In this document: one piece after another, positions 1-64,000 of the stretch
Position numbering within the stretch: the stretch's first letter is position 1
Layout: every line of letters starts with the position of its first letter
From: Streptomyces indicus
GTDB lineage: Bacteria; Actinomycetota; Actinomycetes; Streptomycetales; Streptomycetaceae
DNA: 64,000 bases
Direction: 5' to 3'
Assembly: GCF_900100315.1 (NCBI RefSeq)
Contig: NZ_FNFF01000011.1
Location: 124,001-188,000 of the forward strand
The notes under the pieces: model-generated
Told to the model about the DNA's origin: nothing
Database searches by the model: none
Seen by the model: the letters and a program-made list of their open reading frames with translations, nothing else
Program-made: the position numbers and the translations under genes

Positions 1-684
1 CTCGGTGGACCAGGTGCTCTCCACGAGCGCCCGCGCGGCTCCGGGATCATGCGCCCGTACGGCACCGAGCAGCGCGACCCGCTCGGCGAACAGGCCCTCC
101 TCCCACAGCCGTCCGACCGCCTCCGAGTCCTCGGGCGAGGGCAGGGCGCTGCCGCCGGGTGTGGTGCGCAGCGCGAACTTCCACTCCGGGTTGAGCCGCG
201 CCAGCCACAAAGCGCGGGGACCGGCGAAGGCCAGCGCGGGCGGACGCAGGTCGGTCCTGCCGCGCGCCGCGTCGAGCAGGGCGGGCAGCAGCTCGGCCGG
301 CGCGGCGTACCCGTGGTCGTTGGCCGCGGCCAGCCACTGCGGGAGCAGCTCCGTGAGGTCCGGTGTGCTGCCACGCCGGCCCGAACTCCCCGTCCCCGGA
401 CGGTCGGAGAGCAGCAGCGCGAGACGCCGGCGCGCGGCGGCCGGCAGTGCGGGGCGCGGATCGTCCTGCGCCCGCTCGGGGCGCGGGGCCGCGGAGCCCG
501 GCCGCAGCCCGGCCCGGCGCCGCACGGTGTGCAGCGCCGCCTCGTCGAGCAGCGCGGTGGCCGCGTCCTTGCGGCCGCGGACCGCCGCCCGGCCGATGCC
601 GCGCCGGTCCGTGCCGAGCAGCGCCGTGGTGACGAGCTCCTCCCAGCTCGCCGCCCCGGCCTGTGCGGTCTCCTGCCCGGTCAT
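1..684 (-). CDS. DUF5691 family protein (N-terminal part; runs off the left edge)
   Basis: Reading leftward from ATG at 684 (GGAGG-type ribosome site just upstream), the frame stays open for 228 codons to the window edge. The product begins MTGQETAQAGAASWEELVTT and is rich in Ala, Arg and Leu with no membrane segment. It matches DUF5691 proteins, which commonly sit beside SWIM-zinc-finger, MoxR and VWA genes in Streptomyces. It starts 76 bp after the SWIM gene ends, so the two probably share a transcript. Its function is unknown; I infer a role in the same AAA/VWA system. The family call rests on context and recalled sequence style, not a search. Confidence 0.7.
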   Translation of the reverse strand, partial: MTGQETAQAGAASWEELVTTALLGTDRRGIGRAAVRGRKDAATALLDEAALHTVRRRAGLRPGSAAPRPERAQDDPRPALPAAARRRLALLLSDRPGTGSSGRRGSTPDLTELLPQWLAAANDHGYAAPAELLPALLDAARGRTDLRPPALAFAGPRALWLARLNPEWKFALRTTPGGSALPSPEDSEAVGRLWEEGLFAERVALLGAVRAHDPGAARALVESTWSTE

Positions 685-760
685 CCGGCACCTCCCTCCG
701 TGACGTACGAACATCGTTGTGTGGCAAGCGGGTCGGGGCCGCGGCGCGGCCGGTGCGTCC

Positions 761-2101
761 TCAGCACAGCGGCACCGCACCCCCTCCGTCTCCCGCCCAC
801 ACGGTGAGCGGTGTGAACCCGCGGTGCCCGCACTCGCCGAACACCGTCACACCGCCGCCGCCCGAGACGGCCGCGAGCCGCCACAGACCGGGCCGCGACA
901 CGGGCACCACCGGCAGCGCCCCCGCCCCGTCCGCGTCGGCCAGCTGCATGCCGTCGCCGACCGGTGTCGGTATGACGTCGTGCAGCGTCACCGGCCAGGA
1001 CTCCAGCCACGGGTCCTCGCGCAGCGCCCTGCCGTACGCGGCCGCCGCCGCATGGGTGTCCACCCCCTGCGGGCGCAGGTCGGCGGGCACGGCCGGCGCG
1101 TGACGCTCGCCCAGCGCGTGCCGGTGCCCGCCGCCCGGGTACGCGGACAGCTCGGCGTCGAGCGACAGGCCGACGGGCAGGGCGAGTTCGGGTGCGCGGC
1201 CGGCCGCTCCGTAGGAGAGGAGCAGCGCCGTGCGCCCCGACTCCTGGCCCCGCAGCCAGATCCGGCGGGTGGTGAGCCGCGCGTCTGCCGTGTCGTACTG
1301 CGCGAGCACCAGCCACCGGTCGCGTATCGCGGGCCCTTCGGCGGAGGAGGACAGCCCGATCCGTGCCCGCACCGTCGCCGCCAGGGCGTCCGGCAGCCGC
1401 TCCCTGCGCAGCCAGGCCTGGTCGAGCAGGTGCAGCAGCGCGCACTCCTCCAGGAGCCGCACCGGCCAGCCCGCCCCCGACGCCGGTATCACCCCCAACT
1501 CCTGGACGCGCGCGGCCAGTCCGGGCGCCTGCGCGTCCACCATCCGGCGCGCGGTCTCCTCACCTAGCCCGTGCCCCGTCTGCTCCGCCGACGCGAGGCC
1601 GCCGCGCACCAGGTCGGCGAGGCGCTGCTCCAGCTCGGTCACCCCCGCGGTGACCCGCTCGGCCCGCCGCGCCGCGCGGCGCCGCGCGGCCTCCTCGTCA
1701 GCCGGCTTGCTCTCCCCTTTGTCCGGCGCCTCCTGCTGCTCCGCGCGTCTGCGCCGCCCCGCGAGCCACTGCTCCGCCCATTCCGGCGCCTCGGCGTCCG
1801 GGATCGCCTGCCCCGCCCCCTCGTCGCCCGCCCAGAGCAGCAGCAGCCCCAGCGCGTGCTTGCACGGGAACTTCCGGCTCGGGCAGCTGCACTTGTACGC
1901 GGGCCCCGCCGTGTCGACCACCGTCTGGTACGGCTTGCTGCCGCTGCCCTTGCACAGCCCCCATACGGCCCCCTCCTTCGAACTGCCCGCCTCGGACCAC
2001 GGACCCGCCGCCCCGAGCTTGCTTCCGGCTTTGCGCGACGCGGCGTCAGGCGCCAGTGCCAGCACCTGGTCGGCCGTCCAGCGCACCCCCTGCTGAGTCA
2101 T
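761..2101 (-). CDS. SWIM zinc-finger protein
   Basis: 446 aa, starting at ATG 2101 (MTQQGVRWTADQVLAL). A SWIM finger is plain at residues 71-82: C71, C73, C80 and H82 in CSCPSRKFPCKH. SWIM domains bind zinc and act in DNA or protein binding. The remaining about 350 residues are Ala/Arg/Glu-rich with no enzyme motif I recognise; a charged segment at roughly 120-165 is probably a linker. The gene is divergent from the MoxR operon and is followed by the DUF5691 gene. A PafBC/RecA-NDp-type promoter ends only a few bases upstream of the ATG, so the mRNA leader would be very short. The start is fixed by SWIM family N-termini; a longer upstream open frame has no support. Confidence 0.88.
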   Translation of the reverse strand: MTQQGVRWTADQVLALAPDAASRKAGSKLGAAGPWSEAGSSKEGAVWGLCKGSGSKPYQTVVDTAGPAYKCSCPSRKFPCKHALGLLLLWAGDEGAGQAIPDAEAPEWAEQWLAGRRRRAEQQEAPDKGESKPADEEAARRRAARRAERVTAGVTELEQRLADLVRGGLASAEQTGHGLGEETARRMVDAQAPGLAARVQELGVIPASGAGWPVRLLEECALLHLLDQAWLRRERLPDALAATVRARIGLSSSAEGPAIRDRWLVLAQYDTADARLTTRRIWLRGQESGRTALLLSYGAAGRAPELALPVGLSLDAELSAYPGGGHRHALGERHAPAVPADLRPQGVDTHAAAAAYGRALREDPWLESWPVTLHDVIPTPVGDGMQLADADGAGALPVVPVSRPGLWRLAAVSGGGGVTVFGECGHRGFTPLTVWAGDGGGAVPLC

Positions 2102-2108
2102 GTCTGCG

Positions 2109-2131
2109 AAGGTAGATCCCCCCACTGACAA
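2109..2131 (-). promoter_or_regulatory. RecA-NDp (PafBC-type) promoter of the SWIM gene
   Basis: On the minus strand the sequence is TTGTCAGTG, 8 nt, then TACCTT. This matches the actinobacterial LexA-independent DNA-damage promoter consensus TTGTCRGTG-N8-TANNNT exactly. The -10 hexamer lies 7 nt upstream of the SWIM ATG at 2101, so transcription would start at or beside the start codon. Confidence 0.7.
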
Positions 2132-2226
2132 TCGCCGCTGACCTGCGTATACGCGCGTGATGAAGCGGAGTTGGGGGCGGGCTGCGCGGTGGCCGGGAGA
2201 CGTGTGCGAGGCGTGCGCGCGGCCGA

Positions 2227-2249
2227 TTGTCAGTGGCGTGGTGCACCGT
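2227..2249 (+). promoter_or_regulatory. Near-consensus RecA-NDp box toward the MoxR operon
   Basis: A second perfect TTGTCAGTG lies on the plus strand at 2227-2235. At the required 8-nt spacing the next hexamer is CACCGT, which keeps A2 and T6 of TANNNT but not T1. It points at the MoxR gene, 61 bp downstream, and mirrors the perfect leftward site. It is probably a weaker damage-type promoter or a PafBC contact site. Confidence 0.5.
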
Positions 2250-2309
2250 GGATGCCACGCCGGAGATCGGCCCGGGACGAGGCGTCCCGGGAGAGCTGGA
2301 GGGGGATCC

Positions 2310-3434
2310 ATGACCGTGCTCGACAACGGGGCGCAGCAGGCGTCCGCGGACACCGCCGAGGTGCTGCGGCCGCACGCGGAGGACGCGTTCGCGGACGAGC
2401 TCGCCGCGCTCGCCGCCGCCGACGACCGTCCGCGCCCCGCGCGCTGGCGCCTGTCGCCGTGGGCGGTGGCCACGTATCTGCTGGGCGGCACGCTGCCCGA
2501 CGGCACCGTGATCACACCGAAGTACGTGGGGCCGCGCCGCATCGTCGAGGTGGCCGTGACCACCTTGGCCACCGACCGGGCGCTGCTCCTGCTCGGGGTG
2601 CCGGGCACCGCGAAGACCTGGGTGTCCGAGCATCTCGCGGCGGCCGTCAGCGGGGACTCGACGCTGCTCGTGCAGGGCACGGCGGGCACACCGGAGGAGG
2701 CCATCCGCTACGGGTGGAACTATGCGCAGCTGCTCGCCCACGGCCCGAGCCGCGACGCCCTCGTGCCCAGCCCCGTGATGCGCGCGATGTCCGAGGGCAT
2801 GACCGCCCGCGTCGAGGAGCTCACGCGCATCCCCGCGGACGTGCAGGACACGCTCATCACGATCCTGTCGGAGAAGACCCTGCCCATACCGGAGTTGGGC
2901 CAGGAGGTGCAGGCGGTCCGCGGGTTCAACCTGATCGCGACGGCCAATGACCGCGACCGCGGGGTCAATGACCTGTCCAGCGCCCTGCGCCGCCGCTTCA
3001 ACACGGTGGTGCTCCCGCTGCCCGAGAGCGTCGACGCCGAGGTGGACATCGTGGCGCGGCGCGTGGACCAGCTGGGCCGCTCGCTCGACCTGCCGCAGGG
3101 ACTCGACGGGATCGCCGAGATCCGCCGGGTCGTCACCGTCTTCCGCGAGCTGCGCGACGGCATCACCGCCGACGGCCGTACGAAGGTGAAGTCCCCGAGC
3201 GGCACGCTCTCCACGGCCGAGGCGATCTCCGTCGTCACCAACGGACTCGCCCTTGCCACGCACTTCGGCGACGGCGTGCTGCGCCCCGGAGACGTGGCGG
3301 CGGGCATCCTCGGCGCGGTCGTCCGCGACCCGGCCTCGGACCGTGTGATCTGGAAGGAGTACCTGGAGGCCGTGGTGCGCGAGCGCGACGGCTGGAAGGA
3401 CTTCTACCGGGCCTGCCGCGAGGTGAGCGGGTGA
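2310..3434 (+). CDS. MoxR-family AAA+ ATPase
   Basis: 374 aa from ATG 2310, preceded by GGAGGGGG. Walker A is GVPGTAKT at residues 96-103; further on are the sensor-like segment FNLIATANDRDRGVN and the arginine-finger region LRRRFNTVVLPLPE. MoxR proteins are chaperone-like ATPases that work with VWA-domain partners to remodel or mature protein complexes; the VWA partner is two genes downstream. The next gene starts 65 bp on, so this is the first gene of a three-gene operon (MoxR - DUF5682 - VWA). A longer in-frame extension to 2157 has no ribosome site and poor family fit. Confidence 0.93.
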   Translation: MTVLDNGAQQASADTAEVLRPHAEDAFADELAALAAADDRPRPARWRLSPWAVATYLLGGTLPDGTVITPKYVGPRRIVEVAVTTLATDRALLLLGVPGTAKTWVSEHLAAAVSGDSTLLVQGTAGTPEEAIRYGWNYAQLLAHGPSRDALVPSPVMRAMSEGMTARVEELTRIPADVQDTLITILSEKTLPIPELGQEVQAVRGFNLIATANDRDRGVNDLSSALRRRFNTVVLPLPESVDAEVDIVARRVDQLGRSLDLPQGLDGIAEIRRVVTVFRELRDGITADGRTKVKSPSGTLSTAEAISVVTNGLALATHFGDGVLRPGDVAAGILGAVVRDPASDRVIWKEYLEAVVRERDGWKDFYRACREVSG

Positions 3435-3499
3435 GGCGCCGGCCCGGCGCGGGGCGGGCCGCGGGTGCGGACATCACGTAGGGGAGAGGGGGAGGCTTG

Positions 3500-5956
3500 A
3501 TGAACGGGGAGCCGGTGAACTCCGGTGCCGTGGAAGGGCCCTGGCTGCTCGGGGTGCGTCACCACGGGCCCGGGTCGGCGCGCGCGGTGCGGGCGGCGCT
3601 CGACGAGCGGCGGCCGCGGGCCGTCCTGATCGAAGGGCCGCCGGAGGCGGACGGCCTGGTGGGGCTGGCCGCCGACGAGGGGATGCGGCCGCCCGTCGCG
3701 CTGCTCGCGCACGTCGTGGACGATCCGGGGTGCTCGGCGTTCTGGCCGTTCGCGGAGTTCTCGCCGGAGTGGGTGGCGATCACGTGGGCGCTGGAGCACG
3801 GGGTCCCGGTGCGGTTCATCGACCTGCCGGCGGCGCATGCGCTGGCGATGCGGGCGGGGGAGAAGGAGGCGGCGACAGAAGGGCCGGAGGCCGAGCGAGG
3901 TGAGCCCGAGGCCGGTGCACTTGAGGGCGGTGCCCGCGAGTCCGGCGCACCCGTGTCGGACGAGCCCGAGTCCGGCGGACCCGGGGCCGTCGACGGGCTG
4001 CGGCTCGACCCGATCGCCGTGCTCGCCGAGACCGCCGGATACGACGATCCCGAGCGCTGGTGGGAGGACGTCGTCGAGTACCGGGGGCAGCCCGCGGCGG
4101 GCGGTGACGCGCTGGCCCCGTTCGCCGCGCTCGCCGAGGCGATGGGCGCGCTGCGCGAGGTGTACGGCACGGGCGGCCACGACCGCGACCTCGTCCGCGA
4201 GGCGTACATGCGGCTCCAAATGCGCGCCGCGGCCAAGGAGTTCGGTCCGGATGTCGCCGTCGTGTGCGGCGCGTGGCACGTCCCCGCGCTGCGGGAGCGG
4301 ACCACCCTCACCGCCGACCGCGCCCTGCTCAAGGGCCTGCCCAAGGCCAAGGTCGACATGACCTGGGTGCCCTGGACCCACCGCCGCCTGGCACGGGCGA
4401 GCGGTTACGGCGCGGGCATCGACTCACCGGGCTGGTACGCGCATCTCTTCGCCGCCCCGGACCGCCCGGTGGAGCGCTGGCTGACCAAGGTCGCGGGCCT
4501 GCTGCGCGACGAGGACCGCTTCGTGTCCTCGGCCCACGTCATCGAGGCCGTACGGCTCGCCGAGTCCCTCGCCGTCATGCGCGGCCGCCCGCTGCCCGGC
4601 CTCTCCGAGACCACGGACGCGGTCCGCGCCGTGCTCTGCGACGGCTCCGACGTGCCGCTCGCGCTCATCCACGACCGCCTCATCGTCGGCGACGTGCTCG
4701 GCGAGGTCCCCGAGGCCGCCCCCGCCGTCCCGCTCCAGCGCGACCTCACCCGGACCCAGAAGTCGCTGCGGCTCAAACCGGAAGCCCTGGAGCGGGAGTT
4801 GGAGCTCGACCTGCGCGGGGCCAACGACGCCGCGCGCAGCCGCCTGCTGCACCGCCTGCGGCTGCTCGGCATCGGCTGGGGCGAGCCCGCGGCCGCGACG
4901 CGCGGCAGCACGGGCACGTTCAGGGAGAGCTGGCGGCTGCGCTGGGAGCCCGAACTGGCGGTGCGGGTGGCCGAGGCCGGCATCTGGGGCACGACGGTGC
5001 TCGGCGCCGCCACCGCGAAGGCCGAGGCGAACGCCGTGGGCGCGGCGGCACTCGCCGACATCACGGCACTCGCCGAGCGCTGCCTGCTCGCCGGACTCTC
5101 CGACGCCCTGCCGGTCGTGATGCGCGTCCTCGCCGACCGCGCGGCCCTCGACGCCGACGTCGGCCATCTCGCCCAGGCACTGCCCGCGTTGGTGCGCTCG
5201 CTCCGCTACGGGGACGTGCGCGGCACCGACACCGCCGCGCTCGCCGAGGTGGCGGCCGGTCTCGCCGAGCGGGTCTTCGTCGGCCTCGCCCCGGCCTGCG
5301 CGGGCCTCGACGCGGACGGCGCGGCGGAGATGCGCACCCACGTGGACGCGGTGCACGGCGCGGTCGGCCTGCTCGACGACGCGGAGGCCCGTACCTCCGA
5401 GGGCATACGTCCCCGGTGGTTCACCGTGCTGCACGCCCTCGGCACCCGCGACACGGTGCCCGGGGTGATCCGCGGCCGGGCGGTGCGACTGCTGCTCGAC
5501 GAAGGTGAGTTGAGCCAGGAGGAGGCAGGCCGGCTCATGGGGCTCGCGCTCTCGGCCGGAACCCCTCCGGCCGACGCGGCCGCGTGGATCGACGGGTTCG
5601 TCGGCGGCGGGTCCGGCGGCATGCTCCTCGTCCACGACGAGCGGCTGCTCGGCCTCGTGGACGCCTGGCTCGTCTCGGTGCCCGACGCGGCGTTCACCGA
5701 TGTGCTGCCGCTGCTGCGGCGCACGTTCTCGGCGTACGAACCGGGCGTACGCCGCACCCTCGGCGAACTGGTCCGGCGCGGTCCCGCCGCAGAGTCGGCC
5801 GCGAAGGTGACGGCCGGCGTGCCCGGCTTCGCGGACGACCTGGACGAGGAGCGCGCGAGGGCCGCTCTGCCGGTGGTGCGCCTGCTCCTCGGCCTGGACG
5901 CGCCCCCGGCCACCACCCCCGACAGCACCAACGACCTTGCGGAGGTTGCCGGATGA
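3500..5956 (+). CDS. DUF5682 family protein
   Basis: 818 aa from ATG 3500 (GGAGG at 3491-3495; an in-frame TTG directly before it is too close to the ribosome site). The N-terminal region carries HHGPGSAR (residues 21-28), IEGPPEAD (about 44-51) and, later, VCGAWHVPAL with His260. This His / Glu / G-x-x-H layout resembles the TraB/TIKI and EreA/ChaN type of putative hydrolase, but that is inference. An acidic Glu/Gly/Pro insert sits at about 120-170. The C-terminal half is Ala/Leu-rich and helical. The gene lies between the MoxR and VWA genes and overlaps the latter by ATGA, implying a stoichiometric partner in a MoxR-VWA complex. No biochemical function is known to me. Confidence 0.85.
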   Translation: MNGEPVNSGAVEGPWLLGVRHHGPGSARAVRAALDERRPRAVLIEGPPEADGLVGLAADEGMRPPVALLAHVVDDPGCSAFWPFAEFSPEWVAITWALEHGVPVRFIDLPAAHALAMRAGEKEAATEGPEAERGEPEAGALEGGARESGAPVSDEPESGGPGAVDGLRLDPIAVLAETAGYDDPERWWEDVVEYRGQPAAGGDALAPFAALAEAMGALREVYGTGGHDRDLVREAYMRLQMRAAAKEFGPDVAVVCGAWHVPALRERTTLTADRALLKGLPKAKVDMTWVPWTHRRLARASGYGAGIDSPGWYAHLFAAPDRPVERWLTKVAGLLRDEDRFVSSAHVIEAVRLAESLAVMRGRPLPGLSETTDAVRAVLCDGSDVPLALIHDRLIVGDVLGEVPEAAPAVPLQRDLTRTQKSLRLKPEALERELELDLRGANDAARSRLLHRLRLLGIGWGEPAAATRGSTGTFRESWRLRWEPELAVRVAEAGIWGTTVLGAATAKAEANAVGAAALADITALAERCLLAGLSDALPVVMRVLADRAALDADVGHLAQALPALVRSLRYGDVRGTDTAALAEVAAGLAERVFVGLAPACAGLDADGAAEMRTHVDAVHGAVGLLDDAEARTSEGIRPRWFTVLHALGTRDTVPGVIRGRAVRLLLDEGELSQEEAGRLMGLALSAGTPPADAAAWIDGFVGGGSGGMLLVHDERLLGLVDAWLVSVPDAAFTDVLPLLRRTFSAYEPGVRRTLGELVRRGPAAESAAKVTAGVPGFADDLDEERARAALPVVRLLLGLDAPPATTPDSTNDLAEVAG

Positions 5957-7134
5957 CCACCCACACCCCGCCGGCATCGGCCGGCGCCGAGCGTCTGCGC
6001 CGCTGGCGCATGGTGCTCGGCGGCCAGGAGGCCGACGGCACCGAGTACCGGCTCGGCGGACGCGACGCCGCGATGGACTCCGCGCTCGAATCGCTCTACG
6101 GCAAGCGGGGCGGGAACGGCGGCGCGGGCAGGGACCGTTCCGCCGGGCTCGGCGCCTCCGCGCCGGCCGTGGCGCGCTGGCTCGGCGACATCCGTACGTA
6201 CTTCCCGTCCTCCGTGGTCCAGGTGATGCAGCGCGACGCCATCGACCGCCTCGGCCTGTCCGCGCTCCTGCTCGAACCGGAGATGCTCGAGGCCATCGAG
6301 CCGGACGTGCATCTGGTCGGCACGCTGCTCTCGCTCAACAAGGCGATGCCCGAGACCACCAAGGAGACCGCACGGGCCGTGGTGCGCAAGGTCGTCGAGG
6401 ACCTGGAGAAGCGGCTGGCCACGCGCACCCGTGCCACCCTCACCGGCGCCCTCGACCGCAGCGCGCGGATCAGCCGGCCCCGCCACCATGACATCGACTG
6501 GAACCGCACGATCGCGGCCAACCTCAAGCACTACCTGCCCGAGCACCGGACGGTCGTGCCCGAGCGGCTGATCGGCTACGGACGGGCCGCGCAGTCCGTG
6601 AAGAAGGACGTCGTGCTCTGCATCGACCAGTCCGGGTCGATGGCGGCCTCCGTCGTCTACGCCTCGGTGTTCGGCGCGGTCCTCGCCTCGATGCGCTCGA
6701 TCAGCACCCGTCTCGTCGTCTTCGACACGGCCGTGGTCGACCTCACCGACCAGCTCGACGACCCGGTGGACGTGCTGTTCGGCACGCAGCTCGGCGGCGG
6801 CACGGACATCAACCGCGCCCTCGCCTACTGCCAGTCGCAGATCACCCGCCCCGCGGACACCGTCGTCGTGCTCATCTCGGACCTCTACGAGGGCGGCATC
6901 CGCAACGAGATGCTGAAGCGGGTCGCGGCGATGAAGGCCTCCGGAGTGCAGTTCGTGACGCTGCTCGCGCTCTCCGACGAGGGCGCGCCGGCGTACGACC
7001 GCGAGCATGCGGCGGCCCTCGCGAACCTGGGCGCGCCGGCCTTCGCCTGCACGCCCGACCTGTTCCCCGAAGTGATGGCCGCCGCGATCGAGAAGCGGCC
7101 ACTGCCCATACCGGACAAGGAGACCCATCAGTAA
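5953..7134 (+). CDS. VWA-domain protein, MoxR partner
   Basis: 393 aa, ATG overlapping the DUF5682 stop (ATGA). The N-terminal ~200 residues are helical and charged. A VWA domain follows with the MIDAS motif DQSGSM at 225-230, a later GGGTDI threonine site and the aspartate segment LISDLYEGG, so metal binding looks intact. VWA proteins of this kind dock substrates or adaptors onto MoxR hexamers. As the last gene of the operon it is translationally coupled to DUF5682. No signal peptide is visible, so it should be cytoplasmic. Confidence 0.92.
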   Translation: MTTHTPPASAGAERLRRWRMVLGGQEADGTEYRLGGRDAAMDSALESLYGKRGGNGGAGRDRSAGLGASAPAVARWLGDIRTYFPSSVVQVMQRDAIDRLGLSALLLEPEMLEAIEPDVHLVGTLLSLNKAMPETTKETARAVVRKVVEDLEKRLATRTRATLTGALDRSARISRPRHHDIDWNRTIAANLKHYLPEHRTVVPERLIGYGRAAQSVKKDVVLCIDQSGSMAASVVYASVFGAVLASMRSISTRLVVFDTAVVDLTDQLDDPVDVLFGTQLGGGTDINRALAYCQSQITRPADTVVVLISDLYEGGIRNEMLKRVAAMKASGVQFVTLLALSDEGAPAYDREHAAALANLGAPAFACTPDLFPEVMAAAIEKRPLPIPDKETHQ

Positions 7135-7292
7135 CAGGGGGCTTGCGCGACCCCAGTTGTCGCGTGCGAGGATCGGCGGGCGCGCCGGACTGAGCGATTC
7201 CGCCCCCACGAGCCTCACCCGGCAGGCGCACCGGCCCACCCGGCCGGTGCCGCACGCGGGTGCCCCACAGAACCCCACGCCATGGAGCCCTG

Positions 7293-8468
7293 TTGACCTT
7301 CGCAGCCACGCTGCCCCTCGCCGTCCGGCGCGCCCTGCGCCCGACGGCGGTGCGGCGCGCGCTGCAACTGGCGCTGCTGCTCGGCGCGTTCCTCGTGCTC
7401 GGCCTGCTGTGCGGCGAGCGGGCGCAGGCGGCCGAGGACCCCACGGCACCGGTACGGGACCAGCTCACGGCCCCTGTACGTGAGGCGACCCAGCCGGGCG
7501 GCCAAGCCGTTCAGCCTGTACGGGAAGCGGTCGAGCCGGTCCGCGAGGCCGCCGAGTCTGTCCGCGAGGCCACCGAGCCGGTCGGCCAAGCAGCCGAACC
7601 GGTCCGCCAAGCTGCCGAGCCCATACGCGAAGCAGCCGAACCTGTCCGCGAGGCCGCTGAGCCCGTCCGCCAAGCCACCGCGCCCGCCCGCCAAGCCGTC
7701 GAACCGGTAAGGGGCGTCACGGCGCCCGTTCGCCAGGGTGTCGCGGCGTCCGCCCGGGATGCCGCAATGCCCGTTCAGGAAGCCGCAGCGCCCGCCCGGG
7801 ATGCCGCAGCACCCGCCCGGGATGCCGCAGCACCCGTCCGCAAAGCCACCGCACCCGTCCTCAAGACCGTCACCCCCGTCCACGAGTCCCTCGGCCCAGT
7901 CCGCGAAGCCGTCGACTCCCTCCGGGAGCCGATAGAGCGGTCCGTGCGGCAGGTGACGCAGCCCCTGCGGGCGACCACGGCCGCGGCGGTCGAGACCGTC
8001 ACCGGGCTGCTCCGGCCCGTCCCGCTGCCGCAACCGGCGCTGCCGTACGTGCCCTTGCCCGTGGGGGACCGCGGCGCCGACCCGGCGGCGCAGCAGCCGT
8101 CGCCCGGTTCCGGCGCGGATTCCGCGCTGCCCGGCGATCCCCGTACGGACTCCGCAGAACACACGCACGCCACCGTCCCGGCAGCGGCATGGCAGTCAGC
8201 CGTCTCCGCACCGGAGGCGCACCCCACCGCCCAACTCCCGCACCCCACCGCCCCGTCGGGCCCCGCGCACCTCCCCGTGCCCGGCGGCCCGCAGGGACTC
8301 GGGGCGCACAGCACCGCCGAGTCCGGCTCGCAGCGCCACGGCGATCTGCAGGGCGCGACGCTCACCGACGGTTACGCCGCCGCGCCGCTGTCCGGCGGCC
8401 CGAGCGCCTCCACCTCGTACGACGGAGTCCGCGAGCGCCACCGCGACGTCCTCGAATTCCCCGGCTAG
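7293..8468 (+). CDS. Secreted heptad-repeat Pro/Val/Arg-rich protein
   Basis: 391 aa from TTG 7293 (GGAG 5 nt upstream); a GTG at 7260 is an alternative start without a ribosome site. An Arg-rich n-region and hydrophobic stretch (LALLLGAFLVLGLLCG) ending near ERAQA-AED look like a signal peptide. Residues about 50-200 are built from a 7-residue unit close to AEPVREA, encoded by 21-bp DNA repeats; the C-terminal half is Pro/Ser/His-rich and disordered. No family is recognised. The export signal and regular repeat suggest a surface or matrix protein. It precedes another secreted low-complexity protein by 119 bp in the same direction. Confidence 0.72.
   Translation: MTFAATLPLAVRRALRPTAVRRALQLALLLGAFLVLGLLCGERAQAAEDPTAPVRDQLTAPVREATQPGGQAVQPVREAVEPVREAAESVREATEPVGQAAEPVRQAAEPIREAAEPVREAAEPVRQATAPARQAVEPVRGVTAPVRQGVAASARDAAMPVQEAAAPARDAAAPARDAAAPVRKATAPVLKTVTPVHESLGPVREAVDSLREPIERSVRQVTQPLRATTAAAVETVTGLLRPVPLPQPALPYVPLPVGDRGADPAAQQPSPGSGADSALPGDPRTDSAEHTHATVPAAAWQSAVSAPEAHPTAQLPHPTAPSGPAHLPVPGGPQGLGAHSTAESGSQRHGDLQGATLTDGYAAAPLSGGPSASTSYDGVRERHRDVLEFPG
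7505..7860 (+). repeat. 21-bp coding tandem repeats
   Basis: Degenerate 21-bp units encode successive AEPVREA-like heptads; near-identical copies around 7780-7840 encode AAPARDA. The array would expand and contract in whole heptads without breaking the frame. Confidence 0.75.
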
Positions 8469-8587
8469 GGCAGGCCCTTCCCCCCGCCTGACGACCTGCC
8501 GCGCGGGGGCGGGACAGGTCTGCCCGCCGCGAAGGGAGCCGTGAACGGCCCCTTCGTACCCTCGAATTCGAAGGATCCGAAGCAGTA

Positions 8588-9736
8588 ATGAGCAAGCACA
8601 AGAAGCAGAGCACGCCGTCCGTGAGCGGACGGAACATCCGGCGCAACATCGTCATAACCGCCGCCGGCGCCACCGGCATGATCGGTCTGGGTGCCGCCAA
8701 CGCCGGCGCCGCCGAGCTGCCGGTCTCCGCGCCCGTCAGCACGCCGGACGTGGACGTCGCCACCGACGCGCTCGACCAGGTCCGCGACCAGGTGCGCGAC
8801 AAGGCCTCCGGCGTCGGTGCCGAGGAGGCGCTGGGCAAGGCGAAGGGTTCCGCGGCCGGTGCCAAGGCGAAGGCCGAGTCGGCCGTGCGCGGCGCCGAGG
8901 GCCTCGGCGACCTCCAGGGTCTCCAGGGCGCCGCCGACCAGGCCAAGGGCCAGGCCGACCGGCTCCCGGCGGGCCAGCTCCCGACCGCGGAGCTGCCGGC
9001 CGCAGACCTCCCGGCCGCGGACCTCCCCGCCAACGGCCTCCCGGACGCCCAGCTGCCCACCGGCCTCCCCGCGGCCGAGCTGCCCTCCGGCCTCGCGAAC
9101 GCGCAGCTCCCGGCCTCCCTGCCGGACGGTCTGCCCGCCGCCCAACTCCCCGCCCCCGAGGGCGAGATCGACTACCTCTTCGGCCCGCTCTCCGCCTTCG
9201 CCCCGGCCGTCGTCGAGCAGGCCCCCGGCGTGCTCGAGCAGGCCCCGGCCCACGCGCAGGGCGCCCTGGCCGCCGCGAACCCGGTCGTCGCCGAGACCAC
9301 CGCGGCCGTGCTGCCGCCGGTCGCCGCGACCGCCGTCGAGTCGGTGCTCCCCGTCGTCGGCCAGGCGCTCGCCGACGCGGGCACGCTGGTGCAGGGCGTG
9401 GGCGGGGACGTCACGCCGTTCGCGCAGGGGGTCACCGACGAGGTGCGGCCCTTCGCGGGCGGCGTCGTCGAGGACGTGAAGCCGGTGGCCGACGTGGTGG
9501 TCTCCGAGGTGCAGCCCCTGGTCCAGGACGTCGGCACGGCCGCGACCGGCCTCGCCACCGGCGTCGGCGGCGAGGCGGACGGTCTGGTGCGCGGTGTCAC
9601 CGCCGAGGTCGGCCCGTTCGCCGAGGACCTCACGGGCACGGTCCGCGCGGACGCGGGCCCGCTCGTGCAGAACGCCGCTTCCGGCGTGCAGGCCACGGCC
9701 TCCGCGGTGACCCCCGGGTTCGCGGCCGGCATCTGA
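8588..9736 (+). CDS. Secreted Ala/Leu/Pro-repeat protein
   Basis: 382 aa from ATG 8588. The start MSKHKKQSTPSVSGRN is followed by a hydrophobic stretch (IVITAAGATGMIGLGAANAG) and a likely cleavage near AGAAEL, so it is probably exported. Residues about 40-110 are Lys/Ala/Glu helices with DQVRDQVRDKAS periodicity. Residues about 120-190 are a run of LPxAxLP-type units; the C-terminal half alternates Val/Ala/Gly with acidic residues. No domain is recognised. With its upstream neighbour it forms a pair of secreted repeat proteins of unknown role, possibly cell-surface or aerial-growth associated (inference). Confidence 0.75.
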   Translation: MSKHKKQSTPSVSGRNIRRNIVITAAGATGMIGLGAANAGAAELPVSAPVSTPDVDVATDALDQVRDQVRDKASGVGAEEALGKAKGSAAGAKAKAESAVRGAEGLGDLQGLQGAADQAKGQADRLPAGQLPTAELPAADLPAADLPANGLPDAQLPTGLPAAELPSGLANAQLPASLPDGLPAAQLPAPEGEIDYLFGPLSAFAPAVVEQAPGVLEQAPAHAQGALAAANPVVAETTAAVLPPVAATAVESVLPVVGQALADAGTLVQGVGGDVTPFAQGVTDEVRPFAGGVVEDVKPVADVVVSEVQPLVQDVGTAATGLATGVGGEADGLVRGVTAEVGPFAEDLTGTVRADAGPLVQNAASGVQATASAVTPGFAAGI

Positions 9737-10228
9737 CACGGACCGGCGGCGCGGCTGACACGGACCGGCCGCGCGGCCGGATCCGACGCACGGGTGGCCG
9801 GCCCGCCAGGCCGGCACCTGCGTGGCCGCGGGCCGGACAGCCGTTCCTCCGGCGCTCGGTGGGGACCCCGCGCCGGAGGGACCCCGGCCCGCGGCCTGCG
9901 CTCGCACACCCCCGTATCCCCGTTACCCCCGTACGCCCGATGCCGCGCACCCCGGCACGCCCGCGGCACCACGGTCTGTGACCGTTATCACCGCCGGAGT
10001 GTGATCTGCGATTTAGGGACCAACGTCCCACGGCGATAACCTGCGAGACGGACATGCCGCGTCCACGGCCACCGTGTACGCCTCCCTCAGTGACAGCGCC
10101 GTCACGTTGCCCTTCGCGGCACGCCCATGCAGACGCAGACATGCAGACGCAGCCCGCAGACAACGAACGCGACAGACGCGATCGCGATGAAACGCGACCG
10201 ACGCGACACGGAAAAGGGACGGACGCGC
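9737..10228. other. Intergenic region upstream of sucC
   Basis: No gene is supported here. The left part holds a near-duplicate of about 21 bp (TGACACGGACCGGC units around 9734-9777) and a perfect 16-bp palindrome at 9765-9780 that could form a hairpin behind the secreted-protein gene. The right part holds a GGGAC-CAAC-GTCCC inverted repeat (10016-10029), a GTGAC-N6-GTCAC inverted repeat (10090-10105) and two adjacent 14-bp repeats (10126-10153), all plausible leader or operator elements of sucCD. No consensus -35/-10 pair is convincing. Confidence 0.5.
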
Positions 10229-11407
10229 GTGGACCTGTTCGAGTACCAGGCGAGGGACCTCTTCGCCAAGCACGGTGTACCGGTGCTGGCCGGTGAAGTC
10301 ATCGACACGCCTGAGGCGGCGCGCGCGGTGACCGAGCGTCTCGGCGGCAAGTCCGTCGTCAAGGCGCAGGTGAAGGTCGGCGGCCGCGGCAAGGCCGGCG
10401 GCGTGAAGCTGGCCGACAGCGGCGACGACGCGGTCGAGAAGGCCGGCCAGATCCTCGGCATGGACATCAAGGGCCACACGGTCCACAAGGTGATGATCGC
10501 CGAGCTGGCCCCCGAGATCGCGGAGGAGTACTACGTCTCCTACCTCCTCGACCGCACCAACCGCACCTTCCTGTGCATCGCCTCCGTCGAGGGCGGCATG
10601 GACATCGAGGAAGTCGCGGCCAACCGCCCCGAGGCCGTCGCCAAGATCGCGGTCGACGCCAACGCCGGTGTGACCCCGGAGAAGGCCCGCGAGATCGTCG
10701 AGGCCGCGAAGTTCCCGGCCGACGTCGCCGACAAGATCGCCGACGTGCTCCAGACGCTGTGGAAGACCTTCGTCGCCGAGGACGCCCTCCTCGTCGAGGT
10801 CAACCCGCTCGCCAAGGTCGCCTCCGGCGACATCCTGGCCCTGGACGGCAAGGTCTCCCTGGACGCCAACGCCGACTTCCGCCAGCCCGAGCACGAGGCG
10901 CTCGAGGACAAGGACGCAGCCAACCCGCTCGAGGCTGCGGCCAAGGCCAAGGGCCTCAACTACGTCAAGCTCGACGGCGAGGTCGGCATCATCGGCAACG
11001 GCGCGGGTCTCGTCATGAGCACCCTCGACGTCGTCGCGTACGCCGGTGAGAACCACGGCGGCGTCAAGCCGGCCAACTTCCTCGACATCGGCGGCGGCGC
11101 GTCCGCCGAGGTGATGGCCAACGGCCTCGAGATCATCCTCGGCGACCCGGACGTCAAGTCCGTCTTCGTCAACGTCTTCGGTGGCATCACCGCCTGTGAC
11201 GAGGTCGCCAACGGCATCGTCCAGGCCCTGGAGCTGCTCTCGTCGAAGGGCGAAGAGGTCACCAAGCCGCTCGTCGTGCGTCTCGACGGCAACAACGCGG
11301 AGCTGGGTCGCAAGATCCTCAGCGACGCCAACCACCCGCTGGTGCAGCGCGTGGACACGATGGACGGCGCGGCCGACAAGGCCGCCGAGCTCGCGGCCGC
11401 GAAGTAA
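10229..11407 (+). CDS. sucC: Succinyl-CoA synthetase (ADP-forming) beta subunit
   Basis: 392 aa from GTG 10229, with an AAAAGGGA ribosome site about 10 nt upstream. The N-terminus ([19 protein letters not shown]) is the classic ATP-grasp start of SucC. Nucleotide and CoA-ligase features include [17 protein letters not shown] and the C-terminal [16 protein letters not shown]. It catalyses, with SucD, succinyl-CoA + ADP + Pi to succinate + ATP + CoA in the TCA cycle. The longer in-frame extension to 10127 runs through short DNA repeats and is not SucC-like. sucD follows after 21 bp; the two form an operon ended by a strong hairpin. Confidence 0.97.
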
Positions 11408-11428
11408 GGGACGAGGTCAGACACCACC

Positions 11429-12313
11429 ATGGCTATCTTCCTCAACAAGGACAGCAAGGTCATCGTCCAGGGCATGACCGGTGCCACGGGCATGAAGCAC
11501 ACCAAGCTGATGCTCGGTGACGGCACGAACATCGTCGGCGGCGTGAACCCGCGCAAGGCCGGCACGTCCGTCGACATCGACGGCACCGAGATCCCGGTCT
11601 TCGGCACCGTCGCCGAGGCGATGGAGAAGACGGGCGCCAACGTCTCCGTCCTCTTCGTCCCGCCGGCCTTCGCCAAGGCCGCCGTGGTCGAGGCGATCGA
11701 CGCCGAGATCCCGCTCGCGGTCGTCATCACCGAGGGCATCGCCGTGCACGACTCCGCCGCGTTCTACGCGTACTCGCTGGAGAAGGGCGGCAAGACCCGC
11801 ATCATCGGCCCGAACTGCCCCGGTCTCATCACCCCGGGCCAGTCCAACGCCGGCATCATCCCGGGCGACATCACGAAGCCGGGCCGCATCGGCCTGGTCT
11901 CGAAGTCCGGCACGCTGACGTACCAGATGATGTACGAGCTCCGCGACATCGGCTTCAGCTCGGCCGTGGGCATCGGCGGTGACCCGGTCATCGGCACGAC
12001 GCACATCGACGCCCTGGCGGCCTTCGAGGCCGACCCCGACACCGACCTGATCGTCATGATCGGCGAGATCGGCGGCGACGCCGAGGAGCGTGCGGCCGAC
12101 TTCATCAAGGCCAACGTGACCAAGCCGGTCGTCGGCTACGTCGCCGGCTTCACCGCGCCCGAGGGCAAGACCATGGGCCACGCCGGCGCCATCGTCTCCG
12201 GCTCCTCCGGCACGGCCGCCGCGAAGAAGGAGGCCCTCGAGGCCGCGGGCGTCAAGGTCGGCAAGACCCCGACCGAGACGGCCAAGCTCGCCCGCGCGAT
12301 CCTCGCCGGCTGA
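11429..12313 (+). CDS. sucD: Succinyl-CoA synthetase alpha subunit
   Basis: 294 aa from ATG 11429. It has the Rossmann CoA-binding N-terminus ([16 protein letters not shown]), the segment [16 protein letters not shown], and the active-site histidine segment [14 protein letters not shown] near the C-terminus (phosphohistidine is formed during catalysis). It pairs with SucC just upstream and is of normal length. A perfect 17-bp terminator stem follows. Confidence 0.97.
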
Positions 12314-12328
12314 GCGCTTTAGCCGCTA

Positions 12329-12368
12329 CGAAGGCCCGTACCCCTCCTGCCAGGGGTACGGGCCTTCG
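12329..12368 (+). terminator. Rho-independent-type hairpin after sucCD
   Basis: Perfect 17-bp stem (12329-12345 with 12352-12368) and 6-nt loop, located 15 bp after the sucD stop. There is no T-run, as usual for Streptomyces terminators. Confidence 0.85.
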
Positions 12369-12462
12369 GCGTGTGCGGGGGCGTGTGCGTGTGCGGGGGC
12401 GGGAGCGGGGGTGGATCGGGGCACCCGGGCACCCGGGCCCCGGGGTGTTCTCGCAGGTCAAC

Positions 12463-12537
12463 CCCGTTGTCAGTGGCGGCCGATAGTCTTGCGGGGCTGG
12501 CGCGGCCCCCGGGCGGGAGGGGACTGTCCGGGTAACC
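12463..12537 (+). repeat. ~75-bp element carrying a RecA-NDp consensus (copy A)
   Basis: TTGTCAGTG (12467-12475), 8 nt, TAGTCT (12484-12489) matches the PafBC-type promoter consensus exactly. The same box plus about 50 bp of downstream sequence (CGATAG, then CGGCCCCCGGG, then GGGAGGGG or similar, then GTCCGGG) recurs at 62803-62876 with few differences. Here it points rightward into the 3' end of the leftward HTH/sigma-like gene, with no plus-strand gene after it. It is either an antisense damage promoter or a dispersed element. Confidence 0.6.
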
Positions 12538-12542
12538 GGGCT

Positions 12543-14975
<2,433 letters not shown>

Positions 14976-15109
14976 GTCGGACTCTCCACACCGTGGACCG
15001 TGGGTCGGGGCGCATGGCAGACCAGTGCCCCGATAAGTACATAAACGTATATTGAGCGACACTTCGGGCATTCGCCTGTTACGCGAAGAGCGCGCGTGTC
15101 GTTGGGACC
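14976..15109. promoter_or_regulatory. Divergent promoter region between the HTH/sigma-like and DUF6350 genes
   Basis: 134 bp separate two divergent starts. It contains an unusually AT-rich patch for this genome (TACATAAACGTATATTGA, about 15038-15055), the most likely place for -10 elements. No operator could be defined. Confidence 0.4.
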
Positions 15110-17041
15110 ATGGCGGGCGTGACGCACACGACCGACCGCAGCGCGCCGTCAGAGGGGCCGGCGGTGACTCCGCAGGCCCTGCTCAACGCCCTTGCCACGC
15201 GCCGCAGATCTTCGGCCCTCGTGCCCTGTCTCCTGGGCGGGGCCGTCGCCGCGGGCCTGGGGCTCGGCGCGCTCGCCGTCCTGGTCATGGCGTTCTGGAT
15301 CTCCTCGCCCTACCCGGACAGCGGTCCCGGACAGGCGCTGCACGTGGCCGCCGGCCTGTGGCTGCTCGCCCACGGCGCGGACGTCATCCGGCCCGATACC
15401 CTCACCGGCACCCCGGCCCCGGTCGGTGTGACCCCGCTGCTCCTGCTCGGACTGCCCGCGCTGCTCGTGCACCGCGCGGCCCGCGACGCCGCCGACACGG
15501 CGCCGGACGTGCGGACCGCGCTGGGCGGGGTGGCCGGCGGTTATCTCCTGGTCGGGGCCGCCGCGATGTTCTACGCGCAGGGCGGGCCGCTGTACGCGGA
15601 TCCGGTCAGCGCCCTCGTCCATCTGCCGCTGCTCGCCGCCGTGGCCGCGGCCGCCGGGGTGTGGACGGCCTACGGCCGCCCGCGCGGTCCGCTGCCCGCG
15701 TACGTCCTCCGCCTCCAGGACACCGCTCCCGTACGGGCGCTCCTGGACCGCAGGGACCAGCTCGCCGCGGCCGGGCGCGCGGCGGCTGCGGGTGCGGCGG
15801 TCCTGGTCGGCGGCGGTGCGCTGGCCGTGGCGGTCTCGCTGGCCCTGCATCTGGAGGCGGCGCAGGCTTCGTTCCTTCAGCTGACCGGTGCGTGGTCGGG
15901 GCGGGCCGCGGTGCTGCTGCTTGCCGTGGCGCTGGTGCCGAACGCGGCGGTCTGGGGCGCCGCCTACGCGCTCGGCCCCGGTGTCCTGCTCGGCGCCGGC
16001 CAGGTCGCCTGGCCGCTGGGCGCTCCCGACGGCGGTCCGTTGCTGCCGTCCTTCCCACTGCTCGCCGCCGTGCCGTCGCCCGGCCCCGGCACCCCGCTGA
16101 ACTGGGCCTGCGCCGGCGTCGCGGTGCTCGCCGGGCTGACGGCCGGCTGGTTCGTGCTGCGGGCCGCGGCGCCCGCGGGCGGCGGGCGCGAGGAGGTGTG
16201 GGGGCGGGGCGAGACGGCGTTGACGGTCGGCCTCGCCGCGCTGTTCACCGGCGCGGCGCTCGCGCTGCCGGCAGCGCTGGCCGGCGGGCCGCTCGGCGTC
16301 GGGACGCTGGCCTCGTTCGGGCCGGTGTGGTGGCAGGTGGGCGGTGCGGCCTGCGGCTGGGTGCTGGTGGTCGGGATGCCACAGGTGTTGGGCGTACGGG
16401 GGTGGCGGGGGCGGATCCCGAAGGGCGCCGTGGACCAGGAGGCCGCCCCCGCCTCGGAGTTCACGCCGGCTGGCGAAGCCGTGGATGCCGCCGATGCCTT
16501 CGGGTCGGTCGGGCCGCGCGCCCGGCGGATGCCACGGTGGTGGCCGCGGCGGCGCGCGGAGGGCGAGGCCGAGAGCGGGAGCGCGGTGGCATCCGGGGGG
16601 CCGTCGTCCGGTGGCCTGTCCGCGCGGCCGGGCTTCGAGCCGTACGACTTCCTCGACTCCGGGGCGTCCGGCCGGTCTTCGTCCTGGCATGACACCGGGG
16701 CCCGGATGGTGCGATGGGCGATGCTGGGGAAGGTGTCGGAGCGGGAGTCGCGGGCGGATGAGCAGGTGTCCGCGTCCGGTTCCGAGCCCGCGACTCGGCC
16801 CGAGCCCGCGTCCGAGTCCGTACCCATGCCCGGGTCCGCGCCCCTGCCCGAGTCCGCGCCCATGTCCGACTCCGCGCCCGCGACTCGGCCTGCGCCGACG
16901 CCCGCAGAAGCGGCGCCGCACACGGCAGACGCGCCTCAGGCCGACGGGTCACCGAAGGCCGGACCGGCCGGACCCGAACTCGCCGGACCCGCCGGACCCG
17001 CCGACAAGGCAAGCGATGCCGAAGGCGGCGGCAGTACGTAG
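15110..17041 (+). CDS. DUF6350 family integral membrane protein
   Basis: 643 aa from ATG 15110. Residues about 35-430 contain roughly nine or ten hydrophobic helices separated by short loops (for example [20 protein letters not shown] and [16 protein letters not shown]). The C-terminal ~200 residues are hydrophilic, with repeated Pro/Glu/Ser and Ala/Pro segments. This matches the DUF6350 family, found next to purN/purH in Streptomyces; its function is unknown. It is convergent with purH and shares a bidirectional terminator. Confidence 0.85.
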
Positions 17042-17061
17042 GCCGCGTCCCCACCCATGCG

Positions 17062-17097
17062 AAGGGGCCCGGAAGCCGAAGCGCTTCCGGGCCCCTT
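17062..17097. terminator. Bidirectional hairpin between DUF6350 and purH
   Basis: 15-bp perfect stem (17062-17076 with 17083-17097) and 6-nt loop, placed between two converging genes. AA/TT flanks give short T-runs in both directions. Confidence 0.85.
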
Positions 17098-17108
17098 TCC
17101 CACACCGG

Positions 17109-18674
17109 TCAGTGGAAGAAGTGACGCGTCCCCGTGAAGTACATCGTCACGCCCGCCGCCTTCGCCGCCTCGACCACCTGCTCGTCGCGGACCGAGCCGC
17201 CCGGCTGGACCACGGCCTTCACGCCGGCCGCGGTCAGGATCTCCAGGCCGTCGGGGAACGGGAAGAACGCGTCCGAGGCCGCGTACGCACCGCGCGCCCG
17301 CTCCTCGCCGGCGCGCTCCACCGCGAGCTTCGCCGAGTCGACGCGGTTGACCTGGCCCATGCCCACGCCGACCGAGGCGCCGTCCTTGGCGAGCAGGATC
17401 GCGTTGGACTTGACCGCGCGGCAGGCCTTCCAGGCGAACGAGAGCTCCGCGAGCTCCGGCTCCGACAGCGCCTCGCCCGTCGCCAGCGTCCAGTTGGCCG
17501 GGTCGTCGCCGTCGGCCTGGAGCCGGTCGGTGACCTGGAGCAGCGCGCCGCCGTCGATCGGCTTGACCTCGACGGCGGAGGCGGGGGCCTCGGGGCAGCG
17601 CAGGACGCGGATGTTCTTCTTGCGGGCCAGGACCTCGACCGCGCCGTCCTCGTAGTCCGGGGCCACGATGACCTCGGTGAAGATCTCGGCGACCTGCTCG
17701 GCCATCGCCACCGACACCGGACGGTTGACGGCGATCACACCGCCGAAGGCCGACAGCGGGTCGCAGGCGTGCGCCTTGCGGTGGGCCTCGGCCACGTCGT
17801 CGCCGATCGCGATGCCGCACGGGTTGGCGTGCTTGATGATCGCGACGCAGGGCTCGGCGTGGTCGTACGCGGCACGGCGCGCGGCGTCCGTGTCCGTGTA
17901 GTTGTTGTACGACATCTCCTTGCCGTGCAGCTGCTCGGCGGCGGCCAGACCGCCCGTGCCGTCCACGTACAGAGCGGCCGGCTGGTGCGGGTTCTCGCCG
18001 TAGCGCAGGACGTTGGAGCGCTCATACGCCGAGCCCAGGAAGTCCGGCAGACCCGAGTCGTCCGCCGCCGCGTAATCCGCCGCGAACCAGGAGGCCACCG
18101 CCACGTCGTACGACGCCGTGTGCTGGAACGCTTCGGCGGCGAGGCGCTTGCGGGCCGTCAGGTCGAAGCCGCCCTCACGTACGGCCGACAGCACATCGGC
18201 GTACCGCGCGGGGCTGGTGACGACCGCGACCGACGGGTGGTTCTTGGCGGCGGCGCGGACCATCGACGGGCCGCCGATGTCGATCTGCTCCACGCACTCG
18301 TCGGGGGAGGCGCCGGAGGCGACGGTCTGCTGGAAGGGGTAGAGGTTCACGACCACCAGGTCGAAGGGCTCCACGCCCAGCTCCGCGAGCTGCTCGCGGT
18401 GCGCGTCCAGGCGCAGGTCGGCGAGGATCCCGGCGTGCACGCGCGGGTGCAGCGTCTTGACCCGGCCGTCCAGGCACTCGGGGAAGCCGGTCAGCTCCTC
18501 GACCTTGGTGACGGGCACGCCCGCCGCCGCGATCTTCGAGGCCGTCGAGCCGGTGGAGACGAGCCGGACGCCGGCCTCGTGCAGGCCCTGCGCCAGCTCC
18601 TCGAGCCCGGTCTTGTCGTAGACGCTGATCAGGGCCCTGCGGATGGGGCGCTGTCCGGAAGATGCGGCGGTCAC
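17109..18674 (-). CDS. purH: AICAR transformylase / IMP cyclohydrolase
   Basis: 521 aa from GTG 18674. The N-terminal MGS-like IMP cyclohydrolase domain begins [20 protein letters not shown] and the formyltransferase domain follows ([31 protein letters not shown]-type lysine/histidine segment). It carries out the last two steps of purine synthesis, AICAR (ZMP) to FAICAR with 10-formyl-THF, then to IMP. The GTG start overlaps the purN stop (GTGA), so the two are translationally coupled. Its substrate ZMP is the ligand of the riboswitch class seen upstream of glyA in this window. Confidence 0.97.
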
Positions 18675-19303
18675 GGGATGGATACCTTTCGTCCCTCAAT
18701 GCGATGGCCGTGCCGGGCGAGCCGCCCCACGACCTCGACGAGCAGCCTTCGCTCGACTTCCTTGATGCGCTCGTGGAGCGCGGATTCGTCGTCCTCGTCC
18801 AGGACCTCGACCACGCCCTGCGCGATGATCGGCCCCGTGTCGACGCCGTCGTCGACGAAGTGGACGGTGCAGCCGGTGACCTTCGCGCCGTACGCGAGCG
18901 CGTCGCGCACACCGTGGGCACCGGGGAAAGACGGCAGCAGCGCCGGGTGCGTGTTGACCGTGCAGCCGCCGAAGCGGGCCAGGAACTCCTTGCCCAGGAT
19001 CTTCATGAAGCCCGCCGACACCACCAGGTCCGGGGCGTGCGCGGCGGTCGCCTCCGTCAGTTCGCGGTCCCAGTCGGACCGGCTGTCGAAGTCCTTGACG
19101 CGGCACACGAAGGTCGGCAGACCGGCCTTCCGCGCGCGCTCCAGACCGACGATGTTGTCCCGGTCGGCGCCCACCGCGACGACCTCGGCACCGAACGCGG
19201 GGTCGGCCGCGGCGTCGAGCAGCGCCTGAAGATTGGTGCCGGAACCGGACACCAGAACGACAAGCCGCTTCGGCGGTACCGGCGAAGTTGCGGGGGTGGC
19301 CAC
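18671..19303 (-). CDS. purN: Phosphoribosylglycinamide formyltransferase (GART)
   Basis: 210 aa from ATG 19303. It has the N-terminal phosphate-binding region [17 protein letters not shown], the catalytic segment [17 protein letters not shown] with the conserved His, and [16 protein letters not shown] with the catalytic Asp. It transfers formyl from 10-formyl-THF to GAR in the third step of purine synthesis. It is first in a purN-purH operon, divergent from a small membrane-protein gene. Confidence 0.97.
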
Positions 19304-19513
19304 GGCGGGGCCCTTTCGAATCGTCAGCGCATCAGTGTTTTGTACGGTCGTACGAATGCTTCGGTGTCCCCGATACGGGGAACTCTACGAAGCGCCCGAC
19401 CGTCAGCAACGATACCGGCACACACGAGAGCCCCCACGGGACGGTGGCGTGACCGGCAGGTAGCGTCTGGGGAGCAAGGCGCTACAACGACTACGGGGAA
19501 AGACGCACACCTG
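19304..19513. promoter_or_regulatory. Divergent region upstream of purN and the membrane-protein gene
   Basis: 210 bp between divergent starts. It holds a short GTACGGTCGTAC inverted repeat near 19340 and a CCCCGATACGGGG hairpin near 19368-19380. No riboswitch or consensus promoter pair is clear. Confidence 0.35.
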
Positions 19514-20224
19514 ATGCCGGATCGCATGCCCTCGCCCTCGTCCTCGTCGCCGCAGGGCTCCTCACCGCAGGGCTCCTCGCAGGACGCGAACAAGGACCCT
19601 GAGGGAAGCGACAACCCCTTCGCGCCCCCGCCCGAGGGCGCCCCCGAGCAGCCCTGGCGCCCGCGGCACCCCGAGGGCGGCGACGGCGACGGCAGGGGCG
19701 ACGGCGGCGGTCAGGGCGGCGGTCCGGGCTGGAGCCCGCGGCAGCCCGGCCGTTCCTCCGGCGGCTTCGGCCAGCGGCCAGGACCCGAGGGCGGGCAGAA
19801 CGGGCCGGGTGGCCCGATGCGCTGGGACCCGACCGACCCCGCGCAGCGCCGTGCGCGCTATGCGCTGCTCGGCGGCATGTGGGCGTTCTTCTTCGGGCTG
19901 TTCGGCTGGCCTTACGTGGCCCTGCTGCTCGGTGCGCTCGCCGTCTACTGGGGTGTGACCTCGCTGCGGGCCAAGCCCAAGACCCCGGACCCGACGCAGC
20001 CCGCCCCCGCACCCGGCGCGGGCAAGCCGCAGACGACGGCCGCGGTGAGCGGTCTGGTCACGGGCGGACTGGCGCTGGCCATGGTCGCCCTGACGTTCAG
20101 CGCCCAGCTCGTCTATCGCGACTACTACGTCTGCGAGCGCGACGCGAACACGCATGCCGCGCAGAAGCAGTGCGAGGAGCTGCTGCCGAAGCCGTTGCGC
20201 ACGCTGCTCGGCGAGCAGGACTGA
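19514..20224 (+). CDS. Pro/Gly-rich small membrane protein, DUF4190-like layout
   Basis: 236 aa from ATG 19514 (a second in-frame ATG is at 19526). The first ~105 residues are Pro/Gly/Gln/Ser-rich and disordered. Two hydrophobic hairpins follow: RYALLGGMWAFFFGLFGW / VALLLGALAVYWGVTSL, and AAVSGLVTGGLALAMVALTF. A short Cys-containing tail (DYYVCERDANTHAAQKQCEE) follows. The layout resembles DUF4190-type membrane proteins; the function is unknown. Confidence 0.7.
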   Translation: MPDRMPSPSSSSPQGSSPQGSSQDANKDPEGSDNPFAPPPEGAPEQPWRPRHPEGGDGDGRGDGGGQGGGPGWSPRQPGRSSGGFGQRPGPEGGQNGPGGPMRWDPTDPAQRRARYALLGGMWAFFFGLFGWPYVALLLGALAVYWGVTSLRAKPKTPDPTQPAPAPGAGKPQTTAAVSGLVTGGLALAMVALTFSAQLVYRDYYVCERDANTHAAQKQCEELLPKPLRTLLGEQD

Positions 20225-20230
20225 TCCGGC

Positions 20231-20254
20231 GCACTTACGCACTTACGCACTTAC
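20231..20254. repeat. Three 8-bp tandem repeats
   Basis: GCACTTAC occurs three times head to tail, 7 bp after the stop of the 236-aa membrane protein. Confidence 0.9.
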
Positions 20255-20282
20255 GCCCCTTCGCCCGGCGCATCGGCTCCGG

Positions 20283-20918
20283 TCACCGGCCGGTGGACCG
20301 ACTGCCCGTGCCGGGCAGCCCGTTGAGCTTGCGCGCCTCGTCGAGTGCGGCGAGGCGCATCCGGGTGCGCAGGCGCAGTTCGGCCTGGTACGGGGCGAGC
20401 GTCACGTCCCACGCGTAGCGCAGCGCCTCGGCCCGCGCGCTCGCCGTCCGTGCGTCGGGCGGAGCGGTGGGCGCCGGCAGAGCGTCCAGGAGCGCGTTGA
20501 CGCGCGTCCAGGTCGCGGCGTCCCCGTACAGCCGCTCCTGCGCGCGCGTCCGGCACTCGGTGGCGGCCCCGGCGGTGGACCGCTTGCGTCCGTCCCCGGT
20601 GGTGGACCGTTCGCGGCAGGCCACCGTCAGTGCGTCCTCGGCCCGTTTCAGCTCGGCCAGTTCGGCGCGGGACAGGATGCGGCCGCCCTGGCAGGCGGCG
20701 CGGGCGTTGTCGTAGCGGATCAGGGACTCCCGTGAGAGTGCCGTGCGGTACCCGGGCGGTGCGGGGTCCGGATGGCCGTAACGCTCAAGGCACGTACGGG
20801 TGTTGACCAGTCGGCCCGGCCGCTCGGCGTCGGCGGCGCCCTGTGCGGTGGTGCAGCCGGTCGCGGCGGTGCCCAGGACCGCCGCGACCACGCACACCGA
20901 AACGAAACCTCGTCCCAT
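20283..20918 (-). CDS. Predicted lipoprotein
   Basis: 211 aa from ATG 20918. A signal peptide ends in a lipobox-like GTAATGC with the lipidated Cys at residue 22. The mature part is helical, Arg/Ala-rich and contains three further Cys residues, two of which could pair (TCLERYG, ARAACQGG). No family is recognised. It lies downstream of the kinase gene on the same strand, about 90 bp away, and may be co-transcribed with it. Confidence 0.7.
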   Translation of the reverse strand: MGRGFVSVCVVAAVLGTAATGCTTAQGAADAERPGRLVNTRTCLERYGHPDPAPPGYRTALSRESLIRYDNARAACQGGRILSRAELAELKRAEDALTVACRERSTTGDGRKRSTAGAATECRTRAQERLYGDAATWTRVNALLDALPAPTAPPDARTASARAEALRYAWDVTLAPYQAELRLRTRMRLAALDEARKLNGLPGTGSRSTGR

Positions 20919-21006
20919 GGCGGTGTGTCCCCCCAGCTGCGCCGCCCCCCGTGGTGGCGCGGTCGACCACGCTAGGCAGCGGCGGCGGGCCCGGGTACCT
21001 CGGAGG

Positions 21007-22458
21007 TCAGAGGTTGCTCTCGGTCACGGTCGGGCGCGGGAAGGCCTGGTCCTCGTCGCAGCCCGGCAGCCAGCTGTGGGAGCGGATCTTGTAGTCGCCC
21101 TTGAGGTTGCCCTGCTGGTTGACGTCGGTGCAGCCGGCGCGGTCCGTCCGGCGCTTCAACTCGGTTGCGTCCGGGACGAAGCGGGGGCCGCGCCAATAGG
21201 CGATGGCGATCTCCTCGGTCCGTTCCTGGTTGTTGTTGAACACCGACTTCACCGGCTGCTCCGCGGACCACGGGCAGCGGGTCCTGCCGGTCAGCCAGTC
21301 CTCGTCGTCCCCGGCCCAATGGCACATCTCCCCGTTGCCGTTGAACTCGGAGAAGAAGCACACCTCGCCCGCCGGGCAGCGGTGGTAGCCGTACGTGACG
21401 CCGGGGTCGGGCCACAGCGCGTACACCGTCGCCGCCGCGGCGAACACCGCGGCCGCCGCGAGCGAGGACCACACGGTGCGCCGGGACGGCCCGCGGCGCA
21501 CGCGGGCACGCCGGCCGGGCCGCCCGGTGTCCGCGATCGCGCGGACCCGTACGGCCAGGCCCGCCGCGTCGAATGCCGCGCGCTCCCGGTGCCCGGCGCT
21601 CAGGCAGTCCGTCACCAACTGCGCCCATTCCGGCGGCAGATGAGGGGACAGGCGCAGCTCCTCCTCGCCGAGCGCGTAGCGCACCGCCGCGTCACGGCGC
21701 ACCGCTGGGGTGCCTCCGGGCAGGGGGTAGGTGCCGGTGAGCACCACGTGCGCGAGCACCCCGAACGCCCAGATGTCCGCGCTCGGCCGGACCTGGAGGC
21801 CCCGCTCGCCGACCTCCGGCCACAGCAGCTCGGGCGGGGTGTAGTCCGGGGTGGAGAAGGCGGGCGCGTAGGCGTGGGTGCCCTCCAGTTCGGCCGCCAT
21901 GGTGAAGTCCGCGAGGCGCACCGAGCGGTCCGCCATCAACAGCACGTTCGCCGGCTTCAGGTCGCCGTGCAACCAGCCCGCGCCGTGCAGTTGGGCCAGG
22001 CCCTCGCAGATCCCGGCGAGCAGCGCCGGGCCGTCCGGCGGCGGCCCTTCGTCGAGCAGTGCGTCGAGGGAGGTCGCGGCCTCCTCCAGGACGAGGACCG
22101 CGGCGCCGTCGAGGTCGGGGCGCCCGGCGTCGTCCACGGTCAGGGTCTCGTACATCCTGATCAGGCGGGGCGCGCGCAGCCGGCTCAGCAACTCGACCTC
22201 GCGCGCGGCCAGTTCGCGCAGATACGCCGCTCTGCGCGGGGTGCCCGTCCCGGTGGACAGGAACTTCAGCGCGGCCCGCCGGGGCAGCGCGGCCTCCTCG
22301 GGCCCCACGTGCCGCGCCGCGTACACACTGCCGAACGAGCCCGTCCCGAGCGGCCCGAGGACCTCCCAGTCCCCGACGCGGTAGCCCTCGGGCACGGTGA
22401 CGGCGAAGGGCGCCCCACCGCCGGACCCGCCACCCCCGCCCGCGGACCCGCCGGTCAC
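21007..22458 (-). CDS. Transmembrane Ser/Thr protein kinase with I36-like ectodomain
   Basis: 483 aa from GTG 22458, overlapping the FHA gene stop by GTGA. Kinase domain at about 26-310: glycine loop GPLGTGSFG (35-43), Lys65 in ALKFL, catalytic HGDLKPAN (Asp166, Asn171). The DFG motif reads DFT (184-186). A membrane helix lies near 329-349. The ~130-residue extracellular part starts CPAGEVCFFSEFNGNG and is Cys-rich; it resembles the peptidase inhibitor I36 (SMPI-type beta-gamma crystallin) fold, which is an inference from pattern. I infer a receptor-type kinase signalling to its coupled FHA partner. The Thr in DFT may lower activity or change metal binding. Confidence 0.85.
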   Translation of the reverse strand: MTGGSAGGGGGSGGGAPFAVTVPEGYRVGDWEVLGPLGTGSFGSVYAARHVGPEEAALPRRAALKFLSTGTGTPRRAAYLRELAAREVELLSRLRAPRLIRMYETLTVDDAGRPDLDGAAVLVLEEAATSLDALLDEGPPPDGPALLAGICEGLAQLHGAGWLHGDLKPANVLLMADRSVRLADFTMAAELEGTHAYAPAFSTPDYTPPELLWPEVGERGLQVRPSADIWAFGVLAHVVLTGTYPLPGGTPAVRRDAAVRYALGEEELRLSPHLPPEWAQLVTDCLSAGHRERAAFDAAGLAVRVRAIADTGRPGRRARVRRGPSRRTVWSSLAAAAVFAAAATVYALWPDPGVTYGYHRCPAGEVCFFSEFNGNGEMCHWAGDDEDWLTGRTRCPWSAEQPVKSVFNNNQERTEEIAIAYWRGPRFVPDATELKRRTDRAGCTDVNQQGNLKGDYKIRSHSWLPGCDEDQAFPRPTVTESNL

Positions 22459-23195
22459 CGCCGCACCTGCGCCGTCGGCGGCAGTACGGCGAGATCGTCC
22501 TCCCGTACGAGATCGAACCGCAGGGCCAGGGAGACCAGCGCCTCCTTCTTGCCGTGCAGGCGCGGACCGCCCTCCGCCGCATCGGCCGACGCCTTCAGGC
22601 GCAGCTTCACCGCGAGGTAGTCGATGTTCCACTGCACCGTGGCCCGGCTCGCCGCGGGCCAGCGCGGTGCGAGCCGCCGCGCGACCTGCTCCACCGTGGG
22701 CACGGGGGCGTGCGGGGCGCCGCGCAGCCGCGGCTCGCACAGCGCCGCCAGGACGGCGAAGTAGCGCTTGGTCACGTCCAGCGAGAACGCCGGCACCGTC
22801 TCCGTACCGCCCAACCCGTCGGTGTGGCGCGGCAGATGCTCATGGCGCGGCGCCCACACCTCGAACGCGAGCAGGTCGCCCGCGGCCGGCAGCACCACCC
22901 GGGAGAACTCGAAGGGCACCGGAGCGTCCAGGCGCCCCGGCGCCACCTTGATGTGCTCGCCGGCGCCCTCCGGGTTCTCCACCACGTACGTCTGTGAGCG
23001 GCTGAGGTTGCTCAGGATCCAGAAGGCGCCCTGGGCGGCGATCTCGCCCGCCTGCCGCGAGACGCCCTCGTGGTCGAGCGTCAGGTCGCGGGCCGCACGC
23101 CCGAAGGTGAGCTTCTCGCCGGGCCGGAGCCGGAGTTGGTGCCCCGGATCCGGGCAGTGCGGCGGCACCACGATGATGCTGTCCGGACTGTGCAC
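22455..23195 (-). CDS. FHA-domain protein coupled to the Ser/Thr kinase
   Basis: 246 aa from GTG 23195 (GGGGGA 4-9 nt upstream; an ATG at 23208 is out of frame). Residues about 10-110 form an FHA-like fold with KLTFGRAARDLTLDHEGVSR and a later WILSNLSRSQTYVVEN, so phosphothreonine binding is plausible. The C-terminal ~110 residues are helical with a winged-helix look (APVPTVEQVARRL, RATVQWNIDYLAVKLRL). Its stop overlaps the kinase start, pointing to a stoichiometric kinase/reader pair. It would act in the cytoplasm. Confidence 0.85.
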   Translation of the reverse strand: MHSPDSIIVVPPHCPDPGHQLRLRPGEKLTFGRAARDLTLDHEGVSRQAGEIAAQGAFWILSNLSRSQTYVVENPEGAGEHIKVAPGRLDAPVPFEFSRVVLPAAGDLLAFEVWAPRHEHLPRHTDGLGGTETVPAFSLDVTKRYFAVLAALCEPRLRGAPHAPVPTVEQVARRLAPRWPAASRATVQWNIDYLAVKLRLKASADAAEGGPRLHGKKEALVSLALRFDLVREDDLAVLPPTAQVRR

Positions 23196-23240
23196 GTCGT
23201 CCCCCCATGCAGCCGTACCTCGTCGCAGCAGTGGCAGCGC

Positions 23241-23283
23241 AAAGGGCCGCGCCCCTTCGTACGACGACGGGGTGCGGCCCTTT
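23241..23283 (-). terminator. Hairpin between the PGY-rich protein gene and the FHA gene
   Basis: 15-bp stem with one G-T pair (23241-23255 with 23269-23283) and 13-nt loop. It is likely the terminator of the leftward 23351-23983 gene, separating it from the FHA-kinase operon. Confidence 0.7.
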
Positions 23284-23350
23284 CGTTGCGGTGACTCGCG
23301 TCGTGCGGTGACTCGCGTCGTCGCGGTGGCCCGCGCCGGGCGCATGCCGC

Positions 23351-23983
23351 TCAGTAGCGCGGGCGGGCGAACCAGGCGGTGCCGGCGGGGGTCACCGGGG
23401 CGGCGGTGATGATGCCGCCGAAGACCACCCACAGGAGCGGGAAGATGGTCGCGGTGGCGGTGCCCGTGTCGAGGCCGATGAACAGCGAGATGAGGCCGAA
23501 GATCGCACCGAGCGCGCCGTAGACGCAGGCCGTGATGCGGATGCCCTGGCCGCCGTTGCCGAACTTCACGCCGAGCGTGATGGACAGCGCGGCGAGACCG
23601 GCCGCGATCAGCGCGAACACGAAGAACAGCCCGGTCGCCGCGTCCGCGTCGCTGGAGGAACCGAGACCGAGGTCGTCGTAGGCGTCGCCGATGTCGTTGG
23701 CGAAGGCCGCGAGGTAGACGAAGGCGAGCGCCCCGATGATCTGCACCGCGGAGATGATGAACAGGAACACGCGGGCCGTCACGAGGAGGCCCGGCATCGA
23801 CTGCTGCATCGCATTGCCGCCGGGGTATCCCGGGTAGCCGGGGTAACCGGGCTGCTGCGGATAGCCGTAGCCCTGCTGCGGCGGCACGGAGGGCGGGGCC
23901 TGCTGGGGGTAGCCGTAGCCGGGAGCGGCCGGTGGCTGCTGGGGCGGCTGCCCATACGGGTTGTTCGGGTCGCCGTAACTCAT
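23351..23983 (-). CDS. PGY-rich N-terminus, four-helix membrane protein
   Basis: 210 aa from ATG 23983, with GGAGGAG upstream. The first ~75 residues are Pro/Gly/Tyr/Gln-rich (YGYPQQ and PGYPGY units). Four hydrophobic helices follow (VFLFIISAVQIIGALAFVYL, TGLFFVFALIAAGLAAL, ITACVYGALGAIFGLISLFI, IFPLLWVVFGGIITAAPV). An acidic loop (DIGDAYDDLGLGSSSDAD) lies between helices 1 and 2. Such proteins are common in actinobacteria near signalling genes; the function is unknown. Confidence 0.75.
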   Translation of the reverse strand: MSYGDPNNPYGQPPQQPPAAPGYGYPQQAPPSVPPQQGYGYPQQPGYPGYPGYPGGNAMQQSMPGLLVTARVFLFIISAVQIIGALAFVYLAAFANDIGDAYDDLGLGSSSDADAATGLFFVFALIAAGLAALSITLGVKFGNGGQGIRITACVYGALGAIFGLISLFIGLDTGTATATIFPLLWVVFGGIITAAPVTPAGTAWFARPRY

Positions 23984-24286
23984 GGCGCTTGACTCCTCCG
24001 TGGGTAGTGCGGGGACGACGCGGATCGCACAAAGGAGGAAGGTCGTACGGTTCAGCGGCCGTCCCCCCGTCACACCCGCGGCACTGTGCCCGACATGGTT
24101 CTAGGACAGGCGCATAGTTGTCCACCCGCATTCCATATGTGTTGTGCAAGTGCAATCTCGTCGATCTTGGGCGCGGGGCGGGGATGCGGCCGTGCGGGAC
24201 GGATCCGGCCGGCCCGGCCGGATCCGCCGGGAACTCATCGGCGGCCGATTGGAGACCGGGGACCCGGATCGGCGAGTATGTGTCCC
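23984..24286. promoter_or_regulatory. Divergent intergenic region upstream of folD
   Basis: 303 bp between the leftward PGY-rich gene and folD. A relatively AT-rich stretch near 24110-24165 (CATAGTTGTCC, CATATGTGTTGTGCAAGTGCAATC) is the likeliest promoter zone. No small gene or operator is supported. Confidence 0.4.
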
Positions 24287-25156
24287 ATGACCGCCCAGAT
24301 TCTCGATGGCAAGGCCACCGCGGCCGCGATCAAGGCCGAGCTCGCCGTCCGCGTGGAAGCGCTCAAGGCCCGGGGCATCACCCCCGGACTCGGCACCGTG
24401 CTCGTCGGTGAGGACCCCGGCAGCCAGAAGTACGTCGCGGGCAAGCACCGCGACTGCGCCCAGGTCGGTATCGCCTCGATCCAGCGCGAGCTGCCCGCGA
24501 CGGCCTCGCAGGAGGAGATCGAGGCGGTCGTCCGCGAGCTCAACGAGGACCCGGCCTGCACCGGCTACATCGTCCAGCTCCCGCTCCCCAAGGGCATCGA
24601 CGAGAACCGCATCCTCGAGCTGATGGACCCGGACAAGGACGCCGATGGCCTGCACCCGATGAACCTCGGGCGCCTCGTCCTGAACGAGCCGGCGCCGCTG
24701 CCCTGCACGCCCAACGGCGTGATCACGCTGCTCCGCCAGTACGGCGTGGAGATCAACGGCGCCGAGGTGGTGGTCGTCGGCCGCGGCGTGACCATCGGGC
24801 GCCCGATGCCGCTGCTCCTGACCCGCCGCTCCGAGAACGCGACCGTGACCCAGTGCCACACCGGCACCCGCGACCTGGCCGCCCACCTCAAGCGCGCCGA
24901 CATCATCGTGGCCGCCGCGGGTGTGCCGCACCTGATCAAGCCCGAGGACGTGAAGCCCGGCGTCGCGGTCCTGGACGTCGGTGTCTCGCGGGACGAGAGC
25001 GGGAAGATCGTCGGCGATGTGCACCCGGGTGTCGCCGAGGTCGCGTCCTGGATCTCGCCCAACCCGGGCGGCGTCGGCCCGATGACCCGCGCCCAGCTCC
25101 TGGTCAACGTCGTCGAGGCCGCCGAGCGCGCGGCAGGTGGTCACGGTGCCGGCTGA
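24287..25156 (+). CDS. folD: Methylene-THF dehydrogenase / methenyl-THF cyclohydrolase
   Basis: 289 aa from ATG 24287 (an ATG 9 nt earlier is an alternative). Motifs include [23 protein letters not shown] with the catalytic Lys and Tyr-region residues, [11 protein letters not shown], the NADP-binding [13 protein letters not shown] and the C-terminal [14 protein letters not shown]. It interconverts 5,10-methylene-THF and 10-formyl-THF, the formyl donor used by PurN and PurH. Its 3' end overlaps the start of the DUF3017 gene. Confidence 0.97.
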
Positions 25157-25754
25157 GCACCCGGCCCTCCCGCCGGACGGCGAGGGCCGCGAGGCCGTGA
25201 CCGGGAGGCCCGGGGAGCCCGGGGAGCCTGGGGCGTCCCGGCAGGAGCCCGCGGCCGGGCCCCCGGAGGTGTCGGAGCGGGAGTCCGGGACCGGGCCCCC
25301 GGAGGCGTCGGAGCAGGAGCCCGTGGTGGGCGAGTCGGCCGTGTCCGGAGGCGAGCCCCCGGCCCGCAAGACCCGCCGCTTCCCGCTCTTCACCAAGGAC
25401 ACCGCCCGCCCCGAGGGCGGCGGCCGCGCGGCTCCGGGTGACGCGCCCGCGCCGGCCCGGCAGTGGCCGATGCTCACGGTGCTCGCCGTGGCCGGACTCG
25501 GTCTGCTCCTCACGGCGGTCGACGTGTGGCGCGCCGGCACGCTGCTCGTCGGGGTCGCGCTGCTCATCGGCGCGGTGCTGCGCCGCGTGCTGCCCTCGGT
25601 GGGCATGCTCGCGGTGCGCTCCCGCTTCACGGACATGGTCACGTACGGGCTGCTCGGTGTGGCGATCGTGCTCCTCGCGCTGATGGCCCAGCCGAAGCCG
25701 ATCCTGGAGATCCCGTTCCTGGACGAGACCCTGCACTTCACGATCAGCAGCTGA
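25137..25754 (+). CDS. DUF3017 membrane protein
   Basis: 205 aa from GTG 25137 (a GTG at 25146 is also possible); both starts overlap the folD 3' end, so translation is coupled. Residues 1-90 are Glu/Pro/Gly-rich with short repeats ([12 protein letters not shown] / [10 protein letters not shown]). Three membrane helices follow: [35 protein letters not shown] and [20 protein letters not shown]3017 usually follows folD in actinobacteria; no activity is known. Confidence 0.88.
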
Positions 25755-25824
25755 GCCGGGAACCGAACCCCCCACTCCGTCCGTCAGTCGGACATACCGG
25801 CGAACGGCCGGCGGGGGGTGAACG

Positions 25825-26352
25825 GTGGGATTGTGGCAGCCGCTGCCGGAGGAGCTTCCGGCTGAAGTGGCGCATTTCGTGGAGCAGTTGCGCCTGCTGA
25901 AGGACCGTACGGGGCTGAGCCTGGTCGCACTCGGCAAGCGCACCTCGTACAGCAAGTCCTCCTGGCAGCGCTATCTGAACGGGCAGCAGCCGCCGCCCCG
26001 CAAGGCGGTGCTCGCGCTCTGCAAGGTGGCGAACCTGGACGCCGCGGAGGCGGCGCGCTGCGGGGCGCGCTGGGAGCTGGCCGTACGGGCGTGGCCGAAG
26101 CCGGAGACCGGAGAGAACGCCGGGGGCGAGCCCCCCGCGGAGGGCGCGACGGGCACCGCTCCCGGCTGGTCGGACCTCGACCCGGGCGAGGACGAGGACA
26201 CCCTGCCCTGGTGGGTGCCGCAGGAGGAGCCGGAGGCCCGGCCGTCGCAGCCGCATGCCGCCCCGCCCTGGCGCCTGTTCGCGTACACCGCCGTCACCGT
26301 GATCGCGCTGCTGCTCGCCGGGCTGTTGTTCGTCGTGGCGAAGGGCGCCTGA
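25825..26352 (+). CDS. XRE-type HTH protein with C-terminal membrane helix
   Basis: 175 aa from GTG 25825, with GGGGGGTGAAC upstream. Residues about 10-75 are a helix-turn-helix (LSLVALGKRTSYSKSSWQRY) preceded by a characteristic LPEELPAEVAHFVEQLR segment. An acidic Glu/Pro linker follows, then one membrane helix at the C-terminus (LFAYTAVTVIALLLAGLLFV). It is therefore a DNA-binding protein held at the membrane. It is paralogous to the gene at 27340, which has the same start segment and layout plus an extracytoplasmic domain. Confidence 0.85.
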   Translation: MGLWQPLPEELPAEVAHFVEQLRLLKDRTGLSLVALGKRTSYSKSSWQRYLNGQQPPPRKAVLALCKVANLDAAEAARCGARWELAVRAWPKPETGENAGGEPPAEGATGTAPGWSDLDPGEDEDTLPWWVPQEEPEARPSQPHAAPPWRLFAYTAVTVIALLLAGLLFVVAKGA

Positions 26353-26353
26353 A

Positions 26354-26399
26354 CGGGCTCCCCGCCGGCCGGCGTGCACACCGGCCGGCGGGGAGCCCG
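26354..26399. terminator. Bidirectional 19-bp hairpin
   Basis: Perfect stem (26354-26372 with 26381-26399) and 8-nt loop between convergent genes. It is 2 bp after the XRE stop and 17 bp from the end of the leftward secreted-protein gene. Confidence 0.88.
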
Positions 26400-26415
26400 C
26401 CCCGCTGTCGCAGGC

Positions 26416-26961
26416 TCAGCTGCGCCAGTTGTACGAGGCCTTCTTCCAGTGGCCGTCCACCTTCACGTGGTACAGCCCGCCGGAGCGCTTGAAGACGACG
26501 TTGCGCTCGTAACCGGAGTACTCCATCTTGCCGTTGCCGACCGGCGACAAGTAGTCGTCGGCGTAGCCGAAGGTCTGCTTGCCGACCACGCCGTCGACCG
26601 CGAGGCCCTCACGCTTCTGCCAGTACTTCGTGGCCGAGTGGGTGCGCGGGCCGAAGTGCCCGTCGATCTGGTCCTTGGTGAACCAGTGCCACTTGCCGTC
26701 CGAGCCCTTGTACTTGGCGCCGTCCGCCCAGAGGATCGTCTGCCACAGCCGCGTCGCGTTGCTGTGCGCGTACGAGTGCTTGGACAGGTTCCCCTCGTCG
26801 TGCCAGTCGTTCGTCGGGTCGCCCTTGCCGTCGATCACGTACTGGCCGCCCGGCGAGCCGGGCGAGGCCACGGCCGGAGCCACGCCGGTGAACAGGAGTC
26901 CGGCGCCGGCGGCGACCGACGCGGCCGCGATACCGAACCTGCGCTGCTTGCTGAGGTGCAT
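26416..26961 (-). CDS. Secreted peptidoglycan-binding-domain protein
   Basis: 181 aa from ATG 26961 (GGGGGAG upstream). The signal peptide MHLSKQRRFGIAAASVAAGAG continues to a likely cleavage at AVA-SPG. Residues about 65-145 match a peptidoglycan_binding_1 fold: ATRLWQTILWADG, FGPRTHSATKYWQKREGL and VDGVVGKQTFG (the usual FGPxT / Wqkxxgl / vDGxvGpxT pattern). A Tyr/Lys-rich tail follows. It has no catalytic domain and is probably a cell-wall-binding protein. Confidence 0.85.
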   Translation of the reverse strand: MHLSKQRRFGIAAASVAAGAGLLFTGVAPAVASPGSPGGQYVIDGKGDPTNDWHDEGNLSKHSYAHSNATRLWQTILWADGAKYKGSDGKWHWFTKDQIDGHFGPRTHSATKYWQKREGLAVDGVVGKQTFGYADDYLSPVGNGKMEYSGYERNVVFKRSGGLYHVKVDGHWKKASYNWRS

Positions 26962-27339
26962 CTGTGCTCCCCCCGTAGTGGTGCGCTGACGACAAGGAGC
27001 CTGTCCGGTGGGAAGGTTCGCCGAAAAGCAATCCGGGGGCGGTCGGGATCGCCCGGGACGTCCCTTACGCTGACCTGGGGTTCCCACGCGCGCCGTGGGA
27101 CGCGGATGGGACACTGCACAGGACCGAACGGGGCGTGCACCGGGGCACGCCCTGACCCGAAATGCTCCCGTGCGCCGACGTGGGGGAACTGACACCCTTG
27201 CTTCTGGCATCCCTGTGGGTAGCCATGGGGGCGCTTCCGCCCGTCCTGCCACAGGCAGGCGGACCGGCGGAGGCGAGGGCATGCAGGGCTGCGCACGAGG
27301 GTACGTCTGGGCACGACACGGGGGGACAAGGGGGAAGCA
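26962..27339. promoter_or_regulatory. Divergent intergenic region, XRE/DUF2690 and peptidoglycan-binding genes
   Basis: 378 bp with no supported gene. Near 27199-27227 TTGCTT, a 17-18-nt spacer and TAGCCAT form a possible rightward promoter. AT-richer patches near 27020-27060 may serve the leftward gene. Confidence 0.35.
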
Positions 27340-28377
27340 ATGCCTCGTTGGAGGGCGCTACCGGAGGAACTCGACCCGCAGGTGCGCGAGTTCGCGAGTC
27401 AGCTGCGGCGGCTCGTGGACCGCAGCGGGCTGAGCATCGCCGCGGTGGCGGACCGTACGGGCTACAGCAAGACGTCGTGGGAGCGTTATCTCAACGGCCG
27501 GCTGCTCGCGCCCAAGGGCGCGATCGTGGCCCTGGCCGAGGTCACCGGCACCAACCCGATGCACCTGACCACCATGTGGGAGCTCGCGGAGCGCGCCTGG
27601 AGCCGTTCCGAGATGCGGCACGACATGACCATGGAGGCGATCCGGATCTCCCAGGCGCGCGCCGCGCTGGGGGAGTTCGGGCCGAATCCGCCGGGGGGCA
27701 GGAACGGCAAGTCGCGCGGCGCCGCACCGGCGGCCGCGCACCCGCCGACCCAGCCCGCGTCCACCTACAGCCAGCGGCCCGCCGCGGGCTCGGGCGCCGG
27801 TGCGCACAGCCGGCCGCCGTCGGGCCCGCGCGGCCCGCAGCGGCCGGCGCCCTCGCGCGGCGGCTCGCCCGACGGGCAGCGCAGGAAGCGCAAGCTGACG
27901 ATGTTCCTCGCGGGCGTCGTCGGCGCGCTCGTGGTGATCGCCGCGGCCGTGTTCCTCACGGACTTCGGCAAGGACGACGGCGGCAACCAGGGCACCGACA
28001 AGCCGCCCGCGACCCCCACCACCAGCGACTCGAAGCTGCCGGACGGCGTGGAGTGCAGCGGGGAGTCCTGCGCGGGCAAGGACCCGGAGGAGATGGGCTG
28101 CGGCGGCACGCTCGCCACCTCGCCGCCGGTCGACGTCGCGGTCGGCGCGGCCAAGGTCGAGGTCCGCTACAGCAAGACGTGCGGTGCGGCCTGGGGCCGG
28201 ATCACCTCGGCGGGTCCCGGTGACACCGTGGAGATCCGGGTCAAGGGCCAGGAGACGCAGACCGCGAAGGTGAACGGCGACTTCGACGCGTACACACCGA
28301 TGATCCCGGTGAAGAACGTCGAGGACGCGAAGGCCTGCGCGACGCTGACGGACGGCCAGGAGGGCTGCACGAAGTAG
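27340..28377 (+). CDS. XRE-type HTH, membrane helix, DUF2690 ectodomain
   Basis: 345 aa from ATG 27340 (GGGGGAAGCA upstream). N-terminal LPEELDPQVREFASQLRRL and HTH (LSIAAVADRTGYSKTSWERY) parallel the 25825 protein. A Pro/Ala/Gly linker (about 115-185) leads to a membrane helix (LTMFLAGVVGALVVIAAAVF) and an extracytoplasmic domain with paired Cys residues (VECSGESCAGKDPEEMGCGG, TCGAAWGRI). This is the DUF2690 pattern. I infer an envelope-sensing, membrane-tethered transcription factor; its ligand is unknown. Confidence 0.88.
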   Translation: MPRWRALPEELDPQVREFASQLRRLVDRSGLSIAAVADRTGYSKTSWERYLNGRLLAPKGAIVALAEVTGTNPMHLTTMWELAERAWSRSEMRHDMTMEAIRISQARAALGEFGPNPPGGRNGKSRGAAPAAAHPPTQPASTYSQRPAAGSGAGAHSRPPSGPRGPQRPAPSRGGSPDGQRRKRKLTMFLAGVVGALVVIAAAVFLTDFGKDDGGNQGTDKPPATPTTSDSKLPDGVECSGESCAGKDPEEMGCGGTLATSPPVDVAVGAAKVEVRYSKTCGAAWGRITSAGPGDTVEIRVKGQETQTAKVNGDFDAYTPMIPVKNVEDAKACATLTDGQEGCTK

Positions 28378-29805
<1,428 letters not shown>

Positions 29806-29831
29806 GCCCTCTGCCGGCCCCGTAGGCACGA

Positions 29832-29885
29832 GCAGTACAGGCAGTACAGGCAGTACAGGCAGTACAGGCAGCACGAGCAGTACGA
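29832..29885. repeat. 9-bp tandem repeat after mdh
   Basis: Four perfect copies of GCAGTACAG followed by two diverged copies (GCAGCACGA, GCAGTACGA), directly between the mdh stop and its terminator hairpin. Copy number is likely to vary between strains. Confidence 0.9.
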
Positions 29886-29887
29886 CG

Positions 29888-29923
29888 CGAAGTCCCGGTC
29901 CCCTTATGGGGGCCGGGACTTCG
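29888..29923 (+). terminator. mdh terminator
   Basis: 16-bp stem with one T-G pair (29888-29903 with 29908-29923) and TTAT loop. The convergent lipoprotein gene ends 38 bp beyond, so the hairpin may serve both. Confidence 0.85.
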
Positions 29924-29960
29924 GCGTATGAGGGCGCGCCCCGCGCAGGGTCCGGGTCCG

Positions 29961-30719
29961 CTACGGCTGCTGCTTCTGCAGCTCCTTGATGTCCACGGTC
30001 TCGCCGGCCGGCGGGGTCTCACTGGTCACCGGCTCGTCGAAGTCGGAGAGCAGGACCGTCTCCTTCTTGCCGTTCTCGTCGCTGACGATCTTCAGCGGGT
30101 ACGGTTCACCCTTCGTGGCGACGTCGACCGTGCTCTTGTCGTCCTTCTCGGTGGACTCGATCGTGATGGTCTCCTGGCCATCGACGCTCGACTTGCCGCC
30201 CTTCTTCAGGTCGTCCGAGCTGTCGTCCTCCTTCATCTCCTTCTGGAGCTCCTTGAGGTTGCAGGAGGAGGAAAGGTCGCTCATCTGGGGGTCGTTGGCG
30301 TCGCCCACGAGGTACTTGTCGCCGAGCAGCTTCGCCACGGCCCCGCCCTGCGGGCCGCCCATCGCCTTCCAGAAGTCCTGGTCGGCCTTGATCCACACCT
30401 TGTCGCCGCGCTTGAGGATGTCGAAGCTGCCCTTGCCGGAGCCCATCTCGAAGCTGCCGGAGCAGTTGCCGTCCTGGTCCACGTGCAGGTCGAAGGACTC
30501 GGGGCCGTCCGTCCCGGTGCCGCCGCTCATCGCCATCCGCAGCGACTTGGCGTCGAGCAGCGCCTGCTGGGCCGCGTCGCTGATCTCCTTGGCGCTCTTG
30601 TCGGCGATGCCGCCGGACCCGCCGGAATCGTCACCGCACGCGGCGAGCGTGCCCATGAGCAGCCCCGCACACAGCGTGACTCCGGCGGCGCTCAACGTCC
30701 CTCGACGTGACCTGGACAT
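29961..30719 (-). CDS. Lipoprotein, LppX/LprAFG-like
   Basis: 252 aa from ATG 30719. The signal peptide ends in the lipobox LAAC (Cys28), followed by a Gly/Ser linker. The mature part (IADKSAKEISDAAQQALLDA, FDLHVDQDGNCSGSFEM, VWIKADQDFWKAM) follows the pattern of actinobacterial LppX/LprG lipid-carrier lipoproteins: a short helix, then beta-strands. Two Cys residues (CSGSF, SSCNLKE) could pair. It is anchored outside the membrane; the lipid-carrier role is inferred from the fold pattern only. Confidence 0.75.
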   Translation of the reverse strand: MSRSRRGTLSAAGVTLCAGLLMGTLAACGDDSGGSGGIADKSAKEISDAAQQALLDAKSLRMAMSGGTGTDGPESFDLHVDQDGNCSGSFEMGSGKGSFDILKRGDKVWIKADQDFWKAMGGPQGGAVAKLLGDKYLVGDANDPQMSDLSSSCNLKELQKEMKEDDSSDDLKKGGKSSVDGQETITIESTEKDDKSTVDVATKGEPYPLKIVSDENGKKETVLLSDFDEPVTSETPPAGETVDIKELQKQQP

Positions 30720-30905
30720 CGCTTCTCCTTGCTGGGGAACAGACCGCCCACACGGGCAGGTTCGGGACGAAGAATCCTAGCGCCGAGTGACCCAGACCAC
30801 TTTCTGTAAACCGATGCGCATGCTTTCGGCCTCCGGGGGCAGGGGCTTCCGATCACGCGTGACTACGCGGGGTGAAGTTTTCGGGAACGGAAGGCAAGAC
30901 GCGAC

Positions 30906-32408
30906 GTGTCGGCACAACAGACCATCCACGTGGACGGAGAGTGGCGAAACGCCCTCGACGGATCCACGCGCGAGATCCTCGACCCCGCCGAGGCCCGCCC
31001 GTTCACCGTCGTCGCCGAGGGCGGCGCGGCCGACGCCGATGCGGCGATCGCCGCGGCGCGCCGCGCCTTCGACGAAGGCCCCTGGCCCACCACGCCCGTT
31101 GCGGAACGGGCCGCGCTGCTGCGGCGCGTGGCCGATCTCCTCGTACGCGACCGTGAAGCGCTCGGGCTCCTGGAGAGCCGGGACGCGGGCAAGACCGTCG
31201 AGGAGGGCCGGGTCGACGTGGACTGCGTGGCCGACGCCTTCCGCTACTTCGCCGACCTCGTGGTCGCCGAGGGCCCGGGGCGGATCGTCGACGCGGGCAG
31301 CGACACCGTGCACAGCACCGTCGTGCACGAGCCGGTCGGCGTCTGCGCGATGATCACGCCCTGGAACTACCCGCTCCTCCAGGCGAGTTGGAAGATCGCC
31401 CCGGCGCTCGCGGCGGGCAACACCTTCGTCGTCAAGCCGAGTGAGATCACCCCGCTGACGACGGTGGAGCTGATCCGCCTGCTCGAAGAGGCCGGTCTGC
31501 CGGCCGGTGTCGCGAACATCGTGACCGGCCCCGGCCACACCGTCGGCGCGCGCTTCGCCGAGCATCCCGACGTGGACCTCATCTCGTTCACCGGCGGACT
31601 CGTCAGCGGTACGAAGGTGGCCGAGGCGGCCGCGCGGACCGTCAAGAAGGTCGCGCTCGAACTCGGCGGAAAGAACCCGAACGTGGTCTTCGCCGACGCC
31701 TGCGCGACGGACGAAGCCTTCGACACAGCCGTGGACCAGGCCCTCAACGCCGCGTTCATCCACAGCGGTCAGGTCTGCTCGGCCGGCGGACGCCTCATCG
31801 TCGAGGAGCCGGTGCGCGAGCGCTTCGTCGCCGAACTCGCCCGCCGCGCCGGGCAGATCAGGCTCGGCCGCGGCACCGGCGAGGGCGTCGAGTGCGGACC
31901 CCTCGTATCGCGGCAGCAGTTGGAGAAGACCGAGGCGTACGTGGCCTCCGCCCTGGCGGAGGGAGCGGTCCTGCGCTCCGGCGGCAAGCGTCCCGCGCCG
32001 AGCGAACTCCGGCCCGCCGAGGGGTACTTCTACGAGCCCACCGTCCTCGACAGGTGCCACCGGGGCATGCGGGTCGTGCGCGAGGAGGTCTTCGGACCCG
32101 TCCTCACCGTCGAGACCTTCACCACGGAGGCCGAGGCCCTGGAGCTCGCCAACGACACCGAGTACGGACTCGCGGGCGCCGTATGGACCAGCGACACCGC
32201 CAAGGCCCGGCGCATGGCCCGCCGGATGCGGCACGGCACCGTCTGGATCAACGACTTCCACCCGTATCTGCCGCAGGCGGAGTGGGGCGGCTTCGGCAAG
32301 TCCGGCGTCGGGCGCGAGCTCGGCCCGTCGGGTCTGGCCGAGTACCGCGAGACCAAGCACATCTACCAGAACCTGGACCCGCGGCCGGTCCGCTGGTTCG
32401 CGGGCTGA
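30906..32408 (+). CDS. betB: Betaine-aldehyde dehydrogenase-like ALDH
   Basis: 500 aa from GTG 30906. Typical ALDH motifs: VGVCAMITPWNYPLLQASWK, catalytic Glu in VALELGGKNPNVVFADA, catalytic Cys in FIHSGQVCSAGGRLIVEE, and C-terminal EEVFGPVLTV. It would oxidise betaine aldehyde to glycine betaine with NAD(P). It is first in an operon with a GMC oxidoreductase and a betaine-type ABC importer, which supports the substrate assignment. No BetI-type regulator is adjacent. Confidence 0.88.
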   Translation: MSAQQTIHVDGEWRNALDGSTREILDPAEARPFTVVAEGGAADADAAIAAARRAFDEGPWPTTPVAERAALLRRVADLLVRDREALGLLESRDAGKTVEEGRVDVDCVADAFRYFADLVVAEGPGRIVDAGSDTVHSTVVHEPVGVCAMITPWNYPLLQASWKIAPALAAGNTFVVKPSEITPLTTVELIRLLEEAGLPAGVANIVTGPGHTVGARFAEHPDVDLISFTGGLVSGTKVAEAAARTVKKVALELGGKNPNVVFADACATDEAFDTAVDQALNAAFIHSGQVCSAGGRLIVEEPVRERFVAELARRAGQIRLGRGTGEGVECGPLVSRQQLEKTEAYVASALAEGAVLRSGGKRPAPSELRPAEGYFYEPTVLDRCHRGMRVVREEVFGPVLTVETFTTEAEALELANDTEYGLAGAVWTSDTAKARRMARRMRHGTVWINDFHPYLPQAEWGGFGKSGVGRELGPSGLAEYRETKHIYQNLDPRPVRWFAG

Positions 32409-32552
32409 CCACCCGCGAGGCCGCACGGGAGCACCGCCTCCCGCGCGGCACCGGGCGCCACCTCCCGTGCGAACAGCGCCACTTCCGTGCGGGGGAGCAC
32501 CACCTCCCATTACGCGACGCACTTTTGCACCACCACGAAGGGGAACAAGCAC

Positions 32553-34073
32553 ATGCCTCAGTACGACTATGTAGTCGTCGGGGGCGGCACCGCAGGCTCG
32601 GTGATCGCCTCCCGGCTGACGGAGGACCCCTCGGTCACGGTCGCCGTGATCGAGGGCGGCCCGAGCGACGTGGGGCGTGACGATGTCCTCACCCTGCGCC
32701 GCTGGATGGGCCTGCTCGGCGGCGAACTCGACTACGACTACCCGACGACCGAGCAGCCGCGCGGCAACTCGCACATCCGGCACAGCCGCGCGCGCGTGCT
32801 CGGCGGCTGCTCCAGTCACAACACCCTGATCGCGTTCAAGCCGCTGCCCTCCGACTGGGACGAGTGGGCGGAGCGCGGGGCCGAGGGCTGGGACGCGGCG
32901 TCCATGGAGCCGTACTTCGGCAAGCTCCTCAACAACATCGTGGCGGTGGACGAGAAGGACCGGAACGCCATCGCCCGCGACTTCGTGGACGCCGCGCAGG
33001 CGGCCCTCGGGGTGCCGCGCGTCGAGGGCTTCAACAAGCGGCCCTTCGACGAGGGCGTGGGCTTCTTCGACCTCGCCTACCACCCGGAGGACAACAAGCG
33101 CTCCAGCGCCTCGGTCGCGTATCTGCACCCGGTGATGGACGAGCGCCCCAACCTCACGCTGCTGCTGGAGACTTGGGCGTACCGCCTGGAGCTGGACGGC
33201 TCCCGGGCGCGCGGCGTGCACGTCCGCACGAAGGACGGCGAGGAGGTGTACGTCGAGGCCGCGCGCGAGGTGATCGTGTGCGCCGGCGCCGTGGACACCC
33301 CGCGGCTGCTGCTGCACTCCGGGATAGGCCCGCGCGAGCAGCTCGAAGCGCTCGGCATACCCGTGGTGCACGACCTGCCGGGCGTCGGCGAGAACCTGCT
33401 CGACCACCCCGAGTCCGTGATCGTCTGGGAGACGCACGGACCGATCCCCGAGAACTCGGCGATGGACTCGGACGCGGGCCTCTTCGTGCGCAGGGACCCG
33501 GAGTTCGAGGGCCCGGACCTGATGTTCCACTTCTACCAGATACCGTTCACGGACAACCCGGAGCGGATCGGCTACGAGCGGCCCCCGCACGGCGTCTCCA
33601 TGACGCCCAACATCCCCAAGCCCAAGAGCCGCGGCCGGCTGTACCTGACCAGCAAGGACCCCGAGGTCAAGCCGGCCCTCGACTTCCGGTACTTCACCGA
33701 CGAGGACGACTACGACGGGCGCACCCTCGTCGACGGCATCAAGCTCGCCCGCGAGATCGCCCGGACCGAACCGCTCGCCTCCTGGCTCAAGCGCGAGGTC
33801 GCCCCGGGCCCCGAGGTCACCGGCGACGAGGAGCTGAGCGCGTACGCACGCCAGGTCGCCCACACCGTGTACCACCCCGCGGGTACCTGCCGAATGGGTG
33901 CCTCCGCTGATGAACTTGCCGTAGTGTCCCCGGACTTGACGGTCCGCGGCCTCACCGGCATCCGGATCGCCGACGCGTCCGTCTTCCCGACGATGCCCGC
34001 GGTCAACCCGATGATCGGGGTCCTGATGGTGGGCGAGAAATGCGCCGAGCTGCTGACCGGGAGTGATGCCTGA
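32553..34073 (+). CDS. betA: GMC-family choline dehydrogenase/oxidase-like flavoprotein
   Basis: 506 aa from ATG 32553 (GGGGAA upstream). FAD motif [19 protein letters not shown] at the N-terminus, GMC signature [12 protein letters not shown], second GMC signature [15 protein letters not shown] and the C-terminal His region [11 protein letters not shown] plus [15 protein letters not shown]. It would oxidise choline to betaine aldehyde. The stop overlaps the ABC ATPase start (TGATG). A longer in-frame extension to 32487 lacks the FAD start and a ribosome site. Confidence 0.87.
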
Positions 34074-35179
34074 TGACCGCCGTCACCGAGAGCGCGAAGA
34101 CCGGCCCCGCACCGTCCGGCCCCGTCTTCGCCGTACGCGACCTGTGGAAGGTGTTCGGACCGCGCGCCGCCCGCGTCCCGGGCAACCCCGAGTACGCGGG
34201 CCTGAGCGCCGCCGAACTGCGGGAGAGGACCGGCTGCACCGCCGCCGTGCGCGACGTCAGCTTCGACGTGCAGCGCGGCGAGGTGTTCGTCGTGATGGGC
34301 CTGTCCGGATCCGGCAAGTCCACCCTCGTACGGACGTTGACCCGCCTGATCGAGCCGACCTCCGGCTCCATCGCCATCGACGGTGAGGACGTCCTCGCCA
34401 TGGACAAGAACCGGCTGCGCGCCCTGCGCCGCCACCGCGCCGCGATGGTCTTCCAGAACTTCGGCCTCCTGCCGCACCGCACCGTCCTCGACAACGTCGC
34501 CTACGGCCTGGAGATCCAGGGCGTCGGCAAGGCGGAGCGCCGCGCCAAGGCGCAGACGGTGGTCGAGAAGGTCGGCCTCGCCGGCCTGGAGCAGCGCCGC
34601 CCCGGCCAGCTCTCCGGCGGCCAGCAGCAGCGCGTCGGGCTCGCCCGCGCGCTCGCCGTCGACCCCGAAGTCCTGCTCTTCGACGAGCCGTTCAGCGCCC
34701 TCGACCCGCTGATCCGCCGCGACATGCAGGAGGAGGTCATCCGCCTGCACCGCGAAGAGGGCCGCACCATGGTCTTCATCACGCACGACCTCAGCGAGGC
34801 GCTGCGGCTCGGCGACCGCATCATGCTGATGCGTGACGGCGGCATCGTGCAGCTGGGCACGCCCGAGGAGATCGTGGCCAACCCCGCCGACGACTACGTA
34901 CGGGACTTCGTCCGCGACGTGGCCCGCGAACAGGTCATCTCCGTGCGCCGGGCCATGCGCCCCGCCGACGGCGAGGAGGCCACCTCGGGACCGGCCATCA
35001 CCCCCGACACCCTCGTCGTCGACGCCATCGAGGCCGTCGCCCGCAGCGGCGAGCACTGCCGCGTCGTCGAGGAGGGCCGCACCCTCGGCGTCGTCGACGA
35101 GTCGCAACTACTCGCCGTGGTCGCCGGGTTGGACGGCGACGCGGGGGAGCAGCAGGGCAAGGCGGTGGCCGCCGTATGA
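34073..35179 (+). CDS. Glycine betaine/proline ABC transporter ATPase
   Basis: 368 aa from ATG 34073. Walker [10 protein letters not shown], signature LSGGQQQR, Walker [13 protein letters not shown], and the ProV-type start including [15 protein letters not shown]-terminal extension ([20 protein letters not shown]) resembles a single CBS-like half, the ionic-strength sensor of OpuA/ProV. Together with the double permease and the binding protein it forms a compatible-solute importer. Confidence 0.93.
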
Positions 35180-35210
35180 GCCGCCCTGCCAGTACGGGGA
35201 GGGCGGCCGC

Positions 35211-37220
35211 ATGACCGCACCGACCCTCGACCGCCCCCTGAAGACCGAGACCCCGGGCGCCCCGCAGCCGCCCGGCGCCCTGGCCCGCGCCGCGGCCCAC
35301 CCCAAGGCCGTCCTCCTGGTCCTCGCCCTGCTCGTCGCGGTGGTCTCCGCTGCCGTGGCCGGCAGCGGCGCCTGGCCCGCCGACCTGACCGTCGACATCC
35401 GCACCCCGTTGCAGGACTTCAACGAGTGGCTGGTCGACAACCGCACCACCCACCCGCTGTTCCTGTACTTCCTGCTGCACATCTCCAACACCGCCGAATC
35501 CGCCGTCGACGGGGTCGCGAGCGCCCTCGAAGCGCTCGGCTTCATCGGAGTGACGGTGACCGCCGTGCTCCTGGCCTGGTACGCGGGCGGGGCCGGGCTG
35601 CGCCGGCGCGCCCTGGTCACCGGCGCCACGGCCTTCGGCACCTTCGCCGTCATCGGTGTGCTCGGCATGTGGGAGTACGCGATGGAGACGCTCGCCCTGA
35701 TGGTGGTGTGCGTGGCCGTCGCCGCCGTCATCGGCGCGCTGCTCGGCCTGCTCGCCGGGCTCTCGGACCGCGCCGAACGCATGCTGCGGCCGGTGTTCGA
35801 CACCATGCAGGTGCTGCCGGCGTTCTCGTATCTGCTGCCGTTCGTGCTGATCTTCGGCATCGCCGTGCCCTCGGCCTTCGTGGCCACGGTCATCTACGCC
35901 GTACCGCCCATGGCCCGGCTCACCGCACTGGGTCTGCGCGGCGCCGACCCGGCCGCGCTCGAGGCCTCCGCCTCGCTCGGCGCGAACGCCTGGCAGCGGC
36001 TGTGGACGGCCCGGCTGCCGCTGGCCCGCAAGCAGATGCTGCTCGGCCTCAACCAGACGATCATGATGAGCCTGTCGATGGTCGTGCTGGCCACGCTCGT
36101 CGGCACCGCAGGCCTCGGCGAGCCCATCTACAAGGCCCTGCAGATCATCGACGTCGGCCAGGCGCTGCCGCCCGGCATCGCGATCGTCCTGATCGCCATC
36201 TGGCTCGACCGCACCACGGCCGCCGCCGGTGAGCGCCTCGACGACCCCGACGAGGGGGTGCGTCCGGCGCCTGCGGCCTGGCTGCTGCGGGCCGTGGTCG
36301 TGGCGGGCGTGGCCGCGGCCGCCGTCGCCGGCTCGGCGCTCGGACGCAAGGAGTGGCCCGACACCTGGGTGGTGTCCATCGCCGACCCCGTCAACGACGT
36401 GGCGAACTGGATCGAACGCGAGCTGTCCTCCGGCATCCCCGTCCTCGGCGGCACGCAGACCTGGGCCGACGGCTTCTCGGAGTTCGTGCTCAACCCGCTG
36501 CGCAGCGCCCTGGTCGGCACCCCCTGGTGGGCGCTCGTCCTGGTCGCCGGCGTCCTCGCGTACACCGTGGGCCGGCTGCGCGCGACCGTCACGGTGGTCC
36601 TGGCGCTCGGCGTCATCGGCGCCCTCGGCCTGTGGACCCGCTCCATGGACACCCTGTCCCAGGTGATCGCGGCCCTCGCGCTGACCCTGCTCATCGGCTT
36701 CGCGATCGGTGTGCTCGCCGCCCGTGTGGCCTGGGTGGAGCGGCTGATCAGGCCCGTCCTCGACACGCTGCAGACCATGCCGCAGTTCGTCTATCTGATC
36801 CCGATGATCGCGCTGTTCACCGGCGGCCGGTTCGCCGGCGTGGTGGCCTCGGTGCTCTACGCGCTGCCGGCCGTCATCCGCATCACCGCCCAGGGCATCC
36901 GCCAGATCGACCCCTCCGCCCTCGAAGCGGCCCGCTCGCTCGGCGCCTCCACGGGCCAGCAACTGCGTCAGGTCCAGCTCCCGTTGGCCCGGCCCGCGCT
37001 GCTGCTCGCCGTGAACCAGGGCGTCGTCCTGGTCCTGTCGATGGTGGTCATCGCCGGGATGATCGGCGGCGGCGCGCTCGGTGTCGACGTGGTCAAGGGC
37101 CTCACCAAGGGCGATCTGCCGCTCGGCCTCACGGCCGGCATCGCGATCGTCTGCCTCGGTGTGCTGCTCGACCGCATCACCCAGCCGCAGGCCGTACGCC
37201 GCCGCCGCACCGCGCGCTGA
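35211..37220 (+). CDS. Fused double-permease subunit of the betaine ABC transporter
   Basis: 669 aa from ATG 35211 (GGGGAGGG upstream). There are two full permease modules. The first (about 40-330) ends in [20 protein letters not shown], the second (about 360-650) in [20 protein letters not shown]; both are EAA-type ATPase-contact loops. Each is preceded by four to five membrane helices. Most ProW/OpuAB subunits are single modules forming homodimers, so this looks like a gene duplication and fusion giving a fixed heterodimer. Confidence 0.9.
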
Positions 37221-37279
37221 CCCGCGCCCGCGCCCCCTTTCCTTCTCAACTCCCTGCCTAGCAAAGGAACTCTTCCCTC

Positions 37280-38248
37280 ATGAAGCCCAGCAGTACGAAG
37301 CGGATCCGCCTCTCCCTCGTCGCCGGTGCCGGCGCCCTCGGCATGCTCGCCCTCAGCGCCTGCGGCGCCGCCGAGACCGGCAAGAGCGGCGGCTCGGACG
37401 AGGTCACGATCACCGTCCCGTCGTGGGTCGGCGCCCAGGCCAACGCCGAGGTCGCCAAGGTGATCCTCGAAGAGGAGCTGGACGTCAAGAAGGTCAACCT
37501 CAAGACGATGGACGAGCCCATCGCCTGGGACGCCCTCAACTCCGGTGAGGCGGACGCGATCCTGGAGGACTGGGACGGCCAGCCCGAGAAGCAGAAGCTC
37601 TACATCGACCAGAAGAAGTCCGTGGTCAAGGGCGGCGACCTGGGCGTGACCGGCCACATCGGCTGGTTCGTGCCGAAGTACTACGCGGACGCGCACCCCG
37701 AGGTGCTCGACTACAAGACGATCAACAAGGTCGCGAAGGACTTCAAGTCCTCGGAGTCCGAGGGCAAGGGCGAGTTCCTCGGCGCGGCGCCCTCGTACAC
37801 CACGTACGACGAATGGCTGATCAAGAACCACAAGCTGGACTTCAAGATCAAGGAGACGGGCGCCGAGGCGGCCCAGATCAAGGAGATCCAGCAGAAGTAC
37901 AAGAACAAGGAGCCGTTCATCACCTACTGGTGGGAACCGCAGTGGCTCAACGCCGACATCGAGCTGGTCGAGGTCAAGCTGCCGGAGTTCACCGAGGGCT
38001 GCAACGAGCCCAAGGAGAAGACCGAGTGCGGTTACGCCAACACCCCGCTGCAGAAGTACTTCAACGCCGACTTCGCGAAGAAGGGCGGCGACGCGGTCGA
38101 GTTCCTGAAGAACTTCAAGTGGACCAACGAGCAGCAGAACGAGGTCTCGAAGTGGATCGCCAAGGACAAGATGTCCGGCGAGGAGGCCGCGAAGAAGTGG
38201 GTGAAGGAGAACAAGGAGACGTGGGAGGCGTGGCTGCCGAAGAAGTAG
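37280..38248 (+). CDS. Glycine betaine-binding lipoprotein (OpuAC/ProX type)
   Basis: 322 aa from ATG 37280. The signal peptide ends in the lipobox LSAC (Cys28). The mature part begins VTITVPSWVGAQANAEVAK and carries aromatic residues typical of betaine pockets (VPSWVG, ILEDWDGQ, GHIGWFVPKYY, ITYWWEPQWL). It delivers betaine or proline betaine to the permease. It is last in the five-gene operon; a strong terminator follows. Confidence 0.92.
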   Translation: MKPSSTKRIRLSLVAGAGALGMLALSACGAAETGKSGGSDEVTITVPSWVGAQANAEVAKVILEEELDVKKVNLKTMDEPIAWDALNSGEADAILEDWDGQPEKQKLYIDQKKSVVKGGDLGVTGHIGWFVPKYYADAHPEVLDYKTINKVAKDFKSSESEGKGEFLGAAPSYTTYDEWLIKNHKLDFKIKETGAEAAQIKEIQQKYKNKEPFITYWWEPQWLNADIELVEVKLPEFTEGCNEPKEKTECGYANTPLQKYFNADFAKKGGDAVEFLKNFKWTNEQQNEVSKWIAKDKMSGEEAAKKWVKENKETWEAWLPKK

Positions 38249-38267
38249 CCGGCCGCCTGTGACGTGA

Positions 38268-38298
38268 CGGGGTGGGGCACCTCTGGTGCCCCACCCCG
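38268..38298 (+). terminator. Terminator of the betaine operon
   Basis: Perfect 14-bp GC-rich stem (38268-38281 with 38285-38298), 3-nt loop, 20 bp after the binding-protein stop. It can also serve the convergent AhpD-like gene. Confidence 0.88.
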
Positions 38299-38327
38299 CG
38301 TCCCCTCCCCATGGACGCGGCGCGTCG

Positions 38328-38831
38328 TCAGTCGGTCTTCGGCCGGTGCGCCGTCGACCCCGGCGTGTAGTGCCCCGCCACCATGCGCGTCGAGACCGCG
38401 ATCCGGTTCCACGCGTTGATCACCGTGATCACCGCGAGCAGCGAGGACAGCTCCGCCTCGTCGAAGTGCTTGGCGGCCTTCTCCCAGACCTCGTCCGGCA
38501 CGAAACCGTCCGTCAGGACCGTGACGGCCTCCGCCAGCTCCAGCGCGGCCGCCTCCTTCTCGGTGTAGAAGTGCCGCGACTCCTCCCAGGCGCTCAGCTG
38601 GATGATCCGCTCGGGGGTCTCGCCGGCGGCCAGCGCGTCCTTGCTGTGCATGTCGATGCAGAAGGCGCAGTGGTTCAGCTGCGAGGCGCGGATCTTCACC
38701 AGCTCCGCGATCACCGGGTCGAGGCCCTGCCGCGAGGCGCCGTCGACCTTGATCATCGCCTTGTAGAACTCCGGCAGGTGCTGCCCGAGGTTGAGGCGGG
38801 GCGTGTGCTCAGGTGCGTATTCAGTGCTCAT
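38328..38831 (-). CDS. Carboxymuconolactone decarboxylase / AhpD-family protein
   Basis: 167 aa from ATG 38831. The CxxC active-site motif is in LNHCAFCIDMHSKDA, the usual peroxidase signature of this family, followed by ALAAGETPERI and LAVITVINAWNRIAV. Members reduce hydroperoxides with a thiol relay. It is divergent from a MocR regulator with only 47 bp between starts, so the two are likely linked in regulation. Confidence 0.92.
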   Translation of the reverse strand: MSTEYAPEHTPRLNLGQHLPEFYKAMIKVDGASRQGLDPVIAELVKIRASQLNHCAFCIDMHSKDALAAGETPERIIQLSAWEESRHFYTEKEAAALELAEAVTVLTDGFVPDEVWEKAAKHFDEAELSSLLAVITVINAWNRIAVSTRMVAGHYTPGSTAHRPKTD

Positions 38832-38878
38832 GGCGACCACGCTACGGCGCACTGGCCCGGCCGGTATGGTCCATTTCC

Positions 38879-40273
38879 ATGGTGAATTCCTGGGCCAATC
38901 TGGGTGTGGACCTGCACCTCGACGTGGGCCGCTCCGGCGTCCGCAAGGGACTCACGGACGCCCTGCGCGACGCCGTCCGCACCGGCCGGCTCACCCCCGG
39001 CACCCGCCTGCCGTCCTCGCGCTCCCTCGCCGCCGACCTGGGCATCGCCCGCAACACCGTCGCCGACGCCTACGCCGACCTCGTCGCCGAGGGCTGGCTC
39101 ACCGCGCGCCAGGGCTCCGGCACCCGCGTCGCACCGCGCACCGTACCGGCGCCACAGACCCCGCGCCCCGCCCCGCGCCGCGCCCCCAAGGTCAGATACG
39201 GCCTGCACCCCGGCTCCCCGGACGTCAGCGCCTTTCCCCGTACGGAATGGGCCAAAGCCGCCCGCCGCGCCCTGCTCGACGCGCCCAACGACGCCTTCGA
39301 CTATGGCGACCCGCGCGGCCGCCTCGAACTGCGCACCGCGCTCGCCGACTACCTTGCGCGGGCCCGCGGCGTCCACGCCGAACCCGACCGCATCCTCGTC
39401 ACCGCCGGCTTCGTCGGCGCACTCCCGCTCCTGGCCCGCGCCCTGCGCGCCCGCGGCGCCACCACGGTCGCGGTCGAGTCCTACGGACTGGCCCACCACT
39501 GGTCCCGCTTCACCGACGAGGGCCTCGCCCTCGCGCCCCTGCCCGTGGACGAACGCGGCACGGTCACCGACGGCCTGGGCTCCGCGGGCGCGCTCCTGGT
39601 CACCCCGGCCCACCAGTTCCCGCTCGGCAACCCGCTCGCCTCCGAGCGCCGCGCCCAGGCCGTCGACTGGGCCCGCCGCACCGGCGGGGTGATCCTGGAG
39701 GACGACTACGACGGCGAGTTCCGCTACGACCGCCAGGCCGTCGGCGCCCTCCAGGGCCTCGACCCCGACCGCGTCGTCTACTGCGGCACGGTCAGCAAAT
39801 CCCTCGCCCCCGCACTCCGGCTCGGCTGGCTGGTGCTGCCCGCCGATCTCGCCGCCCTGGCCGCGCGCACCAAGGGCGTCTCGGAGTGGCAGTGCAGCGC
39901 CGTCGACCAGCTCACGCTCGCGCAGTTCCTCACCTCGGGCGCGTACGACCACCACGTACGGGCCATGCGTCTGAAGTACCGCCGCCGGCGCGACGAACTC
40001 GTCACGGCCCTCGCCGCGCACGCCCCGCACGTCAAGGTCAGCGGCATCGCGGCCGGACTGCACGCGGTGCTCGAACTCCCGCCGGGCACCGAGCAGTCGG
40101 CGCTGCGCACGGCCGCGTACCACGGCATCCGCGTCCAGGGCCTGCACTTCTTCCGCCACCCGGACGCCACGACCCCGCCCCGCGACGGCTTGGTCGTCGG
40201 CTACGGCACCCCGCCGGACCACGCGTGGGCGGGGGCGCTGGCGGCGTTGTGCGAGGTGCTGTCGGCGTTGTGA
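38879..40273 (+). CDS. MocR/PdxR-type transcription factor (GntR-HTH + aminotransferase fold)
   Basis: 464 aa from ATG 38879. The N-terminal GntR winged helix has RLPSSRSLAADLGIARNTVA and LTARQGSGTRV. The C-terminal fold-type-I aminotransferase domain has the PLP lysine in GTVSKSLAPALRLGW, and VILEDDYDGEFRYD. MocR proteins sense PLP or related ligands and commonly control a divergent gene, here the AhpD-like enzyme. The mRNA may have almost no leader: TATGGT sits 17 bp before the ATG. Confidence 0.93.
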   Translation: MVNSWANLGVDLHLDVGRSGVRKGLTDALRDAVRTGRLTPGTRLPSSRSLAADLGIARNTVADAYADLVAEGWLTARQGSGTRVAPRTVPAPQTPRPAPRRAPKVRYGLHPGSPDVSAFPRTEWAKAARRALLDAPNDAFDYGDPRGRLELRTALADYLARARGVHAEPDRILVTAGFVGALPLLARALRARGATTVAVESYGLAHHWSRFTDEGLALAPLPVDERGTVTDGLGSAGALLVTPAHQFPLGNPLASERRAQAVDWARRTGGVILEDDYDGEFRYDRQAVGALQGLDPDRVVYCGTVSKSLAPALRLGWLVLPADLAALAARTKGVSEWQCSAVDQLTLAQFLTSGAYDHHVRAMRLKYRRRRDELVTALAAHAPHVKVSGIAAGLHAVLELPPGTEQSALRTAAYHGIRVQGLHFFRHPDATTPPRDGLVVGYGTPPDHAWAGALAALCEVLSAL

Positions 40274-40326
40274 GGTGTCCGGCGCGGTTCTGGCGCGGTC
40301 GTCAAATTCCGTTGCGGGCGCGCCAA

Positions 40327-40353
40327 TTGACTCCCGGCGGCAACAGATAAGAT
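40327..40353 (+). promoter_or_regulatory. Candidate promoter of the TagC-like gene
   Basis: TTGACT, 15 nt, TAAGAT in an AT-richer patch about 40 bp upstream of the ATG at 40394. The spacer is short for a standard sigma-70 promoter (GATAAG two bases earlier is an alternative -10). Confidence 0.4.
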
Positions 40354-40393
40354 CACGTGCTTCCGCCCATCCCCCCAACGCCTGGAGCGTCCC

Positions 40394-41365
40394 ATGCCCC
40401 CCACACCCCCCTTCTCGCGCCGCAGCCTGATACGCACCGGAGCGGGCGCCTCGCTCGCCGCGCTCGGGCTCGGACTCGGCGCGCAGAGCGCCGCGGCCGA
40501 CGTCCCCGTCACCCAGCGCTTCGACCTCACGCAGCCCTCGTACGACCTGTTCCGCTCGGCGGACCTGCACGGCCCCCGGGTCCAGCAGAGCTTCGCCTTC
40601 GACTGGGTGAACAAGTTCCTGTACGTCGCCACCAAGCGCGACGGCAGTCCCGAGTCCGCGGGCGACCTGTGCATCAACAAGCTCGACTTCCACGGCAATT
40701 ACCTCGCCTACATGCACCTCAACGGCTTCGGCCACGGGGTCGCCTTCGCCGCACTGCCGGACGGCTCCGGCACCGAGCTGTGGGTCGAGTGCGCCGCGAA
40801 CAGCAACGGGTACGGCACCGCGCTCGCCCCGATCCGCTTCACCGCGGGCCAGACCCTCGGCTCGCCCGCCGCCTCCGCCGCGTACCGGCCCATCTCCGGC
40901 GCCAGTGAGTACACCTGCTCCGTGGACCCGGTGTACCGGCGCATGATCGTGCGCTACCACACGAGCTCCGGCAAGCGCATCCGCGTCTACCCGCTCTCCG
41001 CCTTCGAGAACCGGAGTTGGGGCACCCCGCTCGCCGACTTCGCCCAGCCGTCGATCTCCGGCACGGCCCAGGGCTACGCCCTCTACGGCTCGTACATGTA
41101 CTTCCAGACCGGCAATGCCTACCCGGGCGACGGCACCCCCACCGGCGACGGCAACACGTACCTCACCAGCATCGACATCAACACCGGCACCGTGAAGCAG
41201 GGCCCCGTCCTCACCAAGGCCGGCTCCACGCTGCACTTCCGCGAGCCGGAGGGCCTCGCGGTCTACCGCACCGACGCGGGCGAGGCCCGGCTCTTCATCG
41301 GCTTCGCGACCGGGGTGGAGGGGGACCGGCGGTCGAGCATCTTCTACAAGAACGCGTTGATCTGA
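40394..41365 (+). CDS. Tat-exported TagC-like / phage-baseplate-propeller protein
   Basis: 323 aa from ATG 40394. A twin-arginine signal (FSRRSLIRTGAGASLAALGL) ends near SAAA-DVP. The mature part is beta-rich with propeller-like repeats (FAFDWVNKFLYVATKR, VAFAALPDGSGTELWVE, YLTSIDINTGTV, GEARLFIGFATG). It fits actinobacterial proteins annotated as teichoic acid biosynthesis protein C or phage receptor-binding propeller proteins. A cell-wall polymer binding or processing role is inferred. It is monocistronic. Confidence 0.75.
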   Translation: MPPTPPFSRRSLIRTGAGASLAALGLGLGAQSAAADVPVTQRFDLTQPSYDLFRSADLHGPRVQQSFAFDWVNKFLYVATKRDGSPESAGDLCINKLDFHGNYLAYMHLNGFGHGVAFAALPDGSGTELWVECAANSNGYGTALAPIRFTAGQTLGSPAASAAYRPISGASEYTCSVDPVYRRMIVRYHTSSGKRIRVYPLSAFENRSWGTPLADFAQPSISGTAQGYALYGSYMYFQTGNAYPGDGTPTGDGNTYLTSIDINTGTVKQGPVLTKAGSTLHFREPEGLAVYRTDAGEARLFIGFATGVEGDRRSSIFYKNALI

Positions 41366-41410
41366 GGCATCGAGGGCGCCCGAGTCGTAGGGAGAAGTCC
41401 CCGGCGGGCT

Positions 41411-41477
41411 GTGGCAGTTCAGGCCGGACAGCTCAGCCGTGGCAGTTCAGGCCGAGCGGTTCAGGCCAGACAGCTCA
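41411..41477. repeat. Short repeats at the 3' end of the EamA gene
   Basis: A 19-bp unit ending in the gene's own stop triplet (41459-41477) recurs with one mismatch at 41417-41435. A 13-bp sub-unit (GGCAGTTCAGGCC) occurs at 41413 and 41441. The duplication lies directly downstream of the leftward EamA stop. Confidence 0.8.
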
Positions 41478-42338
41478 GGCCGCCGGGGCCTCTCCGGCCG
41501 AGCTCTCCGCCACCGGCGCCTCCCCGAACCGTGCCAGCGCGAGTGCACCCGCCACGGCCACCGCGAAGCCGAGGAGGGCCAGCCAGCCCAGGCCCTCGCG
41601 GGTCTCGTCGCCCAGCCAGAGGACGCCGACCAGCGCGGGGGCGATCGTCTCGCCGAGGACGAGGCCCGCGGTCGCCGTCGGGACCGAGCCGCGTTGCAGC
41701 GCCGAGGTCAGGAGCAGGAAGGCGCCGCCGCCGCCGATCAGGAGGGCGTACGTGGCGGGGTTGGTGAGCAGGTCCGTCAGGGCGTACTCGTCGATCAGGC
41801 GCACCGCCACCTGGACCACGCCGAAGCCGAGCCCCGCGCCGAGTCCCAGCACGAGCGCGCGGGGCTTGTCGGGGAGGCGTCCGCCCGCCGCGCCCACGAG
41901 GAGGAGGGCGACGGAGGCGGCGAGCAGCACCCACTTCAGCGCGTCCGAACCGGACTCGTGGCCCTCCGCGCCGGCCGCAAGCCCCACCATCGCAAGTCCC
42001 GCGCACACCACGGCGATCGCCGTCCACTCCGCCCGGCTCAGGCGGATGTGCAGCAGGCGCGTGGCGATCACCGCGGTCACGGCGAGCGAGCCGGCGAGGG
42101 CTGCCCCCACGGCGTAGATCGGAATGTGCTTGAGCGCCACGATCTGCAGCAGGAACCCGAGCCCGTCCAGCGCGAGCCCCGCCAGATAGCGCCACTGCTT
42201 CAGGACCCGCATCAGCAGCCCCGGATCCACGCCGGACCCGGTGCCGGGCGCGATGGCCCGGGTGGCGACGGCCTGGAGCACGGAGGCCGCACCGAAACAG
42301 ACCGCGGACGCGAGGGCGCAAATCATCCCAATGAGCAC
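41475..42338 (-). CDS. EamA/DMT-family transporter
   Basis: 287 aa from GTG 42338 (an ATG four codons in is possible). About nine or ten hydrophobic helices in two EamA-like halves: MICALASAVCFGAASVLQAV, YAVGAALAGSLAVTAVIA, WTAIAVVCAGLAMVGLAAG, FLLLTSALQRGS, GLGWLALLGFAVAVAGAL. The substrate is unknown. TAGAGT sits about 8 bp before the GTG, suggesting a leaderless or nearly leaderless mRNA. Confidence 0.85.
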   Translation of the reverse strand: MLIGMICALASAVCFGAASVLQAVATRAIAPGTGSGVDPGLLMRVLKQWRYLAGLALDGLGFLLQIVALKHIPIYAVGAALAGSLAVTAVIATRLLHIRLSRAEWTAIAVVCAGLAMVGLAAGAEGHESGSDALKWVLLAASVALLLVGAAGGRLPDKPRALVLGLGAGLGFGVVQVAVRLIDEYALTDLLTNPATYALLIGGGGAFLLLTSALQRGSVPTATAGLVLGETIAPALVGVLWLGDETREGLGWLALLGFAVAVAGALALARFGEAPVAESSAGEAPAA

Positions 42339-42444
42339 GAAACGACTCTAGGGGGCCGGTGGCCGCCCGGGGGTGTTCCGGTGGCGGCGCGCGCGGCTGA
42401 CTAAGCTGCCTGCGTTCCACACGGTCGACAGGGGGAGTGGACAC

Positions 42445-42798
42445 ATGGCAGCGGGTGCAGGGCCGCGGCGGATGCGGTCGAGCACGGTGATCCTCGGCGG
42501 CATGGGCGTCCTCGCCACCGCCCTCGCGGCCTGCGGCAGCGATCCGGACAAGCGCTGCGTGGACCGCGACGACTACACCTTCGACGGCTACAAGATCGTC
42601 GACTCCAAGTACTGCGGCAGCTCCTCCTCGGCCAAGGGCAAGAAGCGCGGGAGCGGCAGCAAGAGCCGCGTCGACGGCGCCTGGTACTACGACGCCGAGA
42701 CCGACCGCGGCCGCGCCGACTACGGCACCTTCAGCCGCTCCGAGGCCGTCGACCGCGGCGGCTTCGGCTGCGACGACTCGGGCTCCGGCGGCGGCTGA
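42445..42798 (+). CDS. Small Cys-rich lipoprotein
   Basis: 117 aa from ATG 42445 (GGGGGAG upstream). A signal peptide with lipobox LAAC (Cys32), then CVDRDDYTFDGYKIVDSKYC, a Ser/Lys-rich basic linker, and WYYDAETDRGRADYGTFSRSEAVDRGGFGC. It resembles small actinobacterial lipoproteins encoded next to glutathionylspermidine-synthase-like genes. Only 4 bp separate it from the next gene, so the two are an operon. Confidence 0.78.
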   Translation: MAAGAGPRRMRSSTVILGGMGVLATALAACGSDPDKRCVDRDDYTFDGYKIVDSKYCGSSSSAKGKKRGSGSKSRVDGAWYYDAETDRGRADYGTFSRSEAVDRGGFGCDDSGSGGG

Positions 42799-42802
42799 GC
42801 CC

Positions 42803-43984
42803 GTGGAACGCCGCACCACCGAACCCCGCCCCGGCTGGCAGGAGACAGTCGAGGAACAGGGCCTGATCTACCCGCTCACCCGCTACCCCGACGGCTCCCT
42901 GCGCCCCTACTGGGACGAGAGCGCCTACTACGTCTTCTCGCTCCCCGAGGTCGAGGCGCTCGAAGAGGTCGTCGAGGAACTGCACACCATGTGCCTGCGG
43001 GCCGCAGCCCACATCGTCGAGCAGGACCGTTTCGCCGACCTCGGCATCACCGACGAACGGGTGGCCGCGCGCGTCGCCGAGTCCTGGCACCGCCGCGCCG
43101 AACTCCCTTCCCTCTACGGCCGGTTCGACCTGCGCTACGACGGCACGGGCCCGGCCAAGCTCCTCGAATACAACGCGGACACCCCCACCTCCCTGGTGGA
43201 GGCCGCCAGCCCGCAGTGGTTCTGGATGGAGGAGCGCTTCCCCGGCGCCGACCAGTGGAACTCCCTGCACGAACGCCTCGTCGACGCCTGGAAGCGCCAG
43301 GCCCCGCTGCTGCCGCCCGGACCCGTCCACTTCGCGCACTCCGCGAGCGACCAGCTCGGCGAGGACCTCATGACGGTGGCGTATCTGCGCGAGACCGCCG
43401 AACAGGCAGGACTCGCCACCGAGGCGCTCAGCGTCGAACGGATCGGCTGGGACCGCCTTTCGGGCCGCTTCGTCGACGAACGCCTGAAGTTCATCCGCTC
43501 CTGCTTCAAGCTCTACCCGTGGGAGTGGCTGACCACCGACCGCTTCGCCCCGCACGTCCTCACCACGCTCGACAACGGCGGCGGCACCGGCACCACCCTG
43601 TGGATCGAACCCGCCTGGAAGATGCTCCTCTCCAACAAGGCGCTCCTCGCGGTCCTCTGGGAACTCTTCCCCGGCCACCCCAACCTGCTCCCCGCCTACC
43701 TCGACGGCCCCCGCGAACTGGCCGAAGGACCCGGCTACGTGGCCAAGCCGCTGCTCGGCCGCGAGGGCGCCGGAGTCACGGTCCACCGGCCAGGCGAACC
43801 CGCCGCCGTACACGAAGACGCCTGCTGCTACCAGGAGTTGGCCCCGCTGCCCGCCTTCGACGGCAACCACGTCGTGCTCGGTGCGTGGGTGGTCGAGAAC
43901 GAGGCAGCAGGGCTCGGCATCCGCGAATCCTCCGGCCTGGTCACGGACGAATACGCGCGCTTCCTGCCGCACGTGATCCTCTGA
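42803..43984 (+). CDS. Glutathionylspermidine synthase-like ATP-grasp ligase
   Basis: 393 aa from GTG 42803. Typical segments: IYPLTRYPDGSLRPYWDESA, YDGTGPAKLLEYNADTPTSL, FIRSCFKLYPWEWLTTDRF, YVAKPLLGREGAGVTVH and VVLGAWVVENEAAGLGIRES, the ATP/Mg-binding region near the C-terminus. It is the synthetase domain only; the amidase half of E. coli Gss is absent. Actinobacteria make no glutathione, so the substrate is probably another amine or peptide (inference). Confidence 0.88.
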   Translation: MERRTTEPRPGWQETVEEQGLIYPLTRYPDGSLRPYWDESAYYVFSLPEVEALEEVVEELHTMCLRAAAHIVEQDRFADLGITDERVAARVAESWHRRAELPSLYGRFDLRYDGTGPAKLLEYNADTPTSLVEAASPQWFWMEERFPGADQWNSLHERLVDAWKRQAPLLPPGPVHFAHSASDQLGEDLMTVAYLRETAEQAGLATEALSVERIGWDRLSGRFVDERLKFIRSCFKLYPWEWLTTDRFAPHVLTTLDNGGGTGTTLWIEPAWKMLLSNKALLAVLWELFPGHPNLLPAYLDGPRELAEGPGYVAKPLLGREGAGVTVHRPGEPAAVHEDACCYQELAPLPAFDGNHVVLGAWVVENEAAGLGIRESSGLVTDEYARFLPHVIL

Positions 43985-44009
43985 CGTCTCCTGTACGGAG
44001 ATACGAGGG

Positions 44010-45233
44010 CTATGCCTCCGTACCCAGCACGGCCCGCAGCTGATCGAGCCCCCAGTCCAGGTCCTCCTTCGAGATCACCAGCGGCGGCGCGATCCGGATC
44101 GTCGACCCGTGCGTGTCCTTGACCAGCACGCCCCGCTCCATCAGCTTCTCGGAGATCTCCCGGCCCGTCCCGTACGACGGATCGATGTCGACCCCGGCCC
44201 ACAGCCCGCGCCCGCGCACCTCGCGCACGGCCCCGCCCCCGACAAGCAGCCCCAGCTCACGGTGCAGATGCTCACCGAGCTCCGTCGCCTTCTCCTGGTA
44301 CTCACCGGTCTCCAGCATCGCGATGACCTCGAGCGCCACCGCGCACGCCAGCGGATTCCCGCCGAACGTCGACCCGTGCTCGCCCGGCCGGTACACCCCG
44401 AGCACCTCACGCGACGCCACCACGGCGGACACCGGTACGACCCCGCCGCCCAGCGCCTTGCCGAGCACGTACATGTCCGGCACGACGTCCTCGTGCTCAC
44501 ACGCGAAGGTCTTGCCGGTCCGCCCGAGCCCCGACTGGATCTCATCCGCGATGAACAGAACATTCCGCTCACGCGTCAGCTCCCGCACCCCCGCCAGATA
44601 ATCGGCCGGCGGCACGAGCACCCCCGCCTCGCCCTGGATCGGCTCGATCAGCACGGCCACCGTCTCGTCCGTGACGGCCTCGCGCAGCGCGTCGAGATCC
44701 CCGTACGGAACGATCTCGAACCCCGGCGTGTACGGCCCGAAGTCCGCCCGCGCTTCGGGGTCCGTGGAGAAGCTCACGATGGTGGTGGTCCGGCCGTGGA
44801 AGTTGTCGGCCGCGACCACGATCTTCGCCTGCCCGTCCGGCACGCCCTTGACCCGGTACCCCCACTTCCGGGCGGTCTTCACGGCGGTCTCGACGGCCTC
44901 CGCGCCCGTGTTCATCGGCAGCACCATGTCCTTGCCGCACAGCGCGGCAAGACGCGTACAGAACTCGGCGAACCGGTCGTGGTGGAACGCGCGCGACGTC
45001 AGCGTCACCCGCTCCAGCTGCGCCTTCGCCGCGTCGATGAGACGCCGGTTGCCGTGCCCGAAGTTCAGCGCCGAGTACCCGGCCAGCATGTCCAGATAGC
45101 GCCGCCCCTCCACGTCCGTCATCCACGCCCCTTCGGCCGTGGCGACCACGACGGGCAGCGGATGGTAGTTGTGCGCGCTGTGCGCGTCGGCGGAGGCGAT
45201 CAAAGCTTGCGTGCGGGATTCCGTCATCGACAC
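44010..45233 (-). CDS. rocD: Ornithine aminotransferase (ornithine-oxo-acid transaminase)
   Basis: 407 aa from GTG 45233 (GGAG 5 nt upstream; ATG at 45227 and 45248 are alternatives). Motifs: YNHYLP-type AHNYHPLPVVV, GAEAVETAVKTARKWGY, PLP-binding FIADEIQSGLGRTG and catalytic Lys in YVLGKALGGGVVPVSAV. It converts ornithine and 2-oxoglutarate to glutamate-semialdehyde and glutamate. It is convergent with the ATP-grasp ligase and adjoins the TnpB element on its promoter side. Confidence 0.93.
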   Translation of the reverse strand: MSMTESRTQALIASADAHSAHNYHPLPVVVATAEGAWMTDVEGRRYLDMLAGYSALNFGHGNRRLIDAAKAQLERVTLTSRAFHHDRFAEFCTRLAALCGKDMVLPMNTGAEAVETAVKTARKWGYRVKGVPDGQAKIVVAADNFHGRTTTIVSFSTDPEARADFGPYTPGFEIVPYGDLDALREAVTDETVAVLIEPIQGEAGVLVPPADYLAGVRELTRERNVLFIADEIQSGLGRTGKTFACEHEDVVPDMYVLGKALGGGVVPVSAVVASREVLGVYRPGEHGSTFGGNPLACAVALEVIAMLETGEYQEKATELGEHLHRELGLLVGGGAVREVRGRGLWAGVDIDPSYGTGREISEKLMERGVLVKDTHGSTIRIAPPLVISKEDLDWGLDQLRAVLGTEA

Positions 45234-45288
45234 GGGGTCTCCGTTCATCGTGCGGCCGGGGCTGGGTGGTGTCGCCCACGTTCCTATC

Positions 45289-45420
45289 TTGACGATTTCT
45301 CGCCCCCTCTATGCGTGAGGGCGATTCCCTTCAGCTCGCGTGGGCGGGCTTTCGGGCTTCACGCATCCGCCTCCGGCCGGTGGCCGGGACTCGCGTCCGG
45401 GGGACGCTGCGCGTGCTGTT
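45289..45420 (-). ncRNA. Predicted TnpB omega (reRNA) guide RNA
   Basis: TnpB nucleases use an RNA that overlaps the tnpB 3' end and runs to the right end of the element. This stretch occupies that position and includes the GC hairpin at 45305-45321 near the end. The 5' boundary is arbitrary and there is no direct evidence of expression. Confidence 0.35.
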
Positions 45421-46614
45421 GGTGACCGTGCCGCCCGTCCGGCGGGCACGGGCCTCGATCTCCACCGAGGCGTTGTGGTCGGCGTCGTCCTCGTGTCCGC
45501 AGTGGACGCAGGCGAACAACCGGCCGCATCCCTGACGGGATGCGGGGTCGACCTTTCCGCAGGCGGCGCAGGTCTGGGAGGTGTGGAACGGCGGGACCGC
45601 GACCAGCGCGGAGCCGTACAGGCGGGTCTTGTACTCCAGCTGACGGCGTCGCTCCCCGGGGATGTTGTCGAGGATGGACCGGTTGAGCCCCGCCTTCTGG
45701 CGGACCCTTTTGCCCGGGTGCTCGACCGTGCCTCTGGCGGACTTCGTCATGTTCTTCACGCGCAGGTCCTCGATACCGACCATGCCGTGGCTTTTGGCGA
45801 GGCCGGTGGTGAGTTTGTGCGTGTGATCCAGGCGGCGGTTCGCCTGCCGGGTCCTGAGCTTGGCGATCTGGGAGATGGTGCGGCGCAGACGCGCCCCGTA
45901 CTTGCCTCCGTTGTGCTTTTTCGCGTATGTGACCTGGCGGGCCTTCTTCTGCTCCAGGTGCTTGAGCCGCGACTTCTCAGTCTCGGTCAGGCTGGGTGGC
46001 ATGAGGCGGGGTGAGGCCTCGGTGGAGACGTACGCTGAGGCGGCGACACCGAAATCCACACCACACGAGGGCATCTCGTTCGGCGGCTCGGGCTTGATTC
46101 CGGTGTGGACGCCGAAGGAGACGTGCCAGCCGTTGCCGTCCCGGGAAACGGTGGCGTTGCGGATGGTCCCGCCGATCGCACGCGACAGACGAAACCGCAT
46201 CCACCCCAGCTTGGGCAGCCGGACCTCGGCCCAGTGTCGGTTGAGTTTGCGGACCTCGACGCGCTGTCCCTTGAACGGGATGGACAGCCGGTGACCGCGC
46301 CTCTTCCGGGCAGGGAAGGCGGCCGGATGGTCCGGGTTCCAGAAGTTGTCGTACGCCCGGTCAAGGTGACTGAGGACCATCTGCCCGCACTCGGACGGCA
46401 GGTCGGCCAGCCAATCGATCTCGCCCCGGCCGATGGCCAGTTGCTTGCACTGCTCCGCGGAACGCAGCGTGTATCGACGCTGCTCATACAGGTAGACCCG
46501 CTGTTCCAAAGCCACGTTCCACAGGGCACGCACGGTGTGTCCCCACCCGGTCAGGATCTTGTCCTGCTCCTCGGTGGGGTACGCACGGTACTTGCGCCCC
46601 ATGTCCGCCTTCAT
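45331..46614 (-). CDS. tnpB: RNA-guided nuclease TnpB
   Basis: 427 aa from ATG 46614 (an ATG four codons in is possible). The N-terminal HTH/OrfB region begins MGRKYRAYPTEEQDKIL. RuvC-like residues are all present: Asp187 (CGVDFGVAASAY), Glu282 (GIEDLRVKNM), Asp379 (DADHNAS). The zinc finger uses Cys349, Cys352, Cys369 and Cys372. The protein is full length with no frameshift, so a functional RNA-guided nuclease is predicted. TnpA is absent, so movement would need a TnpA supplied elsewhere. Confidence 0.93.
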   Translation of the reverse strand: MKADMGRKYRAYPTEEQDKILTGWGHTVRALWNVALEQRVYLYEQRRYTLRSAEQCKQLAIGRGEIDWLADLPSECGQMVLSHLDRAYDNFWNPDHPAAFPARKRRGHRLSIPFKGQRVEVRKLNRHWAEVRLPKLGWMRFRLSRAIGGTIRNATVSRDGNGWHVSFGVHTGIKPEPPNEMPSCGVDFGVAASAYVSTEASPRLMPPSLTETEKSRLKHLEQKKARQVTYAKKHNGGKYGARLRRTISQIAKLRTRQANRRLDHTHKLTTGLAKSHGMVGIEDLRVKNMTKSARGTVEHPGKRVRQKAGLNRSILDNIPGERRRQLEYKTRLYGSALVAVPPFHTSQTCAACGKVDPASRQGCGRLFACVHCGHEDDADHNASVEIEARARRTGGTVTNSTRSVPRTRVPATGRRRMREARKPAHAS

Positions 46615-46818
46615 ACCCCAACCGTAACGACTGGTTACAACCGACATGAGCGAAATCGGTATAACCGCGCACCGCGCCTTCGCGATACCCGTGCTCGCTC
46701 CCCGCCTCCTGCTCGGCCGATTACCGTGCACCGGGACATCCCGCCTGAATTCCGGGCCCGGGTCGAACTCCTCCCTGCGTATACGACTTCAAGGTGGCTC
46801 GCCGGGAGCCGGGGGCGG

Positions 46819-47316
46819 TCAGGTGATGACGAGCCGCTGTTTTCCGTCGATGAGCTCCCGGACAGCGTCGAGGTGCCCGGCGTGGGTCGCGGTCTCGGTG
46901 ATGACGTGCAGGACGACTTCACGGAGGTTGTCGTAGCGCCAGCCGTCGAAGAAGTGTGGCCACCAGCGCAGGGGTGCGTCCGGGGCGGTGCCGGCGAGTA
47001 TCGCATCGGAGAGCCCGCTCTCCTTGCGGTACAGGGCGAAAATCTCCTGCGCCGACTTCTCCGGCGCAGGATCCCAAGCGTCGTCCTCGGAGCTCAGGAT
47101 CTCTTCGATGGCGGCCCGTTCGCCCGCCGCGACGGCGCGGAACCAGAACTTCTCGTCGTCCAGGGCGAGATGGTGCACGAGGCCCAGGCAGGTCCAGCCG
47201 GACGGTAGCACCGGGCGCCGAAGCGCTTCGTCATCGAGACCCTCGAGAGTGTCCAGGACATGCTTGCGCTTGTCGTTCAGGACGCCCAGCAGCGTCATCA
47301 TCTCGGTGTCGGACAC
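46819..47316 (-). CDS. DinB-family (DUF664) protein
   Basis: 165 aa from GTG 47316, overlapping the VOC stop by one base (TAGTG). DinB-like four-helix signals: LGLVHHLALDDEKFWFRAVA and VVLHVITETATHAGHLDAVR supply conserved His residues for a metal site. Actinobacterial members are often thiol (mycothiol or bacillithiol)-dependent transferases. Paired with a VOC/glyoxalase-fold gene, a detoxification role is plausible (inference). Confidence 0.88.
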   Translation of the reverse strand: MSDTEMMTLLGVLNDKRKHVLDTLEGLDDEALRRPVLPSGWTCLGLVHHLALDDEKFWFRAVAAGERAAIEEILSSEDDAWDPAPEKSAQEIFALYRKESGLSDAILAGTAPDAPLRWWPHFFDGWRYDNLREVVLHVITETATHAGHLDAVRELIDGKQRLVIT

Positions 47317-47699
47317 TACTTAGCGACCTCCCAGACGTGGCCCGACGGGTCGGCGAAGGTGGCGGTCCGGATGCCCCAGGGCCGGTCCTGGGGGCCGTTG
47401 AGGAGCCTCACCCCGCATTCCGCGAGTTTCTCGCAGACTGCGTCCACATCCTCCACCTCGATCGTGATCTGGAAGCGCGCTCCGGCCTCGGGCCCCGCGA
47501 CCTTCGAGGGCTCGACCAACTCACCGGCCTGGGAGGACTTCAGCAGGTTCACGAAGGCGTTGCCGAAGTCGAAAACGACCGAGTCCGCGTCCTCGAAGAC
47601 CGCCTTCAGGCCGAAGACGTCCTCGTAGAACTTCTTCGTCTCCACCAGATCTTCGATGAACAACGTGACGGGTCCGATGCCCTTGAACCAGGGCTCCAT
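47316..47699 (-). CDS. VOC (glyoxalase/dioxygenase fold) protein
   Basis: 127 aa from ATG 47699, with GGGAGAGG upstream. VOC pattern: GIGPVTLFIEDLVETKKFYE, VFGLKAVFEDADSVVFDFG, FQITIEVEDVDAVCEKLAE, WGIRTATFADPSGHVWEVA. It is translationally coupled to the downstream DinB-family gene. The substrate is unknown; glyoxalase, dioxygenase and resistance-protein roles are all possible. A longer extension to 47816 is not VOC-like. Confidence 0.88.
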   Translation of the reverse strand: MEPWFKGIGPVTLFIEDLVETKKFYEDVFGLKAVFEDADSVVFDFGNAFVNLLKSSQAGELVEPSKVAGPEAGARFQITIEVEDVDAVCEKLAECGVRLLNGPQDRPWGIRTATFADPSGHVWEVAK

Positions 47700-47958
47700 C
47701 GCTGCGCCTCTCCCTTGAACGAGATTTCGAAAGATATGGACGCCCACACCGTATGCGGCAGCGGTGACAACCAGGGTCCGCTGCGGAGGCAGCCCCTTTC
47801 CTTCCCTGCCGATCACCGCGAACTCGGACAGCCCGCCTGAGTGCCGGGCCCTGGGTATCAGGGCGGCTGAGACGCGTGCCCCCGACCTGGAGCAAGATCA
47901 TCGGTTGCTCGCATCGCGGACGAGGAAACCTCGCCCGGACACCTGCCGGTAAGGTGAC
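47700..47958. other. Upstream part of the VOC-glyA intergenic region
   Basis: About 260 bp of divergent promoter region. No gene or consensus promoter is clear. It is followed by the ZTP riboswitch and the glyA leader. Confidence 0.4.
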
Positions 47959-48040
47959 GAGTGGGCCGTGACTGGCGCGCTGAGATGGGATCAACCATCG
48001 GGGAGCGGCTCATGAACTGTGTGCCGTGCGCCTGGGCCGA
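47959..48040 (+). promoter_or_regulatory. ZTP (pfl) riboswitch upstream of glyA
   Basis: Conserved blocks in order: GCCGTGACTGGCGC (47965-47978), a P2 hairpin GATGG-GATCAA-CCATC (47984-47999), CGGGGAGCGG (48000-48009), and CCGTGCGCCTGGGC (48024-48037). P1 pairs GGCGC with GCGCC, and the terminal CGCCTGGGC is the diagnostic pseudoknot block. The element ends about 50 bp before the glyA start. ZTP riboswitches bind ZMP/ZTP, which builds up when 10-formyl-THF is short, and turn on one-carbon genes such as glyA. Confidence 0.88.
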
Positions 48041-48091
48041 ACCGAGTACGACGAACCTGTACGCATCGTCTTCGTCCGGAGGTCCACCACC

Positions 48092-49549
48092 ATGACCGAG
48101 CCGTCCGCCGCCTCCACCGCCGCGGCCTCCTCCGCCTTCAACAGCGCCCTCGACGTGATCCGCGCCGTCGAGCCGCGCGTGGCCGACGCCATCGGGCAGG
48201 AGCTCACCGACCAGCGCGAGATGCTCAAGCTGATCGCCTCCGAGAACTACGCGTCCCCGGCCACGCTGCTCGCCATGGGCAACTGGTTCAGCGACAAGTA
48301 CGCCGAGGGCACCGTCGGCCGCCGCTTCTACGCCGGCTGCCGCAACGTCGACACCGTCGAATCCCTCGCCGCCGAGCACGCCCGCGAACTCTTCGGCGCC
48401 CAGCACGCCTACGCCCAGCCGCACTCGGGGATCGACGCCAACCTGGTCGCCTTCTGGTCCGTGCTCGCCGACCGCGTGGAGGCCCCCGCGCTGGAGCGTG
48501 CGGGTGCCCGCCAGGTCAACGACCTCACGGACGCCGACTGGGCCGAGCTGCGCCAGGCCTTCGGCAACCAGCGCATGCTCGGCATGTCCCTGGACGCGGG
48601 CGGCCACCTGACGCACGGCTTCCGGCCGAACATCTCAGGAAAGATGTTCGATCAGCGTTCGTACGGCACCGACCCCGCCACCGGCCTCCTCGACTACGAG
48701 GCCCTGCGCAAGACGGCCCGTGACTTCAAGCCGCTGATCATCGTCGCCGGGTACTCCGCCTACCCCCGTCTCGTGAACTTCCGCATCATGCGCGAGATCG
48801 CCGACGAGGTCGGTGCCACGCTCATGGTCGACATGGCGCACTTCGCCGGGCTCGTCGCCGGCAAGGTGCTCACGGGTGACTTCGACCCGGTGCCGCACGC
48901 GCAGATCGTCACGACCACCACGCACAAGTCGCTGCGTGGCCCGCGCGGCGGCATGGTGCTGTGCGACGACTCGCTCAAGGACCAGGTGGACCGCGGGTGC
49001 CCGATGGTGCTGGGCGGCCCGCTGCCGCATGTGATGGCGGCCAAGGCGGTCGCGCTCGCCGAGGCCCGGCAGCCCTCCTTCCGTGACTACGCGCAGCGTG
49101 TGGTCGACAACTCCCGTGCCCTTGCCGAGGGGTTGATGCGCCGCGGTGCCACGCTGGTGACGGGCGGCACGGACAACCACCTCAACCTGATCGACGTCGC
49201 TTCGTCGTACGGCCTCACCGGCCGGCAGGCCGAGTCGGCGCTGCTGGACTCCGGTGTGGTCACGAACCGCAACGCGATCCCGGCCGACCCGAACGGCGCC
49301 TGGTACACCTCCGGCATCCGCATCGGCACCCCCGCCCTGACCACGCGCGGTCTGGGCACGGCCGAGATGGACGAGATCGCGGGCCTGATCGACACGGTGC
49401 TGAAGGCCGCCGAGCCGGGCACGACGAAGTCGGGTGCCGCGTCGAAGGCCCAGCACGTCCTTGACGAGAAGGTCTCGGACGAGGTGGCCCGCCGCGCCAC
49501 GGATCTGCTGTCCGGCTTCCCGCTCTACCCGGGGATCGACCTCACCTGA
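48092..49549 (+). CDS. glyA: Serine hydroxymethyltransferase
   Basis: 485 aa from ATG 48092 (GGAGG at 48078-48082). Motifs: [49 protein letters not shown] lysine in [29 protein letters not shown]. It converts serine and THF to glycine and 5,10-methylene-THF. It is longer than many GlyA (about 420 aa), with an insertion around residues 125-190 ([20 protein letters not shown] region), typical of a second Streptomyces GlyA subgroup. It is controlled by the upstream ZTP riboswitch. Confidence 0.95.
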
Positions 49550-49550
49550 G

Positions 49551-49604
49551 CCGGTGTGCCGCGGGGGTGCTCTTCCTTCGGGCGGGGCACCTCCGCGTCA
49601 CCGG
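49551..49604. terminator. Bidirectional terminator, glyA / 254-aa gene
   Basis: Outer 6-bp stem (49551-49556 with 49599-49604) and inner 11-bp stem with one G-T pair (49560-49570 with 49587-49597), loop rich in TTCC/TTCG. It lies between converging genes and includes the stop region of the leftward one. Confidence 0.65.
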
Positions 49605-50362
49605 TCGATCAGCTCCCCGCGCGGCCCTTCCTCGCGGGCGAGTGCCCTGGCCTCCTTGGCCTCCCTCAACCTCGCGGGCAGGGCGGGCAGTCGGCGGGCC
49701 ATCGGGCGGATGCCGAGGACCAGGGCGGCGCCGGCGGCTATGCCCGGCAGGGCCCACCACCAGCCGGTGGTGGCCGTGGGGGAGGCGGTGGTGGTGGGCC
49801 GGGCGTCCGGGGTGGCGGCCGGTCCCGCGCCTGCGGGCTCGGTCTCGCCGGGCGCCGGGGTGAGGGGTTCCGTGGCCTCGCCCGCCGCGGACGACGCGTC
49901 GAAGAGGCCGAGCCGGTCGAGGAGTGCGTTCAGTTCGCCGGGCTGCTTCGCCAGGTGCCAGACGCCCTTGCTGAGGTCGGGAGCCATGCCCTCGTGGTCG
50001 ACGACCGTGTGGATCCAGACCTTGTAGTCGCTGGTGCCGGGCAGCATCGCGTAGACCCGGTCCACGCGCCACGGCTGCGTGTCGTGGATCATCCACGTGA
50101 CATTGACCATCTGGCCGTCCATCAGCGTCTCCATGGGCGGGGCTTTGTCCCCGGCGATGTCGCGGCCGACCAGCAGCAGCTGCTCCAGCTCCCGGTAGGT
50201 CTCTTCCTGGCCGTAGAGCGCCGCGGCCCGCGCGTTCGTCGGTGAGGCGAGCAGCACGCTCGTGGGGCCGCCCGCCGTGGCGCCCGGCGCTCCCAGCAGG
50301 ACCAGGGCGAGTCCGGCCACGAGTGCGCCGAGCGCGGTCGCCAACTTCCGTACCGTACGCAT
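49598..50362 (-). CDS. Secreted, C-terminally anchored membrane protein
   Basis: 254 aa from ATG 50362 (GGGGGA upstream). A signal peptide (RKLATALGALVAGLALVLLG, cleavage near ATA-GGP) precedes an ~115-residue domain with conserved-looking aromatic motifs (VNVTWMIHDTQPWRVDRVY, YKVWIHTVVDHEG, GVWHLAKQPGELNALL). A Pro/Thr/Ala linker, one membrane helix (WWWALPGIAAGAALVLGI) and an Arg/Glu cytoplasmic tail follow. The family is unrecognised. It has a free extracytoplasmic domain and is monocistronic. Confidence 0.72.
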   Translation of the reverse strand: MRTVRKLATALGALVAGLALVLLGAPGATAGGPTSVLLASPTNARAAALYGQEETYRELEQLLLVGRDIAGDKAPPMETLMDGQMVNVTWMIHDTQPWRVDRVYAMLPGTSDYKVWIHTVVDHEGMAPDLSKGVWHLAKQPGELNALLDRLGLFDASSAAGEATEPLTPAPGETEPAGAGPAATPDARPTTTASPTATTGWWWALPGIAAGAALVLGIRPMARRLPALPARLREAKEARALAREEGPRGELIDR

Positions 50363-50544
50363 GCGTTCCCCCAGAGCGTCCCGAGCGCGGCCTGTCCGCG
50401 CCGATTCACTTCTGGTACACCGCCCGCCACCGCCGGGTTCCCCTTTTCCGCGGGCGATTTTCCGTACGGCGGCGGGGCGGTGGCGGGACGGCGGTGCGCG
50501 GCTGGTCACCGCGGGCAGGCGCCTACCTGTTCCGCGCGGCTGCC

Positions 50545-50597
50545 CACCGACGCACGCGAGGTCATTCCACCGACGCGCGTGAGGTCATTCCACCGAG
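50545..50597. repeat. 23-bp tandem duplication at a gene 3' end
   Basis: Units at 50545-50567 and 50568-50590 (CACCGACGCRCGYGAGGTCATTC), then a partial third. The second unit includes the stop codon of the leftward membrane protein (50585-50587), so the coding end has been copied downstream. Confidence 0.85.
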
Positions 50598-51385
50598 GCC
50601 GCGACCTCCAGCGCCCGGTCCCGCAGATCGATCCCCTCGAGCCGCAGGGTCAAAGGGGTGCCGGTGTCCGTCTTCTCCCACAGGAGGGTCGGGCCGGCCG
50701 AGCGCACGGTCGTCGAGTACGGATTCCGGGCCGCGTCGAGCAGGTCGATCCGCAGCTTGTGCGGCTCGTCGAACCAGAGCCCTTCGCCGGAGCCGCGCAC
50801 CGTCACCGGCTCGTACGGGACGCGCGTGGTCTTCCAGAAGACCGGGTCGATCGTCGCCTTGAACTGGTCGAGCCGTATCACCGAACCGTCCGAGGCGCGC
50901 CAGCACAGCGAGAGCACCCGGCGGTCACCGGACACCGCGGCCGTGGGCCGCCCGCTCAACTGCCGTGGCAGCACGGCCTCGAAGCCCGCCTCGCGCTCCG
51001 CCTCCTCGACGGAAAGCCCCTGGCCGCAGCCCGGTACGGGGGAGGGCGGCGGGAGGGAGGCGGAGGGGTCGTGGCGGACCTCGACCCCGCCGAAGTCGAA
51101 CCAGTCCGCGACGGCCGCGCGCACCGGAGGGGTCAGGACCGCGACGATCAGGAGACCGGTCAGCGCCGCCGCGGTCCGCGCGCGCCGCACACGGAGCCAG
51201 CCGCGCAGCCGCTCGCGGCGGCTGGGCGGCTGGGCGACCGGGGTCGGCACCTGCTCGGCGACGATCTGTGCCAGCACCCGCTCGGCCATCGTCCGTCCGT
51301 CGACCCCGGGCAGGGTCATCCGGCCCTGGAGCAGCCGCAGCTCCTCCTCGACGCGCCTTCGCCTGGCCTCCTGGTCCTCACCCAC
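50585..51385 (-). CDS. Membrane partner (likely anti-sigma) of the ECF sigma factor
   Basis: 266 aa from GTG 51385 (GGAGG 8 nt upstream), overlapping the sigma gene stop by 8 bp. The N-terminal ~75 residues are charged and helical (RRVEEELRLLQGRMTLPGVD, RTMAERVLAQIVAEQ), then one membrane helix (RTAAALTGLLIVAVLTPPV). An extracytoplasmic ~165-residue domain follows. No classic zinc-binding HxxxCxxC anti-sigma motif is visible, so the anti-sigma role is inferred from coupling and topology. Its substrate or signal is unknown. Confidence 0.7.
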   Translation of the reverse strand: MGEDQEARRRRVEEELRLLQGRMTLPGVDGRTMAERVLAQIVAEQVPTPVAQPPSRRERLRGWLRVRRARTAAALTGLLIVAVLTPPVRAAVADWFDFGGVEVRHDPSASLPPPSPVPGCGQGLSVEEAEREAGFEAVLPRQLSGRPTAAVSGDRRVLSLCWRASDGSVIRLDQFKATIDPVFWKTTRVPYEPVTVRGSGEGLWFDEPHKLRIDLLDAARNPYSTTVRSAGPTLLWEKTDTGTPLTLRLEGIDLRDRALEVAASVE

Positions 51386-51995
51386 TCCTCTCACCTCCCT
51401 CCGGGCGTATGGCGGGGACATCGTCCGCGGGCAGCAGCCTGCCCAGTTTCTTCAGGGCGCGGTTCAGCCGGGACTTCACGGTGCCACGCGGCCAGCCCAG
51501 CGTCTCGGCCGTCTCCGCCTCGTCCATCTCCAGCAGATAGCGGCAGGTGACGACGGCACGCTGGTCGTGGCTCAGCCGGCCGAGCGCGGTGTGCAGGGCG
51601 GTCCGCTGCTCCTGGGCGAGAGCCGCGAAGGCCGGGTCGGCCGCGTCCGGTATCCGCGGCTCGGCTCCGAGCAGCGCCGCCTCGCGTCCGACGAGCGCTC
51701 TGAGCCGGCCGGCCGAGCGCACTGTGTTCCTCGTCTCATTCACCACGATCTGAAGGAGCCAGGGCTTGAAGGCGGAGCCGTCCCGGAAGCGGCCGAGGGA
51801 CTGGTAGGCCTTGAAGAAGGCCGCCTGTACGACGTCCTCGGCGTCGGCGCCCGCGCCGAAGGCGACCGCGGCGCGCAGTGCGACCGGGGTGTGGGCGCGC
51901 ACCAGCTCCGCGTACGCCTCCGCCTCGCCGGCGCGCACCCGGGCGATCACCGAGCCCTCGTCGACGACGATGCGAGCCCCCTCCCGCGTTCTCAC
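51378..51995 (-). CDS. ECF-type RNA polymerase sigma factor
   Basis: 205 aa from GTG 51995 (the start is uncertain; a ribosome-site-like GGGAGGGGG lies just inside). Region 2: EAYAELVRAHTPVALRAAVA, ADAEDVVQAAFFKAYQSLGR, FKPWLLQIVVNETRNTVR. Region 4: LSHDQRAVVTCRYLLEMDEA, ETAETLGWPRGTVKSRLNRA. It would direct RNA polymerase to stress or envelope promoters. The membrane-protein gene downstream overlaps it, giving a sigma/regulator pair. Confidence 0.93.
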   Translation of the reverse strand: MRTREGARIVVDEGSVIARVRAGEAEAYAELVRAHTPVALRAAVAFGAGADAEDVVQAAFFKAYQSLGRFRDGSAFKPWLLQIVVNETRNTVRSAGRLRALVGREAALLGAEPRIPDAADPAFAALAQEQRTALHTALGRLSHDQRAVVTCRYLLEMDEAETAETLGWPRGTVKSRLNRALKKLGRLLPADDVPAIRPEGGERSG

Positions 51996-52003
51996 ACCTT
52001 TGA

Positions 52004-53200
<1,197 letters not shown>

Positions 53201-53381
53201 GCCGGGACCGCCCGACCCGCACACCGCCGGCGCCGCCCCGTGCCGCGCCGGCACCGATCGCAGGCCCCTGGCCAGGGACGGACCAAGGACCCTGGCCAGA
53301 AGCCCGGTGTGCGCGACACACTGGCAGCGCCTGCAGCACTGCCTCTGCAGAGCCGATCAAGGACCGAAGAAGGAGCACGAC

Positions 53382-53963
53382 GTGGGGACCGTAACGCTCG
53401 GCGTTTCGATCGCGGTCCCGGAGCCCCATGGCAGCCTGCTCCAGGAGCGGCGCGCGGGCTTCGGCGACCCCGCGGCGCACGGTATCCCGACGCATGTCAC
53501 GCTCCTGCCGCCGACCGAGGTCGACGCGGCGGACCTGCCGGCGATCGAGGCGCACCTCGCGGAGGTGGCCGCGGGCGGCCGGCCTTTCCCGATGCGTCTG
53601 TCCGGTACCGGAACGTTCCGCCCGCTCTCGCCCGTCGTCTTCGTCCAGGTGGTCGAGGGCGCCGAGGCCTGCACCTGGCTGCAGAAGCAGGTCCGTGACG
53701 CCTCGGGTCCGGTGGCGCGCGAGCTGCAGTTCCCGTACCACCCGCATGTGACCGTCGCACACGCCATCGACGAGGCGGCCATGGACCGCGCCTACGAGGA
53801 GCTGTCCTCCTACGAGGCGGAGTGGTCCTGCACCGGCTTCGCGCTCTACGAGCAGGGCGCGGACGGGGTCTGGCGCAAGCTGCGCGAGTTCCCCTTCGCA
53901 GGCCCCGCGGTGCCGCCGCAGGCCGCGGCGCCCGCCGACCACGGCACGCTGCCGGCCCGCTGA
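53382..53963 (+). CDS. 2'-5' RNA ligase / 2H phosphoesterase family protein
   Basis: 193 aa from GTG 53382 (AAGGAG 8 nt upstream). The two catalytic HxT motifs are HVTLLPP (IPTHVTLLPPTEVD) and HVTVAHA (YHPHVTVAHAIDEA). Members hydrolyse or ligate 2'-5' or cyclic phosphodiesters. The Ala/Pro-rich C-terminus is short. It is 8 bp upstream of a lipoprotein gene, likely co-transcribed. Confidence 0.9.
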   Translation: MGTVTLGVSIAVPEPHGSLLQERRAGFGDPAAHGIPTHVTLLPPTEVDAADLPAIEAHLAEVAAGGRPFPMRLSGTGTFRPLSPVVFVQVVEGAEACTWLQKQVRDASGPVARELQFPYHPHVTVAHAIDEAAMDRAYEELSSYEAEWSCTGFALYEQGADGVWRKLREFPFAGPAVPPQAAAPADHGTLPAR

Positions 53964-53971
53964 GCGGGATC

Positions 53972-55156
53972 GTGCGCAGACACGCCGGGGCCGTGGTCGC
54001 GCTGACCGGGCTGCTCGCCCTCGCAGGGTGCGGCGCCGGCGGCGGTACGCCGGACCCGAAAGCCAAGACCCCCGACAAAGCCCCCCTCACCTGGACGTTC
54101 GACCACATCGCCGAGGGCAGCGGGCGGATCACGGACCTCGCCGCGCTCGCACCGGACGACATCTGGGCAGTCGCCGCCGGGAACGCCGCGAGCGCGCCCG
54201 CCCGTCTGCTGCACTACGACGGCGGGCGCTGGCGGAGCGATCCCCTGCCCGAGGCCCTCGCCCGGACCCAGTACCCGCCCCGCCTCGAGCAGCTCGGCGA
54301 GGACACGGTGTGGCTGCGCACCGAGGCCGTGGAGACGAACCCCACCGGGAACGCCTGGCTGACCTGGGACGGCACCCGCTGGTCACCGGTCGCGAACCCG
54401 CCGACCGGCCTGGTCGGCGACATCGAGGCCACGGGGCCGGAGGACATCTGGGCGGTGGGCGCCGACCGCCGCAGCGTCCGGCACTGGGACGGCACCCGCT
54501 GGAGCAGCCACCGCGTCCCGCACACCGTCGAGGACCTGGCCGTGGCGGGACCGGACGACGTGTGGACGGCCGGCTACCGCACGACCGGCCCGGGCACCGA
54601 AGCCGTACACGGCGAGCCGTACGACCAGCCCGCCACCGCGCACTGGGACGGCGCCGCCTTCACCTCCGTCGAGACGCCGCAGTACCGCTTCCCCGACCCC
54701 GTACCACCGGAGCCGGGCGCGGGCCTGCAGATGCTCTTCGTGCGCGGCGACGGCGAGGTGCGCGCCTTCGGGACGCACAGCTACAACCACGGAGAGGTCG
54801 AGAACGAGCCGGGCGACGAGTCCGTGCGGCTGCGCTGGGACGGCACCCGCTGGAGGGACCTGCCGCCCGAGCAGGGCGGCTGCGCGGACCGCCCGCCGGT
54901 GCTCGACGAGGGCAAGGGCCTTGTCCTGGACGGCAATTGGTACGTCACCGACGCGGGCACCTGCGTGAAGATCAAGCGTGAGCGGCTGCCCGGATCGACC
55001 GGCGCGCGCGCCGGCTCGAAGCAGTCGCTGTGGCTGGAGTCGGTCCTGCGGGTGCCCGGCACCGACACGGTGATCGGCGCCGGACACGTGCAGGTCAACC
55101 AGTCGGGCGCCCCGTTCTCGGCGCCCGTGGTCGTACGGCTTGAGGGCAAGGCGTAA
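53972..55156 (+). CDS. Beta-propeller-like lipoprotein
   Basis: 394 aa from GTG 53972. Lipobox LAGC at Cys17 after RRHAGAVVALTGLLALAGC. Repeats with DDIWAVAAG, EDIWAVGAD and DDVWTAGYR, and three WDGTRW segments, suggest a six- or seven-bladed propeller. The C-terminus includes a GCADRP and a TCVKIK segment. It is an outer-leaflet lipoprotein of unknown ligand, encoded right after the 2H phosphoesterase. Confidence 0.8.
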   Translation: MRRHAGAVVALTGLLALAGCGAGGGTPDPKAKTPDKAPLTWTFDHIAEGSGRITDLAALAPDDIWAVAAGNAASAPARLLHYDGGRWRSDPLPEALARTQYPPRLEQLGEDTVWLRTEAVETNPTGNAWLTWDGTRWSPVANPPTGLVGDIEATGPEDIWAVGADRRSVRHWDGTRWSSHRVPHTVEDLAVAGPDDVWTAGYRTTGPGTEAVHGEPYDQPATAHWDGAAFTSVETPQYRFPDPVPPEPGAGLQMLFVRGDGEVRAFGTHSYNHGEVENEPGDESVRLRWDGTRWRDLPPEQGGCADRPPVLDEGKGLVLDGNWYVTDAGTCVKIKRERLPGSTGARAGSKQSLWLESVLRVPGTDTVIGAGHVQVNQSGAPFSAPVVVRLEGKA

Positions 55157-55160
55157 GAAG

Positions 55161-55243
55161 CCCGCCCCCGTCGCTCACACCGGCAGCCGCCCGCCCCCGT
55201 CGCTCACACCGGCAGCCGCCCGCCCCCGCTGCTCACACCGGCA
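55161..55243. repeat. 29-bp tandem repeats at the 3' end of dprE2
   Basis: Two perfect 29-bp units (55161-55189, 55190-55218) and a third diverged copy (55219-55243) that contains the dprE2 stop codon. The end of the dprE2 coding sequence has been duplicated twice downstream. Confidence 0.9.
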
Positions 55244-55988
55244 ACTTCCGGAACACCGGTCGCGGCACATGCCGCAGCGCCGACATCACCACGCGCAGCG
55301 CCCCCGGCACCCACACCGTCTCCGAACGTCGCCGCAGCCCCGCCTCGATCGCCTCGGCCACCGCCTCGGGGGTCGTGGCCAGCGGCGCCTCCTTCATACC
55401 GGCCGTCATCTTCGAGCGGACGAAGCCGGGCCGCACCACCATCACATGCACCCCGGTGCCGTGCAGCGCGTCCCCGAGCCCCTGCGCGAAGGCGTCGAGG
55501 CCGGCCTTCGAGGAGCCGTAGATGAAGTTGGCGCGGCGGGCCCGCTCGCCGGCCACCGAGGACAGCACGACCAGCGAGCCGTGCCCCTGCCGCTTCAGCG
55601 CGTTGGCGCAGATCAGCCCCGAGGAGACGGCGCCCGTGTAGTTGGTCTGCGCGACCCGTACCGCCGACAACGGCTCGTCCTCGTCGCGTTCCTGGTCGCC
55701 GAGCACCCCGAACGCCAGCAGCACCATGTCGATGTCGCCCTCGGTGAAGACCTTCCCGAGCACCTCCTCGTGCGACTCGGTGTCGAGCGCGTCGAACGCG
55801 ACCGTGCGCGCGTCGGCGCCCAGGTCCCGCAGCTGCGCGGCCGCCGCTTCCAGCGCGGGCGAGGGCCGCCCCGCCAGCCACACGGTGCGGGTGCGGCGCG
55901 CGACCAGCCGGCGCGCGGTGGCCAGCGCGATCTCGGAGGTGCCGCCGAGCACCAGCAGGGACTGGGGGGTGCCGAACGCGTCCTTCAT
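55233..55988 (-). CDS. dprE2: Decaprenylphosphoryl-2-keto-ribose reductase (DprE2-like SDR)
   Basis: 251 aa from ATG 55988. Short-chain reductase with NAD motif LLVLGGTSEIALATARRL, VLSSVAGERARRANFIYGSSKAG (catalytic Ser...YxxxK) and VVRPGFVRSKM. With DprE1 it epimerises decaprenyl-phosphoryl-ribose to -arabinose through the 2-keto intermediate. It is encoded 45 bp after dprE1 on the same strand. The C-terminus ends RPVFRKLPV, unlike many family members with a longer tail. Confidence 0.88.
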   Translation of the reverse strand: MKDAFGTPQSLLVLGGTSEIALATARRLVARRTRTVWLAGRPSPALEAAAAQLRDLGADARTVAFDALDTESHEEVLGKVFTEGDIDMVLLAFGVLGDQERDEDEPLSAVRVAQTNYTGAVSSGLICANALKRQGHGSLVVLSSVAGERARRANFIYGSSKAGLDAFAQGLGDALHGTGVHVMVVRPGFVRSKMTAGMKEAPLATTPEAVAEAIEAGLRRRSETVWVPGALRVVMSALRHVPRPVFRKLPV

Positions 55989-56033
55989 CGAAACTCCATC
56001 AGCAGTCGTACGAGGCCCAAGAGGCCAGCGGGA

Positions 56034-57398
56034 TCAGAGGGAAAGCCGCCGCGACAGATCCGAGGTGAACACCCCGCGCGGATCGAGCTCTTCGCGCAGC
56101 GCGCGGAACTGGCCGAGCCGCGGGTACATCGACGCGAGCAGCTCCGGCCGCAGCCGTGAGTCCTTCGCGAGGTAGATCCGCCCGTCGGCCGCAGCGACCT
56201 CCTCGTCGAGCTCGTCGAGGAAGGAGCCGAGGCCGGGCAGGTTGGCCGGGATGTCCAGGGCGAGGGTCCAGCCGGGCATCGGGAAGGACAGCCAGCCGGG
56301 GTCGCCCTCGCCGAACCGCTTGAGCACGGCGAGGAAGGAGGGGCAGCCGCGCGTGGAGATCCGCTCGACGATCCGGCGCAGCGCCTCCTCCTTGCCGTAT
56401 CCGAGGACGAACTGGTACTGCACGAAGCCGCTGCGGCCGTAGATCCGGTTCCAGTGCGGCACCCCGTCGAGCGGGTGGAAGAACGTGGAGATCTTCTGCA
56501 GTTCACCGCGGCGCGAGCGGGGCGCCTTGCGGTACCAGAGCTCGTTGAAGAGCCCCACGGTCGCCTTGCCGAGCAGCCCTTCGGGCACGAACGCGGGCGC
56601 CGCCGGGAGCTGTCCGGGCCGGAAGGCGAGGGGCGTGCGCCGGGCCCGTACCGGCAGTTGGTCGAGCGGCGCGTGGTCGCCGCGGGTCAGGACCGAGCGG
56701 CCCATCGCGGCGCCGCGCGCGAGCAGGTCGATCCACGCGACCGAGTAGCGGTAGTGGTGGTCGGTGGCGGTGAGGCGGGCCATCAAGTCGTCGAGGTCGG
56801 TGGCCCGTTCGGTGTCCACGGACATCAACGAGGTCTGTACGGGCAGCAGTTCGACCGTCGCCGAGAGGATCACGCCGGTCAGGCCCATGCCGCCCGCGGT
56901 GGCGTCGAAGAGCGGCTCGCCGCGCCGCACCGTACGGACCGAACCGTCGGCCGTGAGCAGGTCGAGGGCGGCGACATGGCGCGAGAACGACCCCGAGACA
57001 TGGTGGTTCTTGCCGTGGATGTCGGCGCCGATCGCACCGCCCACCGTCACATAGCGGGTCCCGGGCGTCACCGGTACGAACCAGCCGAGCGGCAGCAGGA
57101 CCTCCATCAGGCGGTGCAGGCTCACGCCCGCGTCGCACACCACCACGCCCGCCTCGGCGTCGATCGCGCGGATCCGGTCGAGCGCGGTCATGTCGAGGAC
57201 GGCGCCCCCCGCGTTCTGCGCCGCGTCCCCGTACGCGCGACCGAGGCCGCGCGCGATGCCCCCGCGCGCGCCGCAGGAGCGGACGGCGTCCGCGGCCTCC
57301 TCGTACGAACGGGGGCGCACCACGCGGGCGGTGGTCGGGGCGGTGCGGCCCCAACCCGTGACGGAGACGGTCTCGGCCTCGGCTTCCTCGGCAAACAT
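56034..57398 (-). CDS. dprE1: Decaprenylphosphoryl-ribose 2-oxidase (DprE1-like flavoprotein)
   Basis: 454 aa from ATG 57398. FAD region VTVGGAIGADIHGKNHHVSG; substrate region with HWNRIYGRSGFVQYQFVLGY, SFLAVLKRFGEGDPGWLSFP, and C-terminal YLAKDSRLRPELLASMYPRL. It oxidises the ribose 2'-OH of decaprenyl-phospho-ribose. In the segment equivalent to the mycobacterial benzothiazinone-target Cys387 (PGWNxCVDFP), this protein has PGWTLALDIP, Ala380 in place of Cys. An inverted repeat lies just upstream of the start. Confidence 0.9.
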   Translation of the reverse strand: MFAEEAEAETVSVTGWGRTAPTTARVVRPRSYEEAADAVRSCGARGGIARGLGRAYGDAAQNAGGAVLDMTALDRIRAIDAEAGVVVCDAGVSLHRLMEVLLPLGWFVPVTPGTRYVTVGGAIGADIHGKNHHVSGSFSRHVAALDLLTADGSVRTVRRGEPLFDATAGGMGLTGVILSATVELLPVQTSLMSVDTERATDLDDLMARLTATDHHYRYSVAWIDLLARGAAMGRSVLTRGDHAPLDQLPVRARRTPLAFRPGQLPAAPAFVPEGLLGKATVGLFNELWYRKAPRSRRGELQKISTFFHPLDGVPHWNRIYGRSGFVQYQFVLGYGKEEALRRIVERISTRGCPSFLAVLKRFGEGDPGWLSFPMPGWTLALDIPANLPGLGSFLDELDEEVAAADGRIYLAKDSRLRPELLASMYPRLGQFRALREELDPRGVFTSDLSRRLSL

Positions 57399-57425
57399 GG
57401 ACGCGACGCTATCGCCCGTTGAGGG

Positions 57426-57442
57426 CAGGTTTGCCAAACCTG
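57426..57442. promoter_or_regulatory. Perfect inverted repeat, candidate operator for dprE1/PAP2
   Basis: CAGGTTTG-C-CAAACCTG is an 8-bp perfect inverted repeat with a 1-nt centre, 28 bp upstream of the dprE1 ATG. It precedes TAGCGT, a possible dprE1 -10. It sits in the region shared with the divergent PAP2 gene, so a dimeric repressor could control both. Confidence 0.5.
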
Positions 57443-57623
57443 TCGGACCCCTCACCGAAACGGGTGATTGAGGGGGTGTCGCCCAACATTGCCGTAATTC
57501 TTGGCCCGTTGGCTAGAAGAGTCGTTTGCGGCATACGGCCGCTCGGGTGGATCGGCGGTCCGAAACCCACGGCGAACCCCTCGGCCGACCCCACGGCCGA
57601 ACCGACGGCAACGAAGAGGCTCC

Positions 57624-58130
57624 ATGCACGAGATGGATCACCGGCTGCTCGCAGCCCTGCGCGACACCGGACAGCACCCGCAGATCGCGGCCGCCGCCCG
57701 CGCGCTGTCCTTCTGCGGCGAGCACGGGGCGCTGTGGCTGGCCGCGGGCCTGGCCGGCGCCGCGCTCGACAAGGAGCGGCGCGGCGCCTGGCTGCGCGGC
57801 ACTGCCCTGACCGCGGGCGCACACCTGGCCAGCATGGGCGTCAAGCGCCTGGTGCGCAGGCCGCGTCCGGACGCCGAGCCGCTGGTGCGCACCGCGGGCA
57901 AGCACTCGTTCCCCAGTTCGCACGCCACCTCCGCGGCCGCCGCCGCGGTCGCCTACGGGGCGCTGCGGCCCGCGGGCGCCCGTCTCGTACCGCCGCTCGC
58001 CGCCGCCATGTGCGTCTCGCGGATGGTCGTCGGCGTGCACTACCCGAGCGACATCGCGGCCGGCGCCGCGCTCGGCGCCGCCACCGCGCGGCTCGGCAGC
58101 CGCTGGATGCTCAAGGAGGCCGCCAAGTGA
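57624..58130 (+). CDS. PAP2-family phosphatase (decaprenyl-phosphoryl-ribose-5-phosphate phosphatase-like)
   Basis: 168 aa from ATG 57624 (GAAGAGG upstream). PAP2 signatures: KRLVRRPRP, PSSH in SFPSSHATSAAAAAVAYG, and SRMVVGVHYPSD. Hydrophobic segments make it membrane-bound. In mycobacteria the Rv3807c-type phosphatase removes the 5'-phosphate from decaprenyl-phosphoryl-phosphoribose; here it sits directly before the UbiA gene and divergent from dprE1/E2. The 3' end is in a 35-bp repeat. A start at 57501 lacks support. Confidence 0.85.
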   Translation: MHEMDHRLLAALRDTGQHPQIAAAARALSFCGEHGALWLAAGLAGAALDKERRGAWLRGTALTAGAHLASMGVKRLVRRPRPDAEPLVRTAGKHSFPSSHATSAAAAAVAYGALRPAGARLVPPLAAAMCVSRMVVGVHYPSDIAAGAALGAATARLGSRWMLKEAAK

Positions 58131-58165
58131 CCGTCGCCCTGCTCCTCATGGAGGCCGCCAAGTGA
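58127..58165 (+). CDS. Coupled 12-codon mini-ORF 1
   Basis: GTG at 58127 overlaps the PAP2 stop (GTGA), has GGAGG 7 nt upstream and reads 12 codons (MTVALLLMEAAK). Its stop overlaps the next GTG. It arises from the 35-bp duplication and is probably translated by reinitiation. A product function is doubtful; it may act as a translational relay. Confidence 0.35.
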   Translation: MTVALLLMEAAK

Positions 58166-58200
58166 CCGTCGCCCTGATCCTCGCGGAGGCCGCCAAGTGA
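58162..58200 (+). CDS. Coupled 12-codon mini-ORF 2
   Basis: GTG at 58162 overlaps the stop of mini-ORF 1, reads 12 codons (MTVALILAEAAK) and its stop overlaps the UbiA GTG. It has its own GGAGG. It is the second copy of the duplicated unit. Confidence 0.35.
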   Translation: MTVALILAEAAK

Positions 58201-59129
58201 CCCTTCTCGACCGGCAGTCGCCCCCCACCTCGCCCCCGCAGCGCCCCGGCCCGATCAGCCTCCCGCTCGGCCTGCTCAAGACCGCGCGCCCGCGCCAGTG
58301 GATCAAGAACGTCCTGGTCGTCGCCGCCCCGGCCGCCGCCGGCGAGCTCTTCACGCGCGGCACCGCGGCCCAACTGGCGATCGTGTTCTGCCTGTTCACG
58401 GCCGCCGCGTCCGCCGTCTACCTGATCAACGACGCCCGTGACGCCGAGGCCGACCGCGCCCACCCCGAGAAGTGCCGCCGCCCGGTCGCCGCCGGACAGG
58501 TCCCCGTGCCGGTCGCGTACGCGGCGGGCGGGCTGCTCGCCGTCCTCGCCCCGGCCGCCGCCGCCCTGCTCTGCACGCCCATGACCTCCGCGCTGCTCAC
58601 GGCGTACGTGGGCATGCAACTCGCGTACTGCATCAGCCTCAAGCACGTCCTGGTCGTCGACCTCGTGGTCGTCACCACCGGGTTCCTGATGCGCGCGATG
58701 ATCGGCGGTGTCGCCCTCGGCATCCCGCTCTCGCGCTGGTTCCTCATCACCACCGGGTTCGGCGCGCTCTTCATGGTCTCCGCCAAGCGCTACTCGGAGG
58801 CGGTGAAGTCGGACCCCGGCAAGCTCGGCGCCACGCGCGCGCTGCTCACCGAGTACACCACCGGCTATCTGCGCTTCGTGTGGCAGCTCGCGGCCGGCGT
58901 GGCCGTCCTCGCGTACTGCCTGTGGGCCATGGAGGAGGGCGGCACCGGCCTGCTGCCCTGGCGCCAGCTCTCGATGGTCGCCTTCATCCTCGCGATCCTG
59001 CGCTACGCCGTCTTCGCCGACCGCGGCACCGCCGGCGCCCCCGAGGACGTGGTCCTGCGCGACAAGCCGCTCGCGCTCATCGCCCTGGTGTGGGTGGGGA
59101 TGTACGGGCTCGCGGTGGCCGACCTGTGA
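58197..59129 (+). CDS. UbiA-type decaprenyl-phosphate phosphoribosyltransferase
   Basis: 310 aa from GTG 58197, in a GTGA overlap with mini-ORF 2. UbiA motif 1 NDARDAEADRAHPEKCRRPV and motif 2 segment VSAKRYSEAVKSDPGKLG, with about nine hydrophobic helices (IVFCLFTAAASAVYLI, VVDLVVVTTGFLMRAMIG). Rv3806c-like enzymes transfer phosphoribose from PRPP to decaprenyl phosphate, the first step of DPA synthesis. Neighbours encode the following steps (PAP2, DprE1, DprE2). The stop overlaps the GtrA start. Confidence 0.9.
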   Translation: MTLLDRQSPPTSPPQRPGPISLPLGLLKTARPRQWIKNVLVVAAPAAAGELFTRGTAAQLAIVFCLFTAAASAVYLINDARDAEADRAHPEKCRRPVAAGQVPVPVAYAAGGLLAVLAPAAAALLCTPMTSALLTAYVGMQLAYCISLKHVLVVDLVVVTTGFLMRAMIGGVALGIPLSRWFLITTGFGALFMVSAKRYSEAVKSDPGKLGATRALLTEYTTGYLRFVWQLAAGVAVLAYCLWAMEEGGTGLLPWRQLSMVAFILAILRYAVFADRGTAGAPEDVVLRDKPLALIALVWVGMYGLAVADL

Positions 59130-59647
59130 GCACCTCGGCGCCCCCGCGGGCCCGTACGGACGGACCCGCCGAACGGCCCGGACTCCTCGCCCGCCTGCGC
59201 GCGAAGAGCTCCGGGCTCGCGGCCCGGCTGCGCGCCATGGGCCCCGAGCTGCTCGGCTTCGCCGCCGCCGGGATCTGCGCCTACGCCGCCGACCTCGGCC
59301 TGTTCATCTGGCTGCGCGGCCCGCTGGGCTGGGACCCGCTGACCGCCAAGGCCCTCTCCTTCGTGGCCGGCTGCTCGGTGGCGTACGCGGGCAACGCGCT
59401 CGGCACGTACCGCGGCCGCACCCCGGGCGTCTCCCGGATGCGGCAGTACGCGGTGTTCTTCGCGGTGAACATCGCGGGCGCCCTCGTCCAGCTCCTCTGC
59501 CTCGCGGTCTCGCACTACGGCCTCGGCTACACCTCCCCGCGCGCCGACACGATCTCCGGCGCCGGCGTGGGCATGGCGCTCGCCACGGTCCTGCGGTTCT
59601 GGGGTACTCGGAGCTTGGTGTTCCGTACGGCCGGGAAGGCGGCCTGA
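59126..59647 (+). CDS. GtrA-family membrane protein
   Basis: 173 aa from GTG 59126 (GTGA overlap with the UbiA stop). Residues about 35-165 hold four helices: LGFAAAGICAYAADLGLFIW, PLTAKALSFVAGCSVAYAGN, YAVFFAVNIAGALVQLLCLA, ISGAGVGMALATVLRFWGTR. GtrA-like proteins are linked to lipid-linked sugar transfer or flipping. In mycobacteria Rv3789 (GtrA-like) is in the DPA pathway. It is probably an operon with UbiA. Confidence 0.87.
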   Translation: MSTSAPPRARTDGPAERPGLLARLRAKSSGLAARLRAMGPELLGFAAAGICAYAADLGLFIWLRGPLGWDPLTAKALSFVAGCSVAYAGNALGTYRGRTPGVSRMRQYAVFFAVNIAGALVQLLCLAVSHYGLGYTSPRADTISGAGVGMALATVLRFWGTRSLVFRTAGKAA

Positions 59648-59697
59648 CATGGAACGACGCGAGAGGCCCGGCAGGGAACGACGGGAGTGGGCGTGAC

Positions 59698-60612
59698 ATG
59701 GACTGGCTGAAGAAACTCCCCGGCATCGGGCCGCTCGTGGCGCGCCTGATGACCACCCACGCCTACCGCTCCTACGAGACCCTCGACCGGGCGCACTGGG
59801 CGCGGCTCGCCGGCGCGATGACCTTCGTCAGCTTCCTGGCGCTCTTCCCGCTGCTCACGGTGGCCGCCGCGATCGCCGCCGCCACCCTCTCCAAGGAGAA
59901 GCAGCTCGAACTGCAGGACAAGATCAGCGAGCAGATCCCGGGAATCTCCGACCAGTTGGACATCGGCGGCCTCGTCGAGAACGCCGGCACGGTCGGTGTG
60001 ATCGCCGGCGCCCTGCTCCTGTTCACCGGCGTGAGCTGGGTCGGCACCATAAGGGAGTGCCTGCGCGCGGTCTGGGGCAAGGACGACGAGGAGCAGAACC
60101 CCGTCCTCGCCAAGGTCAAGGACGCCGGCATCCTCATCGGTCTCGGCCTGACGGGACTGCTCTCCCTCGTCGCCTCCACCGTCGGCACCACGGCGGCCGT
60201 CTGGCTGACCCGGGCCGTGGGCCTGGACGACCAGAGCTGGGTGGGCTGGCTGCTTCTGGTCGTGGTCTTCGCGCTCGCCGTCCTCGCGGACTTCCTGATC
60301 CTGCTCTACCTGCTCACGCTGCTGCCCGGGGTGCACCCGCCGCGCCGCCGGCTCTTCGTGGCCGCGCTGGTCGGCGCGATCGGCTTCGAACTGCTCAAGG
60401 CGCTGCTCGGCGGCTACATGAAGGGCGTGGCCGCCAAGTCCATGTACGGGGCCTTCGGCGTCCCCGTCGCGCTGCTCCTGTGGATCAACTTCACCGCGAA
60501 ACTGCTCCTGTTCTGCGCCGCCTGGACGGCGACGCAGAGCAAGCAGGCACCCGAGGGCACGCTCAGCGGCGCGCCCGCCGCACCAGGTCCGGCAGCGGCC
60601 AGCGGCGGTTGA
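59698..60612 (+). CDS. YihY/BrkB-family membrane protein
   Basis: 304 aa from ATG 59698. About six helices with the YihY signature AHWARLAGAMTFVSFLALFP, SWVGTIRECLRAVWG and GAFGVPVALLLWINFTAKLL, LGGYMKGVAAKSMYGAF. Once thought to be RNase BN, the family has no confirmed activity. Its 3' end overlaps the end of the convergent carboxypeptidase gene by 50 bp. Confidence 0.9.
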   Translation: MDWLKKLPGIGPLVARLMTTHAYRSYETLDRAHWARLAGAMTFVSFLALFPLLTVAAAIAAATLSKEKQLELQDKISEQIPGISDQLDIGGLVENAGTVGVIAGALLLFTGVSWVGTIRECLRAVWGKDDEEQNPVLAKVKDAGILIGLGLTGLLSLVASTVGTTAAVWLTRAVGLDDQSWVGWLLLVVVFALAVLADFLILLYLLTLLPGVHPPRRRLFVAALVGAIGFELLKALLGGYMKGVAAKSMYGAFGVPVALLLWINFTAKLLLFCAAWTATQSKQAPEGTLSGAPAAPGPAAASGG

Positions 60613-61804
60613 CCACGAACACCCCGGCGCCGATGAGCGCGAGCACACCGCCGGTGACCGCGAGCGCGATCCCGACCCCGCTCGACCCCTCGTCGGCCGC
60701 GGCGGTCGCGGTGCTCGACAGCGATCCCTGCGCGCTGTCGGAGTCGTCCTTCTCGGGGGCGGCCGCACCCTCGGTGCCGCTCTCCACGCTGCGCGGCGCC
60801 ACCAGTTCGCCGACCGGCTTCACCTTGCCCGCGGCCTTGAAGCCCCAGTCGAAGAGGCGGGCGGTCTCCTGGTAGACGGCGTTCTGCTCGTCGGAGTCCG
60901 GGTTCATCACCGTCACGAGCAGCACCTTGCCGTTCCGCTCGGCGACCCCGGTGAAGGTGGCGCCCGCGTGCGTGGTGTTGCCGTTCTTGACGCCCGCGAT
61001 GCCCTTGTACGGGTTGAGCCCGTAGTCGCCGGTCATCAGGCGGTTGGTGTTCTGGATCTCGAAGTGGTCCCGCTTCTTGCCCTGGCCCTCGCCGGGGAAC
61101 TGGGCGCGCGCGGTGGCCGCGTACTCGCGGAAGTCCGCCTCCTGCAGGCCCGAGCGCGCGATCAGAGTCAGGTCGTACGCGGAGGACACCTGGCCCTCGG
61201 CGTCGTACCCGTCCGGGCTGACCACGTGCGTGTCGAGGGCCTGGAGCTCCTCGGCGTGGGCCTGCATCTCCGAGACGGTCTGCCGGACTCCGCCGTTCAT
61301 GTGCGAGAGCACGTGCACCGCGTCGTTGCCCGACCGCAGGAACACCCCGAGCCACAGGTCGTGGACCGTGTAGGTGTGGTCCTCCTTGACGCCGACCAGG
61401 CTCGACCCCTCGCCGACGTCCGCGAGGTCCGCGTCCTTGACCTTGTAGACCTTGTCCTTGGGCAGGGTGCCCTTCCGGATCAGGGTGTCCGCGAAGAGCA
61501 TCTTCAGCGTGGAGGCGGGCGGCAGCCGCCAGTGCGCGTTGTGCGCGGCGAGCACCTCGCCGGACTCGGCGTCCGCGACGATCCATGAACGGCCCGACAG
61601 CTTCTTCGGCAGCACCGGCGCGCCGGCCCCGAGATTGACCTGCGTGCCCGCCTTGCCGAGCTGGACACCGCCGACCTTCGACATGCTCGCCGGCGGCTTC
61701 GCCGTGTCGTCCTTCTTCCCCGGCTTGTCGTCGGCGACAGCGGGCGCGACGGCAGACATGGTCATCAGGCTGGCGCATACGACCGTTAGTACGGTCTTCT
61801 TCAT
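60563..61804 (-). CDS. D-alanyl-D-alanine carboxypeptidase (PBP5-type)
   Basis: 413 aa from ATG 61804. The signal peptide MKKTVLTVVCASLMTMSAVA precedes the catalytic domain, which has SxxK in PPASTLKML (Ser98, Lys101), SGN in LRSGNDAVHV and K(T)G as GVKNGNTTHAG. It trims D-Ala from peptidoglycan stem peptides outside the membrane. A Ser/Asp linker and a C-terminal membrane helix (VGIALAVTGGVLALIGAGVF) anchor it, with an Arg-rich tail. It is followed by convergent overlap with YihY. Confidence 0.93.
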   Translation of the reverse strand: MKKTVLTVVCASLMTMSAVAPAVADDKPGKKDDTAKPPASMSKVGGVQLGKAGTQVNLGAGAPVLPKKLSGRSWIVADAESGEVLAAHNAHWRLPPASTLKMLFADTLIRKGTLPKDKVYKVKDADLADVGEGSSLVGVKEDHTYTVHDLWLGVFLRSGNDAVHVLSHMNGGVRQTVSEMQAHAEELQALDTHVVSPDGYDAEGQVSSAYDLTLIARSGLQEADFREYAATARAQFPGEGQGKKRDHFEIQNTNRLMTGDYGLNPYKGIAGVKNGNTTHAGATFTGVAERNGKVLLVTVMNPDSDEQNAVYQETARLFDWGFKAAGKVKPVGELVAPRSVESGTEGAAAPEKDDSDSAQGSLSSTATAAADEGSSGVGIALAVTGGVLALIGAGVFVVNRRWPLPDLVRRARR

Positions 61805-61961
61805 GGCAGGCACGGTCGAGAACGTACAGGTCTTACCCGTACGAGTGTGTGCCGGGTCACCCTGTGTCTGCCGGGGATCACTCGCACCACCCCTCCGCGA
61901 GGACTCCGTCCAGGGGATACCCCGGGACGGTGGCCGCAGGGGCGACGGCGATACTGGGCGT

Positions 61962-62204
61962 ATGAAGCTCAGCCGACCCGTCTCCTGGTTCCTGCTCGCC
62001 TTCGGGGTGTGGTCGTGGATCATCTGGATCACTTTCGTCAAGAACCTGGTCAAGGACGGAAGCGGTCTCGCGTTCGACGACGCCGGTGACCCGACCGGAT
62101 ACTTCTGGGTCCATCTGCTGCTCGCCGTGGTGTCCTTTGTCTTGGGGACGGTCGTCGGCGTCATCGGGTTGCGTGGCGTGCGGGCACTGCGCCGTACGTC
62201 ATAG
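61962..62204 (+). CDS. SCO4848-family small membrane protein
   Basis: 80 aa from ATG 61962. Two helices: PVSWFLLAFGVWSWIIWITF and LLLAVVSFVLGTVVGVIGL, with a charged loop (KNLVKDGSGLAFDDAGDPTG). It matches a conserved Streptomyces protein found next to D,D-carboxypeptidase genes; the function is unknown. Confidence 0.85.
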   Translation: MKLSRPVSWFLLAFGVWSWIIWITFVKNLVKDGSGLAFDDAGDPTGYFWVHLLLAVVSFVLGTVVGVIGLRGVRALRRTS

Positions 62205-62316
62205 CCGTTCGGCGTGGCGGACTTTGCGCCGTATGTCATGACGGACTTCGCGCCGTACGTGAGCGGGGCGCCTCAGTGGCCGGCCGGCCAGCGGTAAACG
62301 ACAGGAAGCAGCAGCG

Positions 62317-63714
62317 GTGATCGTCCTCTTCGTCCTCGCGGGTCTCGCCGCCTTCTCCGCCCTGCTCGGGCTGCACTACTACCTGTGGCGCCGGCTCGTA
62401 CGCGACACGACCACGCCGCGGTCGGCGGGACGCAAGGCCGGGACGGCCGTGATCGTCACGGCGCTGGTGCTGATGGTGGGCGCGTTCGCGGGGGCGCGGG
62501 CCGGGCTGCCGTTCGGACTCCAGCAGGTGCTCGCCTGGCCCGGCTACCTGTGGATGGCGCTGTTCCTCTACCTGACGCTGTGGCTGCTGGCCGGCGAGGT
62601 GGTGCGGCCGCTGCTGCTGCGGTGGCTGCGGAAGCGGGATGCGGCGGCTGCGGGGGAGGGGGTGCCGTCGGTCGGGGAGCCGGCTGCGGTGGATCCTGCG
62701 CCGGCCGCGGTGGCCGCAGGCGGTTCCGGGGCTCAGGACGCAGGCGGCCAAGCGGCCCAGGAGGCACGCGGCCAAGCGGCCCAGGACGCAGGCGGCCAGG
62801 GGCCGTTGTCAGTGGGCGGCGATAGGGTTGAAGAGGGCTCGGCCCCCGGGAGGGAGGGGTCCGTCCGGGGTACCCCTGAGCGCCCCCACCCCTCCCGCCG
62901 CCTCTTCGTCTCCCGCATCGTCGGCGGAGCCGCGGCCGCCGCCGCGGTCGGGACCGTCGGGTTCGGTACGTACAACGTGCTGCGCGGACCGAAGCTCAAG
63001 CACATCACCGTGCCGCTCGCGAAGCTGCCGCGCGCCGCGCACGGCTTCCGTATCGCCGTCGTCAGCGACATCCACCTCGGACCGATCCTGGGCCGCGCGC
63101 ACACGCAGCGCATCGTCGACACCATCAACTCCACGCAGGCCGACCTGGTCGCCGTCGTCGGCGACCTCGTCGACGGCAGCGTCGAGGACCTCGGCCCCGC
63201 CGCCGAACCGCTCGCGCAGCTCCGCTCGCGCCACGGCTCGTACTTCGTCACCGGCAACCACGAGTACTTCTCGGGCGCCGCGCAGTGGGTGGACCACGTA
63301 CGCGAACTCGGCCTGCACCCGCTGGAGAACGCCCGCGTCGAGATCGACGGCTTCGACCTTGCGGGCGTGAATGACGTGGCCGGCGAGAGCGAGGGCCAGG
63401 GCCCCGACTTCGTGAAGGCGCTCGGCGACCGCGACCGCTCGCGCGCCTCGGTCCTCCTCGCGCACCAGCCCGTGGTCATCCACGACGCGGTCGAACACGG
63501 AGTGGACCTCCAGCTTTCCGGCCACACCCACGGTGGCCAGATGTGGCCGGGCAATCTCATCGCCGACCTCGCCAACCCCACCCTCGCCGGCCTGGAACGC
63601 TACGGCGACACGCAGCTGTTCGTGTCGCGCGGCGCCGGGGCGTGGGGGCCGCCGGTGCGGGTCGGGGCCCCGTCGGACATCACCGTGGTGACGCTCGCCT
63701 CCCGGCAGGCGTGA
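62317..63714 (+). CDS. Metallophosphoesterase with membrane-spanning N-terminus
   Basis: 465 aa from GTG 62317. Three membrane helices at about 1-95 (FVLAGLAAFSALLGLHYYLW; VIVTALVLMVGAFAG; YLWMALFLYLTLWLLAGEVV), then a ~90-residue Gly/Ala/Gln linker and a fourth hydrophobic stretch with an Arg pair (RRLFVSRIVGGAAAAAAVGT). Calcineurin-like motifs: VSDIHLGPI, VGDLVDG, GNHEYFSG, HQPV, SGHTHGGQMWP, so all five metal-ligand blocks are present. The linker contains 24-bp repeats and a 75-bp element with a damage-promoter box. Substrate unknown; likely outside or at the membrane. Confidence 0.88.
   Translation: MIVLFVLAGLAAFSALLGLHYYLWRRLVRDTTTPRSAGRKAGTAVIVTALVLMVGAFAGARAGLPFGLQQVLAWPGYLWMALFLYLTLWLLAGEVVRPLLLRWLRKRDAAAAGEGVPSVGEPAAVDPAPAAVAAGGSGAQDAGGQAAQEARGQAAQDAGGQGPLSVGGDRVEEGSAPGREGSVRGTPERPHPSRRLFVSRIVGGAAAAAAVGTVGFGTYNVLRGPKLKHITVPLAKLPRAAHGFRIAVVSDIHLGPILGRAHTQRIVDTINSTQADLVAVVGDLVDGSVEDLGPAAEPLAQLRSRHGSYFVTGNHEYFSGAAQWVDHVRELGLHPLENARVEIDGFDLAGVNDVAGESEGQGPDFVKALGDRDRSRASVLLAHQPVVIHDAVEHGVDLQLSGHTHGGQMWPGNLIADLANPTLAGLERYGDTQLFVSRGAGAWGPPVRVGAPSDITVVTLASRQA
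62731..62798 (+). repeat. 24-bp tandem repeats in the phosphoesterase linker
   Basis: Two full copies of a 24-bp unit (62744-62767, 62768-62791) flanked by partial copies encode GQAAQ-type octads, keeping the reading frame. Confidence 0.85.
62803..62876 (+). repeat. ~75-bp element carrying a RecA-NDp consensus (copy B, inside a gene)
   Basis: TTGTCAGTG (62806-62814), 8 nt, TAGGGT (62823-62828) matches the PafBC-type consensus exactly. The sequence stays similar to the copy at 12463-12537 through the C-rich and GGGAGGG blocks. Here it is read through in frame as part of the phosphoesterase linker and could start a shorter mRNA for the catalytic domain. Confidence 0.6.
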
Positions 63715-63722
63715 GACGGGAG

Positions 63723-63754
63723 CCCTCGGGCACGGGCTGCCGAGGGTGGGTTTT
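63723..63754 (+). terminator. Terminator after the phosphoesterase gene
   Basis: 7-bp stem (63723-63729 with 63740-63746), 10-nt loop, followed by TGGGTTTT (63747-63754), an uncommon T-run for this genome. Confidence 0.65.
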
Positions 63755-63971
63755 CGGCCGGGTCGGGGCGCGCCGATGCGCCGCGCTTGGCCGGAACCGT
63801 ACGACTTGAGCGGGCGACTTGGGCGGCTTCTGCCGCTCTGCCCGCACCCAGTGGCATAGGCCCCATGGCCGAAAGGGGCCGCCGCCTCCGCGGACCGGTG
63901 ACAACTGCCGCTCCGGCAGCGCAGCATCTTGTGCGAATCCCGTGCGTGCGGGGTGTCCGGAGGTGAAGAAC

Positions 63972-64000
63972 GTGTTGCGGCGCCATGCGTTCCGCTTGCC
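63972..64000 (+). CDS. Start of a gene cut by the right edge
   Basis: GTG at 63972 preceded by GGAGGTGAAGAAC; ten codons (MLRRHAFRLP) before the edge. The basic start could be a signal-peptide n-region. It cannot be identified from this window. Confidence 0.4.

Follow-up and report, generated by a model that had tools for sequence, protein, structure and literature searches.

Candidate divergent DNA damage promoters of the PafBC class at a Yeh-type MoxR–DUF5682–VWA gene cluster of Streptomyces

Genes and promoter boxes of the cluster

We analyzed a 64-kb stretch of Streptomyces indicus DNA (the window) that carries two divergent gene arms, i.e., SWIM–DUF5691 on one side and MoxR–DUF5682–VWA on the other, with two divergent promoter boxes between them (Table 1). 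Pfam matches bear out the gene assignments of a preliminary description of this DNA (SWIM, DUF5691, MoxR, DUF5682 and VWA). The DUF5691 frame is complete at L009:5068-6780 and encodes 570 aa. The VWA gene is followed by two predicted secreted proteins and then by sucC/sucD. The secreted proteins (7260-9736) are consecutive, rich in short repeats and had no Pfam match. A known defence system was rejected as a reading of the cluster, because none of six proteins searched matched a PADLOC anti-phage model at E ≤ 0.01. Also rejected was a MoxR-vWA-β-propeller ternary conflict system, given that the bpMoxR profile scored 23.3 bits, below its cut-off of 27. Elsewhere in the window, a ZMP/ZTP riboswitch (RF01750, 55 bits) was found at 47958-48044 on the plus strand.

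Table 1. Cluster genes, predicted promoters and motif-bearing repeat copies in the window
Feature	Position	Strand	Remarks
DUF5691 protein, runs past the window edge	1..780	-	Pfam E 6.9e-176
446-aa SWIM zinc-finger protein, resembling YehQ in domain and context	761..2101	-	Pfam SWIM E 1.2e-5
Predicted leftward promoter, recA-type/PafBC-type	2109..2131	-	TTGTCAGTG-N8-TACCTT
Predicted rightward promoter, same class	2227..2249	+	TTGTCAGTG-N8-CACCGT, GTGCA immediately before/at the -10
MoxR-type AAA+ ATPase, 374 aa, YehL-related	2310..3434	+	AAA_5 E 3.6e-37
DUF5682 protein, 813 aa, YehM-related	3515..5956	+	Pfam E 2.3e-299
VWA (CoxE-like) protein, 393 aa, YehP-related	5953..7134	+	VWA_CoxE E 2.7e-62
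Not part of the cluster: perfect motif in a copy of a dispersed G-rich repeat, flanked by convergent genes	12467..12489	+	
Not part of the cluster: second copy of the same repeat	62806..62828	+	

Spelled out, the leftward box is TTGTCAGTG-GGGGGATC-TACCTT and the rightward box TTGTCAGTG-GCGTGGTG-CACCGT. Both contain the perfect TTGTCRGTG element that marks membership of the RecA-NDp/PafBC class. The left box has both the N8 spacer and TANNNT; the right box has N8 but CANNNT, a single base off TANNNT. We hence read the boxes as they had been described before, with a perfect leftward motif, a perfect rightward -35-like box followed by a one-base-off -10, and a leftward -10 almost at the start codon. 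The ATG of the SWIM gene (2101) lies 7 nt past the end of the leftward -10, and from this offset the SWIM mRNA is predicted to be probably leaderless. Three motif matches were found in the window versus 0.00 expected from shuffled sequence, and the 8.2-Mb genome contained 52 perfect matches versus 0 for the reversed pattern.

Conservation of the boxes and the genome-wide promoter class

Orthologous clusters, where the preliminary description had placed the test of its own reading, have kept the boxes. In a genus sample of 23 genomes the right box was present in 23 and the left box in 19. The right box was found at all 80 named Streptomyces loci, as perfect TTGTCAGTG in 79 and in a one-mismatch form in the last, and its -10 was CANNNT at every one of them. 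The left box occurred at 78 of these 80 loci (69 perfect), always with TANNNT as -10, and the distance from this -10 to the SWIM start was 7 nt at 61 of the 77 measured Streptomyces loci and 6 nt at 6 more. Across the named Streptomyces loci, mean identity of aligned columns was 91% inside the boxes compared with 66% between them, and the box-to-box distance varied among the 23 genus genomes. The two boxes hence look like independent promoters and not like a single shared operator.

Since CANNNT is found in every Streptomyces right box, the apparent defect of this -10 is a conserved feature, and we rejected a decaying promoter as an explanation for it. The fixed C suggests a weak basal promoter that is more reliant on an activator. 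It also bears on the earlier proposal that both arms fire together: the arms may be co-induced, yet not equally. The GTGCA of the right box is invariant in Streptomyces and in family f3. It is present at the -10 in 5 of 20 genomic CANNNT sites (window 2238-2249 and sites C13, C15, C20 and C43) and may serve as an alternative extended -10, or else reflect an operator that overlaps the box.

In the further families covered (f3, f6, f17, f18 and f24) the genes are mostly collinear, in the order SWIM–DUF5691–MoxR–DUF5682–VWA. A box whose -10 ends 6–8 nt before the SWIM start was nevertheless present at 15 of 17 scorable loci, at a threshold of at least 9 of 12 positions that 1.6% of background start codons reach. 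Among these 17 loci, a good box before SWIM was not found at L132 (f24) and L133 (f6). In family f18 the -10 before SWIM is CANNNT, and family f3 also has a right-type box, TTGTCAGTGGCGTGGTG-CACAAT, before DUF5691. As the box stands at the same 7-nt offset before SWIM despite the other gene order, the promoters, judged by sequence, have outlasted rearrangement of the cluster.

The perfect genomic matches are a mixed set. About 23 of these 52 belong to a dispersed G-rich repeat, so we rejected the view that all 52 are promoters. The repeat is about 55 nt long with the consensus TTGTCAGTGGnnnnCGATAGnCTggaaaggGGCTCGGCCCCCGGGcGGGAGGGGactgtc, had no Rfam match and is present in 23 genome copies (L010, L013, L016, L018, L020, L023 and others), mostly antisense to genes or between convergent genes; the window copies extend over 12467-12545 and 62806-62880. 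Because it holds a perfect damage-promoter motif, it contaminates motif scans. That so many perfect matches belong to this TTGTCAGTGG-GATAG repeat could suggest that the cluster boxes are themselves repeat copies and not promoters. However, neither the GATAG nor the G-rich 3' half of the repeat is found in them, and the place of both boxes is conserved across species and families, so the sequence itself refutes this origin, to which we assign a negligible probability.

Downstream of perfect sites in the same genome are recA, rpsF, uracil-DNA glycosylase, ogt, a WGR protein and a helicase with a UvrB-like start. CANNNT sites precede genes for a DinB-type polymerase, HolB, a gyrase/topoisomerase IV A subunit (gyrA/parC-type), a DEAD helicase and an NAD-dependent ligase. 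From its occurrence on dinB, holB and other such genes, CANNNT is an ordinary variant of the promoter class in this genome. With repeat copies set aside, 49 sites with TANNNT or CANNNT remained, of which 27 had an ATG or GTG 6–8 nt after the -10, compared with 1 of the 20 repeat copies tallied. This spacing suggests leaderless transcripts at such sites.

The promoter class itself has been described. The UV-inducible recA promoter of S. rimosus reads TTGTCAGTGGC-N6-TAGggT, and related motifs were reported on 67 S. coelicolor genes, many of them for DNA repair (PMC2375139); the SIGffRid gene list in that paper's supplement may already include the SCO4803 promoter. RecA-NDp is similar to the PafBC motif and is not confined to mycobacteria (PMC8223512). 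The cluster promoters share with the RecA-NDp/recA P1 class, which is PafBC-controlled in mycobacteria (TTGTCRGTG-N8-TANNNT), the -35-like box, the 8-nt spacer and, on the left arm, TANNNT. They differ from it in that CANNNT is fixed on the right arm, that the targets are uncharacterised AAA+ genes and that PafBC control is presumed for Streptomyces. We conclude with high confidence that both boxes are genuine promoters of this LexA-independent actinobacterial DNA damage class. An initial search in S. venezuelae had found the M. smegmatis motif not conserved (PMC9380542); for the genus at large, the cluster data contradict this statement. Very probably, Streptomyces has a PafBC-type regulon that uses a -10 of (T/C)ANNNT, often with leaderless starts, and whose detection is confounded by a dispersed repeat.

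Relation to the E. coli Yeh set and the DUF5682 fold

BLAST related three cluster proteins to E. coli, i.e., MoxR to YehL (39%, E 3e-75), DUF5682 to YehM (27%, E 7e-38) and VWA to YehP (38%, E 2e-74). The SWIM protein had no BLAST similarity to YehQ, though a SWIM domain is common to both. In E. coli K-12 the order is yehL–yehM–yehP–yehQ, so that the homologous MoxR, DUF5682 and VWA genes occur in the same order and a SWIM protein belongs to both sets. In contrast, the actinobacterial set adds DUF5691, which was not found in the E. coli yeh locus, and its SWIM gene is divergent or first in the operon. From homology and gene order we assign the cluster as the actinobacterial form of the E. coli YehL–YehM–YehP(–YehQ) set plus DUF5691. 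The range of DUF5682 takes in E. coli, actinobacteria and Deinobacterium.

The yehF (WGR family) and yehI (DUF4132) genes lie just upstream of the E. coli set. WGR-DUF4132 is unlinked and rare in Streptomyces, where YehI-like genes were found in 4 of 61 genomes and at L168, but it has the same promoter class there: a perfect 12/12 box lies close upstream in 5 of 5 examined cases (L168:2939, L272-L275). The Streptomyces protein is 34% identical to YehI (E 4e-88). In the S. indicus genome, a perfect box lies 61 nt ahead of the gene for a WGR and β-propeller-like protein (L157:3861-5393, site C44). Perfect boxes also occur upstream of other MoxR-VWA or distant DUF5682 groups in Streptomyces (L164:2994, L169:4549). 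Paralogous MoxR-VWA operons, with MoxR about 45% identical, have a perfect box upstream in some cases and lack it in others. RavA-ViaA, NorQ-NorD and other MoxR-VWA pairs likewise combine a MoxR AAA+ ATPase with a VWA partner. The cluster differs from RavA-ViaA and NorQ-NorD in having no link to LdcI, fumarate reductase or nitric oxide reductase, and adds DUF5682, DUF5691 and SWIM proteins as well as damage-type promoters.

The AlphaFold2 model of DUF5682 (mean pLDDT 75) shows an α/β N-domain (about 290 residues) followed by a helical solenoid at the C-terminus. Across 16 orthologues, residues G13-x-x-H16, E40 and G252-x-x-H255 do not vary, and E. coli YehM also has both GX2H motifs and the Glu. 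A pair of GX2H motifs with a catalytic Glu is the arrangement of the TIKI/TraB superfamily. Members of this family have been described as potential metalloproteases (PMC12329661). Likeness to TIKI/TraB/ChaN (EreA-like) proteins extends to the order of secondary structure and to a TraB family protein at Foldseek rank 2 (probability 1.00 but E 0.03); moreover, residues 3-267 aligned with 7w5z_E at Z 9.3. However, the ChaN/Tiki Pfam match appeared in one orthologue only and stayed below the cut-off (E 0.056, 13.9 bits versus 27.7), DUF5682 is fused to a helical solenoid, and it has no membrane anchor. The TraB profile had no match in 60 actinobacterial genomes. As the family profile cut-off was missed, we do not claim membership of the superfamily and describe the N-domain as TIKI/TraB-like, a putative metallohydrolase. 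DUF5691 (AlphaFold2 model, pLDDT 82; Foldseek matches to ARM/HEAT proteins, E > 1e-3) is predicted to be an ARM/HEAT-like solenoid; for DUF5691 and the DUF5682 C-terminus, ARM/HEAT matches were generic and none had E ≤ 1e-3.

In S. coelicolor, SCO4803, SCO4804 and SCO4805 correspond to MoxR, DUF5682 and VWA, a match that rests on gene order, length and neighbours rather than on sequence. By this match they are the same three genes upstream of sucCD (sucC is SCO4808), SCO4804 has 815 aa compared with 813–819 aa for DUF5682, and the neighbouring secreted protein also agrees. SCO4804 has been treated as a regulator of topA transcription in a study that makes no mention of MoxR, VWA, DUF5682 or the promoters (PMC8120823). 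The set had been called previously undescribed, which has to be qualified, because it is the actinobacterial form of E. coli YehLMP(Q) and SCO4804 was already linked to topA/gyrase expression. Our literature search found no mention of DUF5682 and no assigned function for the Yeh-type MoxR/DUF5682/VWA set; YehL, SWIM and DUF5682 are not mentioned in PMC7159879.

Candidate regulators and proposed function

The preliminary description had placed the promoters in the LexA-independent, PafBC-type class, and this assignment agrees with the retention of the boxes in orthologous clusters, their presence on recA and repair genes, the pafB and pafC genes encoded in the genome and the missing LexA box. 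It also agrees with published RNA-seq in which the S. coelicolor counterpart, as matched by synteny, is induced in the same condition (TopA depletion) as recA and dinP. pafB and pafC are adjacent (L137; WYL/WCX and HTH_PafC proteins). PafC is encoded in 25 of 25 cluster genomes tested, which counts weakly for a PafBC link since PafC is likely to be widespread in the class. We infer that PafBC is likely to drive the cluster promoters.

Other regulators have to be weighed against it. For LexA, it could be held that recA, with the same box as the cluster, also has a one-mismatch SOS-like site. In the cluster intergenic region, however, the sequence test found no GAACN4GTTC box within one mismatch; the best match there had 2 mismatches, and 67 of 68 Streptomyces segments had at least 2. 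LexA/SOS control was hence rejected on sequence and we regard it as very unlikely. A damage promoter of this type could also answer to an alternative sigma factor, to ClgR, for which recognition of the mycobacterial P1 region is cited (PMC5656591), or to another WYL activator, and several further PafC-HTH-like proteins are indeed encoded in the genome. Against this, pafB/pafC orthologues are present, the motif is identical to that of PafBC, and the biochemical results from mycobacteria are specific for PafBC (PMC11804915), so that a different regulator appears quite improbable.

The boxes might instead answer topology and not damage, with the cluster primarily regulating topoisomerase genes in response to supercoiling, a role put forward for SCO4804. 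In S. coelicolor, sco4804 and its neighbours are induced about 8-fold on TopA depletion, disruption of sco4804 by Tn5 reduces both the activity of the topA promoter and the level of TopA, and overexpression of sco4804 raises topA and gyrB transcripts (PMC8120823). A gyrA/parC-type gene of S. indicus also has a CANNNT box. Yet TopA depletion induces recA, dinP, dnaE2 and lexA as well (PMC6637917), the boxes are common to recA and repair genes, and MoxR–VWA–DUF5682 is not a transcription factor architecture. We consider this explanation unlikely.

On the whole we favor, as probable, the reading that PafBC-class damage promoters drive a Yeh-type remodelling set. PafBC is activated by ssDNA (PMC11804915). 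Upon accumulation of ssDNA, PafBC would let RNA polymerase-σA start at both boxes, giving a probably leaderless SWIM–DUF5691 transcript on the left and a MoxR–DUF5682–VWA transcript on the right. The AAA+ MoxR ring and its VWA partner would then act on a client, whose recognition or processing may fall to DUF5682, with its TIKI/TraB-like putative metallohydrolase domain and solenoid, to the DUF5691 solenoid and to the SWIM zinc finger. The most likely clients would be DNA-associated protein complexes exposed by damage or topological stress. Complex formation, hydrolase activity and client are what we infer for these proteins, and a remodelling or hydrolase function of the cluster is put forward tentatively. 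More doubtful is the specific proposal that PafBC induces a machine of MoxR-VWA, TIKI-like DUF5682, DUF5691 and SWIM (and WGR-DUF4132 where present) whose task is to clear or repair protein complexes where DNA is damaged or under topological stress, with E. coli YehLMPQ/YehI as its orphan counterpart.

A conserved damage promoter that was kept through a change of gene order would provide a physiological context for the widespread Yeh-type MoxR/DUF5682/VWA set. It bears on the point left open in PMC9380542, i.e., a PafBC-type regulon in Streptomyces. The link between SCO4804 and topA may be re-read as a damage or ssDNA response rather than as direct topA regulation. An orphan Yeh-type machine would thus be tied to the DNA damage response by two strongly conserved promoters.

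Follow-up and report, generated by a model that had tools for sequence, protein, structure and literature searches.

The closest precedent for the arrangement described here is the MIRU (mycobacterial interspersed repetitive unit) array of senX3-regX3, which, like the array of Streptomyces indicus, is a tandem repeat between co-directional genes. According to passages in PMC12548453 and PMC4213456, which draw on Supply 1997, MIRU units carry short ORFs whose coupling to the following gene is at -4 nt, and their copy make-up differs between strains: parts of PMC4213456 report three 77-bp units in H37Rv, and two units of 77 bp plus one of 53 bp in CDC1551. For translational coupling in general, sections of PMC10666635 describe reporters in E. 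coli and Haloferax in which gaps of 20-38 nt nearly abolish coupling, scanning is rare, and no more than the final 15 nt of the gene upstream is needed for coupling; they also quote other studies in which coupling extended over longer gaps. Moreover, removal of the Shine-Dalgarno sequence (SD) lowered reinitiation in four of five E. coli gene pairs, as stated in part of PMC6728339. Among open-licence papers, we found no repeat-made chain of mini-ORFs besides the MIRUs.

In S. indicus, such a chain is located between the genes for a PAP2-superfamily phosphatase and the UbiA-family DPPR synthase (Table 1; coordinates refer to the window, i.e. the whole 64-kb stretch of DNA analysed). The UbiA start at position 58197 aligns with residue 1 of the S. 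mesophilus UbiA protein. DprE1 and DprE2 are encoded divergently upstream, with 697.9 and 392.9 bits against NCBIfam cut-offs of 500 and 250, respectively; for the PAP2 protein, no NCBIfam equivalog reached its cut-off. In M. tuberculosis, DPPR is made by Rv3806c and dephosphorylated by Rv3807c (parts of PMC11127046), and judging from gene position and from M. tuberculosis, PAP2 probably acts as the phosphatase of the step after UbiA.

Table 1. Positions of the genes, repeat array, Shine-Dalgarno sequences and mini-ORFs in the window
Feature	Position	Strand	Evidence or remark
PAP2-superfamily phosphatase gene; last codons hold the first SD and GTGA; stop 58128-58130	57624..58130	+	Pfam PF01569, E 5e-17; reading frame
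35-bp tandem array, three copies, third incomplete	58106..58202	+	TRF and repeat comparison
Shine-Dalgarno GGAGG, copy 1	58115..58119	+	7 nt before GTG 58127
Mini-ORF 1, 12 codons; GTG start in the PAP2-stop GTGA, TGA overlaps next GTG	58127..58165	+	
Shine-Dalgarno GGAGG, copy 2	58150..58154	+	sequence reading
Mini-ORF 2, 12 codons; TGA stop overlaps UbiA GTG	58162..58200	+	
Shine-Dalgarno GGAGG, copy 3	58185..58189	+	ancestral position relative to UbiA
UbiA-family decaprenyl-phosphate phosphoribosyltransferase (DPPR synthase)	58197..59129	+	NCBIfam NF008978, 417.7 bits, cut-off 207
GtrA-like membrane protein, 4-nt overlap with UbiA stop	59126..59647	+	Pfam PF04138, E 8e-22

An earlier note on this DNA had reported a 35-bp tandem repeat with coupled 12-codon mini-ORFs, a GGAGG and a GTGA stop-start overlap in each repeat, and two extra mini-ORFs that lead with four-base overlaps from PAP2 to UbiA. 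Direct reading of the sequence and TRF (period 35, 2.8 copies, 90% matches, score 159) bear out the repeat and its mini-ORFs, and both motifs are present in all three copies; of the bounds given for it, the array itself stands, whereas the left edge has to be moved from 58115 to about 58106-58110. The 18-mer GGAGGCCGCCAAGTGACC occurs three times at a spacing of 35 bp, beginning at 58115, 58150 and 58185, and the end of GGAGG is separated from GTG by 7 nt in each copy. Counted from 58110, 58145 and 58180, the second copy shares 94% and the third 69% of its 35 nt with the first: the 18-nt core is the same in all three, and the variation lies upstream of GGAGG or, in the last copy, after GTGACC. 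Each GTG is interlocked with a TGA (58127 with 58128-58130, 58162 with 58163-58165, 58197 with 58198-58200). Since the period of 35 equals 2 modulo 3, the frame opened by each GTG is closed by the TGA of the following copy; any unit that carries GTGA, lacks another in-frame stop and has a period of 2 modulo 3 gives a chain of mini-ORFs by arithmetic. The two mini-ORFs, MTVALLLMEAAK and MTVALILAEAAK, each overlap both neighbours by 4 nt, and the sequence differences between them alter residues (L to I, M to A). A programmed frameshift that would extend PAP2 was discarded, as direct reading revealed no slippery heptamer at CCAAGTGA.

The repeat unit is local rather than dispersed: the 17-mer GAGGCCGCCAAGTGACC has exactly three occurrences in the whole S. 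indicus genome, all of them in the array (with two further sites at one mismatch), and the best match of the 100-nt array elsewhere in the genome reaches only 37.4 bits. This rules out a dispersed element. When two or more NTGA-linked mini-ORFs of 4-25 codons are counted as a chain, the two strands of the window hold five chains, and 60 order-1 Markov sequences hold 4.6 on average (sd 2.2). Chain geometry as such is therefore not beyond chance; the tandem repeat is, and a chance chain of mini-ORFs as the full account is rejected. What is unusual at PAP2-UbiA is that the chain joins two conserved genes exactly and that an identical SD-stop-start module is present in three copies. The spacer resembles positions 58217-58233 inside UbiA (17 nt, 76%), which may have been the source of the extra bases; this match is too weak to be used.

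To place the locus among its relatives, we compared PAP2-UbiA junctions across Streptomyces. The 145 loci yielded 110 distinct readable junctions, S. indicus included, which come from related species and hence are not all independent; 15 loci with one of the two proteins were left out, and the others repeated a junction or had neither protein. In 87 of the 110 junctions, UbiA starts 5 nt before the PAP2 stop, an overlap of 8 nt (this count includes L027, scored at +4 but with a second GTG at -5); in 21, it starts one nt before the stop (4-nt overlap), and in a single one (L019) 14 nt before it (17-nt overlap). A spacer with mini-ORFs is present in one junction of the 110, that of S. indicus. 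An SD-like motif precedes the UbiA start in 100 of the 110, although in 17 of these it is GGGG only. Direct coupling of PAP2 and UbiA is thus the ancestral state, since 108 of the other 109 junctions overlap by 4 or 8 nt and the remaining one by 17 nt, and the retention of a stop-start overlap in all 109 suggests that coupling matters.

Small duplications are found at this junction in other loci as well. Among the 103 of the 110 junctions with enough flanking sequence, a local tandem copy is present in ten; of 206 control stretches taken from inside the PAP2 and UbiA genes, one has such a copy. In eight of the nine other than S. indicus the period is a multiple of 3, and none of the nine has an intergenic mini-ORF. 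In-frame copies of 15 or 30 bp are found in the UbiA N-terminus at L017, L033, L079 and L085 (VTDTAVTDTAV in L017 and L033) and form an in-frame counterpart of the S. indicus duplication. The PAP2 tail and the UbiA N-terminus are little conserved, and probably for this reason the junction tolerates small duplications. In the nearest species found, S. mesophilus YC504 (L036, and also L007/L146 of G205), whose UbiA is 91% identical, PAP2 and UbiA meet in a plain 4-nt overlap (GTGACC) without mini-ORFs; its PAP2 tail carries an in-frame tandem repeat of its own. Shared ancestry of the two arrays was considered: in a global alignment, three units of each are in register, but the units differ in length (about 27 and 30 bp in S. 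mesophilus versus 35 bp in S. indicus) and look more alike within than between the species.

A second array lies at the end of dprE2 (55160-55243, minus-strand stop at 55233; 29 bp, 2.9 copies, 96%). It gives two 10-codon NTGA-linked mini-ORFs, from 55236 downwards, which run into a convergent gene, so that there is no co-directional downstream gene to couple. The dprE2 end of S. mesophilus has a different array of 19 bp (L146, 10942-11017). Both spots have thus been hit in both species, with species-specific units, and the dprE2 chain is the strongest sign from within the genome that chains of this kind are by-products. A further array (50544-50604; 2.7 copies of 23 bp) lies across the end of gene 50585-51385 on the minus strand and likewise yields a short NTGA ORF; no such array follows the stop of the orthologous gene in S. 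mesophilus.

Duplications of this kind are common at gene ends in S. indicus. We screened the window together with 100 further stretches (L147-L246), in total 1.97 Mb or about 24% of the genome, for copies of the 24 nt around each stop (at least 19 of 24 alike) located 10-100 nt downstream, after removal of gene ends less than 130 nt from the end of a stretch. Such a copy was found at 60 of 1533 gene ends (about 4%; approximate counts, as genes were called with a simple codon-usage script), compared to 8 of 3366 control positions within genes and, with shuffled downstream sequence, 1 of 7665. The copies are offset by 0, 1 and 2 modulo 3 in 16, 18 and 26 cases, and equal frames are not rejected (p 0.25). 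Coupled junctions, with a start from -20 to +10 of the stop, carry a copy in 1 of 275 cases versus 59 of 1258 other gene ends (p 1e-4), PAP2-UbiA itself being classed as co-directional with gap rather than coupled because the caller puts UbiA at 58197; the scarcity of duplications at coupled junctions fits selection against breaking the coupling. At 12 gene ends the copy creates a closed NTGA mini-ORF, and only at PAP2 does this lead into the next gene. Gene-end duplications are found at 3 of 303 ends in G093 (p 0.009 versus 60 of 1533) and, over 80 loci from other species, at 9 of 452 (p 0.06); S. indicus is perhaps richer in them than others, not clearly so. Away from any called gene, L212 of the same genome (10526-10610) has four near-identical 29-bp units with CCTCCGCAGGAGGTGAG, which combine self-complementary arms with an SD-like GGAGG before GTGA.

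We favour, with moderate confidence, the idea that the array is a young, local tandem duplication of a coupled junction and that the mini-ORFs serve as stepping stones that keep the coupling over 66 nt. Recent local copying, probably in two steps, would have multiplied the SD-stop-start module by which PAP2 and UbiA were already coupled, and each new 35-bp copy would have brought a 12-codon ORF that overlaps either neighbour by 4 nt. Ribosomes that finish PAP2 could then reach UbiA by three local termination-reinitiation steps, and new ribosomes could in addition enter at each SD. The three reinitiations that the earlier note regarded as obligatory would thus be the route of a PAP2 ribosome that stays on the message, but they are not a necessity, since each GTG has its own SD and could be started de novo. 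We infer that the mini-ORFs are translated and deliver ribosomes to UbiA: UbiA should be uncoupled by a 66-nt gap devoid of ORFs, because much shorter gaps nearly abolish coupling in the E. coli and Haloferax reporters, even though Streptomyces may not follow the distance rules of E. coli. In a simple model with c as the chance of reinitiation per junction and i as de novo initiation per SD, UbiA synthesis would change from c*PAP2 + i to c^3*PAP2 + i(1+c+c^2). The coupling would be weakened but not lost, and the model predicts that UbiA depends less on PAP2 and owes more of its synthesis to local initiation. The peptides themselves would be without function, and mutation, not selection for a regulator, would have given rise to the array, which is probably neutral in origin.

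The array might also be inert, with UbiA started de novo at the SD at 58185, the mini-ORFs hardly translated, and the coupling to PAP2 lost or never important. We regard this as rather unlikely. The third SD and GTG are indeed intact and identical to those of the other copies, and most gene-end tandem copies in the S. indicus genome, including the 29-bp dprE2 chain, lead nowhere. The region is also predicted to be weakly folded overall, which speaks for the stepping stones as well: it is less stably folded than shuffled sequences (z +2.16), and over 150 nt the predicted fold has -44.6 kcal/mol as compared to a median of -76.1 kcal/mol, with 100 of 102 other junctions being more stable. However, local access to the SDs is not high, which weighs against the stepping stones too. 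They are predicted to be unpaired by about 15-21%, the first two GTGAs are nearly all paired, and SD access at the UbiA start ranks 30th of 102 junctions, no better than in the others, so that predicted local access to SD and start neither helps nor excludes de novo starts. A further point against an inert array is the overlap kept in all 109 other junctions, which suggests that coupling is of importance. A hairpin hiding the SD (CCTC-NNN-GAGG pairing by eye) was set aside, because the region is less structured than its shuffles.

Tandem arrays are prone to copy-number change, and it is tempting to speculate that the array is a selected rheostat in which the balance of DPPR synthase and phosphatase depends on how many 35-bp units are present, with slippage changing that number from strain to strain. 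This would fit the excess of local copies at the junction over controls, the separate array of S. mesophilus, and the SD-GTGA core, which is unchanged in three copies while the flanks differ and could also reflect selection for function. We nevertheless consider it improbable: mini-ORFs occur in one junction of 110, eight of the other nine periods are multiples of 3 and none of these nine junctions has an intergenic mini-ORF, gene-end duplications are common in the genome with no significant preference for a frame, and the dprE2 sister array forms a like chain with no downstream gene to control. Regulatory tuning of the PAP2:UbiA ratio, the proposal of the earlier note, is possible but, like a peptide function or variation between strains, unsupported; if tuning were real, evolution could adjust an enzyme ratio of polyprenyl-ribose lipid synthesis simply through copy number. 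Still far less probable, in our view, is another function, such as an array of binding sites, active peptides, or an internal promoter as reported in senX3-regX3, where parts of PMC4213456 describe promoter activity for the MIRU-bearing intergenic region. A scan limited to the sigma-70-like type found no such promoter, nor a terminator, in 57400-58500, the 35-bp unit contains no inverted repeat, and the differences between the mini-ORFs change residues.

If the stepping-stone reading is correct, the locus illustrates how inserted DNA at a coupled junction can be accommodated by an operon, and its natural series of three identical coupling modules makes reinitiation measurable step by step. MIRUs are said, in Supply's work of 1997, to enter DTGA sites. 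A tandem duplication with a period of 2 modulo 3 across any SD-GTGA might be a self-propagating module, adding mini-ORFs while keeping the coupling; such junctions could then be slippage-driven dials of subunit or enzyme ratios, here of DPPR synthase versus phosphatase, and MIRUs a mobile example of a general class whose members arise independently. This generalization is a speculative one, and we would be surprised if it held.

The array is a real variant of a known arrangement. All three junctions have the standard GTGA geometry of 4-nt-overlap termination-reinitiation with the SD in the upstream ORF, as described in parts of PMC10666635 and PMC6728339. Overlaps in such pairs may be of 4, or 1 or 8 nt; in contrast to the usual pairs, two of the upstream ORFs are 12-codon duplicates and not genes. 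As in natural uORFs and engineered bicistronic designs (passages of PMC12548453), a short ORF lies directly before a gene and would bring ribosomes to it, but here two of them stand in series, inside an operon and not in a 5' leader. With the MIRUs, the array shares tandem copies between co-directional genes of one operon and a unit length of 2 modulo 3 (77 and 53 bp versus 35 bp) with an NTGA-overlapping ORF (GTGA at 58127, 58162 and 58197). MIRUs, however, are described as apparently mobile and interspersed, whereas the shorter S. indicus unit, which resembles a copy of the local junction, is confined to one place, with its 17-mer at a single locus and the next match at 37.4 bits. Thus, the S. 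indicus array would work like a MIRU array, yet by its lack of dispersal it is not a MIRU, a hint that chains of the MIRU type need no mobile element and can come about locally.
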